Part shown: positions 1 through 47,940 of the stretch, in pieces
How the letters are laid out: every line of letters starts with the position of its first letter
Numbering within the stretch: the stretch's first letter is position 1
Origin: Oscillospiraceae bacterium
GTDB lineage: Bacteria > Bacillota > Clostridia > Oscillospirales > Ruminococcaceae
NCBI GenBank assembly: GCA_017460835.1
Contig: JAFUAD010000040.1
Location: forward strand, 1-47,940
Reading direction: 5' to 3'
Length of the DNA: 47,940 nucleotides
The notes under the pieces: generated by a model
Database searches by the model: none
The model's input: only the letters and a program-made list of their open reading frames with translations
What the model was told of the DNA's origin: nothing
Made by a program: the position numbers and the translations under genes

Positions 1-109
1 GCTGCTGGGGTGCTCTGCGCGGGCGTGCAGCGGGCTCTGCGACCTCCTGTACTTCATACTGCCGCTCACTGCGGCGGCGCGGCTCTCTCTGATTGTTTCC
101 CTCGTTCAT
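1..109 (-). CDS. N-terminus of an unidentified protein (partial, runs off the window)
   Basis: An ATG at 109-107 on the minus strand follows a good ribosome binding site (GGAGAGG, about 114-120) and opens a frame without stops to the window edge. Only 36 residues are visible. They are hydrophilic and rich in Arg, Glu and Gln (starting MNEGNNQREPRRRSERQ), with no signal peptide or membrane segment. It starts 35 nt after the exonuclease III stop, so it is probably the next gene of the same operon. The function cannot be told from this fragment. Confidence 0.6.
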   Translation of the reverse strand, partial: MNEGNNQREPRRRSERQYEVQEVAEPAARPRRAPQQ

Positions 110-143
110 CTTATTCCTCTCCGTTTCTGTATCATTCTGTCCG

Positions 144-908
144 TTACAGTGCGATTTGCAGCTCGACCGGGCAGTGATCGCTGCCCATGACATCCGCATG
201 AATCACAACATCCTCGATTTTGTCCCGCAGCCGCTCCGAGAGCAGCCAGTAGTCGATGCGCCAGCCGATATTTTTTTCCCGTGCTCTGCCCATGTACGAC
301 CACCATGTATAGGCGTCGGTGCGGTCGGGATATTTGAACCGGAAGGCATCGGCAAAGCCCGCAGCCAGCAGCTCCGTCATTTTCCCGCGCTCCTCGGCCG
401 TATAGCCGGCATTGCCCTCGTTCGATTTTGCATTTTTCAGGTCGATCGGCTGATGCGCGACATTGAGATCGCCGCAGTAAATCACCGGCTTTTTCTGATC
501 GAGCGCCGAAAGATGCGCACGCAGTGCGTCCTCCCACTCCATCCGGAGCGGAATGCGGACAAGGTCGCGGCGGACATTCGGCACATAGGCATTGACCAGA
601 TAAAACTCCGGGTATTCCAGCGTCAGCACGCGCCCCTCGTCTGAGACGCCGCCGGTCGGGAGCTCCTTTGTCACGGAGAGCGGCGCCTGCTTTGCAAAAA
701 CCGCCGTGCCGGAGTAGCCCTTCTTCACGGCACTGTTCCAGAAGGCGTGGTATCCCTCCGCCTGAAATTGCAGCGCAGAGAGCTGATCCTCCTGCATTTT
801 CGTCTCCTGAATGCAGAAGAAATCCGCATCCGCAGACGCGAAAAACTCCGCAAAGCATTTCTTTTCACAGGCTCTCAGCCCGTTGACATTCCATGTTACT
901 GCACGCAT
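144..908 (-). CDS. Exodeoxyribonuclease III (ExoIII/AP endonuclease family)
   Basis: This 254-residue protein is a complete ExoIII-type enzyme. The family cleaves DNA at abasic sites and degrades 3' ends in base-excision repair. The metal-dependent endonuclease/exonuclease fold is visible from its motifs: WNVNG with Asn7, IQETK with the metal-binding Glu35, YCGDLN with Asp147 and Asn149, and the C-terminal GSDH with Asp244 and His245. Its length matches the family. It starts 21 nt after the uvrA stop on the same strand, so two DNA repair genes lie together in the long minus-strand run. The usual name would be exoA or xthA. The family is clear; AP-endonuclease versus exonuclease dominance is not resolved. 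Confidence 0.95.
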   Translation of the reverse strand: MRAVTWNVNGLRACEKKCFAEFFASADADFFCIQETKMQEDQLSALQFQAEGYHAFWNSAVKKGYSGTAVFAKQAPLSVTKELPTGGVSDEGRVLTLEYPEFYLVNAYVPNVRRDLVRIPLRMEWEDALRAHLSALDQKKPVIYCGDLNVAHQPIDLKNAKSNEGNAGYTAEERGKMTELLAAGFADAFRFKYPDRTDAYTWWSYMGRAREKNIGWRIDYWLLSERLRDKIEDVVIHADVMGSDHCPVELQIAL

Positions 909-928
909 ACTGCTTGCAATCCTTTCCT

Positions 929-3748
929 TTACTTCAGATAATCCTTCAGGAACTGTCCCGTGTACGATTCCGGCACCGCCGCGACCTGCTCCGGCGTACC
1001 CTCGGCGATGACCGTGCCGCCGCCGCTGCCGCCCTCCGGGCCTAAGTCGATGATGTGATCGGCGACCTTGATGACGTCCATGTTGTGCTCAATCACGATC
1101 AGCGTATTGCCCGCATCGGCGAGCTGCTGCAAAACCGTAATCAGCCGGTGAACATCGGCGTTGTGCAGGCCGGTCGTCGGCTCGTCGAGAATATAGATCG
1201 TCTTGCCGGTCGAGCGCTTTTGCAGCTCGGTCGAGAGCTTGACGCGCTGCGCCTCGCCGCCCGAAAGGGTCGTTGCCGGCTGCCCGATCTTGATATACCC
1301 GAGCCCGACATCCCGCAGGGTATTGAGCTTTTTTGCGATTTTCGGAATCGCGGAGAAGAACTCACAGCCCTCCTCGACGGTCATTTCCAGTACATCGTGA
1401 ATGGACTTGTCCTTGTATTTGACCTCCAGCGTTTCGTGATTGTACCGCGCACCCTTGCAAACCTCGCAGGGCACATACACATCCGGCAAAAAGTGCATCT
1501 CGATCTTCACGATGCCGTCGCCCTCGCAGGCCTCGCAGCGCCCGCCGCGGACATTGAACGAGAACCGCCCGGGGCCGTAGCCGCGGGTCTTGGCATCCTG
1601 CGTCTGTGCAAAAAGATCGCGGATATCGCTGAATACGCCGGTATAGGTCGCGGGATTGGAACGCGGCGTTCTGCCGATCGGCGACTGGTCGATGCAGATG
1701 ACCTTGTCGAGATGCTCCAGCCCCTCGATCGAATCAAAGCCGGACGACCGGATCTTCGCGCGGTTGAGATTCGCCGCGAGATATTTATACAGAATTTCAT
1801 TGACCAGCGAGGATTTTCCGGAGCCGGAAACGCCGGTCACGCAGATGAATTTGCCGAGCGGAAAGCGCACATCAATATTCCGCAGATTGTTGACTGCCGC
1901 GCCGTTTACCGTCAGATACTCGCCGCTGCCGGGACGCCGCTTTGCAGGAACCGGCACCTTTTTTCTGCCGCTGAGATATGCGCCGGTCTCAGACTGCTGA
2001 CATGCCAGAATGTCATCGAGCGTGCCCGCGCAGACAATTTCTCCGCCGTGTACGCCGGCGCCGGGGCCGATATCGACAATATAATCCGCGGCGCGCATCG
2101 TGTCATCATCGTGCTCAACGACAATCAGCGTATTGCCGCAGTCGCGCAGGCGCTTCAGCGTCGCGATCAGCTTTTCGTTGTCGCGCTGATGCAGCCCGAT
2201 GCTCGGTTCATCGAGAATATACAAAACACCCATCAGCGAGGAGCCGATCTGCGTCGCAAGACGAATGCGCTGGCTCTCGCCGCCCGAAAGCGACCCTGCC
2301 GCGCGCGCAAGCGTCAGATAGCCGAGCCCGACGCTCTGCAAAAAGCTCAGTCTTGCGCGGATTTCCTTGATAATCAGCCTTGCGATCAGGATTTCTCGCT
2401 CCGTGAGCTGAATTTCGGAGAAAAAGCGTACCAGCTCATCAACGCTCTTTTTGCAGAGCGTGTCGATGTCGATGCCGCCGACCGTGACGCCGAGCGAGAC
2501 CGGCTTGAGGCGTCTGCCGGCACAGGCAGGACAGAGCTGCTCGCTCATATATTCCTCAAGCTCCTCCTTTGCGCGCTGGCTGCCCATCTGATAGCGCCGC
2601 TTGAGATTCGGGACAAGCCCCTCAAACGGGTGGATGAAGGTCGCCCCGCCGTATTCCGGCGCCTGATGCAGCTCCAGCTCGGTATCGCCCGTGCCGAACA
2701 GGAACAGGTCGCGCTCCTTCTTCGTCAGCTTTTTCAGCGGCTTGTCGAGGTCTACGCCGAACGCCTCCGAGATCGCATTTGCGTACATATTCGCGACGGA
2801 TTTCGGGTCCTTGTAATTCCAGCCGAGCACCTTGAAGCCGCCCTCATGAACGGATAAATCCATATTCGGCATCAGGAGCTCCGGGTCAAATTCCCGGAAC
2901 ACGCCGAGCCCGGTACAGGTCTCGCAGGCGCCGAAGGGGTTGTTGAACGAGAACATCCGCGGGTTGAGCTCCTCGACGGAGATGCCGTGCTCCGGGCAGG
3001 CATAGGACAGCGAAAACAGACGCTCCTCCCCGCCGACCGTATCGAGCAGCACCAGTCCGTCCGAAAGGCGCGTTGTTGTTTCGAGGCTGTCCGAGAGGCG
3101 GGAGCGGATGCCCTCCTTCACGACAAGGCGATCCACCACAATCTCGATATTGTGCTTCTGGTTCTTGTTCATCTTGATCTTTTCGGAAAGATCGTAGTCG
3201 ATGCCGTCCACGCGGACACGGACAAAGCCGGATTTCCGCGCATTTTCGAGCTCCTTCGAGTATTCGCCCTTTCGCCCGCGGACGATCGGCGCCAGCAGCC
3301 GGAGCTTTGTGCCCTCCGGCATTTCCAGAATGCTGTCCGCGATCTGATCGACGGTCTGCTGCAAAATTTCCCTGCCGCAGACCGGGCAGTGCGGTATGCC
3401 GATCCGCGCATACAAAAGGCGCAGATAATCGTAAATTTCCGTCACCGTGCCGACTGTCGAGCGCGGATTCTTCGAGGTCGTTTTCTGGTCGATCGAAATT
3501 GCCGGGGAAAGCCCGTCGATGCTGTCCACATCGGGCTTCTCCATCTGCCCCAGAAACATTCTCGCATAGGATGACAGCGATTCCATATAGCGCCGCTGCC
3601 CGTCGGCATAGATCGTATCGAATGCCAGCGAGGATTTTCCGGAGCCGGAAAGTCCCGTGAACACGACCAGCCTGTCCCGCGGGATCTCCAGATTGACATT
3701 TTTGAGATTGTGCTCCCGCGCGCCGCGGATGATGATTTTATCCAGCAT
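929..3748 (-). CDS. uvrA: Excinuclease ABC subunit A (UvrA)
   Basis: UvrA is the damage-sensing ATPase of nucleotide excision repair. It is a 939-residue protein with two ABC modules: Walker [10 protein letters not shown] at 32-40 and a second GVSGSGKSS in the C-terminal half. The ABC signatures LSGGESQR and LSGGEAQR are present, as are zinc-binding Cys pairs (CPVCG, CPACAG and the CEACEG...CEVCKG set). The frame is open 39 codons further upstream, but family homologues start at [14 protein letters not shown], and that ATG (3748) has an AGAAAGGAAG ribosome site upstream. This start overlaps the end of the upstream flavoprotein gene by 11 nt, which suggests coupled translation. uvrB and uvrC are not in the window. 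Confidence 0.98.
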
Positions 3749-4997
3749 AAAAAAGCGAATTCTTCCTTTCTGAGATTGCAGCGGCGGCTGTGTATGCCGT
3801 TGCAAATGCAATTTGCAGATTGTATCCTCCCGTAAAGCCGTCCGTATCGAGCAGCTCGCCCGCAAAATACAGCCCCGGCATCAGCTTCGACTCCATCGTA
3901 TTCGGGTTGACCTCGCGCACGCTCACGCCGCCGCGCGTCACAATCGCTTCGGCGATCGGGCGCATCGCGGAGACATGATAGCAAAGGCTCTTGACCGTCT
4001 CACCGAGGGTGCGGCGCTGCTCCCTTGTCACGCTGTTGACCTTTTCGGAGCCGGAAAGCCCCGCGCGCGCAAGAATCACCGGAATCATCGAAGCGGGCAG
4101 CAGCGATTTCAGCACATTGCTGAGCGCACGGTTCGGCACCTCGGCAAAATCCCGCAGAAGGCGCTGATCGAGCTGCTCCGGCGTCAGCGCAGGCTTTAAG
4201 TCGATGCGGAGCTCATACGCATTCAGCTTGTCCGAATCCATCAGGCAGCTCGCAGACAGCACCAGCGGCCCGGAGATGCCGAAATGCGTAAACAGCATCT
4301 CGCCCTGCTCGGAAAACAGCGTTTTTTTGCCGTTTTTCACGGTAAGCGTCACATTCCGCAGCGAGAGCCCCTGCATTTGTGCAGCATCCTGCTCCGCCGT
4401 TTCGAGCGGAATCAGCGAGGGCTGCGGCGGCTTCACGGTATGCCCCGCCTGCTCTGCAAGCCGGTAGCCGTCCCCGCGCGAGCCCGTCCGCGGATAGCTC
4501 ATGCCGCCGGTCGCCAGCAGCACCGCATCTGCGCGGAACTCCGCCCCGCCGGCAGCCTGCACGCCGACACAGCGCCCGTTTTCGGTCAGCAGACGCTTTA
4601 CGGGCGTGCGCAGGCGAATCTCAGCCCCGTGTGCTTTCATCTGCCCAAGCAGCGCCGCGACAATATCCTTTGCCTGATCGCTGACCGGAAACACTCTCCT
4701 GCCGCGCTCAATTTTCAGCGGCACGCCGCATTGCTCAAAATAATCCATGACATCCTGCGGCGCACAGCGCGAAAATGCCGAATACAGAAACCGCGGATTC
4801 CGCAGAATATTCCGCATCAGCGTCTCCGGGTCGCAGGCGTTTGTCAGATTGCATCTGCCCTTTCCGGTAATCGAGAGCTTGTGCATCAGGCGGTCGTTGC
4901 CATCCAGCACCAGCACGCGGAGCCCCTCCGCCGCAGCATGTGCCGCAGCAAAGCAGCCCGCTGCGCCCCCGCCGGCGATAATCAGATCATATTCCAT
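3738..4997 (-). CDS. FAD-dependent oxidoreductase of the YhiN/HI0933 (BaiN-like) family
   Basis: This 419-residue flavoprotein opens with a Rossmann dinucleotide-binding motif ([19 protein letters not shown]). It has the family hallmark [10 protein letters not shown] near residue 45, an internal ATGG(MSYPRTG), and a C-terminal segment [16 protein letters not shown] that closes the FAD site. The substrate of this widespread family is mostly unknown; one clostridial member, BaiN, has been linked to bile acid reduction, but sequence alone cannot extend that here. It lies 2 nt after the DUF3006 gene and overlaps uvrA by 11 nt, so it is embedded in the repair/housekeeping operon. Family is certain, reaction unknown. 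Confidence 0.9.
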
Positions 4998-4999
4998 GC

Positions 5000-5236
5000 T
5001 CAGAATTCTTCCCTTTGCAGCAGCTCCTGCATTTTCACCTGCGCAGCAGCACGGCGGCGGTCGGTTTCCGCGCGGTCGATGACATACTGCCCGTCGGCCT
5101 TGCGGAGCACATCGCCCTCCTCTGTCTCCTCCGGCAGCCAGCTCAGCGGAATATTCTTATACAGCAGCTCTCCGGTTTCCGTCTGAATCTCCAGAACGGC
5201 GAAATCTGCTTCAAATCGGTCTACTGTCATCAGCAT
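5000..5236 (-). CDS. DUF3006 domain protein, 78 aa
   Basis: A small soluble protein with the DUF3006 pattern: an N-terminal TVDRFEADFAVLEIQ strand, a central LPEETEEGDVLR turn, then YVIDRAET followed by an Arg/Lys-rich helix. No enzymatic motif is known for the family. The ATG at 5236 is preceded by GGAGG at a spacing of 10 nt; a second ATG two codons later is less well placed. It lies between the YgiQ gene and the flavoprotein gene with short gaps, so it is co-transcribed with them. Function unknown. Confidence 0.8.
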   Translation of the reverse strand: MLMTVDRFEADFAVLEIQTETGELLYKNIPLSWLPEETEEGDVLRKADGQYVIDRAETDRRRAAAQVKMQELLQREEF

Positions 5237-5266
5237 ATCCGTAAATCCTCCGTTTTATCAGTCGGT

Positions 5267-7159
5267 TCAGCGTTTCTTCTGCGGTTTTCTGCCCTTTCCG
5301 GGCTGTGCAGCGGGACGTCCGCCGCGCTTGGGCGGTCTGCCGGTGGTTCGCGGAGTGCTCCCGCCGGGCTCTGCCGGAACAAGGCAGTGCGGGCCGCTGC
5401 CGATCAGGTCGGGTCTGCCCGCCTTGCGCAGCGCAGCGCGGATGACCGCGTAATTCTCCGGCTTGAAATATTGCAGCAGGGCACGCTGCTCCGCCTTTTC
5501 CTTTGCGGTGCGCGGAACATAGACCGGCTGCATCGTATAGGGGTCGAGCCCGGTATAGAACATGCAGGTCGAGATCGTGCCGGGGGTCGGGTAGAAATCC
5601 TGCACCTGCTCCGGGTGGATGCCCTCCTCCTTCAGGAAGCAGGCGAGCCGGATCGCATCCCGGATCGTGCTGCCCGGATGACTGCTCATCAGGTACGGCA
5701 CGAGATACTGCTCCAGATTCATGCTCTTGGTCAGCTCATAAAAGCGCTTCTGAAACGCCTTGTATGCCTCGATATGCGGCTTGCCCATCTTATCCAGCAC
5801 CGCATTGGAGCAGTGCTCCGGCGCAACCTTGAGCTGGCCGGAGACATGATAGCGCACCAGCTCGCGGAAGAAGGTGTCGTCCTTGTCCGCGAGCAGATAG
5901 TCATAGCGGATGCCCGAGCGGATGAAAACCCGCTTGATCTTCGGCAGTGCGCGCAGCTTCCGCAGAAGATGCAGATACGCCGAATGGTCAACCTCCAGAT
6001 TCTTGCAGGGCTCCGGCGCAAGGCACTTTTTGCCCTTGCAGAGCCCGTACTGGAGCTGCTTCTGGCACGAAGGCTGCCGGAAATTTGCGGTCGGGCCGCC
6101 GACATCGTGCAGATAGCCCTTGAAATCGGGCAGGGTCGTCAGGTATTTCGCTTCCTCGATGACCGATTCCTCGGAGCGCACGGTCATGCGTCTGCCCTGA
6201 TGCAGCGCGATCGAGCAGAAATTGCAGAAGCCGAAGCAGCCGCGGTTGTGCGTGATCGAAAAGCGCACCTCCTTGATCGCGGGTACGCCGCCCTCCGCCT
6301 CATACATCGGATGATAGGTACGCATATAGGGCAGGCGGTACACGGCGTCGAGCTCCTCCTGCGTCAGCGAGAGCGCCGGCGGATTCTGCACGAGCATCCG
6401 GTTTCCGTGCCGCTGGATGATGCGCTTGCCGTAAACCTCGTCCTGCTGGTCATACTGAATGCGGCAGGCCTTTGCATAGGCTTCCTTTTTGTCGCGGCAC
6501 TGCTCAAAGCCCGGACATTCCGCAGAACCGAGCGGAGTCTTGTCCGGCGCCGTGAGATAGCAGGTGCCGCGCACCTCGGTGATCTCCGGGACCGGCACGC
6601 CGTCACGCAGGAGATCGGCAATTTCGATCATGCTGTGCTCGCCCATGCCGAACATCAGCAGATCGGCGCCGCTCTCTATCAAAATGGAAGGATGCACACT
6701 GTCATCCCAGTAATCGTAATGCGCAAACCGCCTCAGCGATGCCTCCAGCCCGCCGATCAGGATCGGAACCTGATCGCCGTAGAGCTTCCGCAGCTTCTGA
6801 CAGTAGACGGTCACAGCGCGGTCGGGGCGCTTCCCTGCCCGGTTGCCGGGGGAATAGGCGTCATCCGAGCGCCGCTTCTTTGCAGAGGTATAGTGCGCGA
6901 CCATGCTGTCGATATTGCCGGAGGAAACCAGAAATGCGAGCTTCGGCGCCCCGAAGCGCAGAAAATCCGTGTCCGTTTTCCAGTCCGGCTGCGCGAGCAT
7001 CGCGACCGAATAGCCGTTTGCCTCCAGAATGCGCGTGATGATCGCCGCGCCGAAGCTCGGGTGATCGACATAGGCATCGCCGCAGACATAGACAAAATCC
7101 GGCTGTGCAATGCCGCGTTCACGCAGCTCCTCCGGGGTTACCGGGATAAAACCCGACAT
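5267..7159 (-). CDS. YgiQ family radical SAM protein
   Basis: A 630-residue radical SAM protein of the YgiQ type. The 4Fe-4S site CxxxCxxC is seen as RGCFGFCNFC (Cys near 307, 311 and 314). It is preceded by the family N-terminal block (FIPVTPEELRERG...FVYVCGDAYVDHPSF) and followed by a basic, low-complexity C-terminal tail (GRPPKRGGRPAAQPGKGRK). The start was set at MSGFIPVTPEE because GAGGAGGTG lies 6 nt upstream and homologues begin there; the open frame extends 21 codons further but would then overlap ftsK. The reaction carried out by YgiQ proteins is unknown. It follows ftsK by 20 nt on the same strand. Confidence 0.93.
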   Translation of the reverse strand: MSGFIPVTPEELRERGIAQPDFVYVCGDAYVDHPSFGAAIITRILEANGYSVAMLAQPDWKTDTDFLRFGAPKLAFLVSSGNIDSMVAHYTSAKKRRSDDAYSPGNRAGKRPDRAVTVYCQKLRKLYGDQVPILIGGLEASLRRFAHYDYWDDSVHPSILIESGADLLMFGMGEHSMIEIADLLRDGVPVPEITEVRGTCYLTAPDKTPLGSAECPGFEQCRDKKEAYAKACRIQYDQQDEVYGKRIIQRHGNRMLVQNPPALSLTQEELDAVYRLPYMRTYHPMYEAEGGVPAIKEVRFSITHNRGCFGFCNFCSIALHQGRRMTVRSEESVIEEAKYLTTLPDFKGYLHDVGGPTANFRQPSCQKQLQYGLCKGKKCLAPEPCKNLEVDHSAYLHLLRKLRALPKIKRVFIRSGIRYDYLLADKDDTFFRELVRYHVSGQLKVAPEHCSNAVLDKMGKPHIEAYKAFQKRFYELTKSMNLEQYLVPYLMSSHPGSTIRDAIRLACFLKEEGIHPEQVQDFYPTPGTISTCMFYTGLDPYTMQPVYVPRTAKEKAEQRALLQYFKPENYAVIRAALRKAGRPDLIGSGPHCLVPAEPGGSTPRTTGRPPKRGGRPAAQPGKGRKPQKKR

Positions 7160-7179
7160 TCCGGCACCTCCTCTCAGTA

Positions 7180-9888
7180 TTATTCGACCTTTCCGCCCTT
7201 TGCGGCAAGGCGGCATTTCCATTCTGTCAGCTCCTGCGGGGTCATCAGCACCTTGCGGGGCTTCGCACCCTCGGAGGGGCCGACGATGCCGCGGGATTCC
7301 AGCTCGTCCACAATGCGCGCAGCCTTTGCATAGCCGAGCTTCAGCCGGCGCTGCAATGCCGTTGTCGAGAGCTGTCCCATATCGACCGCGAGCTCTGCCG
7401 CCTTTACGATCAGCGCCTCCTCGCCGGTCAGCTCGCCGGGATCGTCGTCTGCGGCGGGCTTTTCACCCTTGTCCGCAGGCGTATTCTGCTCGACGGCGTT
7501 CATGATCTCCGCATCGTATTCCACGGTGCCGCCCGATTTCAGGAACGACGCAACCGCCTCGACCTCGGAATCCGAGCAGAAGCAGCCCTGCACGCGCTTT
7601 GGCTCATGAAACCCGTTCGGATAGAACAGCAGGTCGCCGTTTCCGAGCAGCGTCTCCGCGCCGGTGCAGTCGAGAATATTGATCGAATCGCGCGACGATT
7701 TCACGCTCATGCCGATGCGGCTCGGGACATTCGATTTGATCAGACCGGTGATGACGTCCACCGTCGGGCGCTGCGTCGCAATGACAAGGTGAATGCCGGC
7801 GGCACGCGCCTTCTGCGCAATGCGGATGACGGCCGTCTCGACCTCCTTGCCGCTGGTCATCATCAGGTCGGCAAACTCGTCGATGATAATGAGAATCTGC
7901 GGCAGCGGCTTCAATTCCGGCGTTTTCTCCGCGACGGCATTATAGCCCTTGAGATCACGGACGCCGTACTGTGCGCAGAGCATGTATCTGCGTTCCATTT
8001 CGATCACGGCCCAGTTCAGCGCACCGGCTGCCTTCTGCGGATTCGTCACGACCGGAATCAGCAGATGCGGGATGCCGTCATAGGGCTGGAACTCGACGAC
8101 CTTCGGGTCGATCAGCACCAGCCGCACCTCATCGGGCGAGGCGTGAAACAGAATACTCATGATGATCGAATTCGTACAGACCGACTTGCCGGAGCCGGTC
8201 GTGCCGGCGATAATCATATGCGGCATCTTCGCGATATCGCCGAGAATCACATGGCCGTCGATATCCTTGCCGACTGCAAAGGTCAGGCGGCTCTCGGAAT
8301 CCTGAAACTCCTTCGATTCAAGGATTTCACGCAGGGAAACGGTATCCTTCGTATTATTCGGCACCTCGACGCCGAGCGCCGGCTTGCCCTCGACCTGCGA
8401 AATACGGACGGACAAGCCGCCGAGGTTCAGGCCGATATCATCCGCAAGCGATGTGATCTTCGAGATTTTCACGCCGGCCGCCGGCTGAATCTCATAGCGC
8501 GTGACCGCAGGGCCTCTGCGGATGCCGGTGATCCGGACAGACACGCCGAAGCTCGCGAGCGTATCGACCAGCAGCGCACCCTTTTCGCGCAGCTCCGCGG
8601 ATTTATCCGCATCGTTGGCATTGTTGTCCGCACGGCGGAGCAGGGAGAGCGACGGCGCGGTATACGGAATCTCCGGCTCGTCCTCATAGATGCTGCTGTC
8701 GGCGGTTTCGCCCTCGTCCTCCAGCCACGGCAGGCGGTTGCGCTCCGCCTCGGATTCCTGTGCGGCATGCTCGACCAGCGCCTGAAAATGCGCTTCCTCC
8801 TCCTTCGACATCTTGAAGCCGTTGACGCCCTCGTCCTCGCTGCCGGTGAGCTTGTTCACCTCATCGGGCTGAACGGTTGCGCCGCTGTCGTAGATCGGGA
8901 TATCAAGGTCAATATTGCGCAATGCGGTGCGCTTCGGCGGTGCAGCGCCCTTCGCGAGCATCCGCTCGACCTCGCGCAGATGGGCAGCATCGTCGTCGCG
9001 CTCTCTGCGGGAGGGGCGGCGGGGCTCCGGCTGCGGGGCAGGCTCCGGCTCGGGCTGCTTTCTGCGGCTCCCGCGGACATAGACCGGCGCGGGCTCCTCG
9101 ATCACCGGCAGTGGCTCATCCTCAAGCTCCTCGTCCTCGTCATCCTCATCGTCGTAGAAATCCTCGCGGAAGCCCTCGATGCCGCGCGTTGCGGCATTTG
9201 TGATCCCGTGCCAGATCCAGACAAACGGCTTCGCGATCAGCCGGAGCATCTCGGTAAAGCCGCGGTTCGTCAGCAGCATGAACAGCATGATGACCAGCAG
9301 CGTCACGATGATCTTCGCGCCGGTGACGTCAAACAGCATAATCAGCGGAATGACAATCACGCCGGAGATCAGGCCGCCGCCGATCATGTCCTTGCCGTTG
9401 TCATAGAGCAGCTTCACCGATTCACGGAAAATCATCTTGTTTCCGGTATCGGGATTGACCGCCATCGGAGTATCGCCGATGAAAAGCTGCACAAAGCAGC
9501 TCACGAGCAGCGTCAGCAGCAGCCCCCAGACCGCTCTGCCGGACGCCTGCTTGGAGCGGTCCTGCGTAATCAGCCATGCGGTATAGATCAGGATGATCGG
9601 CACAAAAATCACGCCGACACCGAAAAAGCCGCGCAGCATATTGTGCAGCGAGCGCCAGACCTTGCTGCCCTCGATCATCGCAAGGCACGCAATCAGCACC
9701 GCCGCCATGACCATAATCACGGAGCGTGTCTGGTTATTCGGCGGCTTCTGCAAGGTCTGCGTCTTCTGCTTTACCGTCGTTTTGACCGGCGCAGGAGCGG
9801 TATTTGCCTTCCGCGCCGTCGATTTTTTTGCAGCAGTATTTTTCTTTGCTGCCGTGCCGGATTTCCCGGCAGTCTTTTTTGTTGCCAT
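7180..9888 (-). CDS. ftsK: DNA translocase FtsK/SpoIIIE
   Basis: A 902-residue hexameric DNA pump that clears chromosomal DNA from the closing septum and, in spore formers, moves DNA into the forespore. Order of parts: a Lys/Ala-rich tail (1-55), four membrane helices (about 55-210), an acidic, Pro-rich linker (about 240-340), and the alpha/beta motor with Walker A GTTGSGKS near residue 562 and Walker B LIIIDEFADLM. A winged-helix gamma domain (about 835-895) should read KOPS/SRS-type sequences. Only one such gene is in the window and a SpoIIIE role cannot be separated from an FtsK role. It starts 73 nt after uppP; an AGAAAGG ribosome site precedes the ATG. Confidence 0.96.
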   Translation of the reverse strand: MATKKTAGKSGTAAKKNTAAKKSTARKANTAPAPVKTTVKQKTQTLQKPPNNQTRSVIMVMAAVLIACLAMIEGSKVWRSLHNMLRGFFGVGVIFVPIILIYTAWLITQDRSKQASGRAVWGLLLTLLVSCFVQLFIGDTPMAVNPDTGNKMIFRESVKLLYDNGKDMIGGGLISGVIVIPLIMLFDVTGAKIIVTLLVIMLFMLLTNRGFTEMLRLIAKPFVWIWHGITNAATRGIEGFREDFYDDEDDEDEELEDEPLPVIEEPAPVYVRGSRRKQPEPEPAPQPEPRRPSRRERDDDAAHLREVERMLAKGAAPPKRTALRNIDLDIPIYDSGATVQPDEVNKLTGSEDEGVNGFKMSKEEEAHFQALVEHAAQESEAERNRLPWLEDEGETADSSIYEDEPEIPYTAPSLSLLRRADNNANDADKSAELREKGALLVDTLASFGVSVRITGIRRGPAVTRYEIQPAAGVKISKITSLADDIGLNLGGLSVRISQVEGKPALGVEVPNNTKDTVSLREILESKEFQDSESRLTFAVGKDIDGHVILGDIAKMPHMIIAGTTGSGKSVCTNSIIMSILFHASPDEVRLVLIDPKVVEFQPYDGIPHLLIPVVTNPQKAAGALNWAVIEMERRYMLCAQYGVRDLKGYNAVAEKTPELKPLPQILIIIDEFADLMMTSGKEVETAVIRIAQKARAAGIHLVIATQRPTVDVITGLIKSNVPSRIGMSVKSSRDSINILDCTGAETLLGNGDLLFYPNGFHEPKRVQGCFCSDSEVEAVASFLKSGGTVEYDAEIMNAVEQNTPADKGEKPAADDDPGELTGEEALIVKAAELAVDMGQLSTTALQRRLKLGYAKAARIVDELESRGIVGPSEGAKPRKVLMTPQELTEWKCRLAAKGGKVE

Positions 9889-9961
9889 GCCGTCTGCCTT
9901 TCTTGTTCAGGAATTGCGTTTTATGTTTGTTTTGGGTCTGCAAATTGCAGCCCGCGCGGCA

Positions 9962-10795
9962 TTATGCCGCCTTCAGGGAATAAATCCAACAGCAAAATGT
10001 CAGAATACTGACACCGAGCGTATAAACGGAGAACAGTGTGAACCGGTCGGAGCGGAGCAGTGCCCGCACGAACCGGATCGCGAAGATGCCGGCTGCTGCC
10101 GAGACGAGAAATCCGATTCCGGCTGCCGGCAGATTGACCGCAACCTCGCCCCTCGCTGCAGACAAAAGCTCCGCAGCACAGCCGCCGAGAATCGCGGGAA
10201 TGCCCAGCACAAAGGAATACTGCACCGCCGTTTCCTTTTCGAGCCCCGCAAACAGCCCGCCGCTGATCGTCGAGCCGGAGCGCGAGATCCCCGGAAACAG
10301 CGCCGCGCACTGAAACAGCCCGATCAGCACCGCATCCCGCACGCGCATATCGCCCGCGGTTTTCGTGTTATCGCGGAATCTCCCCGCAAAAAACAGCTCA
10401 ATAGATGTGAACAGAAAGCATACCCCCAGTACGGGGAGCGTCACCTGCTCAAACACATCCTTGATCAGATAAAACGGAACCAGAAGCGCCGTCGAGATGC
10501 AGAGCATCAGCAGCATTCTGCGCTGCGGGGTCATGGGCTGACGACGGAGCGTGCCGGTCAGCAGCCCGCGCAGCATTGCCCATGCCTCAGCACAGAGCTC
10601 CCGCAGAATGCCGCGAAACGCCATGCATACCGCGGCAAGCGTGCCGAGATGCAGAATCACCAGTAAAAATGTCCCTTCCGCGACGGTCTGCCCCGTCATC
10701 GCCTGATACAGCTTCAGATGGCCGGAGCTGGATACCGGCAAAAACTCTGTAAGCCCTTGTATAACTGCCTGAATGACCGCATCCCAAAGGGTCAT
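9962..10795 (-). CDS. uppP: Undecaprenyl-diphosphate phosphatase (UppP/BacA)
   Basis: Integral membrane enzyme that dephosphorylates undecaprenyl pyrophosphate so the lipid carrier can be reused in cell wall synthesis; overexpression is known to give bacitracin resistance. The two family signatures are intact: QGLTEFLPVSSSGHL at residues 13-27 and PGISRSGSTI near the middle. There are about eight hydrophobic helices and the length (277 aa) is standard. It is first in the minus-strand run and has its own near-consensus promoter 47-75 nt upstream of the start. A GAGGGAGG ribosome site lies just before the ATG. Confidence 0.97.
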   Translation of the reverse strand: MTLWDAVIQAVIQGLTEFLPVSSSGHLKLYQAMTGQTVAEGTFLLVILHLGTLAAVCMAFRGILRELCAEAWAMLRGLLTGTLRRQPMTPQRRMLLMLCISTALLVPFYLIKDVFEQVTLPVLGVCFLFTSIELFFAGRFRDNTKTAGDMRVRDAVLIGLFQCAALFPGISRSGSTISGGLFAGLEKETAVQYSFVLGIPAILGGCAAELLSAARGEVAVNLPAAGIGFLVSAAAGIFAIRFVRALLRSDRFTLFSVYTLGVSILTFCCWIYSLKAA

Positions 10796-10841
10796 GCGAT
10801 GCCTCCCTCAAATACTTGATTTCGCATAGTTATACTTCTAT

Positions 10842-10870
10842 ATCATACCACATTTTCCCGCCGCTGTCAA
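10842..10870 (-). promoter_or_regulatory. Sigma-A promoter of uppP and the following run
   Basis: On the minus strand a perfect -35 TTGACA (10865-10870) and a -10 TATGAT (10842-10847) are separated by 17 nt, with TGTGG just before the -10. Transcription would start near 10835, giving a leader of about 40 nt. No convincing terminator is seen between here and position 1, so this may drive uppP through exonuclease III. Confidence 0.85.
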
Positions 10871-11006
10871 TATTCCCCCTGCCCTTTCGATTATCAGTAT
10901 CGCACAGGAAGTGTTCATAAAATTGAGCGCGGCTGATCCGTACCGATTTGCAGCCTTCCCTCTTGTGCTATGATATCTGCGAGGCACAGATAATGAGGTT
11001 CAGGGT

Positions 11007-11035
11007 GATTAAACAGGGGGATTTTGTGCATACTA
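11007..11035 (+). promoter_or_regulatory. Possible sigma-G/sigma-F type promoter of sigG
   Basis: CATACTA (11029-11035) matches the CATnnTA -10 of forespore sigma-G promoters. GATTA (11007-11011), 17 nt upstream, matches four of five positions of a GHATR -35. The start point would fall around 11042, just before the sigG ribosome site at 11051-11057. sigG is autoregulated in Bacillus, which makes this plausible, but the pattern is short. Confidence 0.4.
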
Positions 11036-11066
11036 CCTTTAATTTCAACAAAAGGAGCGAATGCAG

Positions 11067-11843
11067 ATGGCATACCAGAAGGTCGTGATTGCGGGGCTTG
11101 ACACCGCAAAGCTGACCGTTCTTACGGAACGTGAAAAGATAGATTTGCTGCGGGAAATGCAGGAAACCGGCAGTGAGCAAGCGCGTGAAAAGCTGATTCT
11201 GGGCAATCTCCGGCTAGTTCTCAGTGTCATACAGCGCTTCACCGGCAGGGGCGAGGATGCCGACGATCTGTTTCAGATCGGGGTCATCGGGCTGATGAAG
11301 GCGATCAACAACTTCGATCTGTCGAAGGATGTACGCTTTTCGACCTACTGCGTGCCGATGATCGCAGGTGAGCTGCGGCGGCATCTGCGGGACAGCCACG
11401 CGGTTCGGGTGAGCCGGTCGCTGCGCGATCTGGCATACCGCGCCATGCAGGCAAAGGAAAAGCTGACCGCATCGCTCGGCAAGGAGCCGACCGCACAGCA
11501 GATCGCCGACGAAATCGGCACGGAGCGCGCTGAAGTCGTGCTGGCGCTGGAGAGCATCTCCGACCCGGTCTCGCTCTATGAGCCGATCTATTCCGATTCC
11601 GGCGATCCGCTCTATCTGATCGACCAGATCGGCGACCCGGACAGCACCGACAGCAGCTGGATGTCCGAGCTTGCCCTGCGCGATGCACTCGCATCCCTCT
11701 CGGACAGAGAAAAAAACATCCTCCGCCGGCGTTTCTGGCAGGGAAAAACGCAGGTAGAGGTTGCTCAGGAAATCGGAATCTCGCAGGCGCAGGTCTCCCG
11801 GCTCGAAAAAGCCGCGATCGCGCGCATCAAGGAGCAATTGTAA
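11067..11843 (+). CDS. sigG: RNA polymerase sporulation sigma factor SigG
   Basis: A 258-residue sigma-70 family protein that directs late forespore transcription. It resembles Bacillus SigG throughout: GNLRLVLSVIQRF, DDLFQIGVIGLMKAI in region 2, FSTYCVPMIAGE, VSRSLRDLAY, DPVSLYEPIYSDSGDP in region 3, and the C-terminal helix-turn-helix QVEVAQEIGISQAQVSR. Two in-frame ATGs exist: the first (11061) is only 3 nt from GGAG, the second (11067) is 9 nt away and matches the usual MxxxKVxIxG start, so the second was chosen. It stands alone rather than in the usual spoIIGA-sigE-sigG cluster and is divergent from uppP. It implies a sporulation programme in the organism. Confidence 0.95.
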   Translation: MAYQKVVIAGLDTAKLTVLTEREKIDLLREMQETGSEQAREKLILGNLRLVLSVIQRFTGRGEDADDLFQIGVIGLMKAINNFDLSKDVRFSTYCVPMIAGELRRHLRDSHAVRVSRSLRDLAYRAMQAKEKLTASLGKEPTAQQIADEIGTERAEVVLALESISDPVSLYEPIYSDSGDPLYLIDQIGDPDSTDSSWMSELALRDALASLSDREKNILRRRFWQGKTQVEVAQEIGISQAQVSRLEKAAIARIKEQL

Positions 11844-11855
11844 TCCGCCGCCGCA

Positions 11856-12479
11856 TCACGGGAAGCTGACGAAATGCGTTTCGAGCTGCTCCGGTATCAG
11901 CCTGCCGCTGAAGGCTTCGGTAAGGCGGTGCTCCAGCGCGGGCAGCAATGCCGCCTTGATATCGAACAGCAGCGTCACCTTTTCGCCGAAATCGCTGCCG
12001 GCATCGGCCGTCTCAAACTCCGGCAAAAGGCTGTTGATTTTGCCGTAATCGGCGTAATCGACGGTACAGCGGAGCCGCACGGCCTCGGAGAAATGCAGCA
12101 TTTCCGCACACTGCACGGCCTGTGCCGCCGCCGCGGAATAGGCACGGGTCAGGCCGCTCGCGCCGAGCAGCACCCCGCCGAAATAGCGCGTCACCACGCA
12201 GCAGACATCGGTGATGCCGGCCTTTTCGAGCACGCTCAGCACCGGAATCCCGCCGGTGCCCTGCGGCTCGCCGTCGTCGCTGTACCGCGAGAGCGCACCC
12301 TCACGGATGCGGTATGCCCAGACATTGTGCCGCGCCTTGTGATGCTTCGCTTTGACGGCATCCACGGCAGCGAGCGCTTCCTCCGCGCTCTTTGCCGGGA
12401 AAAGCTGCGCGATGAACTCCGAGCGCTTTTCGGTCACAGAAGCCTCACAGTATGCTGCAACAGTCGTAAATTCGATCAT
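11856..12479 (-). CDS. YigZ/IMPACT family protein
   Basis: A 207-residue member of the UPF0029/IMPACT family. The N-terminal domain carries the hallmark SRYSDDGEPQGTGG followed by PVLSVLEKAGI and VVTRYFGGVLLGASGL; the C-terminal ferredoxin-like DUF1949 domain follows (about 135-205). The biochemical role in bacteria is unsettled; the eukaryotic relative IMPACT acts in translational control. It lies 26 nt downstream of tmcAL on the same strand and converges on sigG with only 12 nt between the stops and no obvious terminator. Confidence 0.92.
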   Translation of the reverse strand: MIEFTTVAAYCEASVTEKRSEFIAQLFPAKSAEEALAAVDAVKAKHHKARHNVWAYRIREGALSRYSDDGEPQGTGGIPVLSVLEKAGITDVCCVVTRYFGGVLLGASGLTRAYSAAAAQAVQCAEMLHFSEAVRLRCTVDYADYGKINSLLPEFETADAGSDFGEKVTLLFDIKAALLPALEHRLTEAFSGRLIPEQLETHFVSFP

Positions 12480-12505
12480 ATTTTCCTAAATTTCCTTCGG
12501 TTTTG

Positions 12506-13696
12506 TTATTTTGCCATGCCGATCATGGCCTTGTAGTCCGCATCCGCCGGACTGATCGCGCGCTGCGCCAGACCGTAGATCGAGGTTGCCTTCGCCTCGA
12601 GCTCCGAGCACGCTTTGCATTTGTCGTTCAGCTCGGCGAGCTTTGCGAGCGAGGTTGCATAGGGCAGCGTCGTGCCCGCCTGCTTTGCTGCGGTCAGGAT
12701 ATCCCTGCCGCGCTCATTCAGTGCGAGGATTCTGCCGTAGGGCGGCGGGTTTTTCGTATCATTCGGCGTAATGCCGATCAGCAGATTCAGCAGAATTCTG
12801 CGGAGCCGCGCCATCGGATAGCGCTTGCTCTTGATATTCAGCAGCAGCGATTCCAGAGAGGTCTCGTTCCGCGCCGAAAGAATCTTGTTTTCGAGCCCCT
12901 GCCCGACCTCCGGCAGTCCGGCGATCTCCTCTGCCGAGGAGGTCCGCAGCTTATAGAGCAGCACCCGCTCCAGATTCTCAAAGCGCGCGGTCATGCCCGT
13001 CGCGGCGCATGCGCTGATCGCATCCGCAGAGGTATCGGGAACCAGATCGTCAAAGTCGCCGCTCTGGCTCTCCATGAGCTGCCGGATCAGCGAGGCGCTC
13101 GCGATCTTCCCGGAGGGCACCATCGCGTCATGTGCGCTGTTCCGCTTGACCGTATACGGCTGGATTTTCAGATTGACCGCGACCATTGCCTTGAGGTATT
13201 CGATCGCGAGGACATTGTTCGGGGAGCTGAACAGCAGCCCGATCTCATCGCCGTAGGTCTGGCGGATCAGGATTTGCAGCGCTTTCGGGTACGAATTGCC
13301 GAGCTTCATCAGATCCTCGAGCTCCGGGCGCTTCGCGCAGGCATAGGTCGCCTTCACCGCAGCGGACAGCAGCCCCAGATCGCCGCATTCGCTGCCGAAG
13401 GACAGCTCGTCGATGCACCCAAGCCCCTTCAGGATATACATGGCGCCCATTGCATAAGTCTCGGCGGCGCTCAGGCAGTATGCGACCGGCAGCTCGATGA
13501 CCAGATCGACGCCGCAGCGCACCGCAGCCTTCGCGCGCTCAAATTTGCTGATGACCGCAACATCGCCGCGCTGCACGAAATTGCCGCTCATGATCGCAAC
13601 AATATGCGTCGCACCGTGCTTTCTCGTCTGCTCGACATGATACAGGTGCCCGTTGTGGAACGGATTGTATTCGCAGATGATTCCGCTGATTTTCAT
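12506..13696 (-). CDS. tmcAL: tRNA(Met) cytidine acetate ligase TmcAL (YlbM family)
   Basis: A 396-residue nucleotidyltransferase-like enzyme. The family activates acetate with ATP and forms N4-acetylcytidine at the wobble position of elongator tRNA-Met. The N-terminus reads GIICEYNPFHNGHLYH, with the HxGH adenylylation motif at 14-17, followed by AIMSGNFVQRGDVAVISKFERA. The C-terminal helical tRNA-binding part is complete. GGGAGG lies 8 nt before the ATG. It is divergent from ackA, whose product interconverts acetate and acetyl phosphate, so an acetate-using and an acetate-producing enzyme share one intergenic region. Confidence 0.93.
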   Translation of the reverse strand: MKISGIICEYNPFHNGHLYHVEQTRKHGATHIVAIMSGNFVQRGDVAVISKFERAKAAVRCGVDLVIELPVAYCLSAAETYAMGAMYILKGLGCIDELSFGSECGDLGLLSAAVKATYACAKRPELEDLMKLGNSYPKALQILIRQTYGDEIGLLFSSPNNVLAIEYLKAMVAVNLKIQPYTVKRNSAHDAMVPSGKIASASLIRQLMESQSGDFDDLVPDTSADAISACAATGMTARFENLERVLLYKLRTSSAEEIAGLPEVGQGLENKILSARNETSLESLLLNIKSKRYPMARLRRILLNLLIGITPNDTKNPPPYGRILALNERGRDILTAAKQAGTTLPYATSLAKLAELNDKCKACSELEAKATSIYGLAQRAISPADADYKAMIGMAK

Positions 13697-13786
13697 TTTC
13701 TGCTGCCTCCCTTTTTTGCCGGTCCGTTATTTATCCCCCGTATGTACCGGAAATCCGTGATTCAAAAGAAAAAATCGAAAAACCCC

Positions 13787-13815
13787 TTGCAAGTTGCGGG
13801 AATATCGTGTATAAT
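13787..13815 (+). promoter_or_regulatory. Sigma-A promoter of ackA
   Basis: TTGCAA (13787-13792) and a perfect TATAAT (13810-13815) with a 17 nt spacer stand about 70 nt upstream of the ackA ATG. The leader (about 13822-13884) ends with a GGAAAGGAAG ribosome site and shows no obvious regulatory fold. Confidence 0.8.
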
Positions 13816-13884
13816 AAAGAGTGCCGCGGCTGACCGCAGAAGCGGGAAGCCGGTAGTACAATATATTGGAAAGGAAGCGTTTTT

Positions 13885-15084
13885 ATGTTAATTCTGGTTG
13901 TAAACGCCGGAAGCTCCTCGCTGAAGTATCAGCTCATCAACATGGAGGATGAGAGCGTGCTCGCAAAGGGAAACTGTGACCGCATCGGAATCGACGGCCA
14001 TGTTTCGCACAAGACCGCCGACGGCAGAACCGTCGATGCAGACTGCAATTTCCCGACCCACACCGAGGCGTTTGAAAAGCTCGTCGAGGTCCTGACGACC
14101 GGCGATGCCGCTGTCATCAAGTCGATGGACGAAATCTCCGCAGTCGGCCACCGCATCGTTCAGGGCGCCGAGGTCTTTGACCGTCCGTGCCTTGTCACCC
14201 CGGAGGTCATCGACAAGATCGACGAGCTCCGCGAGCTGGCTCCGGTTCACAACCATGCACACGCGCTGGCGCTCCGTGCCTGCACCGCAGTCATCCCGGA
14301 GACCACCCCGCAGGTCGTTGTGTTCGATACCGCATTCCACCAGACCATGCCCCCGAAGGCCTACATGTTCGCACTGCCCTACGAGGACTACGAGAAGTAC
14401 CATGTCCGCAAGTACGGCTTCCACGGAACCTCTCACCGCTTTGTCTCCGCGGCGCTCGCTGAGGCAATGGGCAAGGACATCAAGGATCTGAAGATCGTCT
14501 CCTGCCACCTCGGCAACGGCTCCTCGATCACGGCGGTCAAGGGCGGCAAGTGCATCGACACCTCGATGGGCTTCACCCCGCTCGACGGCATCCTCATGGG
14601 CACCCGCTGCGGCGCGGTCGATCCCTCTGCGGTCACCTTCGTTGCGGACAAGCACCACTTCACACCGGACGAGATGAGCCAGTACATGAACAAGAAGTCC
14701 GGCTTCCTCGGCATCTCCGGCATCTCCTCCGACAACCGTGAGATCACGGCGGCGGCAGAAAAGGGCGACAAGCGCGCACTGCTCGCAAGTGAGATGCTCG
14801 CATACGAAATTCAGCGCTACATCGGCGCCTACACCGCTGCGATGAACGGCGTGGATGCCGTGCTCTTTACCGGCGGCATCGGCGAGAATTCGTGGGAGGT
14901 CCGCGAGCGCGTCTGCTCGAACATGACCTATTTCGGCATCGAAATCGACGAGGAGCTGAACAAAAACACCAGAGGCAAGCTGCAGAAGATCTCGAAGGAG
15001 GGCTCCAGGACTGAGGTCTGGGTTGTTCCGACCAACGAGGAGCTGCTGATCGCACGCGATACGCTTGCACTGATCTCCGAATAA
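13885..15084 (+). CDS. ackA: Acetate kinase
   Basis: Makes ATP and acetate from acetyl phosphate and ADP, the last step of fermentative acetate production. The 399-residue protein has the family opening MLILVVNAGSSSLKYQL, the substrate loop HRIVQGAE, VVFDTAFHQTMP, the nucleotide site SCHLGNGSSI, and GFTPLDGILMGTRCG. The ADP-binding signature VLFTGGIGENSWEVRE is near the C-terminus. Codon use is strongly biased toward C-ending codons, as expected for a highly expressed gene. No phosphotransacetylase gene (pta) lies beside it. Confidence 0.98.
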   Translation: MLILVVNAGSSSLKYQLINMEDESVLAKGNCDRIGIDGHVSHKTADGRTVDADCNFPTHTEAFEKLVEVLTTGDAAVIKSMDEISAVGHRIVQGAEVFDRPCLVTPEVIDKIDELRELAPVHNHAHALALRACTAVIPETTPQVVVFDTAFHQTMPPKAYMFALPYEDYEKYHVRKYGFHGTSHRFVSAALAEAMGKDIKDLKIVSCHLGNGSSITAVKGGKCIDTSMGFTPLDGILMGTRCGAVDPSAVTFVADKHHFTPDEMSQYMNKKSGFLGISGISSDNREITAAAEKGDKRALLASEMLAYEIQRYIGAYTAAMNGVDAVLFTGGIGENSWEVRERVCSNMTYFGIEIDEELNKNTRGKLQKISKEGSRTEVWVVPTNEELLIARDTLALISE

Positions 15085-15240
15085 TATTTTCTGCAAATTC
15101 TGCTCTCTGTATATTATTATAGCACTTCGGGAGCGGAAACGCAAGCAGTTTCACATTGCTGTTTTGCACAAAAATACATTGATTTTTTTGGCACATGAAC
15201 CGAGTGCCGATCTGAGAACAAAAGAAGGAGGCGGGTCAGC

Positions 15241-15813
15241 ATGGCGAAGAAAATGACAGACCGGCTGAGAGGCTTTTTTGACCCGATCGAGGAAGAGGAG
15301 AACACGGAATTCCAGCTTCCGCTCGACGAAAGCGGCAAGCTGCACCGCTCTATGGGAACGGTCCGGAAGGTTCAGCACAATTTCAAGACCGTCCGGAACC
15401 GGACGATCGAGAGCACGCTGCCTGCCGTTCTGCCGCTGGATGCCGAATCGCGGGCACTGCTGGAGCTTGCGAAGGCGGTGCGCGACAAGGCCTACGCCAA
15501 GTATTCCGGCTTCACCGTCGGGGCGGCGCTGGTCGCGGCATCGGGGCAGGTCTATCTCGGCGTCAACATCGAAAATGCCGCATTTCCTGCGGGAATCTGT
15601 GCGGAGCGGGCTGCGTTCTGCTCGGCGATCACTGCGGGCGAGCGGAGCTTTTCGGCGCTTGCGATCTGCGGCGGGGACGAGCGCGTTCCCTGCTTCCCCT
15701 GCGGCATGTGCCGGCAGGTGCTCGCGGAATTCTGCCCGGCGGATTTCCCGGTCATTCTGGCGGACGGCGTTTACCCGCTCGCAGGGCTGCTGCCGCACGC
15801 ATTTTCCATGTAA
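15241..15813 (+). CDS. Cytidine deaminase with an N-terminal extension
   Basis: Zinc-dependent deaminase of the cytidine/deoxycytidine family (pyrimidine salvage). The catalytic zinc site is intact: NIENAAFPAGICAERAA with Cys120 and the proton-shuttling Glu122, and FPCGMC with Cys154 and Cys157. Family members are usually about 130 residues; this one is 190, because about 67 hydrophilic residues (rich in Arg, Glu and Lys, no signal peptide) precede the deaminase domain. The start is supported by GAAGGAGG 9 nt upstream, and no better internal start is evident. The role of the extension is unknown. The 156 nt before it hold no promoter I can call with confidence. Confidence 0.88.
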   Translation: MAKKMTDRLRGFFDPIEEEENTEFQLPLDESGKLHRSMGTVRKVQHNFKTVRNRTIESTLPAVLPLDAESRALLELAKAVRDKAYAKYSGFTVGAALVAASGQVYLGVNIENAAFPAGICAERAAFCSAITAGERSFSALAICGGDERVPCFPCGMCRQVLAEFCPADFPVILADGVYPLAGLLPHAFSM

Positions 15814-15828
15814 CCGATCACACGGAAC

Positions 15829-15858
15829 GGGGACGCCCGCCCTTGCGCGGGTCTCCCC
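15829..15858 (+). other. GC-rich hairpin after the cytidine deaminase gene
   Basis: GGGGA and CCCGC (15829-15840) can pair with GCGGG and TCCCC (15847-15858) around a 6 nt loop, with two unpaired bases in the middle. It begins 15 nt after the deaminase stop. There is no T-run, so it may be a weak or protein-dependent terminator rather than a classical one. Confidence 0.45.
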
Positions 15859-15881
15859 GGCGCCGTGAACAATCAGCGGCA

Positions 15882-15929
15882 TGCTTTTCTCTGTATTTGC
15901 CGGAAGCACTGCAAATACAGAGAAAAGCA
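15882..15929 (+). repeat. Perfect 19-bp inverted repeat in the leader of the peptide-binding protein gene
   Basis: TGCTTTTCTCTGTATTTGC (15882-15900) is repeated exactly in reverse complement at 15911-15929 around a 10 nt loop. It stands 35 nt before the ATG of the oligopeptide-binding lipoprotein gene and is not followed by a T-run. A perfect 19-bp stem without mismatch is stronger than the ordinary terminators in the window. It could be an mRNA-stabilising or processing hairpin or a DNA operator. Confidence 0.85.
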
Positions 15930-15964
15930 CACCGAAGCAATGACAGATCACAAAGGAGTTTTTC

Positions 15965-17617
15965 ATGCAAAAGCTACGCACGCTTTCCCTCCTGACGGCA
16001 CTGCTGACTCTGATGCTCTGCCTTTCGGGCTGCGGAAAAGGCGAGAATCCCAATGCCGGCGCCGGCCATTCCTTTTCCTATACGCTTGTCGGAAATCCGG
16101 ATACGCTCGACCCGCAGCTTGCGCAGAATGCCTCGGCGAAAACGGTTCTTGCAAATCTCTTTGAGGGGCTGATGGTGCTCGCGCCGGACGGCAGCATTCA
16201 GAACGGCGTCGCGGATTCCTATACGGTTTCCGATGACGGGCTGCACTATGTTTTTCATCTGCGGGAGAACTGCTACTGGTACAACGCCTTCGACGACGGC
16301 AAGGGCTTCCGGGAGGAGGATCCGATCCCGGTCACTGCGGATGACTTCGTTTTCGCATTCCAGCGGCTGTTCGATCCGGTCTATGCATCGCCGATGCGCG
16401 AGGCGTTTTACTGCATCCAGTATGCAAAATATGCAGCGGACGGCTGGACCTCGCCGCGGAAGATCGGCGTTACCGCAAACAGCACCTATGAGCTCGAATT
16501 CACGCTCGATTACCCGAACGCCGGCTTCCTGCTCCTGCTGACGACGACCGCCGCACTCCCCTGCAATCAGGCATATTTCGAGAGCACAAAGGGGCGCTAC
16601 GGGCTCGATGAACACTCGGTCATCGGAAACGGCAGCTTTTCCATGCAGCGCTGGCTCTATGACCCATACGGCAAATACAATGTCATCCAGCTTGTTCGGA
16701 ATCCGCTGAACCATGCCGAGCACAGGGTCTATCCCGCAGACGTCAATCTCTATATCGAGGAAACCGACGCAGATGCGTCCAAAATCTTCACCGACGGCTC
16801 TGCGGACTGCTATGTCACCACACAGAATACTATCCTTCAGCGGGCGGATTATACCGCCGAGAGCGCATACAGCCTGACGCTTGGCCTGATCGTCAACCCG
16901 GAATCACAGTACGCCGAGACCAATATTCTCACGGCAATGGCACTGACCCTCGACCGCGATCTGCTGAATGTGACAGGCGACGACATCCGCACCGCCTCGG
17001 GCATCCTGCCGCCCGCGGTCACGCTGCTCAACAAAAGCTGCCGCGAGCTGATTGCAGACGCGGCATACCAGAAATTTGACCTTGAGGAAGCAGACCGGCT
17101 CTATCACAAGGGGCTGCGCAAGCTGAAAATTTCCGAGCCGGAGGAGGGCAGAATCCTCTGCTGCTCAGGCATGATGGATTACACGGTTCTGCGCGAGGCG
17201 CTTGACGAGTGGCATTCTGAGCTCGATCTGCATTTTGCGATCGAGGAGGTCTCGGAGCAGGAGTATGAAAGCCGGCTCGCCGCGAAGGACTATGATTTCG
17301 CGCTCTATGCCGTCACCGGCCCGAATCAGGATGCATCCTCCTTTTTCTCGGAGCTGCTGGCGGATGATAATTTCGTCTGCTCGCAGGATAACACCGTCCG
17401 GGAGCTGCTCGAACAGGCCGCAAGGGCTGAAAACCGCAATGACTGCGTGGAAATCTACCGGAAGGCGGAGGAGGCGATCCTCTCGGATCACTGCTTTATT
17501 CCGCTGTTCTATAAGCAGCGGTACCTGATCTGCAAAAAGGGCGTGACCGACATTGCATTCAACCCGTTCAGCGGGCAGGTGCGGTTCGCTGAGGCGAAAT
17601 TCTTTGAGGAATCATAA
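15965..17617 (+). CDS. Oligopeptide ABC transporter substrate-binding lipoprotein (OppA-like, SBP_bac_5)
   Basis: A 550-residue extracellular solute-binding protein. It starts with a lipoprotein signal peptide ending in the lipobox LSGC (Cys near residue 20), and then the family opening VGNPDTLDPQLAQNASAKTVLANLFEGL. The SBP_bac_5 fold extends to the end (NPFSGQVRFAEAKF). It should sit on the outer membrane face and hand peptides to an Opp-type permease, but no permease or ATPase genes flank it, so it is an orphan receptor or works with a distant transporter. AAAGGAG precedes the ATG. A perfect hairpin (15882-15929) sits in its leader. Confidence 0.93.
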   Translation: MQKLRTLSLLTALLTLMLCLSGCGKGENPNAGAGHSFSYTLVGNPDTLDPQLAQNASAKTVLANLFEGLMVLAPDGSIQNGVADSYTVSDDGLHYVFHLRENCYWYNAFDDGKGFREEDPIPVTADDFVFAFQRLFDPVYASPMREAFYCIQYAKYAADGWTSPRKIGVTANSTYELEFTLDYPNAGFLLLLTTTAALPCNQAYFESTKGRYGLDEHSVIGNGSFSMQRWLYDPYGKYNVIQLVRNPLNHAEHRVYPADVNLYIEETDADASKIFTDGSADCYVTTQNTILQRADYTAESAYSLTLGLIVNPESQYAETNILTAMALTLDRDLLNVTGDDIRTASGILPPAVTLLNKSCRELIADAAYQKFDLEEADRLYHKGLRKLKISEPEEGRILCCSGMMDYTVLREALDEWHSELDLHFAIEEVSEQEYESRLAAKDYDFALYAVTGPNQDASSFFSELLADDNFVCSQDNTVRELLEQAARAENRNDCVEIYRKAEEAILSDHCFIPLFYKQRYLICKKGVTDIAFNPFSGQVRFAEAKFFEES

Positions 17618-17620
17618 AAA

Positions 17621-17647
17621 TGAGCCACCCGTTTTTCGGGTGGCTCA
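17621..17647. terminator. Bidirectional terminator between the peptide-binding protein and serpin genes
   Basis: An 11-bp perfect stem (17621-17631 with 17637-17647) around TTTTT. On the minus strand it is followed by ATTTTT, so it is a good intrinsic terminator for the serpin operon; on the plus strand the T-run after the stem is missing, but the hairpin begins just after the 17617 stop. Confidence 0.85.
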
Positions 17648-17686
17648 GCTTGTTGATAAACGCGATACTATTTTGCATATTGCTCA

Positions 17687-18952
17687 TTACGGAATCTCGG
17701 TCAGTGTGCCGATGAACACCGGCAGATTCGTCTCGGTATCGAGAATCATATACAGGAACGGGCGGTCGAGAATGACATATTTCGGCTCCTCCTCCGCCGG
17801 CGCGGCGCAGCTGTCCATTGCCACAGCCGTAACCGCTGCCGCCTTTGTGCCGTTGACATCGACCTGAATGTGTGTCTTGTGCAGCACCTCGCTGATATAC
17901 AGATAACCGGTCTGCGTTTTGCCCATGCGGGAGAAATCCGCGCTGCTGTCAAATGCCTGCTGCATGCCCATCTCGGACAGCGCATCGGACAGCGTAGTAT
18001 CGTAATCGTATGTGAACTCCGGCAGGCCGGCTCTCACATCGCCGTACTGCTGATTTTCCAGCGTATCGCGCAGGCTTTCCGGGGTCAGCCCGGCAATGTA
18101 ATCCTGCACGGTCATGCCCTCCTCCGGCAGCAGTGCCGCAAAGGCGTATTTTCCGCCCGAATACGGCTTGACAAAGCCGGTCGCATGGCTGTCGCTCAGA
18201 TAGCGGGTCTCGCTGGAATACATCATCTTTGCGGTCTGCACATCGCCGTTCTGCGCGGTGAAATCGCGGTCAAGGGGCTCATCCAGATAGGGGTCCGCCC
18301 ACTGCGCATCAAATAAAACAGCGTTGATCAGGTACATCACGACCGTGTCGTCAATGCCGCTGAGCAGCTCCGGAATCATCTTATCAGTGTGGTCGCTGCA
18401 CCACTGGTTGATCTTTTTGACCGTATTCTGATCGAACGGCTCCTTGAAGGCGCCCGCGCCGTAGTAGTTCATGTTCGTTTGCAGGAAATCCGGCTCGACG
18501 GTGATCGCATTGTCCTTGTCCTTGATCCAGAGCGAATTGGCATCGACGAGCTTGCAGTTCTTTTCGTTCGGCTGATTCATCCGCTGCGTATACAGATAGG
18601 AATTCAGCGTGTCGATCGGCAGGCCGCCGAGCGTCTGCTCCATCTGCTTTAGCGTTTCGCCGTCCGCGCCGTTCGCGGTCATCGCGAGCGCCTCCATGAC
18701 GGAATACGGCGAGATCAGCACATTTCCGCTGTCGTCCTTCACCGCCTGCTGCATCAGCTTCAGCGCAAAGGCTGTCTGCCCGAGGCAGAAGGTGTCGTCG
18801 GCGTCGGTGCCGGAAACGGTCTGCGGCTTGATATCTGCCGTCAGATCGGCGGCCTGAACCGTCTGACCGTCCTTTTTGCCGCAGGATGCCAGCGGCATGC
18901 ATACCACTGCCGCAAGCAGCAGTGCGATATGACGGATTTTATTTGTTTTCAT
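17687..18952 (-). CDS. Serpin (serine protease inhibitor) lipoprotein
   Basis: A 421-residue bacterial serpin. A lipoprotein signal with lipobox LASC (Cys near residue 24) should anchor it on the cell surface. Serpin landmarks follow in order: NVLISPYSVMEALAMTANGA, INAVLFDAQWADPY, a block resembling KMMYSSETRYL, and the C-terminal FLYMILDTETNLPVFIGTL. The reactive-loop hinge reads NGTKAAAVTAVA: Gly, Thr and small residues as in inhibitory serpins, with Lys at the usual Glu position. The scissile bond would be near DSCAAP, but P1 cannot be fixed by eye. It lies 30 nt after the anti-sigma-like gene, so it belongs to the ECF operon. AAAGGAGG precedes the ATG. Confidence 0.93.
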   Translation of the reverse strand: MKTNKIRHIALLLAAVVCMPLASCGKKDGQTVQAADLTADIKPQTVSGTDADDTFCLGQTAFALKLMQQAVKDDSGNVLISPYSVMEALAMTANGADGETLKQMEQTLGGLPIDTLNSYLYTQRMNQPNEKNCKLVDANSLWIKDKDNAITVEPDFLQTNMNYYGAGAFKEPFDQNTVKKINQWCSDHTDKMIPELLSGIDDTVVMYLINAVLFDAQWADPYLDEPLDRDFTAQNGDVQTAKMMYSSETRYLSDSHATGFVKPYSGGKYAFAALLPEEGMTVQDYIAGLTPESLRDTLENQQYGDVRAGLPEFTYDYDTTLSDALSEMGMQQAFDSSADFSRMGKTQTGYLYISEVLHKTHIQVDVNGTKAAAVTAVAMDSCAAPAEEEPKYVILDRPFLYMILDTETNLPVFIGTLTEIP

Positions 18953-18982
18953 GATTGTGTCCTCCTTTGTATCGTCTGGGTC

Positions 18983-19792
18983 TCAGCGGGTCAGCGCATC
19001 GAACAGCTCCTTTGCATATCCGCCGTCAATGACATTTTCGTCCGCGATATCACTCTCGATCAGGATATAGAGCCCGCCTGTTGTCAGCGGGCACCGATGC
19101 AGCACCGATTCCGGAACTGCCGAATAGTCCTCCGGGAAGCTGCGTCCCGAAATGGTGACAAAGAGCAGATTGCCGGTCTCATCCTCGCGGTACATCCATG
19201 TGTTTGCGTCGCCGATGACCGTGCCGGAGTTTTCATCCGGATAGGTCAGTCCATGCGGGAAGCCCGCTTTTGCGGTATCGGCCAGCAGGTAATCATGCGT
19301 TTTGTCATTGCCGTCTGCCGTCACCTCTGTGCCGCTGAGAGATTCCGGCAGTCCGCTGATCCCGTAGTATGAAAACAGCGCCTCATCCGGAACCGCACGG
19401 AACACGGCGGACGGATTATCGGCATGCGTATCGGGTTCTGCACTGCTCTCCTCCGCGCTGCTGTCCTGTGCTTCAGCCTCAGAGGACATCGCCGCTTCCG
19501 ATGCCGCATCCTGAACCGGGTAGCCGTCCGACGGGGCTTCAGCCGCAGAATCCTCCGAAGCATATGACGCCTCATCCCGAACGGCGTAATCTTCCGCATA
19601 GTTCTCAGCAGATTTGCCGCTCCGCATGTCGGCTGCGTTCCCGCGGTGCAGATAAACAACGGTTCCGATGCCGACCGCGAGCATCAGGCAGAGCGTGCCG
19701 GCCGCTGCCGTCAGCCTTTGCTTCCGCTGCCGCCGGTAAGCGGTGCTGCGCATCATGACCTCCGCCATGAATTCTTCATTTGTCTTTCTCAT
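18983..19792 (-). CDS. Probable membrane anti-sigma factor with an extracellular domain
   Basis: No sequence family is recognised; the call rests on context and shape. The 269-residue protein has a short basic cytoplasmic part (1-27), one membrane helix (about 28-48), an acidic Ser/Ala/Glu-rich linker (about 55-125) and a folded extracellular part of about 140 residues (including YYGISGLPESLSG, NLLFVTISGRSF). Its ATG overlaps the stop of the ECF sigma gene by 4 nt (ATGA), the usual arrangement of a sigma factor and its membrane regulator. The cytoplasmic segment is unusually short for a classical anti-sigma domain. It could instead be an accessory surface protein. Confidence 0.6.
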   Translation of the reverse strand: MRKTNEEFMAEVMMRSTAYRRQRKQRLTAAAGTLCLMLAVGIGTVVYLHRGNAADMRSGKSAENYAEDYAVRDEASYASEDSAAEAPSDGYPVQDAASEAAMSSEAEAQDSSAEESSAEPDTHADNPSAVFRAVPDEALFSYYGISGLPESLSGTEVTADGNDKTHDYLLADTAKAGFPHGLTYPDENSGTVIGDANTWMYREDETGNLLFVTISGRSFPEDYSAVPESVLHRCPLTTGGLYILIESDIADENVIDGGYAKELFDALTR

Positions 19793-20340
19793 TTGCTCCG
19801 CTCACCGTCCTCTCCGATGATGCTCCGAAGCGAATTCTTCGCACGGTACAGAAGATTGTCGATCTGCTTGACGCTTTTCTTCATGACCTTTGCAGTATCC
19901 GCATAGGAGCGATCCTCAAAATACACCAGATGCACTGCGACCTGCTGATCCGGCGGGAGCTGCGCGATCGCCTGATGCAGCATCCGCGCGCGCTCATCGC
20001 GCAGGATCTCGTCCTCCAGATCGTGCTCGTCCGTCAGCCACGCCTCTGCGTCCTCCAGCGGAACGGCATTCCGCCGCTTGACCTTGCGCAGGTAATCGAG
20101 CGAGCGGCTGCGTGCCAGAACGAACAGATAAGTACGAAATGAGGTGCCCTCCCGGTATCGGTGCCGGTGTACGACCAGATCCATGAACACATCTGCGGCG
20201 ATGTCCTCTGCCGCGCACAGATCGTGAACATAGCGCTGGATAAAGAATGTGATCGGCCCGCGGTACTCCGAAATGATCTCGGAGAATGCCGATTCATCCC
20301 CTGCAAGGTAACGGCGGTAGCTCTCTGCACCATGCTCCAT
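19789..20340 (-). CDS. ECF-type RNA polymerase sigma factor
   Basis: A 183-residue extracytoplasmic-function sigma factor. Region 2 is visible as FIQRYVHDLCAAEDIAADVFMDLVVHR and FRTYLFVLARSRSLDYLRK; region 4 as IAQLPPDQQVAVHLVYFEDRSYADTAKVMKKSVKQIDNLLYRAK. The open frame runs 140 codons further upstream through AT-rich intergenic DNA without sigma features; the ATG at 20340 (MEHGAESYRRYLAGDE) has GGAG at 7 nt spacing and is taken as the start. It heads an operon with the anti-sigma-like gene (4 nt overlap) and the serpin gene. Its own promoter could not be identified. Confidence 0.92.
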   Translation of the reverse strand: MEHGAESYRRYLAGDESAFSEIISEYRGPITFFIQRYVHDLCAAEDIAADVFMDLVVHRHRYREGTSFRTYLFVLARSRSLDYLRKVKRRNAVPLEDAEAWLTDEHDLEDEILRDERARMLHQAIAQLPPDQQVAVHLVYFEDRSYADTAKVMKKSVKQIDNLLYRAKNSLRSIIGEDGERSK

Positions 20341-20488
20341 ATCAGAACTCCATTCCTCTGCCTGAAAGCTGCTTTCACTATGATTACGCTCCGGCAGATG
20401 TAATTCCTTATCATTTTTGCGATTTCGTGATATTGTACAAAAGAATATACAGATTTTTATAATATGTATAGAATTTTCTGTGACTTTC

Positions 20489-20517
20489 TTGATTTTTCGG
20501 ACAATATGTGATACAAT
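20489..20517 (+). promoter_or_regulatory. Sigma-A promoter of a candidate small RNA
   Basis: TTGATT (20489-20494) and TACAAT (20512-20517) are separated by 17 nt on the plus strand. No open reading frame follows before a strong terminator about 90 nt downstream, so the promoter appears to serve a short non-coding transcript. It lies in the region divergent from the ECF sigma gene. Confidence 0.7.
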
Positions 20518-20523
20518 ACAAGA

Positions 20524-20620
20524 GAACTCGAAACACGGCCCCGGTAACCCCTCTCTTTCCGGGACCGATACCCTCTCTTTTGTGAAACCGTCCGGAATGT
20601 TGGGCGGTTTTTCTTTTTTT
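20524..20620 (+). ncRNA. Candidate small RNA with two CU-rich motifs
   Basis: Between a near-consensus promoter and an intrinsic terminator lies a transcript of about 97 nt without a credible ORF. It contains a stem of GGCCCCGG (20537-20544) with CCGGGACC (20559-20566, one mismatch), whose loop holds CCCTCTCTTT (20549-20558). The same ten bases recur exactly at 20571-20580 in single-stranded sequence. The motif is complementary to purine-rich Shine-Dalgarno sequences, as in the C-rich loops of Bacillus and Staphylococcus trans-acting sRNAs. No known family was recognised. Confidence 0.55.
20585..20620 (+). terminator. Intrinsic terminator of the candidate sRNA
   Basis: AAACCGTCC (20585-20593) pairs with GGGCGGTTT (20602-20610, one G-U) around an 8 nt loop and runs into a thirteen-base tract with only one C among the Ts (20608-20620). 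It is among the clearest factor-independent terminators in the window. Confidence 0.85.
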
Positions 20621-20691
20621 ATCTTTATTATAATTATAGAATACTTTTCACGGAAATGCAACCCCTTTTCAAGAATTCTTTGTATGATGTC

Positions 20692-20720
20692 TTGACAGCG
20701 GGGCATGAATATGGTATAAT
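20692..20720 (+). promoter_or_regulatory. Consensus sigma-A promoter of the polyamine operon
   Basis: Perfect TTGACA (20692-20697) and perfect TATAAT (20715-20720) with 17 nt between them. The start point near 20727 gives a leader of about 170 nt before the decarboxylase gene, long enough to hold regulatory structure. With such a consensus promoter, control is likely to be after initiation. Confidence 0.9.
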
Positions 20721-20744
20721 AAAGCAGTATTGGAAAGGCAATCT

Positions 20745-20823
20745 GCATTCGGATCATCATTCTCTCGCCGCGGCTCTGTTCCTGCGCCGCTTGGTACGAT
20801 GGCTTCGTGCAGAATGCTTTTTT
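20745..20823 (+). promoter_or_regulatory. Structured leader with terminator-like end before the polyamine operon
   Basis: GCATTC (20745-20750) can pair with GAATGC (20812-20817), directly followed by six Ts and then CTGTTTTT. The pair encloses two hairpins: GCGGC/GCCGC (20770-20774 with 20786-20790) and GTACGA/TCGTGC (20794-20799 with 20805-20810). This gives a three-way junction ending in a T-run, about 80 nt before the first start codon. The segment ATTCGG (20747-20752) can instead pair with CCGAAT near 20880-20886, close to the start codon. It looks like a transcription attenuator or riboswitch; no known class was recognised. Confidence 0.45.
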
Positions 20824-20897
20824 CTGTTTTTCATGACATTTCTCATGCGGGTTCCGTGACGCAAAATACCGCCCGCATTGCCGAATCTGTATAAGGA

Positions 20898-22364
20898 ATG
20901 GGTCAAACGAAAGCTATGGATCTGGAAAAGCAAAAGAGAGCGCCGGTCTATGAGGCGCTTGAACGGCTGCGGCGGCAGCGCGTCGTTCCCTTTGATGTCC
21001 CCGGCCACAAGCGCGGAAGGGGCAATCCGGAGCTGGTGCGGCTGCTCGGCGAGCAGTGCGTCGGCATTGATGTGAATTCCATGAAGCCGCTTGACAATCT
21101 CTGTCATCCGGTTTCTGTTATATTGGAGGCGGAAAACCTCGCGGCGGATGCCTTCGGTGCCGCGCATGCCTTCTTCATGGTCGGCGGCACGACCTCCGCT
21201 GTCCAGAGCATGATTCTCTCGGCCTGCAAGGCGGGACAGAAGCTCATTGTCCCCCGCAATGTCCACAAGAGCGTCATCAATGCGCTCGTGCTCTGCGGCG
21301 CGATCCCGGTCTATGTCAATCCCGACGTCGAGCCGCGCATCGGCATCTCGCTCGGCATGGAGCTTTCACAGGTCGAGCAGGCGATCCGCGAAAATCCCGA
21401 TGCCGTCGCGGTTCTGGTCAATAATCCGACCTATTACGGCATCTGCTCGGATATCCGCGGCATCGTGAAGCTCGCGCACGAGCACGGCATGATGGTGCTC
21501 GCGGACGAGGCACACGGCACGCACTTCTATTTCAACAGCGACCTGCCCGTCTCCGCAATGGAGGCAGGCGCGGATATGGCGGCGGTCTCGATGCACAAAT
21601 CGGGCGGAAGCCTAACGCAGAGCTCGCTGCTGCTGCTGAATCACGGCGTCAACGAGGGCTATGTCCGGCAGATCATCAACCTGACACAGACCACGAGCGC
21701 CTCCTATCTGCTGATCTCCAGTCTCGATATCTCCCGCCGGAACCTCGCACTGCGCGGCAGCGAATCCTTCGCAAAGGTCATGCGCATCGCGGAGTATGCC
21801 CGCAGCGAGATCAATGAGATCGGCGGCTATTACGCATACAGCTCGGAGCTCTGCAACGGCACAAGCTGCATGGGCTACGATGTGACCAAACTCTCGGTCT
21901 ATACCCGCGATATCGGGCTCGCCGGCATTGAGGTCTACGACCTCCTGCGCGATGAATACGATATCCAGATCGAATTCGGCGATATCGGCAATATTCTCGC
22001 CTATATCTCGATCGGCGACCGGATGCAGGATATCGAGCGGCTCGTCGGCGCGCTCGCCGATATCAAGCGGCTGTATTCCTGCGACACGACCGGTATGCTC
22101 TCGCAGGAGTATATCGCGCCGAAGGTCGTTGCGACGCCGCAGGAGGCGTTCTATGCGGACAAGGAGATGCTCCCGCTCGAACAGACCAGCGGCAGAATCT
22201 GCTCGGAATTCGTCATGTGCTACCCGCCCGGCATCCCGATTTTAGCGCCCGGTGAGATCATCACCGACGACATCATCCAGTATATCCGCTATGCAAAGGA
22301 AAAGGGCTGCTCCATGCAGGGCACCGAGGATCCGGCGATCGAGCATCTCAATGTACTGAGATAA
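20898..22364 (+). CDS. speA: Biosynthetic arginine decarboxylase-type PLP enzyme (Orn/Lys/Arg decarboxylase family)
   Basis: A 488-residue fold-type I PLP enzyme of the Bacillus SpeA / short Orn/Lys/Arg decarboxylase class. It should convert arginine to agmatine, the first step of the operon. Visible: VPFDVPGHKRGRGNPEL at the N-terminus, FFMVGGTTSAVQSM, the Asp-Glu-Ala-His block VLADEAHGTHFYFNSDLP, and the PLP lysine in VSMHKSGGSLTQSS. The substrate is inferred from the agmatine deiminase gene in the same operon; lysine or ornithine cannot be excluded from motifs. The start is uncertain: ATG 20898 directly abuts AAGGA, while ATG 20916 (MDLEKQK) is 18 nt away. A structured leader precedes it. 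Confidence 0.88.
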   Translation: MGQTKAMDLEKQKRAPVYEALERLRRQRVVPFDVPGHKRGRGNPELVRLLGEQCVGIDVNSMKPLDNLCHPVSVILEAENLAADAFGAAHAFFMVGGTTSAVQSMILSACKAGQKLIVPRNVHKSVINALVLCGAIPVYVNPDVEPRIGISLGMELSQVEQAIRENPDAVAVLVNNPTYYGICSDIRGIVKLAHEHGMMVLADEAHGTHFYFNSDLPVSAMEAGADMAAVSMHKSGGSLTQSSLLLLNHGVNEGYVRQIINLTQTTSASYLLISSLDISRRNLALRGSESFAKVMRIAEYARSEINEIGGYYAYSSELCNGTSCMGYDVTKLSVYTRDIGLAGIEVYDLLRDEYDIQIEFGDIGNILAYISIGDRMQDIERLVGALADIKRLYSCDTTGMLSQEYIAPKVVATPQEAFYADKEMLPLEQTSGRICSEFVMCYPPGIPILAPGEIITDDIIQYIRYAKEKGCSMQGTEDPAIEHLNVLR

Positions 22365-22375
22365 GGAGGAAGCGC

Positions 22376-22918
22376 ATGATCGTCAACCGGTCAACCCTCA
22401 CGGAACAAGACGTCGATTTTATTAACGCGCTGATCCGGAAGCAGCCGCGGATCATTGCGCTCCGGATCATCGCAGTCCTGCTCGGTCTGCTCTGGCTGTT
22501 CACTGCGGGGCTGACCGGCTATTTGCAGCTCCGGTATCACGACCGTTCCCTGTCAGACATGATGCTTGCGGCAGCCTGCCTGATTTTCGGCGTTCTGGTG
22601 CTGTACCGCACACTCTTTCTCCGTCAAACCTCGCGCCGCACCTCGATGAAATACAAATCGCTGTTTGCTCAGCGTACCTATACCTGCGGCGAAAACGGCA
22701 TCACCGCATATCATGCCTATGACGGCGCGGAATTCAACAACCGCTTTTCCTATGAGAAAATCGTCTGCTTCTATGCACGGGAGCATTCGGTCGTCATCCG
22801 GCTCAGCGGCGAGAAAAAGCAGCAGATCTATATGTGCATGCAGGATGACGGCTACTCCGAGGGCAGCCGCGAGGAGCTGCTCTCACTGCTCCGGGAAAAG
22901 GGAATTGCACAACAATAA
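22376..22918 (+). CDS. Membrane protein, YcxB-like
   Basis: A 180-residue protein with two membrane helices (about 28-48 and 61-78) separated by a short loop, then a cytoplasmic beta-rich domain. That domain (NGITAYHAYDGAEFNNRFSYEKIVCFYAREHSVVIRLSGEK) resembles the YcxB-like fold in which a YxKI/V strand precedes a phrase about Tyr-rich chains; the match is by pattern only. It lies 11 nt after the decarboxylase gene and 12 nt before speE, so it is part of the operon. No polyamine-related role is known for this family. Alternative: an unrelated two-helix membrane protein. Confidence 0.65.
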   Translation: MIVNRSTLTEQDVDFINALIRKQPRIIALRIIAVLLGLLWLFTAGLTGYLQLRYHDRSLSDMMLAAACLIFGVLVLYRTLFLRQTSRRTSMKYKSLFAQRTYTCGENGITAYHAYDGAEFNNRFSYEKIVCFYAREHSVVIRLSGEKKQQIYMCMQDDGYSEGSREELLSLLREKGIAQQ

Positions 22919-22930
22919 AGGAGGACGGAT

Positions 22931-23794
22931 ATGGAATTCTGGTTTTCTGAAATGCATACGGACAATGTCAAGGCGTCGATCCGGTGCGAGAAACAGCTTT
23001 ACAGCGGACAGAGCGACTTTCAGCGGATTGATGTGTTCGATTCCGCGGAATTCGGACGCTTTCTGGTATCAAACGGCAGCGTGATCTTCTCCGAAAAGGA
23101 TGAATTCATCTATGACGAGATGATCGTGCATGTGCCGATGGCGGTGCATCCGAATGTGAAGTCCGTGCTGGTCATCGGCGGCGGCGACGGCGGCGTCGCG
23201 AGAGAGCTCTCCCACTACGACGAGATCAAGACGATTGACGTCGTGGAGCCCGACGAGCTCTTTGTCGAGGTCTGCCGCGAATACTTCCCCGACAATGCAA
23301 AGGGGCTCGATGACCCCCGCGTGACGATTTACAATCAGGACGGCCTTCGCGCGCTGCGCACCCGCCACGGCGAATATGACCTCATCATCAACGACGCGAC
23401 TGACCCCTTCGGGCATACAGCGGGGCTCTTCACAAAGGAATTCTACGGGCTCTGCTACAAGGCGCTCAAGGATGACGGCATCATGGTCTATCAGCACGGC
23501 AGCCCGTTCTATGACGAGGACGAGGGCGCGTGTCAGGCGATGCACAAAAAGGCATACCGCGTGTTCCCGATCTGCCGCGTCTATCAGGCGCATATCCCGA
23601 CCTGTCCGGCGGGCTACTGGCTCTTCGGGTTCGCATCAAAGAAATATCACCCGCTGCGCGATTTCGATGCAAAGCGCTGGAAAAAGCGCGGCATCGAAAC
23701 ATGGTATTACACCACAAACCTGCACACCGGCGCATTCATGCTCCCGAAATATGTCGAGGATCTCATGGAGGATGCCGAGGAGCGGAAGAAATGA
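22931..23794 (+). CDS. speE: Polyamine aminopropyltransferase (spermidine synthase)
   Basis: A 287-residue SpeE-type enzyme that transfers an aminopropyl group from decarboxylated S-adenosylmethionine to a diamine. The methyltransferase-like core is intact: VLVIGGGDGGVARELSHY, IDVVEPDELFVEVCREYFP, VTIYNQDGLRALR, and the substrate-binding segment DATDPFGHTAGLFTKEFY. GGAGG lies 7-8 nt before the ATG. It needs decarboxylated SAM, but no SAM decarboxylase (speD) is in the window, while the same operon also carries the carboxyspermidine route. The amine acceptor (putrescine, agmatine or another) cannot be fixed from sequence. Confidence 0.93.
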   Translation: MEFWFSEMHTDNVKASIRCEKQLYSGQSDFQRIDVFDSAEFGRFLVSNGSVIFSEKDEFIYDEMIVHVPMAVHPNVKSVLVIGGGDGGVARELSHYDEIKTIDVVEPDELFVEVCREYFPDNAKGLDDPRVTIYNQDGLRALRTRHGEYDLIINDATDPFGHTAGLFTKEFYGLCYKALKDDGIMVYQHGSPFYDEDEGACQAMHKKAYRVFPICRVYQAHIPTCPAGYWLFGFASKKYHPLRDFDAKRWKKRGIETWYYTTNLHTGAFMLPKYVEDLMEDAEERKK

Positions 23795-23840
23795 GCCGCA
23801 CACGGCATCATACCTTTTCTGCCGAAACGGAGGTTGTTTT

Positions 23841-24041
23841 ATGAGTACAAAAGATATTGCATACGGGATTCTGGATTCTCTGTCAGAGGAAAAGCTGGAA
23901 GCTTTTATTACGCTTTTTGCTGACGAAAGTACCATTGCGAAATTTGAAAGTGAAGCAATTGCAAAATCCCCGAATCCTAAGCTTTTTGATTCCTTTGAGG
24001 ATTTCATGAAAGAGATGGATCAAAAAGATGGCGAAATATAA
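23841..24041 (+). CDS. Probable antitoxin of a type II toxin-antitoxin pair
   Basis: A 66-residue acidic protein (MSTKDIAYGILDSLSEEKLEAF...) placed directly upstream of, and overlapping by 14 nt, a YafQ-type toxin gene. GGAGG lies 7 nt before the ATG. The sequence shows amphipathic helices; the DSLSEEKLEAFITLF segment resembles short bacterial antitoxin-like proteins that pair with RelE-superfamily toxins. No ribbon-helix-helix motif is obvious, so autoregulation is uncertain. The gene is clearly richer in A and T than its neighbours, which suggests it was inserted into the operon with the toxin. Confidence 0.75.
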   Translation: MSTKDIAYGILDSLSEEKLEAFITLFADESTIAKFESEAIAKSPNPKLFDSFEDFMKEMDQKDGEI

Positions 24042-24312
24042 AATTGCGGCAACGGCGACTTTCGAGCGTCAGTATAAGAAAATGAAAAAACGCGGAAAAG
24101 ATATGCTGCTGATGAAGGAAGTCGTTGATTGTCTTGCAGAAGGGAACCCATTGCCGGAAAAAAACAGAGATCATGCACTGACAGGGAACTGGAACGGATA
24201 CCGGGAATGTCATATTCTGCCTGATTGGATCATGATTTATCAGATCATTGAGGAGCGTCTGATTCTTTCTCTGATCCGTACAGGCACACACAGCGATTTA
24301 TTCAATAAATAG
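24028..24312 (+). CDS. YafQ family type II toxin (mRNA interferase)
   Basis: A 94-residue RelE/ParE-superfamily toxin of the YafQ type, which cleaves mRNA in the ribosome. The family catalytic residues are all visible: DHAL with His49, YRECH with His62, PDW with Asp66, and the C-terminal RTGTH with His88, close to His50, His63, Asp67 and His87 of Escherichia coli YafQ. It should therefore be active. It overlaps its antitoxin gene and is followed 13 nt later by the carboxynorspermidine synthase gene, so it sits inside the polyamine operon. Base composition is AT-rich compared with flanking genes. Confidence 0.92.
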   Translation: MAKYKIAATATFERQYKKMKKRGKDMLLMKEVVDCLAEGNPLPEKNRDHALTGNWNGYRECHILPDWIMIYQIIEERLILSLIRTGTHSDLFNK

Positions 24313-24325
24313 GAGGAAACCGATC

Positions 24326-25591
24326 ATGAGCAGAGTGTTAATCATCGGCTGCGGCGGCGTTGCATCCGTCGCAATTCAGAAGTGCTGTCAGAACGACGCA
24401 GTTTTCACGGAAATCTGCATCGCGAGCCGTACCGTCAGCAAATGCGATGCGCTGAAGGCGAAAATTGAAGCAGAGGGCAAGACCAAAACCGTCATCACGA
24501 CCGCGGCGCTTGATGCGGACAGCAAGGACGCCGTGCTCGCGCTGATTCAGGCGTACAAGCCGGTCGCCGTGCTGAACCTTGCACTGCCCTATCAGGATCT
24601 GACGATCATGCAGGCGTGCCTTGAGGGCGGCGTACACTACATCGACACTGCAAACTATGAGCCCGAGGACACCGATGACCCTGCATGGCGCGCGATCTAT
24701 GAAAAGCGCTGCAAGGAGCTCGGCTTTACCGCATATTTCGATTATTCGTGGCAGTGGGCATATCAGGAGCAGTTTGAGAAGGCGGGACTGACTGCGCTCT
24801 GCGGCTCCGGCTTTGACCCCGGCGTCACGTCGGTCTTTACGGCATACGCCTTAAAGCACTATTTCGACGAGATTCACTATATCGACATCCTCGACTGCAA
24901 CGGCGGCGACCACGGCTATCCGTTCGCGACGAACTTCAACCCGGAGATCAATCTCCGCGAGGTTTCCGCAAACGGCTCCTACTGGGAGAACGGCCACTGG
25001 GTCGAGACCGAGCCGATGGAGATCAAGCGCGTATACGATTTCCCGCAGGTCGGGCAGAAGGACATGTACCTGCTGCACCATGAGGAGATCGAATCGCTCG
25101 CGAAGAATATCCCGAATGTCAAGCGCATCCGCTTCTTCATGACCTTCGGGCAGAGCTATCTGACGCATATGAAGTGTCTCGAAAATGTCGGCATGCTCTC
25201 CACAACACCGATCAATTTCAACGGCACCGAGATCGTCCCGATCCAGTTCCTGAAGGCACTGCTGCCCGATCCGGCATCGCTGGGGCCGCGCACCGTCGGC
25301 AAAACGAACATCGGCTGCATCTTCACCGGCATCAAGGACGGCAAGGAGAAGACGATCTATATCTACAATGTCTGCGATCATCAGGAGTGCTACAGGGAGC
25401 TCGGCTCGCAGGCGATCTCCTACACCACCGGCGTTCCGGCGATGATCGGCGCGGCGCTGGTCGCGGACGGCACATGGCGCAATCCGGGCGCCCGCACGAT
25501 CGAGGAGTTCGATCCGGATCCGTTCATGGACATGCTGAACAAATGGGGTCTGCCGTGGGTTGTCGATGAGAACCCGCAGACGGTGGAATGA
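24326..25591 (+). CDS. Carboxynorspermidine/carboxyspermidine dehydrogenase (saccharopine dehydrogenase family)
   Basis: A 421-residue NADPH-dependent enzyme that joins aspartate semialdehyde to a diamine to make carboxyspermidine or carboxynorspermidine. It begins with a Rossmann motif (VLIIGCGGVASVAIQKC), continues with the CIASRTVSKCDALK ribose-binding segment, and has the family blocks VLNLALPYQDL, HYIDTANYEPED and GFDPGVTSVF. The call to this branch rather than saccharopine dehydrogenase rests on the partner decarboxylase gene, which overlaps its stop by 4 nt. AGGAGG lies 7-8 nt before the ATG. It is sometimes named casdh. Confidence 0.92.
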   Translation: MSRVLIIGCGGVASVAIQKCCQNDAVFTEICIASRTVSKCDALKAKIEAEGKTKTVITTAALDADSKDAVLALIQAYKPVAVLNLALPYQDLTIMQACLEGGVHYIDTANYEPEDTDDPAWRAIYEKRCKELGFTAYFDYSWQWAYQEQFEKAGLTALCGSGFDPGVTSVFTAYALKHYFDEIHYIDILDCNGGDHGYPFATNFNPEINLREVSANGSYWENGHWVETEPMEIKRVYDFPQVGQKDMYLLHHEEIESLAKNIPNVKRIRFFMTFGQSYLTHMKCLENVGMLSTTPINFNGTEIVPIQFLKALLPDPASLGPRTVGKTNIGCIFTGIKDGKEKTIYIYNVCDHQECYRELGSQAISYTTGVPAMIGAALVADGTWRNPGARTIEEFDPDPFMDMLNKWGLPWVVDENPQTVE

Positions 25592-26718
25592 TGCGGCGGC
25601 AGGATCTGCCGACTCCGTGCTATATCGCAGATGAGGCAAAGCTCCGGAGCAATCTGGAGCTTTTGCATCAGGTGGAGACGGAGACCGGCGCGCATATTCT
25701 GCTCGCGCAGAAGGCGTTTTCGTGCTATGCGCTGTATCCGCTGATTTCCCGGTACATCAGCGGCACGACGGCAAGCGGGCTCTATGAGGCAAGGCTCGGG
25801 CACGAGGAATTCGGCGGCGAAACGCATGTGTTCGCGCCGGCATTTACCGATGACGAATTTACGGAGCTTTGCAGGCTGTGCGATCACATCAGCTTCAACT
25901 CCTTCCGGCAGATGGAGCATCACCGCCCCGTCTGGGAAAAGGCGGGCGTCAGCGTCGGCATCCGGGTCAATCCGGAATGCTCGACACAGGAGGATCATGC
26001 TATCTATGACCCCTGTGCGCCGGGCTCCCGGCTCGGTGTCACGCGGGCAAATTTCCGTCCGGAGCTGCTCCGGGGCATTGAGGGGCTGCATTTCCACACG
26101 CTCTGCGAGCAGAATGCCGATGATCTGATCACGACCTTTGCCGCATTCGAGGAGAAATTCGGCGAATTCATCCCACAGATGAAATGGCTGAATCTCGGCG
26201 GTGGGCATCATATCACAAGAGCGGATTATGACGTCAAAGCGCTGAAAAAGCTGATTCTCCGGATCCGGGAGCAGTACGGCGTCGAGGTCTATCTGGAGCC
26301 GGGCGAGGCGATCGCGCTGAACGCGGGCTGGCTCGATACGACCGTCATGGATATCGTGGAAAACGGCATCCGCATTCTGATTCTCGATGTCTCGGCGGCC
26401 TGTCATATGCCGGATGTGCTCGAAATGCCCTACCGTCCCCCGCTCAACGGCGCGGGCGAATGGGGCGAAAAGCCGTATGAATACCGGCTTGCCTCGCGCA
26501 CCTGCCTTGCCGGGGATGTGATCGGGGATTACAGCTTTGACCGCGAAATCCAAATCGGCGACCGCCTGACCTTCGGCGACATGGCGATCTATTCCATGGT
26601 GAAAAACAACACCTTCAACGGCATGCCGCTTCCGGCGATCGCCGTGCAGCATGAGGACGGGAGCTGTGAAATCATCCGGCAGTTTGGCTATGAGGATTTC
26701 AAAATGCGGCTTTCCTGA
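25588..26718 (+). CDS. nspC: Carboxynorspermidine decarboxylase
   Basis: A 376-residue fold-type III (alanine racemase-like) PLP decarboxylase that removes the carboxyl group from carboxyspermidine or carboxynorspermidine. PLP lysine is Lys42 in LLAQKAFSCYAL; HFHTLCEQ, the glycine-rich phosphate loop WLNLGGGHHIT and the active-site RTCLAGD are all present. Its ATG overlaps the dehydrogenase stop (ATGA), so the two enzymes of the route are translationally coupled. The length is typical. Together they make spermidine without decarboxylated SAM if the diamine is putrescine. Confidence 0.95.
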   Translation: MMRRQDLPTPCYIADEAKLRSNLELLHQVETETGAHILLAQKAFSCYALYPLISRYISGTTASGLYEARLGHEEFGGETHVFAPAFTDDEFTELCRLCDHISFNSFRQMEHHRPVWEKAGVSVGIRVNPECSTQEDHAIYDPCAPGSRLGVTRANFRPELLRGIEGLHFHTLCEQNADDLITTFAAFEEKFGEFIPQMKWLNLGGGHHITRADYDVKALKKLILRIREQYGVEVYLEPGEAIALNAGWLDTTVMDIVENGIRILILDVSAACHMPDVLEMPYRPPLNGAGEWGEKPYEYRLASRTCLAGDVIGDYSFDREIQIGDRLTFGDMAIYSMVKNNTFNGMPLPAIAVQHEDGSCEIIRQFGYEDFKMRLS

Positions 26719-26737
26719 ACGATAACGGGAGATTGTG

Positions 26738-27856
26738 ATGACCGAGAACAAAAACAGCGGATTTTCGATGCCGGCGGAGTTTTCTCCGCATCACGGCACC
26801 ATACTGGTTTTCCCGGAGCGCCCCGGCTCATGGGGCACCGACCCCTCGGCGGCACAGGCCGCGTTCGCAGCGATCGCGGCACGACTCTCGCAGTGTGAGC
26901 AGGTCTATATGCTGGTCAGTGACCGCACGGCCGAAGCCGCCCGCAGACTGCTCCCGCCGAGTGTCAGGCTGCTGCACATCAATACCGATGACGCATGGGC
27001 GCGCGATATTGCGCCGACCTTCGTTCGCAATGCTGCGGGAGCGCTGCGCGGCATTTCTTGGCAGTTCAATGCGTGGGGCGGCGACTTTGACGGGCTGTAT
27101 CCCGATTATGAGCAGGACGATGCCGCCGCGGATGCGGTCTGTGCGGCGCTCGGAATCCCCTGCTGTGATGCGCGGCCGTTCGTGCTGGAGGGCGGCGCGA
27201 TTCACTGCGACGGCGAGGGTACGGTGCTCGTCACCGAAGCCTGTCTGCTCAGCGGCGGGCGCAATCCGCAGATGACGAAGGCGCAGATCACGGAGACGCT
27301 TTGCAATTATCTCGGCGCAGAAAAGGTCATCTGGATTCCGTTCGGCATTTACAATGATGAGACGAACGAGCACATCGACAATATCTGCGCATTCACGGCG
27401 CCGGGCGAGGTTGTGCTCGCGTGGTGTGAGAATCCCGACGACCCGCAGTATGCAATGTCTAAGGCGGATTTCGACGTATTATCACAGCAAACCGATGCAA
27501 AGGGGCGCAGACTGCGCATCACAAAGCTGCCGGTTCCGCATGTGCCGGTCTGCGTGACCGAAGCGGAATGCGAGGGCTATGAATTTGCGCCGGGCGAGGA
27601 CACCCGCGAGCCGGGCGAGCGCCTTGCGGCTTCCTATGTCAATTTTTATTTCGGCAATGACTGTGTGCTGGTGCCGCAGTTCGGCGGAATTTATGCGGAG
27701 GACGATGCAAAAGCGTGTGAAATTCTGCGCGGCTGCATCCCCGGCAGGGAGATCGTCCCCGTCCCGGCAAGAGCCATTCTGCTCGGCGGCGGCAATATCC
27801 ACTGTATCACCCAGCAGATTCCGCAGTATCGCAAAGATGTATCTCCGATGGATTGA
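26738..27856 (+). CDS. aguA: Agmatine deiminase
   Basis: Hydrolyses agmatine to N-carbamoylputrescine and ammonia. The 372-residue protein has the family features: MPAEFSPHHGTILVFPERPGSW, NTDDAWARDIAPTF, FNAWGGDF, the FVLEGGAIHCDGEG block, and the catalytic Cys (about 356) in GGGNIHCITQQIP. GGGAG lies 6 nt before ATG 26738; a GTG one codon earlier is only 3 nt from it. It is the last gene of the operon. N-carbamoylputrescine amidase (AguB), which normally follows it, is absent: a palindromic repeat begins at the stop codon instead. Confidence 0.95.
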   Translation: MTENKNSGFSMPAEFSPHHGTILVFPERPGSWGTDPSAAQAAFAAIAARLSQCEQVYMLVSDRTAEAARRLLPPSVRLLHINTDDAWARDIAPTFVRNAAGALRGISWQFNAWGGDFDGLYPDYEQDDAAADAVCAALGIPCCDARPFVLEGGAIHCDGEGTVLVTEACLLSGGRNPQMTKAQITETLCNYLGAEKVIWIPFGIYNDETNEHIDNICAFTAPGEVVLAWCENPDDPQYAMSKADFDVLSQQTDAKGRRLRITKLPVPHVPVCVTEAECEGYEFAPGEDTREPGERLAASYVNFYFGNDCVLVPQFGGIYAEDDAKACEILRGCIPGREIVPVPARAILLGGGNIHCITQQIPQYRKDVSPMD

Positions 27857-27916
27857 TAATGGGGCCTCCGCCCCAAACCCCGCTTAAGGGACATTGTCCC
27901 TTAAGAATCCCATTAT
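27856..27916 (+). repeat. Intergenic palindromic element, copy 1
   Basis: Outer arms ATAATGGG (27856-27863) and CCCATTAT (27909-27916) enclose a GGGGC/GCCCC hairpin (27861-27874, overlapping the outer arm) and a 10-bp hairpin CTTAAGGGAC/GTCCCTTAAG (27883-27905). It starts on the last base of the aguA stop codon. A relative at 47813-47860 has the same layout with compensating changes in the second hairpin, and a further relative is seen at 39906-40010. Confidence 0.8.
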
Positions 27917-28037
27917 ATAAAGAAATATAAAAAGCACACACATACATATATATCACTTATAACAGGATTTCAACGGTTTGCAAAGCAAACTGCGCAGTTT
28001 CACGAAGTGGAACATGCCGATGCCTTCTTGACAGACT

Positions 28038-28074
28038 AAGGCAGATACCATATTTCCGGTATCTGCCTTTTTTT
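28038..28074 (+). terminator. Terminator of the polyamine operon
   Basis: AAGGCAGATACC (28038-28049) pairs perfectly with GGTATCTGCCTT (28058-28069) around an 8 nt loop and runs into a T-tract to 28074. It closes the operon 180 nt after aguA. Between the repeat at 27856-27916 and this hairpin the DNA is AT-rich with two further small hairpins (GTTTGC/GCAAAC and TTTCAC/GTGGAA, about 27974-28007) and no gene. Confidence 0.9.
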
Positions 28075-28132
28075 GTGTGCGACGGCGCCTTCTGTGCCAT
28101 CGCCGAAAGAATCTTTGTCCTATGCTTCCCGG

Positions 28133-29050
28133 TCAGAGATCACGCAGCTTTGCGGCGATCTGGGCAAGGCGCGAGAGGCGGTGATGCACGCCGGAGCGTG
28201 ACAGCGGCGGATTACACGCCGCGCCGAGGTCGCGGAGATTTGCTTCCGGGTTTTCGAGCCGCACCTGCGCGATTTCCTGCAGGGATTCGGGGAGGGAATC
28301 AAGGCCGCTGACCCGCTGAATCAGCAAAATATCCTCGACCTGCTGCTCCCCTGCCGCGACGGTCTTATCAATATTGGCAAGATCACAGTTTGTCCGGCGG
28401 TTCGTCTGGCTGCGAAAGCTCTTATAGATCTGCTGCTCCGCCAGAGAAAGCGAGGCATTCTGCGCGCCGAAATAGGTCAGTGCATCGCAGATCTGCTCGT
28501 TCTGCTTCAGATACAGCAGCGTATCCTGCTTCCGCACCGTCTGCCTGAACGCGATCGCAGGCTGCTCCTCCGCGATCCGCTCGCGCAGAACACCGGCAAA
28601 GGCCGCGTCCGGGAGCGCATATTCCAGATGATAGGCACGGGCGGGGTCGGTGATGCTTCCGCAGATGACAAAAGCCCCCGCGGCGAGCATACAGAGCGAT
28701 TTCCCTGTGCTCTGCAAAAAGGCCGGAGAATCTGCGCGGTTTTCGGGATTGATCTGAAGCGCGGAAAGCAGCGCATCCGCATCGCCGCCGGAAAGCGTAA
28801 AGCACCAGACCGGCAGCTTGTCCTTCCGCGAGCGGAATTCCGTATCGCAGACAAAGCCTCCGGGCACCGCCTGCAAAAGCTGCGGAACCAGCGCCGCAAA
28901 TGCTTCGCATTCGGTTTGCAGGACGATCTCTGCCGCAGAAACCCTGCGCGCCGCCAGCAGTACGCCGGTCAGAAACGCGGTCTTATCCTTTTGCTTGCGG
29001 ACAGTGCCGCAGATTTCTGTTTTGGTCTGATTTGAAAATGACCCGGTCAC
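28133..29050 (-). CDS. whiA: DNA-binding regulator WhiA
   Basis: A 305-residue WhiA protein, conserved in Gram-positives, with a degenerate LAGLIDADG endonuclease-like N-terminal half and a C-terminal helix-turn-helix. The hallmark NPEANLRDLGAACNPPLSRSGVHHRL ends the protein. It is involved in sporulation in Streptomyces and in cell division or chromosome segregation in Bacillus. The open frame reaches an ATG at 29071, but that lies within a few bases of the likely transcription start; the GTG at 29050 with AAAGGGTG upstream fits homologues (SFSNQTKTEI) better. It is not in the usual rapZ-yvcK-whiA cluster here, which is notable. Confidence 0.93.
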   Translation of the reverse strand: MTGSFSNQTKTEICGTVRKQKDKTAFLTGVLLAARRVSAAEIVLQTECEAFAALVPQLLQAVPGGFVCDTEFRSRKDKLPVWCFTLSGGDADALLSALQINPENRADSPAFLQSTGKSLCMLAAGAFVICGSITDPARAYHLEYALPDAAFAGVLRERIAEEQPAIAFRQTVRKQDTLLYLKQNEQICDALTYFGAQNASLSLAEQQIYKSFRSQTNRRTNCDLANIDKTVAAGEQQVEDILLIQRVSGLDSLPESLQEIAQVRLENPEANLRDLGAACNPPLSRSGVHHRLSRLAQIAAKLRDL

Positions 29051-29080
29051 GCAATCACACCCTTTGCTCATGATAGCAAT

Positions 29081-29109
29081 ATTATAACATATTACGGCGG
29101 AAAAGGCAA
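29081..29109 (-). promoter_or_regulatory. Sigma-A promoter of whiA
   Basis: On the minus strand TTGCCT (29104-29109) and a perfect TATAAT (29081-29086) stand 17 nt apart. The expected start near 29074 leaves a leader of about 24 nt before the GTG start at 29050, and it rules out efficient use of the ATG at 29071. Confidence 0.75.
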
Positions 29110-29166
29110 TGGGAGCGCGGCATAAATTGCAGCGGTTATAATTCGCAAAATTCTTTCATTCTGCAC

Positions 29167-29195
29167 TTGACAATGACGGCGGAACGTGCTATAAT
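29167..29195 (+). promoter_or_regulatory. Consensus sigma-A promoter of the 154-residue membrane protein gene
   Basis: Perfect TTGACA (29167-29172) and perfect TATAAT (29190-29195) with 17 nt spacing. The leader is about 32 nt and carries GGGAGG before the ATG at 29234. Confidence 0.9.
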
Positions 29196-29233
29196 GCGAC
29201 TGAAACGACATGCAGAACGGGAGGTGCTCCGCA

Positions 29234-29698
29234 ATGAGCAAAAAGAAAATCAAAAAATGGATTACAGCCGCAATTGTGCTGATTTTACTGTGTTACGGTG
29301 CATTCTGGCTGCTGCTCCGCCCCTCGGGAATCACATCCGACACGGCGATGAACAGCTTTACCAAGCACCGCGAATCCTACGAAAACACGGCCACTTATCT
29401 GGCGGCAAAAAACTACACAACCTCGATCACCGATCTGATCACCATTGATCAACATTTCGGCATCTCCTCCGAGCAGACGACCGAATACACGAACATGGTC
29501 AACGGTGTTGAGCATCTCATGAAAATCGGAATCAAAGAGATTTCCGCCGAGGGAAACTGCGTCCGGTTCATCTTGAATTCCGGCGGCGGAATGCTGAAGC
29601 GGGAGCATGCCGAGCTGCTTTACTGCAAGGACGGCTCCTCAGAGGGCTTTACGCCGCTTGGCTATGAAAACTGGTATTATCAGATCGTCAGCGAATGA
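29234..29698 (+). CDS. Small membrane-anchored protein of unknown function
   Basis: Not recognised. The 154-residue protein has a basic start (MSKKKIKKW), one membrane helix (about 9-28) and an extracellular domain of about 120 residues with a strand pattern (FILNSGGGMLKREHAELLYCKDG). The frame opens eight codons earlier, but GGGAGGTG 8-9 nt before ATG 29234 selects this start. It has its own consensus promoter and a terminator directly after it, so it is a single-gene unit between divergent whiA and the convergent CNNM gene. The strong promoter suggests good expression. Confidence 0.8.
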   Translation: MSKKKIKKWITAAIVLILLCYGAFWLLLRPSGITSDTAMNSFTKHRESYENTATYLAAKNYTTSITDLITIDQHFGISSEQTTEYTNMVNGVEHLMKIGIKEISAEGNCVRFILNSGGGMLKREHAELLYCKDGSSEGFTPLGYENWYYQIVSE

Positions 29699-29711
29699 CA
29701 GCACACAGAAA

Positions 29712-29745
29712 ACGCGCACTGTTCCGTAATTGGGACAGTGCGCGT
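29712..29745. terminator. Bidirectional terminator between two convergent genes
   Basis: A 14-bp stem (29712-29725 with 29732-29745, one G-U) around a 6 nt loop. On the minus strand TTTTCTG follows, so it best serves the CNNM gene; on the plus strand it ends the small membrane protein gene with only a weak T-run. Confidence 0.8.
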
Positions 29746-29750
29746 GCTGT

Positions 29751-30998
29751 TTATGCTTCCTCCTCCGAGGGCACGGGTTCAGCGGTCAGCTCCAGCAGAA
29801 TCCGCCCCACGCGCTGCTCCTGCATTTGCAGCACGGTCATCCGGAACCACGACCCGCTGACTGATTCGCCGACCGAGGCAATATGCCCCGCAAGCTCCGT
29901 AAACCAGCCGCCGACCGAGGCGCACTCGGTCACGATGCGGTCATCCGGCAGCTCCAGCGCATCGCGCAGATCGGAGATCGAATACTCGCCGGAAATTTCG
30001 TAGCGGCCCTCGCCGATCTTCGAGAGCAGCGGAATGACCTCATCCGCCTCGTCGTAGATCTCGCCGACCAGCTCCTCGATGATATCCTCAAGCGTCACAA
30101 TGCCCTTTGTGCCGCCGTACTGATCCATAACGACCGCAATATGCGATTTCGAGCGCTGCATCTGCCGCATCGCCTCGCTGATCTTCGCAAATTCCGGCAG
30201 ACGGAGGATATTCTGAATAATCGGGTGAATGTCGCTGCCTTGCCGGGAAAGCAGCCCGAAAAAGTCCTTTTCTGTGATAAAACCGATGATATCGTCGATG
30301 TTTTCGTCATAGACCGGCAGGCGGGAATAGCGCTCCGAGAGGAAAATGCGCTGCACCTCCCTGATCGGCGTATCCTTTGCGATTGCGGTGATATTGACAC
30401 GCGGCACCAGCACATCGGTCACCGGAATCTCGTCGAATTCCAGCGCGGAGCGAACCAGATCGCTTTCCTGCTCCTCCAGAACGCCCTCCTCCTCGATCTG
30501 CTCGACGATTACCTTAAGCTCATCCTCCGTCACGGAGGGCTCCTCGTTTTTGTTTGCGGCGATTCTGGAGAGCCGGTTGAACAGCAGAATCAGCGGCTTC
30601 AGCAGCAGAATCAGTGCGGAAAGCGGTGCCGTAAAAAAGAGCGCAAGCTGCTCCGCATGGGATTTCGCATAGGATTTCGGCAGGATTTCGCCGAAGATCA
30701 GCACGAGCACGGTCATCGCGGCCGTGGAGATGCCGACGCCGCCCTTCCCGAACCAGCGCGTAAACAGGATCGTGCCGAGGGATGCCGAGAGGATATTGAC
30801 GAGATTGTTTCCGATCAGAATGGCGGTCAGCGCCTGATCGAACGCCTCCGCGAGCGCAAGCGCCCTTGCGGATTTTTTGCTGCCCTGCATGGCAGCCGCC
30901 TTCAGACGAATCTTGTTCACACTGGAAAAAGCCGTCTCGCAGGCGGAAAACATCGCGGAAAAACAGAGCAATCCGAGGATTGCAGCAGCATAGATCAT
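29751..30998 (-). CDS. CNNM-domain/CBS-pair membrane protein (hemolysin C/CorC-like family)
   Basis: A 415-residue member of the family formerly called hemolysin-related, now linked to magnesium or cobalt transport. It has an N-terminal DUF21/CNNM domain with about four membrane helices (opening ACETAFSSVNKIRLKAAAM, then LIGNNLVNILSASLGT), a CBS pair (about 195-325: VPRVNITAIAKDTPIREVQRIF, SRLPVYDENIDDIIGFI) and a C-terminal CorC/HlyC domain. The longer upstream frame has no family features; ATG 30998 with GAAAGGA upstream was chosen and a promoter lies just above it. Substrate unproved. Confidence 0.92.
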   Translation of the reverse strand: MIYAAAILGLLCFSAMFSACETAFSSVNKIRLKAAAMQGSKKSARALALAEAFDQALTAILIGNNLVNILSASLGTILFTRWFGKGGVGISTAAMTVLVLIFGEILPKSYAKSHAEQLALFFTAPLSALILLLKPLILLFNRLSRIAANKNEEPSVTEDELKVIVEQIEEEGVLEEQESDLVRSALEFDEIPVTDVLVPRVNITAIAKDTPIREVQRIFLSERYSRLPVYDENIDDIIGFITEKDFFGLLSRQGSDIHPIIQNILRLPEFAKISEAMRQMQRSKSHIAVVMDQYGGTKGIVTLEDIIEELVGEIYDEADEVIPLLSKIGEGRYEISGEYSISDLRDALELPDDRIVTECASVGGWFTELAGHIASVGESVSGSWFRMTVLQMQEQRVGRILLELTAEPVPSEEEA

Positions 30999-31040
30999 GA
31001 AAATCCTTTCTTTCTTGTCCGTCAGAAGATATATATTGGT

Positions 31041-31069
31041 ATTATAACGGATTTTTCTGCAAAATGCAA
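31041..31069 (-). promoter_or_regulatory. Sigma-A promoter of the CNNM gene
   Basis: TTGCAT (31064-31069) and perfect TATAAT (31041-31046) are 17 nt apart on the minus strand, about 43 nt upstream of the chosen ATG. It confirms that the upstream extension of the reading frame is not translated. Confidence 0.8.
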
Positions 31070-31181
31070 GCCCCCGGCGGCCTGATTGCCAAAGCAGACA
31101 AATGCAGCGGCAAGGATGCATTTTTTCTGGATATCTGAACGGACAGGCGCCGGTTTTCAAGGTGTGTTTTGCGGTTTTATG

Positions 31182-31210
31182 TTGACAAATAAGGGAAATT
31201 GTGATACAAT
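31182..31210 (+). promoter_or_regulatory. Sigma-A promoter of the ABC transporter operon
   Basis: Perfect TTGACA (31182-31187) and TACAAT (31205-31210) with 17 nt between them. The leader runs from about 31217 to 31296 and ends with CGGAGG before the ATG; no GntR-type regulator gene accompanies the operon. Confidence 0.85.
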
Positions 31211-31296
31211 AACAATGCGGTGCTGTCCGCATACCGGCCGCCGTGCCGGAGCAGCAAATCTGACGAAAGGAAAGAGTCTCAGCACTCGGAGGAAGC

Positions 31297-32454
31297 ATGA
31301 ACAACAATCCTGAAGCCGGACAAATTCCGGCGGCATCCGATCCCGCCGGCGCATACAATCAGCAGACCGGCAATGCAGCAGCCCCCGCGTCACAGCAGAC
31401 TGCCGCAGGCAATCCTGTCAACCAGCAGCCGTCACAGGCAGGCGCAGCCTACCAGCAGCAGTATCAGCAGCAGAGCAATCCTTATCAGCAGCAGGCTGCG
31501 AGCGGTTATCCCGCAAATCAGCAGCCCTATAACCCCTATCAGCAGCAGGCAGCCGGCTATCCGGCACAGCAGCAGGCCTATGCACAGAGCAATCCCTATC
31601 AGCAGCAGGCCGCTGCCGGATATCCGTATCCGCAGCAGGCGCCGGGCGGTTATCCGCAGGGCATGGCAGGCGGATTCCCGTATCCTGCACCGAGCCCCTA
31701 TGAGACGGACCCGCGCTATCAGAAATTCCGGGTCAGCACGCTCCAGCCCGGACAGCGCGAGATTATCCGCTGTACCGAAGTCTCCAAGATCTACGGCAAC
31801 ACTCAGGCACTCAGCCCGATGAATCTTGTCGTCGGAAACGGAAGGGTCATCGGCCTGCTCGGGCCGAACGGAAGCGGCAAGACCACGCTGATCAAGCTCA
31901 TCTGCGGCCTTCTGACCCCGACCAACGGTACCATTACCGTCAACGGCGTGCCGATCGGTGCAGAAACAAAGGCAATGATCTCCTATCTGCCTGACCGCAC
32001 CTATATCCCGGAATGGATGAAAATTAAGGAGATTCTGGATTATTTCAGCGATTTTTACGTTGATTTCCGCCGCCCGCTCGCAGAGACGATGCTCGGCAAT
32101 CTCCGCATCAGCCCGGATGCCGTCATGAAAACGCTCTCGAAGGGCACACAGGAGAAAGTTCAGCTTGTCCTTGTCATGAGCCGGAACGCGAGCCTTTACC
32201 TGCTCGACGAACCGATCGCCGGCGTTGACCCGGTCGCGAGAGACTACATCCTCAATACGATCATCAGCGCGCACAACCCCGATTCCAGTGTCATCATCTC
32301 GACACACCTGATCAACGATATCGAGCCGGTGCTCAACGAGGTCATCATGATCCGTTACGGCACGCTCGCCATTCAGGGAGACGCCAATGAGCTGCGCCAG
32401 ACCTTCGGCAAATCCCTCAACGATATCTTCAAGGAGGTGTTTGCAGGATGCTAG
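31297..32454 (+). CDS. ABC transporter ATP-binding protein with a Gln/Tyr/Pro-rich N-terminal tail
   Basis: A 385-residue ATPase. Residues about 150-385 form a normal exporter-type ABC domain: VSKIYGNTQALSPMNL, Walker A GPNGSGKTT, signature-like LSKGTQEKVQL, Walker B LYLLDEPIAGVDP and the switch HLINDI. Before it lie about 145 residues of low complexity, rich in Gln, Tyr, Pro, Ala and Asn, with repeats of NPYQQQAA and GYP. Such a tail is not part of the ABC family and looks disordered or prion-like. CGGAGGAAGC precedes the ATG, so the tail is translated from a proper start. The permease gene overlaps its end by 7 nt. Confidence 0.93.
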   Translation: MNNNPEAGQIPAASDPAGAYNQQTGNAAAPASQQTAAGNPVNQQPSQAGAAYQQQYQQQSNPYQQQAASGYPANQQPYNPYQQQAAGYPAQQQAYAQSNPYQQQAAAGYPYPQQAPGGYPQGMAGGFPYPAPSPYETDPRYQKFRVSTLQPGQREIIRCTEVSKIYGNTQALSPMNLVVGNGRVIGLLGPNGSGKTTLIKLICGLLTPTNGTITVNGVPIGAETKAMISYLPDRTYIPEWMKIKEILDYFSDFYVDFRRPLAETMLGNLRISPDAVMKTLSKGTQEKVQLVLVMSRNASLYLLDEPIAGVDPVARDYILNTIISAHNPDSSVIISTHLINDIEPVLNEVIMIRYGTLAIQGDANELRQTFGKSLNDIFKEVFAGC

Positions 32455-33200
32455 GAAAACTCATCAAGCATGAATTTATATTCATGATCAAGGATTTCAC
32501 GCGAACCTACATCATCTACGGTGCAGTGGTGCTGATCCTGAAGCTGCTTCTCAGCATCGGCACAAGCAGCTCGAATCCCAGCACTTCATTCGTGACGCTG
32601 TTCACGATCTTCGCCGTGATCTACTATATTTTCACCTTTGTCCTCGCACTGCTGACCATTTCCCACAATGTCCGCAGATTCAAGAAAAACATGTTCAGCC
32701 ATGAGGGCTATCTGACAAACACCCTGCCCGTTACGCCGGCGCAGCATGTTGTCGCAAAGGTCGTCGTCGGGCTCGTCAACTACATCCTGAGCTTCCTTGT
32801 GGTCTTCATCGGCCTTGAGATTCTGCTCGCCGGAACCGGGCTCTCCGGATATCTGGAGAAGACACTGGAAGGGGTCATTGAGATTCTGGATGACTTCGGC
32901 CTGCTGTTCCCGACCTTCCTGTCGATGCTCACAGGCTATCTCGCACTGCTGCTGTTCTGCTATCTGATTTCCTCCGTGACCTGCATGATCGGCGGAAAGA
33001 AGTCGCTCGGCGCACTGCTCGCGATCGGCCTGATCATCGCATACATCTTCACGGTCACGATGATCACCGCAGCACTTGCAGACAACGGTTCCGACTCCGA
33101 GAACGTACTGTATATCTTCTCACTGTTCCACGGCGTCATTGCCGCGGTGGAATTCGCCTTTGTCATCAATATCATCAAAAACAAGCTGAATCTGCAATAA
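32448..33200 (+). CDS. ABC transporter permease
   Basis: A 250-residue membrane protein with about six hydrophobic helices (around 20-45, 55-75, 105-130, 150-180, 185-210, 220-240). It resembles ABC-2 type permeases encoded with YtrB/GntR-linked ATPases: MLGKLIKHEFIFMIKDF at the start and a SHEGYLTNTLPVTPAQHVVAKVV cytoplasmic loop. Its ATG lies inside the end of the ATPase gene, so the two are translationally coupled. Substrate unknown. A strong terminator follows 15 nt after the stop. Confidence 0.88.
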   Translation: MLGKLIKHEFIFMIKDFTRTYIIYGAVVLILKLLLSIGTSSSNPSTSFVTLFTIFAVIYYIFTFVLALLTISHNVRRFKKNMFSHEGYLTNTLPVTPAQHVVAKVVVGLVNYILSFLVVFIGLEILLAGTGLSGYLEKTLEGVIEILDDFGLLFPTFLSMLTGYLALLLFCYLISSVTCMIGGKKSLGALLAIGLIIAYIFTVTMITAALADNGSDSENVLYIFSLFHGVIAAVEFAFVINIIKNKLNLQ

Positions 33201-33214
33201 GCAGCAATACAAAA

Positions 33215-33250
33215 AAAATTTGCCGGACTTTCCACAGTTCGGCAAATTTT
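33215..33250 (+). terminator. Terminator of the ABC transporter operon
   Basis: AAAATTTGCCGGAC (33215-33228) pairs with GTTCGGCAAATTTT (33237-33250, one G-U) around an 8 nt loop. The AT-rich outer part supplies the T-run. Confidence 0.85.
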
Positions 33251-33326
33251 GCACATCGGGGGTGCTATAATAGGAACTGTCAGATCGACATTGTGTTCTC
33301 CTAACACCCCATCATTTCATTTGAAA

Positions 33327-33358
33327 CGCCCCGCAGCCAATACCCGGACTGCGAGGCG
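33327..33358. terminator. Hairpin upstream of a T-run, between convergent units
   Basis: CGCCCCGCAG (33327-33336) pairs with CTGCGAGGCG (33349-33358, one mismatch) and is followed by CTTTTCTTT on plus. On the minus strand it lies 8 nt beyond the 33366 stop and is followed by GTTTC. It can end transcription from both sides. The 77 nt before it (33251-33326) contain a TATAAT (33266-33271) with no good -35 and no ORF. Confidence 0.65.
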
Positions 33359-33365
33359 CTTTTCT

Positions 33366-33875
33366 TTATTGTTTCTTCTGTGCGGCGAGATATTCCGCCT
33401 TGACCTGATGATGCTGCACCGTGATATTGACGATCGAGAAAACCAGCGTCACAATGCCGGAAACCAGCGCCATCGTGCGGAAATACGCGGTTTCGATGTG
33501 ATCTCTGTTGCCGGAGGAAAGCGCCCGGAACGCCGGAACCGCAAATGCGATCACGGCGGCAGCGGCGATCACCGCCAGAATCCGCAGAGACTTTTTCATC
33601 AGCCGCAGCGTCGTGCTCCCGAATCTTGCGGGCAAGGTATCATATTTCCGGTAAAGGCTCTTGCGCAGGAAAACCGTCCCAGCACAGATCAGCGTCACAC
33701 CGGCATACACCAGTTCAAACTTCTGCGAGATCTTCGAGGTCAGGAAGAACATCGCGGGATTGAAAATGTTGATGACATAGAAGGTCAGCAGCATCCACGA
33801 GTAAGTCATCAGCAGATGCGGGAAGAACGAGAGAAACCCGCCGCCCGCTCTGCGCAGGAGTGAATCTTCGTTCAT
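33366..33875 (-). CDS. Four-helix membrane protein of unknown function
   Basis: Not recognised. The 169-residue protein has four hydrophobic helices (about 20-42, 53-70, 96-117, 131-152) with short loops and a basic C-terminus. Its ATG overlaps the stop of the phosphodiester glycosidase gene by one base (TGATG), so it is the third gene of that operon. Nothing in the sequence shows a catalytic centre. Given its neighbours, a role in envelope polysaccharide assembly or export is possible but is inference from position only. Confidence 0.75.
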   Translation of the reverse strand: MNEDSLLRRAGGGFLSFFPHLLMTYSWMLLTFYVINIFNPAMFFLTSKISQKFELVYAGVTLICAGTVFLRKSLYRKYDTLPARFGSTTLRLMKKSLRILAVIAAAAVIAFAVPAFRALSSGNRDHIETAYFRTMALVSGIVTLVFSIVNITVQHHQVKAEYLAAQKKQ

Positions 33876-35137
33876 CAGTTCGCCTCCCCGATATAGTAGA
33901 TATCCGACATGCCGCGCAGGCTCGAAGCCTTTCCGTTATAGCCGTCCGGATAATTCACAACATTGCCCATGAATACGAGCTGACTGGTCTTTCCGCCGTC
34001 CAGATTGAACGCCTGATAGCAGCCGAGCGTTCCGAAATACTGTGCAAACTCCTCGGCTGTCATGCCCGCAGAGCCGCCCATGTCTCTGCCGTCAACGGCC
34101 ACGAAGCAGTAATGTCCCGGCTCATAGTATCCAAAGCCGGAGCGCGGTTCCTTTCCGGTCAGGTGCTTTGCGGTAAAGCCGCTCTGCACGGCACCGTTCC
34201 GGACAAGCGCCGGCCCGAATGCAAAGGAGTGCTTGATGCCGCGGTCAAATGCAGCATAGACGTCAAATTCGCTCTTTGAGAAGGTCTCGACCACGCCGTC
34301 GGAATACAGTGCGGCAACATCGCCCCACGGCTCTGTCCGCCACGGGTAGCCGTCGCGGATGACATAGCCGTACTGTCTGCCGCCCATGAAGTCGCCGTTG
34401 ATTGCGAGAATCGCGTTTGTGCGGTCGCACATGGTAATCATATTCTCCTGCAAGCCGGTCACGAGGCCGTTTGCATAGGTATTCGGGTCGCCGTCCTGCG
34501 CAAAGGCATACTTGAATGCATCAGTCGAGCGCAGGTAAATATCCGCGATGTGGCAATTGCTGCCGGCATAGCTCTGCGAGGTAATGTTGATATAGATATT
34601 ATGGCTGCGGTACGAGGTATCGGTTACCTCGACCTCATTGCCGAGTGAGAACAGCGTCGGCCACTTCGCACCGAAGCCGGAGAGATCATACTGCGGGCCG
34701 GTGGTGGTCGTCACGGTCGTCGTTCTGGGAGTTGTGGTGACGGAGGTTGTCCCGCCGGGATTCCCGCCGTTTCCGGAGGTTCCGGGCTGTCCGCCCTGAT
34801 TGGCCGAGCTGCCCGTACCGGGTGTCTGCGAGCCCTGCGGCGCAGTGGTTGCGGTGCCGTCGGTCGTGCCGTCGCCGGTTGTCACATCCGTGACATCCCC
34901 GCTCTGTGCGGTCTGTGCGGTGGTTGATGTGGTCACATCCGTGACCTCCTGAATCGACACCGTCGCATTGCCGAGCGAATTCTGGTTCAGGTGATCAATA
35001 TACTCCAGCAAATCTTCATCGGGCTTGGTGACGGTCTTTCTGACATGGTGAAAATACGCAAATGTCAGCAGAGAGCTCGCCACCAGTGCCGCATCAAGCG
35101 GGATCAGTGCCCAGAGCGGGAGCGGTTTATGTGCCAT
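33875..35137 (-). CDS. Membrane-anchored phosphodiester glycosidase (NAGPA-like) domain protein
   Basis: A 420-residue protein with a short cytoplasmic start, one membrane helix (about 10-28), a Thr/Gly/Ser-rich linker (about 60-150, including TTPRTTTVTTTTG) and a C-terminal NAGPA domain. The domain shows ILAINGDFMGGRQYGYVIRDG, FGPALVRNG, CFVAVDGRDMGGSAGMTAEEFAQYF and CYQAFNLDGGKTSQL. Family members cleave or modify phosphodiester-linked sugars; in Gram-positives they are associated with wall or exopolysaccharide. AAAGGAGT precedes the ATG; the longer upstream frame overlaps the glycosyltransferase gene. It starts 1 nt after that gene. Confidence 0.88.
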   Translation of the reverse strand: MAHKPLPLWALIPLDAALVASSLLTFAYFHHVRKTVTKPDEDLLEYIDHLNQNSLGNATVSIQEVTDVTTSTTAQTAQSGDVTDVTTGDGTTDGTATTAPQGSQTPGTGSSANQGGQPGTSGNGGNPGGTTSVTTTPRTTTVTTTTGPQYDLSGFGAKWPTLFSLGNEVEVTDTSYRSHNIYINITSQSYAGSNCHIADIYLRSTDAFKYAFAQDGDPNTYANGLVTGLQENMITMCDRTNAILAINGDFMGGRQYGYVIRDGYPWRTEPWGDVAALYSDGVVETFSKSEFDVYAAFDRGIKHSFAFGPALVRNGAVQSGFTAKHLTGKEPRSGFGYYEPGHYCFVAVDGRDMGGSAGMTAEEFAQYFGTLGCYQAFNLDGGKTSQLVFMGNVVNYPDGYNGKASSLRGMSDIYYIGEAN

Positions 35138-35138
35138 A

Positions 35139-36260
35139 TTAGGATGACTCCTTTCCTGTATCCGGTTTCTCGCGGAACACCCATGCCTGCTGAACGCGGA
35201 AGCTGATGAAGTACAGGAACAGATCCACAATCAGCTTGATGACGGTCACGACGCCCTGCTTCTCGCTGATGAGGCGGGAGAACAGCTCGACCAGACCGAT
35301 CGACGCCAGCAGCTGGAATGCCCATAGAATGTAGTATCTTGCCATTGTCAGGGCAAGAGAGCCTTTGCTGTGGAACACAGCCTTCCGGTTGACTGAGAAG
35401 TTGAAGATCGAGCTGATGACACGCGCAAATCCCGCAGAGATTGCACGGCGCTTTCCGCTGCCAAAGCGGGAAAGCAGACCGCCTGCCGTTGCGCCCTTGT
35501 TGAACAGGAACAAAAACAGAGTAAACAGTCCGATGTCGATGATCCACGACGCAAGCGAGCTCAGGAAGAATTTGATAATGATGCCGTAAACGCGCAGGGA
35601 ATCCTTGATCGGATGAAAATGCGTCGTCGCGTTCGAGTCGATATAGATTGTGCGGATCGTCTGCTCGACGAGCGGGATGCCCGCCTGCTTGCAGCTCAGC
35701 AGCATGTTGGTCTCATACTCAAAGCGCTCGCCGGCAATATCGAGCATCTGCCTGATAATCGAGCGTGGGAAGACGCGCAGTCCGGTCTGTGTATCGCTGA
35801 CCTTCAGCCCGCAGAACACGCGGAACACAAAGGAGGTACACTTGTTTCCGAAGCGGCTCTTCGGCGGCACATTGTCCTGATTGAAGTCGCGCACGCCGAG
35901 CACCAGCGAATCCTTCTTCTGCCGGTACATCACATCGACACAGGCCGCGATATCCTCGGGATGGTGCTGGTTGTCGCCGTCGATGGTCACGCAGCCGTCG
36001 AGCTCCGGGCGGTTCTTGAGGAACCACGCGAAGGCGGTTTTCAGCGCTCTGCCCTTGCCTTTGTTGACGCCGTGGTGCAGCACCTCACAGCCCATCGCGG
36101 CGCCCTCTTCAAAATAATGCTGATTTTCCGGTGCCGAGCCGTCATCGACCAGCAGGATCTCGGTAAAGCCCTGTTCCTGTACGCCGCGGATGACCTCCGG
36201 CAGCCGGTCATCCGGGTCAAGCGACGGGATCACCACCAAAATTTTCTGATAATCTGACAT
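35139..36260 (-). CDS. Glycosyltransferase family 2 fused to a GtrA-like membrane domain
   Basis: A 373-residue fusion. Residues 1-235 are a GT2 enzyme of the dolichol/undecaprenyl-phosphate sugar synthase type: VVIPSLDPDDRLPEVI, EILLVDDGS, GVNKGKGRALKTAF, the DxD-like VTIDGDNQHHPED and DTQTGLRVFP. Residues about 240-365 are a four-helix GtrA domain (IIDIGLFTLFLFLF, ARVISSIFNFSVNRKAVF, AWVFRE), thought to flip lipid-linked sugars. It should make and translocate a polyprenyl-phosphate sugar for modifying surface polymers. ATG 36260 was chosen over an upstream ATG because homologues begin MSDYQKILVVIPS. Confidence 0.92.
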   Translation of the reverse strand: MSDYQKILVVIPSLDPDDRLPEVIRGVQEQGFTEILLVDDGSAPENQHYFEEGAAMGCEVLHHGVNKGKGRALKTAFAWFLKNRPELDGCVTIDGDNQHHPEDIAACVDVMYRQKKDSLVLGVRDFNQDNVPPKSRFGNKCTSFVFRVFCGLKVSDTQTGLRVFPRSIIRQMLDIAGERFEYETNMLLSCKQAGIPLVEQTIRTIYIDSNATTHFHPIKDSLRVYGIIIKFFLSSLASWIIDIGLFTLFLFLFNKGATAGGLLSRFGSGKRRAISAGFARVISSIFNFSVNRKAVFHSKGSLALTMARYYILWAFQLLASIGLVELFSRLISEKQGVVTVIKLIVDLFLYFISFRVQQAWVFREKPDTGKESS

Positions 36261-36369
36261 ATTCCAACGTCCTTCGTCTGAAATCAATCCGGCTGCCGTA
36301 CACGCATCCGGCCAAGCCGTGCTGCGGCGCTTTGTGCCACACGCAAAGGCACACTCCGCAGTATTTTAC

Positions 36370-36398
36370 ATTATACCACATAATACGCAAAAAAGCAA
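36370..36398 (-). promoter_or_regulatory. Sigma-A promoter of the GT2-GtrA operon
   Basis: TTGCTT (36393-36398) and perfect TATAAT (36370-36375) with a 17 nt spacer ending in ATGTGG, on the minus strand. The leader is about 100 nt and contains a small hairpin (GTGCC/GGCAC, about 36329-36345) without a T-run. Confidence 0.75.
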
Positions 36399-36509
36399 GG
36401 GGATTCATCTGACAAATCATGACACAGAGCCACAAAGAGAACTGTATACTTTTCCCTGCGGTTCTGTGCAGATTCCCGCGGCGCATAAGCTGGTAAGGGA
36501 GGCGGTTTC

Positions 36510-37772
36510 ATGCAGCAAATAACGCAGATGCTCTGGGGCGGGATTCTGCCCGTCCTGCTGATTCTGACTGCGATTTTGTATCTCATCCGACTGCGCGGGC
36601 TGCCGGTTTTCGGGCTGCACCGCGTTCTGCGGGATACCTACGGCAGTCTGCTGCGCCATCCGGATGCGGCACAGCGCAGAATTTTTGCCTCGGCGCTCGC
36701 CGCGACGATGGGTACGGGCAATCTCGCCGGCACTGCCCTCGCGCTGGCGTCAGGCGGCCCGGGCGCAGTTTTCTGGATGTGGATCTCGGCGCTGCTCGGC
36801 ACAGAGCTTGTCTGCGCCGAAAACCTGCTCAGTGCGCGGTTTCGCAGCAAAAACGCGGGCGGTGCGCTGGGTTATCTGCGCGCGGCCTTCAAAAGCAAAA
36901 TCCCGGTGACCGTATTTGCGGTCTGCTGCATCTGCGCCTCGCTCGGCATGGGCAATCTCGTGCAGAGCAGTACGATTGCACAGAGCGCCGCGGAATTCGG
37001 CATTCCCCTGCCCATCTCCGGGCTGATCACAGCGCTGCTGCTCGGCATTCTGATTCTCGGCGGCATCTCCCGCGTCCGGCGTTTTGCCGACCGGCTCATG
37101 CCGCTGCTATGCGGGCTCTATCTCCTCGGCTGTACGGTTCTGCTCTGCCGTCATGCCGCAGCATTGCCGGGGGCATTTGCAAGCATTTTTCATCATGCCC
37201 TCGGACTTCGCGCAGCGGGCAGCGGATTTACCGCGGCAATCCTGCTCCGCAGCGCGGCAGAGGGGCTCAAGCGCGGCATTTTCTCGAATGAGGCGGGGCT
37301 CGGCAGCTCCGGTCTGCTGCATATGGATGCAGAGGGCGGCGCGCAGTGGAAATGGGCGGCGGCAGAGGTGTTCGCGGATACGGTCATCTGCTGCACGATG
37401 ACTGCGCTCGTCATTCTGACCGCGCCCGGCATCGCCCTCTCCGGCACAGACCCTGCTGCGCTGCTGCTTCGGGCATTCTCATCCGGGCTAGGCAGGGTGG
37501 CGGGGCTGTTTCTTGCAGTGAATATGATTTTATTCGCATTTGCAACGATTATCGGCTGGTATCCCTGCGGGCTGACCGCCTTCCGTTATTTGTTCGGCAG
37601 CGGAGCAGACGGCGTCTATTCTGTGCTCTGCATCACGGCGGCATTCGCCGGTGCGCTCGGAAATCCCGTTCTGCTCTGGAGCCTCTGCGATCTCTGCAAC
37701 GGCTGCATGGCACTGCCGAACCTGCTCGGTCTGCTGCGTCTGCGGCGGGACGTCCGTGCCGAGGATCTATGA
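36510..37772 (+). CDS. Alanine/glycine:cation symporter (AGCS) family protein
   Basis: A 420-residue sodium-coupled amino acid carrier with about ten membrane helices. Family motifs are visible: ATMGTGNLAGTALALASGGPGAVFWMW near the N-terminus and GLKRGIFSNEAGLGSSGLLHM in the second half. It is somewhat shorter than the usual 450-480 residues, mainly through compact loops and a short C-terminus. GGGAGG lies 7 nt before the ATG. FeoA-FeoB follows 57 nt downstream on the same strand without an evident terminator, so the two may be co-transcribed. Alanine or glycine is the usual substrate; specificity here is unproved. Confidence 0.93.
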   Translation: MQQITQMLWGGILPVLLILTAILYLIRLRGLPVFGLHRVLRDTYGSLLRHPDAAQRRIFASALAATMGTGNLAGTALALASGGPGAVFWMWISALLGTELVCAENLLSARFRSKNAGGALGYLRAAFKSKIPVTVFAVCCICASLGMGNLVQSSTIAQSAAEFGIPLPISGLITALLLGILILGGISRVRRFADRLMPLLCGLYLLGCTVLLCRHAAALPGAFASIFHHALGLRAAGSGFTAAILLRSAAEGLKRGIFSNEAGLGSSGLLHMDAEGGAQWKWAAAEVFADTVICCTMTALVILTAPGIALSGTDPAALLLRAFSSGLGRVAGLFLAVNMILFAFATIIGWYPCGLTAFRYLFGSGADGVYSVLCITAAFAGALGNPVLLWSLCDLCNGCMALPNLLGLLRLRRDVRAEDL

Positions 37773-37829
37773 ACCATTTGCCGCTCCCCCTCATATGCTG
37801 AACAAACCAGCAAATGAAGGGGTGATTCT

Positions 37830-39902
37830 TTGGAAAGGGTAATCAGCCTCGCGGCGCTTCCGATCGGAGAAAGCGGAACCGTAACGGAGATCCGTGAGGA
37901 TGAAGCACAGCGAAACCGGCTTGCGCAGCTCGGCATCATTCCGGGCACGGTGCTGACATGCAGGCTGCGCGGCGCGGGCGGCTCGCCGGTCGCCTTTACA
38001 GTGCGCGGCGTGACACTGGCGCTCCGGTCATCGCAGTGTGAGCATATTCTCCTGAAGCCGACCGCATCCGCTGAGAGCGGCACTTCAGCGCGTACATATC
38101 TTCTCGCCGGCAATCCGAATGTCGGCAAAAGCACCGTTTTCAACGCATTGACCGGCATGAAGCAGCACACGGGGAACTGGTGCGGCAAGACTGTCACGGG
38201 CGCGGAGGGCAGCCTTCGCTTCCGCGGCATTCCGATCCGCCTGATCGACACGCCCGGCACCTATTCCGCAGCATCCGATACCGCGGAGGAAGCGGCTGCC
38301 GCTGAGATCATCCGGCAGACGCCGCATGACTGCGTGATCTGCGTCTGTGACGCGACAGCGCCGGAGCGTGGGCTGCGGCTGGCACTGGAGCTTCTGGCGC
38401 TGGACAGCCGCGTGGTGCTATGCTTCAATCTCATGGACGAAGCGAAGAAAAAGGGCATCCGCATCGACACGGAGGCGCTCTCTGCGGCGCTGCATATTCC
38501 GGTCATCGGCATCACCGCACGGGATAAGCGCACGCTTCCGCCCCTGCTGGAGGCAGCGGAGCAGGTCTCCGCACAGGCGCCCGGCAAGGCTGATCTGCCG
38601 GAAATGACCCTGCCGCAGATATTGGAAAAGGCCGCAGAATTGCAGAAAAGCTGCACGGTCATCCCGCCGCACCCGCACCCGCGGACTGAGGCCGCCGACC
38701 GGCTCCTGACCGGAAAAGCGCTGCGAATCCCGGCGATGCTGGTGCTGCTCGCGGTGACCTTCTGGATCACGCTGATCGGGGCAAATTACCCCTCTGCATG
38801 GCTGTCATCGCTGTTTTCGGCAGTTTGCAGCGGATTGATGCAGATTTGCGATCAAAACAGCGTTCCTGTGTGGCTCTCCGGCGCGCTGGTGGACGGCGTC
38901 CTGCGCGGTACGGGCTGGGTCATCTCGGTCATGCTCCCGCCGATGGCGATTTTCTTCCCGCTGTTCACGGTTCTGGAGGATATCGGACTGCTGCCGCGGC
39001 TTGCGTTCAATATGGACCGAAGCTGTGCGAAATGCCGGGCGTGCGGCAAGCAGGCATTGACCATGACAATGGGCTTTGGATGCAACGCGGTCGGCGTGAC
39101 GGAATGCCGCATCATCGAAAGCCGCCGGGAGCGCCTCATCGCGATCCTGACAAACGCGCTGGTTCCCTGCAACGGCAGATTCCCGACGCTTCTTGCGATC
39201 ATCACGGTGTTTTTCGCCGGAGACAGCCGCATGGGGTCACTCCGCGCGGCGTGCATGATGACGCTGCTGATTCTCCTGAGCGTCGCGGTCACCTTTGCCG
39301 CATCGGCGCTGCTCGGCAAGACGGTGCTGCGCGGGCAGCCCTCGTCATTTGTGCTGGAGCTGCCGCCGTACCGCCGCCCGCAGCTCCGGCGCATTTTGAT
39401 CCGCTCTGTGCTCGACCGGACAGTGTTCGTGCTCTGGCGTGCGGTCATGACCGCGGCGCCGGTCAGCCTGCTGATCTGGGTCTGCGCAAATGTACGGGTC
39501 GGCGGCATCAGCATCATCGGGCATCTGGCGTCGGTGCTCGACCCAGCCGGTGCGCTGCTCGGGCTCGACGGCGTGATTCTGCTCGCATTTATTCTCGGCC
39601 TACCGGCGAATGAGATCGTGCTTCCGGTCGCGGTCACTGCCTATCTCGGCACCGCCGCCCTGACCGATTACGGCTCGCTGGCCTCTCTGCATGCACTGCT
39701 CGTCTCGCACGGCTGGACGCAGCTTACTGCGGCATGCTTTCTGCTGTTCACGCTGTTTCATTCGCCCTGCGCGACGACCCTGCTCACGATTCATAAGGAA
39801 ACGCGCAGCAAGCGCTGGACCGCCGCCGCATTTCTGCTCCCGGTCGGCATCGGCATCCTGCTCTGCACCGTTCTCGCGGGCACTGTCCGCATCCTGACAT
39901 AA
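37830..39902 (+). CDS. feoB: Ferrous iron transporter FeoB with fused N-terminal FeoA domain
   Basis: A 690-residue Fe(II) uptake protein. Residues 1-77 are a FeoA/SH3-like domain (LPIGESGTVTEIREDE, LAQLGIIPGT), normally a separate small protein. The G domain follows: G1 GNPNVGKST near 93-101, DTPGTYS, and NLMDEA for G4. The membrane domain holds about eight helices with PLFTVLEDIGLLPRLAFNMDR, CGKQALTMTMGFGCNAVGVTECRI and ALVPCNGRFPTL, including the conserved cysteines. The start is a TTG, 5 nt after AAGGGGTG. No Fur-type box could be read with confidence in the 57 nt upstream. Confidence 0.95.
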   Translation: MERVISLAALPIGESGTVTEIREDEAQRNRLAQLGIIPGTVLTCRLRGAGGSPVAFTVRGVTLALRSSQCEHILLKPTASAESGTSARTYLLAGNPNVGKSTVFNALTGMKQHTGNWCGKTVTGAEGSLRFRGIPIRLIDTPGTYSAASDTAEEAAAAEIIRQTPHDCVICVCDATAPERGLRLALELLALDSRVVLCFNLMDEAKKKGIRIDTEALSAALHIPVIGITARDKRTLPPLLEAAEQVSAQAPGKADLPEMTLPQILEKAAELQKSCTVIPPHPHPRTEAADRLLTGKALRIPAMLVLLAVTFWITLIGANYPSAWLSSLFSAVCSGLMQICDQNSVPVWLSGALVDGVLRGTGWVISVMLPPMAIFFPLFTVLEDIGLLPRLAFNMDRSCAKCRACGKQALTMTMGFGCNAVGVTECRIIESRRERLIAILTNALVPCNGRFPTLLAIITVFFAGDSRMGSLRAACMMTLLILLSVAVTFAASALLGKTVLRGQPSSFVLELPPYRRPQLRRILIRSVLDRTVFVLWRAVMTAAPVSLLIWVCANVRVGGISIIGHLASVLDPAGALLGLDGVILLAFILGLPANEIVLPVAVTAYLGTAALTDYGSLASLHALLVSHGWTQLTAACFLLFTLFHSPCATTLLTIHKETRSKRWTAAAFLLPVGIGILLCTVLAGTVRILT

Positions 39903-39905
39903 AAA

Positions 39906-40010
39906 GGTATCACCTCGTGATGATCTATAATGGGGCTCGATGTTTGCGCCGCAAACTCGACACAGCGAATTGTGCGAGAGCTCCATTCAAAATCATCGCA
40001 TAGCGATACC
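39906..40010 (+). repeat. Nested-stem cloverleaf element after feoB
   Basis: Four nested or adjacent pairings in 105 nt: GGTATC/GATACC (39906-39911 with 40005-40010), GATGAT/ATCATC (39919-39924 with 39992-39997), AATGGGGCTC/GAGCTCCATT (39929-39938 with 39978-39987, one G-U), and inside these two hairpins, TTTGC/GCAAA (39943-39955) and CACA/TGTG (39961-39974). The inner stem starts like the repeat at 27856 (TAATGGGGC) and has the same two-hairpin layout. It contains no ORF. It may be a diverged member of the same intergenic repeat family or a structured RNA. Confidence 0.6.
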
Positions 40011-40026
40011 ATTTTCAACAGACTGA

Positions 40027-40058
40027 GAGCCGCATACTGAATAACCAGCATGCGGCTC
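40027..40058. terminator. Hairpin between feoB and the acyltransferase fusion gene
   Basis: GAGCCGCAT (40027-40035) pairs with ATGCGGCTC (40050-40058), extended by CTG/CAG after one mismatch, around a 6 nt loop. It is 10 nt beyond the 40069 stop on the minus strand. T-runs are poor on both sides, so it is a probable but not classical terminator for the convergent pair. Confidence 0.55.
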
Positions 40059-40068
40059 ATTTGATAAG

Positions 40069-42840
40069 TTATTGCTTCACGCAGTAGACCAGGAAGCCCT
40101 CCACGTTATCGCCGGACACAACCGGCTCTGCGCCGACCGGATACTGAATATCGGTCGTTGCAGCGGTCTCGGAGGCCGGAACATAGTACATCTCATAGGT
40201 CACACCGCCCGCGGTCGCAGTCAGGTGCTCCTTTTCCCATGTATGCACCGAAATCTTCTCGAGGTACTCCTCAAGCGTCAGATCGTTGTCCGCCATGTAC
40301 TTGGCGTGCGGGATGCCGACATAACGGAAGTGCCATGTCTTGCCCTCCAGTCCGGTCTGCTCCTCCTTGCCCTCCGGGTAACGGACAATGAAGCCGTACT
40401 CGGCGGCATGATCGCTCAGCCATGCATAATCCCCGTCCGGGGTATAGGGCTTGTGCGTCTTCTTTGCCTCATCCAGAATTGCAAGATCCAGTGTCAGGCC
40501 GGAAGCGCGCTCCGGAATCTGTACGCCGTAGGGAACGGCCGCAGAAACCGCCGCAGTCGGCTGCTGATTGGTGCAGTATACCATGATATTGCCGTGGCCG
40601 GTCGCTGCGTAGAAATCGCTGATCCAGCGCTTCAGATCGGCGGACATGGAGCTGTCGAACTGGAGATAGGTGCTGGTCAGGCGGATATGATCCACCTTGA
40701 CATCTGCAAATGTCACGAGCGACGGGTTAAAGGTCTGCTGGTGATCTGCGTCGATCAGAACAGCGCTGCCGTGGTGCAGCTCGTCATTGTTCACAGTCAG
40801 AACGGAGGTATCTCTGGTTTCAACATCCGCACCGCCGCCGTCCGAGGTATCGGAAACCGGCGAGGTGGAAATCATGGTAGAGGTGGTCGTCGAGACCGCC
40901 GCCTCCTGCGTGGAGGTCGTCGAGGTCTGCTCGGCAACATCCGGAACACTGTCAACAGCGGAATCGGGCTCAGAGGAATCGCTGCTCTGGATGCTCAGCA
41001 TATCCTTGTCGCGATGCCAGCTGTCCCATGCTCTGCGGCAGAAGTCGATCGCAAAGATGCCGAGAATGACAAAGGTCAGAATCAGCGCGATCTTTCCGTA
41101 ATCGAAGCCGCCCTCCCCGGCAAGCTCGTCGTCATCATAATCCGCCGGCGGTTCATCTCCGCCGTCCGGTGCATCAGGCTGCTCATTGCTGCGCTGCGAT
41201 TTTCTGCGGAAGGGACTGCGCAGCGCAAAGCCGGCTGCCGCCCTGTCATCATCCGCATCGTCATAGCTCTCGCCGTCATCGTAGCCCTCGGCGTCATCAT
41301 AGTCGCCGTAGCCGTCCTGATCGTAGTTATCATCGCCGAAATCGTCCGCGAAGTCGTCAGTCTCGTCAAAAACGGGCTCCTCCGGCTCCTCCTCGGTATT
41401 CTTCCAGACAAATTTCCGCTGCTTGGTCTTGGCAATCTCCTGCTCGGGTTCCTCGGCAGCAGGCGCCTCCTCAGCCGGTGCATCGTCCTCTGCGAAGAAG
41501 TCGTCCTCCTCCTGCACGGCATCCTCCTCAAAGGGGTCTGCGGGCTGCTCTGCCTCATCGGCATCATCCGCGAAGTCCTCGGCTTCCTCGTCCTCTTCGT
41601 CATCCTCCGGGTATTCCGGCTCGGCATTGAGGCTCCGGATCAGCTTGCGGAACGGATTGGTAATCCGGAACAGCAGCGAGGGCTTCTCCTCGCCTTCTGC
41701 ATCATAGGATTCGCCCTCATACTCGTCGCCGAAGGCAGGCTCCTCCTGAATATCCTCACCGTCGTAGTCCTCCTCAGCGTAGGATTCCTCCTCCGGCTCA
41801 CTGTCATCCCCGTCATAGGGCTCCTCGTCATAGGATTCCCCGTCGGCGAAGTCCGCAGCGCTTTCGGCAGCTTCCTCTGCGAGCTCCTCCGTCACGGTCC
41901 CGTCCTCATCCTCCGGGATGAAATCTGCGTCTGCATCGTCCTCGTCGTCATCATCGAAATCGTCGAAGATAAAGTCGAATTCATCCTCCTCATTCACATC
42001 GGAATCCGCCTCGGAGAACAGCTCCTCTGTCTCCTTCACTTCCTCGTCGAATGAATCCGCCTGTTGATTCCGTTTCTTCTGCGGATCCGGGCGATTCCCC
42101 TGCTGTCCGCGTCTCTGATTCTGCTTGCTCATCTCGTTCTCTGTAGCCTCCGATTCAATTGTTTCGTTCTGCTTTGTCTCCGAATTCGCCTTTTGCTGCA
42201 TCTGCCGGTCGGGCAGTGCGATTCTCGCCGGTATTTCCGGCTCCTTCACGGTCAAAAGCCCGGACACGCGATCCGTCATTTCGCGCCGGATCTGCTTCAG
42301 CACCGCCGGGGAAGGGTCCCCTGCATCCGTCTCCGGAACATCGAACGGTGCGCCGTACCGAACTAAGATTTTGCTCCGGAAATGCAGCTTGCCGTCGAAC
42401 ACGATCGCAACCGGCACGACCGGAACGCCGGTCTGTGCAGCAAGGAGTGCGGCGCCTGTTTTGAAATGCCCGAGTGTACCGTCCTTTGAGCGGGTGCCCT
42501 CCGGAAAGACCAGTGCGTTCTCTCCGTTTTGCAGGCGGTAGGCGATCTCCTCCAGTGCCGTGACATCTCCCGCACCGCGGTCAATTGCGACGCCGCCGAG
42601 CTTCCGGAGCAGCCAGCCGACCAGTCCGTCGGAGAAGAGCTCCTGCTTGGCGAGGAAGCAAAACTGCGTTTCCTTATTCTGAATTCCGATCAGAATGGGA
42701 TCCGCATTGCTGCGGTGGTTGCTGATATAGAGGTATCCGCTCTCGTGCGGAACATTCTCCATACCCTCTGTTTCGATCTTATACCAAAGCGGCATCAGCA
42801 GCCGCATCACGCGCATGGCGAATTTATAAAACCTGTTCAT
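40069..42840 (-). CDS. PlsC acyltransferase fused in frame to an acidic, membrane-anchored VanY-like domain
   Basis: One uninterrupted frame of 923 residues. Residues 1-205 are a 1-acylglycerol-3-phosphate acyltransferase with SNHRSNAD (HX4D) and FPEGTRSKDG, which should make phosphatidic acid at the membrane. After a polar bridge, residues about 237-580 are disordered and extremely rich in Asp and Glu. One membrane helix (about 582-600) and a Ser/Thr-rich stretch lead to an extracellular VanY/M15B-like domain (about 690-870). There the zinc motif reads ERASGLTLD (His replaced by Arg778, Asp785 kept) and GKTWHFRYVG (catalytic Glu replaced by Lys834, His837 kept), so it is probably inactive. 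ATG 42132 (MSKQNQRR) could start the second half as a separate protein. It overlaps cmk by 4 nt. Confidence 0.85.
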   Translation of the reverse strand: MNRFYKFAMRVMRLLMPLWYKIETEGMENVPHESGYLYISNHRSNADPILIGIQNKETQFCFLAKQELFSDGLVGWLLRKLGGVAIDRGAGDVTALEEIAYRLQNGENALVFPEGTRSKDGTLGHFKTGAALLAAQTGVPVVPVAIVFDGKLHFRSKILVRYGAPFDVPETDAGDPSPAVLKQIRREMTDRVSGLLTVKEPEIPARIALPDRQMQQKANSETKQNETIESEATENEMSKQNQRRGQQGNRPDPQKKRNQQADSFDEEVKETEELFSEADSDVNEEDEFDFIFDDFDDDDEDDADADFIPEDEDGTVTEELAEEAAESAADFADGESYDEEPYDGDDSEPEEESYAEEDYDGEDIQEEPAFGDEYEGESYDAEGEEKPSLLFRITNPFRKLIRSLNAEPEYPEDDEEDEEAEDFADDADEAEQPADPFEEDAVQEEDDFFAEDDAPAEEAPAAEEPEQEIAKTKQRKFVWKNTEEEPEEPVFDETDDFADDFGDDNYDQDGYGDYDDAEGYDDGESYDDADDDRAAAGFALRSPFRRKSQRSNEQPDAPDGGDEPPADYDDDELAGEGGFDYGKIALILTFVILGIFAIDFCRRAWDSWHRDKDMLSIQSSDSSEPDSAVDSVPDVAEQTSTTSTQEAAVSTTTSTMISTSPVSDTSDGGGADVETRDTSVLTVNNDELHHGSAVLIDADHQQTFNPSLVTFADVKVDHIRLTSTYLQFDSSMSADLKRWISDFYAATGHGNIMVYCTNQQPTAAVSAAVPYGVQIPERASGLTLDLAILDEAKKTHKPYTPDGDYAWLSDHAAEYGFIVRYPEGKEEQTGLEGKTWHFRYVGIPHAKYMADNDLTLEEYLEKISVHTWEKEHLTATAGGVTYEMYYVPASETAATTDIQYPVGAEPVVSGDNVEGFLVYCVKQ

Positions 42841-43508
42841 AGACCGAGCTTCTCCTTACACACATCCAGCAGCATCTGCTCGGATTCATCGAGATCCGCT
42901 TCTGATGTGTCCACAAGAACAGCGTCCTCTGCCTGCCGCAGCGGGGAGATTTCCCGGTTCATATCCTGCTCATCCCTTCGGATGACATCGCGCAGGACAT
43001 CCTCATAGGTCTGGGCGCCGGGCTGTTTTTCCTCCAACTCCAGAAAGCGCCGCTGCGCACGGGTTTCCGCAGAGGCGGTCAGATAGATCTTGACCTCTGC
43101 ATCCGGCAGCACGACCGTACCGATATCCCGCCCGTCCATGACGACGGAATGCTCCTCAGCGAGCGACTGCTGAAGCCGGAACAGGAATTCGCGCACCGCC
43201 GGAATCGCGGAAACGCGGGATGCCGCCATTGAAACCTCCGCAGTCCGGATATACGGTGTCACATCCTCGCCGTTTGCAAAGACATGCTGTTCTCCTTCGA
43301 GATAATCCATTGTCACGGTCAGGCCGGAAAGCTTTCCGGTGATCTCCTCCTCAGTCTCCGCATGCTCGCGCAGCATCCAGAGGGCGATGGTTCTGTAAAG
43401 CGCGCCGGTATCGACATACAGACATCCGAGCGCCCGCGCAAGTCTGCGGGCGAGGGTGCTTTTTCCCGCGCCGGAGGGTCCGTCAACCGCAATATTATAA
43501 TGCCGCAT
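42837..43508 (-). CDS. cmk: Cytidylate kinase
   Basis: Phosphorylates CMP and dCMP in pyrimidine nucleotide recycling. The 223-residue protein shows the P-loop VDGPSGAGKSTLARRLA, LYVDTGALYRTIAL, and the CMP-binding DGRDIGTVVLPDAEVKIYLTAS. Upstream frame extension by six codons is possible, but ATG 43508 has GGAGG at 7 nt spacing and matches homologues. The plsC part of the next gene overlaps its stop by 4 nt; cmk-plsC order is common in clostridia, often followed by ispH, which is not found here. It has its own promoter. Confidence 0.97.
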   Translation of the reverse strand: MRHYNIAVDGPSGAGKSTLARRLARALGCLYVDTGALYRTIALWMLREHAETEEEITGKLSGLTVTMDYLEGEQHVFANGEDVTPYIRTAEVSMAASRVSAIPAVREFLFRLQQSLAEEHSVVMDGRDIGTVVLPDAEVKIYLTASAETRAQRRFLELEEKQPGAQTYEDVLRDVIRRDEQDMNREISPLRQAEDAVLVDTSEADLDESEQMLLDVCKEKLGL

Positions 43509-43547
43509 GAAGCTTCCTCCATCCATACTTCTAGTAACCCGTTTATA

Positions 43548-43576
43548 ATTATATCATATTTCGACGCAATTTTCAA
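43548..43576 (-). promoter_or_regulatory. Sigma-A promoter of cmk-plsC
   Basis: TTGAAA (43571-43576) and perfect TATAAT (43548-43553) with 17 nt spacing on the minus strand, about 40 nt upstream of the cmk ATG. Confidence 0.8.
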
Positions 43577-43677
43577 GTCCCTGCGGAGTTTTTTTTCGTG
43601 TTTTCTTTTCACGGTGCAGATTTTTGCTTAGAATCCGGCAAAAAGCGCCCGATTCCGGCACAATCGCCCAAAAAAAG

Positions 43678-43708
43678 AACCGGCACGGCAGCGCTTGCCG
43701 TACCGGTT
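43678..43708 (-). terminator. Terminator of the rhamnogalacturonan lyase gene
   Basis: A 13-bp stem with one mismatch (43678-43690 with 43696-43708) around GCGCT. On the minus strand it is followed at once by a C and seven Ts (complement of 43670-43677). It lies 9 nt after the lyase stop codon. The 100 nt between here and the cmk promoter contain two imperfect direct copies of a 19-20 bp sequence (43631-43650 and 43651-43669) and no gene. Confidence 0.9.
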
Positions 43709-43716
43709 CGTCAGAT

Positions 43717-46700
43717 TCAGAGCTTTACCTGAATGGCAAGGTCCTGATTGAGTCCCGCAAGGAACTTCAGGAGCTTGGTCAGGTCTGCGGCATTGGTCGT
43801 ACCGTCGAGGTTGCAGTCTGCATTGAGCTTGCCCTGCGCGGTAATGCCGGTGGCGGTGTCCTCCGCCGTAACTCTCGCGAGCATGACGGCATCGAGCACA
43901 TCGACGGAGCCGTTGCAGTCCGCATCGCCGAGGTAAACGGTCATTTCGCCCTGGCCGGAGGTTGTGCCCGGTTCAATCTGGCTCTCGCGCTCCTGTGCCA
44001 GAACCGCGTAGTTCACAACAGAGGTTGCAGTGCCGTTGTCGCCGAGCGTGACGGTCTCGCCCGCGCTGAAGTCCTTCTGATAGACGTAGAAATTGACGTC
44101 CTTGTCATTTGCCAGCGTCAGATCGGTCTTGGTCCAGTCGCTGAGCCATGCCGGAAATGCATTCTGCACATCGACAACGCGCTGGTCGAGCACCACCGAA
44201 ACGGTGATATCCTTGCCCGCAGTGAACTCTGCGAGGGTGCCGGATTCGGTCTTGCTGTCGCAGGCGGTCACGATCATTTCCGCGCCTGCCAGCGCATCCG
44301 GAACGACCGTGAACACGACCTCGCGGTCGCCGAACACCAGATCGCCGGCAGCGAGAGAGCTGTCGATCGACCAGCCGTTCTTGTGTGCGCGGTCATAGAC
44401 CAGCAGATTTTTGACGAGGTTGCCGTTGATCGGAACGATCACCGGTTCGAGGATCCACGACTGATTTGCAGTGCCGTCGAGCTCCCACTCGATGACATTT
44501 GCGCCGTCGTCCTTCGAGCCGCCGGTGACGCCGATGCCGCTCGCGTCCTCAGTCACAGCGGTCGTGATGAGATAGGTGCCGTCGCCGTTATCGACGAGCT
44601 TGAAGAGCTGTGCATCGGAATTGGTATTGTTCCAGAGCCCGATGTTCGTGCCGTTGTCGGTCTGGCCGTAGTCGATATCGAGCAAATGAGAATCGTCTGC
44701 GTAGAAATAGTAGTAGCCGCTGCCTGCATCCTTCAGGGTCCATTTTGTCGCATTTTCCTTCGCGGTCTGGATGACATTGGTGCCGTTCTGGAGCGTATCG
44801 GATTCTGCGGAGAGGTACAGATTGCTGTTCAGGTTGCGGATCTGATAGATTTCGGTAGTATCAACGGATGCGCCTGCTTTCTTGGTCGAGGCCGAGCCGT
44901 TGATGACAACATTCGGACGAGCCGGAAGCGGCTGATCGGAGCCGAGATAGAAGCTCGGATGCGGCGGCTGGTTATAAGCCGTCTGCTGAGAGGAAACCTG
45001 TGTGCGGTACTGCGGGTCATGCATCAGCGTGGTGATGCGGTAATCGGTATCATAGGTCGTCGCAAAGATGCGGATCGACTTGCCGTCTGCCGCACGGACG
45101 ATCAGCTCCTCGCGCCAGTCGCCGAAGATATCGGCGGAGAGGCACGGTGTGCCCTTCGTGGTGTTGCAGGTATAGTAGCCGTCGGTGACGAGCAGATTGG
45201 TAATGGTGGTCTTGCCGGCCTCGCCGGTCATCTTGGAGATGGTCGCCGGGGAATCGGTGTAACCGTCGAGAATCTCGCGCTCAAGGTCGCCGTCCCAGTA
45301 GCTCAGGAAGTTGATTGCCGGTCTGCGGCAGTTGAGCACGGTGCCGGACGTATTGACAACCGGCGTCGAGCCGTCGGAGACCTTGTTGCCCCAGCACTCA
45401 GCGCCCGGATTGCCCGCCCATACATTGTCCGCGCAGCATCTGCCGGTATCGCCGGCGCCGTTCTGGTGATACAGAATCTTCTTCTGGTCGCAGTCGATCA
45501 GGGAGACGCCGTAGCCCGAGACGCTTTCCTCGTGGCAGATCCAGAGCTCAAGCCCGGGGTTCGAGGGATCGAGGTCGCCCAGATGCAGCGCATCGCCGTG
45601 GCCCTGATTGGTGCAGTAGAACATTGTACCGTTGTCATCAATGATCGAAGGGCCGTTGCAGACCTCCTGCTTGCCGTCGCCGTCAACGTCCGCTGCCATA
45701 GAGTTGTGGTTGCCGTCGCCGTAGCCGGGAGAGCTGCTGCTCGTTCCGGAATCGAACATCCACAGCTTCTTGAGCTTCTTGTTCTCGACGGAATAAGCCG
45801 TCGCAGTCATTCTGCCGTAGTAGCCGCGGCCGGTGACAACGCTCGGATGCACGCCGTCGAGATATGCGACGGTGCCCCAGAAGCGGTCAACACGGTTGGT
45901 CTTGTCGCTGGATTTGCCCCATGCGGTGGTGGTGCCTCTGCCCGGCTCATAGTTGACCGTATCGAGCGCCGCGCCGGTCAGGCCGTCAAAGAGCGTGTAA
46001 TATTCGGGGCCTGTGATGATAAAGCCGCTCGAATTGCGATAATCCTTCGATGCATCGCCGATGACCTTTCCGGTGCCGTCGGTGGTGCCGTCGGCGGTCT
46101 TGCAGGTCATTTCCGCTTTGCCGTCGAGGTCGAAATCGGCGACATAGAACTGCGTATAATGCGCACCTGCGCGGATATTCACGCCGAGATTGATGCGCCA
46201 GAGGCGGGTGCCGTTGAGCTTGTAGCAGTCGATGTAAACCGGATCGGTCTTGCCGGACTGGGAGTTGTCCTTGGAATTGGACGGATCCCATTTGAGGAAG
46301 ATTTCATACTGCCCGTCGCCGTCTACATCGCCGACGGAGCAGTCGTTCGGGGTATAGCCCGAGCCCGGCTGCGAGAGCTTGATGTCGAAATAGTTGCCGT
46401 TCGAGATGAGCGAGCAGGAATCAGAGGTGATGACTCTGCTTCCGCTGACATAATCGACGCGGTACTTGGAGCTTGCGCTGCCGCCCTTGTCAAGGTAGCA
46501 GGTGCTCTGCCCGGATTCGCTGGTGTAGATCAGCGTGTTGTCGCGGTAGAGGTTGAATACGGCGGTGTCGCTGTCGGAGGCGAGCCAGCGCCAGCTTACC
46601 AGCATGCCCGAGCCGGTGTTGACGGCGGAGATGCCGCGGTCAAGGAATTCAACGGTCTGCGTGCCGGTGGAGCCGGTAATGGCAGCGCTGACAGGCAGCG

Positions 46701-46785
46701 TGTTTGCGGCATGCAGGCTGAGTCCGGCGAGCGCCGTCGGCAGGGTCATGGCTGCCGCGAGGGTCTTTCTCAGTGATTGTTTCAT
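43717..46785 (-). CDS. Secreted rhamnogalacturonan lyase (PL11-like) with ricin-type lectin domain and dockerin
   Basis: A 1022-residue secreted enzyme that should cleave the rhamnogalacturonan-I backbone of pectin. A signal peptide (about 1-35) is followed by a beta domain (VEFLDRGISAVNTGSGMLVSW), then the calcium-rich beta-propeller of family PL11 with repeated DVDGDGQYE-type loops and blocks such as FDGLTGAALDTVNYEPGRG and HPSFYLGSDQPLPARPNV. Residues about 645-790 form a ricin-like carbohydrate-binding module, and about 948-1022 a dockerin with two calcium-binding repeats (GDADCNGSVDVLDA and NADCNLDGTTNAAD). The dockerin implies docking to a cohesin scaffold. ATG 46785 has GGGGAG 7 nt upstream. 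A palindrome overlaps its promoter. Confidence 0.93.
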   Translation of the reverse strand: MKQSLRKTLAAAMTLPTALAGLSLHAANTLPVSAAITGSTGTQTVEFLDRGISAVNTGSGMLVSWRWLASDSDTAVFNLYRDNTLIYTSESGQSTCYLDKGGSASSKYRVDYVSGSRVITSDSCSLISNGNYFDIKLSQPGSGYTPNDCSVGDVDGDGQYEIFLKWDPSNSKDNSQSGKTDPVYIDCYKLNGTRLWRINLGVNIRAGAHYTQFYVADFDLDGKAEMTCKTADGTTDGTGKVIGDASKDYRNSSGFIITGPEYYTLFDGLTGAALDTVNYEPGRGTTTAWGKSSDKTNRVDRFWGTVAYLDGVHPSVVTGRGYYGRMTATAYSVENKKLKKLWMFDSGTSSSSPGYGDGNHNSMAADVDGDGKQEVCNGPSIIDDNGTMFYCTNQGHGDALHLGDLDPSNPGLELWICHEESVSGYGVSLIDCDQKKILYHQNGAGDTGRCCADNVWAGNPGAECWGNKVSDGSTPVVNTSGTVLNCRRPAINFLSYWDGDLEREILDGYTDSPATISKMTGEAGKTTITNLLVTDGYYTCNTTKGTPCLSADIFGDWREELIVRAADGKSIRIFATTYDTDYRITTLMHDPQYRTQVSSQQTAYNQPPHPSFYLGSDQPLPARPNVVINGSASTKKAGASVDTTEIYQIRNLNSNLYLSAESDTLQNGTNVIQTAKENATKWTLKDAGSGYYYFYADDSHLLDIDYGQTDNGTNIGLWNNTNSDAQLFKLVDNGDGTYLITTAVTEDASGIGVTGGSKDDGANVIEWELDGTANQSWILEPVIVPINGNLVKNLLVYDRAHKNGWSIDSSLAAGDLVFGDREVVFTVVPDALAGAEMIVTACDSKTESGTLAEFTAGKDITVSVVLDQRVVDVQNAFPAWLSDWTKTDLTLANDKDVNFYVYQKDFSAGETVTLGDNGTATSVVNYAVLAQERESQIEPGTTSGQGEMTVYLGDADCNGSVDVLDAVMLARVTAEDTATGITAQGKLNADCNLDGTTNAADLTKLLKFLAGLNQDLAIQVKL

Positions 46786-46869
46786 ACTTCTTCTCCCCAA
46801 AGTCTCATTGTGGCAGTGCTGCTTTCTGTCTGTTGCAGCATTCTATATATTGCGTCAGGTTACAGTTTT

Positions 46870-46898
46870 ATTATATAATAGACAGTCTATCATTTCAA
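46870..46898 (-). promoter_or_regulatory. Sigma-A promoter of the lyase gene with an overlapping palindrome
   Basis: TTGAAA (46893-46898) and perfect TATAAT (46870-46875), 17 nt apart, on the minus strand. The spacer holds a 13-bp palindrome ATAGACAGTCTAT (46878-46890), placed where a bound repressor would block RNA polymerase. The leader is about 78 nt. Confidence 0.75.
46878..46890. promoter_or_regulatory. Candidate operator palindrome between -35 and -10 of the lyase promoter
   Basis: ATAGAC and GTCTAT flank a central base, giving a perfect odd palindrome of 13 bp inside the promoter spacer. No regulator gene is adjacent. A pectin-responsive repressor is a reasonable guess, but only the symmetry is observed. 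Confidence 0.45.
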
Positions 46899-46951
46899 TG
46901 ACAAATTGTGTCCTTTTTGTAGCGTATTGAGTTTTTATGCGACCGCAGCAC

Positions 46952-46979
46952 AAAAAAGGCAGCAGATCGCTCCGCTGCC
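46952..46979 (-). terminator. Terminator of the lipoprotein gene
   Basis: GGCAGC (46958-46963) pairs with GCTGCC (46974-46979); on the minus strand six Ts follow (complement of 46952-46957). It lies about 20 nt beyond the lipoprotein stop. Confidence 0.8.
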
Positions 46980-47001
46980 CGTGTATATACGAAAAATGCG
47001 A

Positions 47002-47682
47002 TCACAGCCCGGAGAACTGCTTTTCAAGCACCGGCACCAACTCCGGATCCCTCGGGGTCATGATGATCATATGAATAAAATTGCCGATTTTACGCAGATA
47101 ATAATACTGCTGAAAGCTGCTCGTGTCCCGCTGAATCGAATACACGACCTTCCGGTAGGTGCTTCCGCCGAGCTCGATATCTTCTTCCGCTGTCTTGGTG
47201 TGCGCGGTCGTCAGATCCAGCGCAAACTGCCCGTCGAGTGCCGAGATATAATCCGTTACTGTGTAGTCATCCGGATCCGGAACCTCCAGCGCCAGATTCT
47301 CATACCCGATTATGACATTGTTTCCGGTCGATTCATCCAGCACCATCGCATCGTAGACCACAGTCAGCTCCAGCAGCGACTTGTTCAGGTCTTCCGTCCC
47401 CAGCAACTCAAGGCTGAGATTCATCAGCTTCATCAGCTCTTTCTCAGAATAGAACCGCCAGCCGGCCGGCGCAGTCAGCGAAATCCCCGCATAAGCGCTC
47501 GTGAAAACATCCCCGCTGACCGTTCCGCGCTCAAATTCCCGCGGAGCCTGTATCTCAGCACTGCTCTCCGCCTGCGAAGCAGAGCCGAATTCCTCACCGG
47601 ATTTCCCGTTCCCGCAAGCCGTCAGCATCCCGCCGCTCAGCGTCAGGGATAAAATCAGTGCAATTGCAGCTTTCTTCATCAT
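47002..47682 (-). CDS. Lipoprotein of unknown function
   Basis: Not recognised. The 226-residue protein has a lipoprotein signal ending in the lipobox LTAC (Cys near 23), a short Ser/Glu-rich linker (about 25-55) and a single domain of about 165 residues. Its opening (SAYAGISLTAPAGWRFYSEKELMKLM) resembles the lipid- or membrane-associated PsbP/DcrB-like fold, with a closing strand pair KIGNFIHMIIMTPRDPE; this is a weak pattern match. Two ATGs (47682, 47679) follow GGAAGGAG. It is a single-gene unit with its own promoter and terminator. Confidence 0.82.
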   Translation of the reverse strand: MMKKAAIALILSLTLSGGMLTACGNGKSGEEFGSASQAESSAEIQAPREFERGTVSGDVFTSAYAGISLTAPAGWRFYSEKELMKLMNLSLELLGTEDLNKSLLELTVVYDAMVLDESTGNNVIIGYENLALEVPDPDDYTVTDYISALDGQFALDLTTAHTKTAEEDIELGGSTYRKVVYSIQRDTSSFQQYYYLRKIGNFIHMIIMTPRDPELVPVLEKQFSGL

Positions 47683-47726
47683 GAAGCTCCTTCCGTCATG
47701 TTTCCCGCATTTTATGAACCCGCCCT

Positions 47727-47755
47727 ATCATACCACATTTCCGCCTTCCTGTCAA
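47727..47755 (-). promoter_or_regulatory. Sigma-A promoter of the lipoprotein gene
   Basis: Perfect TTGACA (47750-47755) and TATGAT (47727-47732), 17 nt apart on the minus strand, with ATGTGG before the -10. It agrees with the uppP promoter at 24 of 30 aligned positions from the -35 through the base after the -10. Confidence 0.85.
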
Positions 47756-47812
47756 CATCCCCCGCGCGGTGCGTCCCCCTCCGGATGTATAGATGTGCCT
47801 CCGGCGGATTGG

Positions 47813-47920
47813 TAATGGGGCTCCGCCCCAAACCCCGCCAAAGGGACATTGTCCCTTTGGAATCCCGCTGCTGCTTCGCTTCAACCCCTTGCAAAGGGGC
47901 TGAAGCGGAGCAGCAATGGG
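47813..47920 (+). repeat. Intergenic palindromic element, copy 2, with an added long hairpin
   Basis: TAATGGGGC opens a GGGGC/GCCCC hairpin (47817-47829), followed by a 10-bp hairpin CCAAAGGGAC/GTCCCTTTGG (47838-47860), as in the copy at 27856. A further long stem follows: 47870-47890 with 47894-47914 (one G-U, one mismatch) around a 3 nt loop. No gene overlaps it. The element starts about 57 nt upstream of the -35 of the lipoprotein promoter and runs almost to the window edge, so its far border is not certain. Confidence 0.75.
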
Positions 47921-47940
47921 AGTCCAGAGGGATAGTATCC

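What the first reader, a model, noticed from the sequence alone, without database searches (positions are those of the whole stretch)
40069..42840. PlsC acyltransferase fused to an acidic transmembrane protein ending in a degenerate VanY domain
The frame is unbroken for 923 codons. The N-terminal third is an intact PlsC acyltransferase in its usual place after cmk. The rest is a strongly acidic disordered region, one membrane helix and an outside VanY/M15B-like domain in which the zinc-ligand His is Arg778 and the catalytic Glu is Lys834, while Asp785, Trp836 and His837 remain. Established: M15B peptidases need SxHxxGxxxD and ExWH. Inference: a pseudo-peptidase that still senses or binds peptidoglycan may be tied to phospholipid synthesis, linking membrane and wall growth. 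An internal ATG at 42132 could give a separate second protein.
Basis: partly seen in the sequence, partly recalled or inferred. Interest (0 to 1): 0.75.

Follow-up and report, generated by a model that had tools for sequence, protein, structure and literature searches.

The report
Lipid enzyme fused to dead wall-peptidase
In one group of related bacteria the enzyme that finishes the basic membrane-lipid precursor is fused to a membrane-spanning protein whose outer part looks like a disabled cell-wall peptidase, and a conserved ribosome-binding site inside the gene suggests that the wall part may also be made on its own.

Summary
Minus-strand ORF 40069-42840 is one 923-codon frame: intact PlsC (PF01553, E 1.2e-31), linker, acidic region (net -113), one membrane helix, and a VanXYG-like domain with Arg778 at a zinc-His position and Lys834 at the catalytic Glu. 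It is not an assembly error: of 30 genus genomes 13 (window included) have the whole fusion, 2 have PlsC running into the acidic part up to a contig end, 11 have two adjacent genes, 2 show only the second part at a contig end, 2 show none. The dead site is constrained: Arg in 26 of 26 genus rows aligned, never Glu at 834. In three genomes of two other genera a like pseudo-peptidase gene follows an S11 DD-carboxypeptidase gene. New: 15 of 15 fused genes keep an internal ATG with a strong Shine-Dalgarno site, conserved inside a diverged linker and written with rare serine codons. Best reading: one gene, two products, a wall-anchored PlsC and a free pseudo-VanY membrane protein, placing phosphatidate synthesis at wall-growth sites. 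Architecture, dead site and conserved internal RBS are shown by sequence; topology, two products, wall binding and coordination are inferred.

The parts
43548..43576 (-). promoter-like site before cmk (TTGAAA-17-TATAAT)
   Evidence: 11 of 12 consensus matches; 4 sites found in the region against 1.9 expected; a consensus match only
42837..43526 (-). cmk, cytidylate kinase; its stop overlaps the plsC ATG by 4 bases
   Evidence: PF02224 E 5.7e-69; overlap
40069..42840 (-). fused gene, 923 codons and stop
42226..42840 (-). PlsC part, residues 1-205, with NHRSNAD at 41 and FPEGTR at 112
   Evidence: PF01553, TIGR00530, motifs
42133..42225 (-). linker, residues 206-236
   Evidence: stop-free in 15 of 15 fused genes; dN/dS 0.17-0.58 in ten pairs
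42147..42155 (-). internal Shine-Dalgarno element AATCGGAGG, ending 14 nt before ATG 42132
42130..42132 (-). internal ATG, Met237; product of 687 aa if used
   Evidence: an ATG for MS[KRN] is kept in 15 of 15 fused genes
41092..42132 (-). acidic, probably disordered part, residues 237-583
   Evidence: net charge -113, 40% Asp+Glu
41632..41676 (-). basic-hydrophobic motif LLFRITNPFRKLIRS, residues 389-403
   Evidence: motif of this kind in 15 of 17 acidic relatives
41191..41232 (-). second, divergent motif GFALRSPFRRKSQR, residues 537-550
41035..41091 (-). membrane helix, about residues 584-602
   Evidence: 19-residue hydropathy up to 2.3
40774..41034 (-). Ser/Thr-rich stretch, residues 603-689
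   Evidence: 34% Ser+Thr
40072..40773 (-). VanXYG-like pseudo-peptidase domain with C-terminal extension, residues 690-923
40507..40509 (-). codon of Arg778, at the first zinc-ligand His position
   Evidence: Arg in 26 of 26 genus rows
40339..40341 (-). codon of Lys834, at the catalytic Glu position
   Evidence: not Glu in 26 of 26 genus rows

Best explanation
The gene makes a membrane-anchored lysophosphatidic-acid acyltransferase. PlsC works in the cytosol; an acidic disordered tether with basic-hydrophobic motifs links it to one membrane helix; outside sits a VanXYG-like domain that has lost a zinc ligand and the catalytic Glu but keeps a conserved pocket, probably for a peptidoglycan stem peptide or a wall partner such as a DD-carboxypeptidase. 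A second product (687 aa, no PlsC) is probably started at Met237 from a conserved internal ribosome-binding site. The likely role is to hold the last step of phosphatidic acid synthesis at places of wall growth, while the free form keeps the older stand-alone job. Shown by sequence: architecture, clade-wide fusion, constrained dead site, conserved internal RBS, wall-gene neighbours of like genes. Inferred: topology, two products in the cell, wall binding, coordination.
For: Fused frame complete in 13 of 30 genus genomes; linker evolves as coding DNA; PlsC motifs intact and the only PF01553 match of this genome at E 1e-5, with PlsX and PlsY matches present; VanXYG match with C-terminal extension; Arg778, Asp785, Trp836, His837 in 26 of 26 genus rows; VanY-part dN/dS 0.09 and 0.13 in the two pairs measured; like genes directly after an S11 DD-carboxypeptidase gene in G034, G169, G244; internal SD in 15 of 15 fused genes, with codon choice unlikely by chance; MapZ offers a precedent of disordered cytosolic part, one helix and outside domain (abstract).
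Against: No protein, binding or localisation data. No structure could be modelled. Acidic residues before and arginines directly after the helix are the reverse of the positive-inside rule for N-in topology (rule recalled). SD spacing of 14 nt in the window is long. Seven other in-frame ATGs in the 15 frames score as well on SD energy. One acidic congener (G016) keeps two genes, so fusion is not needed for the acidic form.
Confidence: 0.45

Rival explanations
1. Tolerated operon fusion without coupling: a stop was lost between two co-transcribed genes, PlsC bears the tail, and internal initiation or cleavage in the linker still supplies the separate pseudo-VanY protein. The fusion itself has no special job.
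For: The genes are adjacent and separate in 11 congeners; the internal SD is kept; the linker is weakly constrained.
Against: The fused frame stays open in 15 of 15 genes through linkers of 35-158 codons, and no re-split is certain (G016 is unresolved).
Confidence: 0.33
2. Only the full-length fusion is made; the internal SD is a relic or a ribosome pause site that helps membrane insertion.
For: Spacing of 14 nt in 11 of 15 fused genes, against 8-11 nt by eye in 8 of the 9 split congeners printed (14 in G015).
Against: The element and its ATG are conserved while the linker around has diverged; four genes have AGGAG at 12 nt.
Confidence: 0.12
3. The outside domain is still catalytic with another metal site or mechanism.
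For: Asp785 and His837 are kept.
Against: First ligand His is Arg, and the Glu position is variable and never Glu, in 26 of 26 genus rows. In G009 and G022 a Glu stands at the neighbouring position 835.
Confidence: 0.04
4. Sequencing or assembly artefact joining two genes.
For: The genome is a draft of 103 contigs, 88% complete.
Against: The same fused frame in 12 other genomes and low dN/dS.
Confidence: 0.01

Closest known systems
PlsC, 1-acylglycerol-3-phosphate O-acyltransferase (PF01553, TIGR00530)
   Same: Both motifs, profile match over TIGR00530's cut-off, place right after cmk
   Different: About 720 extra residues with a membrane helix and an outside-type domain
VanXYG and VanY-A/F/M type M15B peptidases (4f78)
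   Same: Domain match including the C-terminal extension
   Different: Arg for the first zinc His and Lys for the catalytic Glu; scores far under the NCBIfam cut-offs (86 against 425 bits, 78 against 500)
LdcB LD-carboxypeptidase (4ox5)
   Same: Shares the YGFxxRY...WHxRYVG part
   Different: LdcB has His153, Asp160 and His207 as zinc ligands and an invariant Glu204 (PMC4087270, passages); here two of these four are changed
MapZ of Streptococcus pneumoniae (analogy only)
   Same: Disordered cytosolic part, one helix, outside domain (PMC7055233, abstract and outline)
   Different: No sequence match to MapZ was found: Pfam gave only PlsC and VanY; no enzyme is fused to MapZ as far as I recall
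Genes with an in-frame internal start, such as archaeal Cas11b
   Same: Longer and shorter product from one frame (PMC11899642, listing and start of abstract)
   Different: Here the start looks like that of a formerly separate gene and no product has been observed

Membership tests
PlsC / LPAAT (PF01553, TIGR00530) | profile match over curated cut-off | tested here: met
   109.7 against 23 bits; 106.1 against 102.95 bits
PlsC / LPAAT (PF01553, TIGR00530) | NHxxxxD and FPEGTR motifs | tested here: met
   residues 41 and 112
PlsC / LPAAT (PF01553, TIGR00530) | acyltransferase activity | not testable with these tools
   needs complementation or assay
M15B peptidases (VanY, VanXY, LdcB) | domain homology | tested here: met
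   PF02557 44.7 against 25 bits; 4f78 E 8.9e-23
M15B peptidases (VanY, VanXY, LdcB) | zinc ligands His, Asp, His | tested here: not met
   Arg778, Asp785, His837
M15B peptidases (VanY, VanXY, LdcB) | catalytic Glu of the ExxH motif | tested here: not met
   Lys834
MapZ-type wall-to-cytosol protein (works like) | one membrane helix between a disordered cytosolic part and an outside domain | tested here: inconclusive
   one strong helix and acidic part by sequence; charge pattern does not settle topology
MapZ-type wall-to-cytosol protein (works like) | outside domain binds peptidoglycan | not testable with these tools
   needs a binding assay

The most novel reading that the evidence does not exclude
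A dual-product gene forms a transmembrane wall-to-lipid control: the pseudo-peptidase outside reads nascent D-Ala-ended peptidoglycan or a DD-carboxypeptidase and, through the tether, sets the place or rate of phosphatidic acid synthesis, while internal initiation sets the ratio of enzyme-bearing to enzyme-free sensors.
Probability: 0.17. Interest if true: 0.85.

Novelty: new variant of a known kind. Interest (0 to 1): 0.6.

Why it matters
How bacteria match membrane growth to wall growth is an open question. A covalent link between the only PlsC found in this genome and a wall-type outside domain, seen complete in 13 genomes of one genus, would make it directly testable: remove or move one end and measure the other. 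It also offers a natural case of a gene fusion that kept the start signal of its second half.

Tried and rejected
The genome-contig scan with the whole protein gave one distant PlsC hit (L035, 34% identity over residues 20-163) and nothing else. Assembly error was rejected. A live peptidase with residues elsewhere was rejected for the aligned part. Is the NPF motif shared with other proteins? In eight genomes 8 of 11 matches of the stricter DNA pattern lie in this gene, controls 0; two of the eight genomes, the window's and G008, had no match; a looser pattern in the window's genome gave 2 matches, one in this gene, against 1 in the control.

A single origin of the fusion is not proved. cmk+PlsC and cmk+PlsC+VanY trees give one fused clade with weak support (71/88, 71/60); the VanY tree puts split G016 inside the fused group (99/95, starred); rpoB (24 of 30 genomes) puts split G009 beside fused G021, though one clade is not rejected (AU p 0.26) and G009 has a second partial rpoB. 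One origin of the R-type dead site is not shown either: the tree needs 2 changes.

Discarded or failed scripts: searches (rpoB tree on wrong frames, thrown away; no rows passed), replaced; one search stopped on an error and was redone. Paper searches for PlsC with VanY, LPAAT with peptidoglycan in Ruminococcus, PlsC with divisome, inactive VanY, and LPAAT fusions listed no report of this protein by title or abstract start; they cover only the held open-access library, and one search listed 15 of 187.

Rows left out: A1 (27 rows) omits G025 and G022 and holds one other-genus row, so the 26 genus rows come from 26 of the 28 genomes with the domain. One search looked at 36 fetched loci plus 3 own paralogues, a sample of the 177 of 197 family-draw and 118 of 197 order-draw genomes with matches at E 1e-20. 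Conservation and codon tests used 7 representatives of 15. dN/dS used ten pairs that share genomes; VanY and acidic values came from 2 of the 10. One search printed 9 of the 11 split congeners' starts.

Full report
Observation. The 923-codon frame is real and lies on the minus strand. Pfam finds an acyltransferase at 21-146 (E 1.2e-31) and the second half of VanY at 780-842 (E 1.4e-11). NCBIfam gives TIGR00530 just over its cut-off and VanY_AFM and VanXY_G far under theirs. The two PlsC motifs are intact. Residues 237-583 are 40% Asp+Glu (net -113); one strong helix follows at about 584-602, then a Ser/Thr-rich stretch and the VanY-like domain. cmk ends over the plsC ATG with a 4-base overlap. 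The strongest promoter-like site of the region lies before cmk (11 of 12 matches), so cmk and the fused gene look like one transcription unit.

The fusion is genuine and wide in one part of the genus. Among 30 genomes (window included), 13 have the complete fusion in one frame; G024 and G019 have PlsC running into the acidic part up to a contig end; G016 has two genes, the second with the acidic part; ten have two adjacent genes with a short second gene that starts at or near the helix; G017 and G022 show only the second part at a contig end; in G012 and G026 (75% and 88% complete) no orthologue was found. The locus tree puts the fused genes together with G016 on one side of a well-supported branch (97/95). 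How many fusions or re-splits occurred is unsettled. The linker from the PlsC end to the internal Met is 35-158 codons long, stop-free in 15 of 15, with dN/dS 0.17-0.58 in ten pairs against 0.02-0.12 for PlsC (some dS values are saturated): it behaves as translated sequence.

The outside-type domain is an old pseudo-enzyme. VanXYG (4f78) is the best solved relative and the match includes the C-terminal extension. LdcB binds zinc by His153, Asp160 and His207 and has an invariant Glu204, though an E204A variant keeps some activity (PMC4087270, passages); VanYn has SxHxxGxAxD and ExxH (PMC3610138, one passage). Here the first ligand is Arg, and Asp, Trp and the last His are kept, in 26 of 26 genus rows; position 834 is Leu 8, Met 7, Cys 2, Asn 2, Lys 2, Ile 2, Gln, Thr, Val, never Glu. 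In G009 and G022 a Glu stands one place later. In a sample of 66 rows, 32 are R-type (31 genes, one counted twice), 19 intact and 15 degenerate in other ways, so catalysis seems to have been lost more than once in this VanY branch. Five R-type genes lie outside the genus; none of the 36 family and order loci examined had plsC or cmk within the fetched flanks.

Neighbours. In G034, G169 and G244 (two other genera) the R-type gene directly follows an S11 D,D-carboxypeptidase gene: by Pfam in G034, by reading the translated frame in G169 and G244. A DUF4846 gene follows in G169 (Pfam) and a like one in G244 (by eye), where dapF comes next (Pfam). In G034 the gene after plsC is ispH-S1, with a gene of the same cluster after plsC in G036 and G030; in the window's genome ispH lies on another contig. 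The pseudo-VanY gene thus appears to stand in the place of ispH.

Internal start. In 15 of 15 fused genes an ATG beginning MS[KRN] follows a strong Shine-Dalgarno site: GGAGG 14 nt upstream in 11, AGGAG 12 nt upstream in 4. All 15 reach -9.3 kcal/mol, against 7 of 197 other in-frame ATGs of these frames (counted); in those genes the other site is as strong. Among 7 representatives, positions -23 to -13 have mean pairwise identity 0.84, against 0.35 and 0.42 further upstream and 0.63 between the element and the ATG. The serine codon in it is TCG or TCA in 14 of 15 genes (Ala GCA in G004), although these are 14% of 131 serine codons nearby; given the amino acids, the codon choice in 7 representatives has a rough log10 probability of -10.9 if they were independent. 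This points to selection on the RNA. The 14-nt spacing is long; of 9 split congeners printed, 8 have 8-11 nt and G015 14 nt, counted by eye.

Motifs. Basic-hydrophobic motifs of the kind [LF]x[KR]NPF[KR]K occur in the acidic part of 15 of 17 genomes that have one (for G024 and G019 on their second contig); G027 and the partial G017 gave none with the pattern used. A stricter DNA pattern is nearly confined to this gene in eight genomes (8 of 11 matches). By analogy with MapZ, whose disordered cytosolic part has two regions that touch liposomes (abstract), they may bind membrane or a partner; this is inference.

Mechanism and limits. The one PF01553 protein found in this genome (88% complete) is this one, and PlsX and PlsY family matches are present, so the fused PlsC probably makes the cell's phosphatidic acid. 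A wall-anchored PlsC plus a free pseudo-VanY protein from one gene uses all these facts. That the anchor serves lipid synthesis is not shown, and a tolerated operon fusion stays close behind. The charges around the helix argue mildly against N-in topology, and no structure could be modelled.

Noticed in passing
G000:C78 (L073) and G000:C101 (L072): Two further degenerate M15B-like proteins in the window's genome; only the C27 copy (L074) keeps His, Asp, Glu and His.
   Followed up: partly
loci L082-L117: Degenerate active sites recur in several forms in this VanY branch: Tyr, Ile, Asn or Cys for the first His, or His kept and Glu lost, in related genera.
   Followed up: partly
window 37830-39902 (+): FeoA and FeoB domains in one protein, convergent with the fused gene; also beside it in 8 congener loci.
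   Followed up: no
window 43717-46800 (-): Rhamnogalacturonan lyase family 11 with ricin-type lectin and dockerin domains upstream of cmk; related ORFs are in the loci of G017, G020, G019 and G024.
   Followed up: no
window 40072-42054 (+): A 660-codon open frame opposite the acidic and VanY parts, probably a by-product of their codons.
   Followed up: no
G012 and G026: No orthologue of the fused gene or its plsC found; their best PF01553 hits are weaker, different places. By rpoB G026 sits among fused species. Gap or loss.
   Followed up: no
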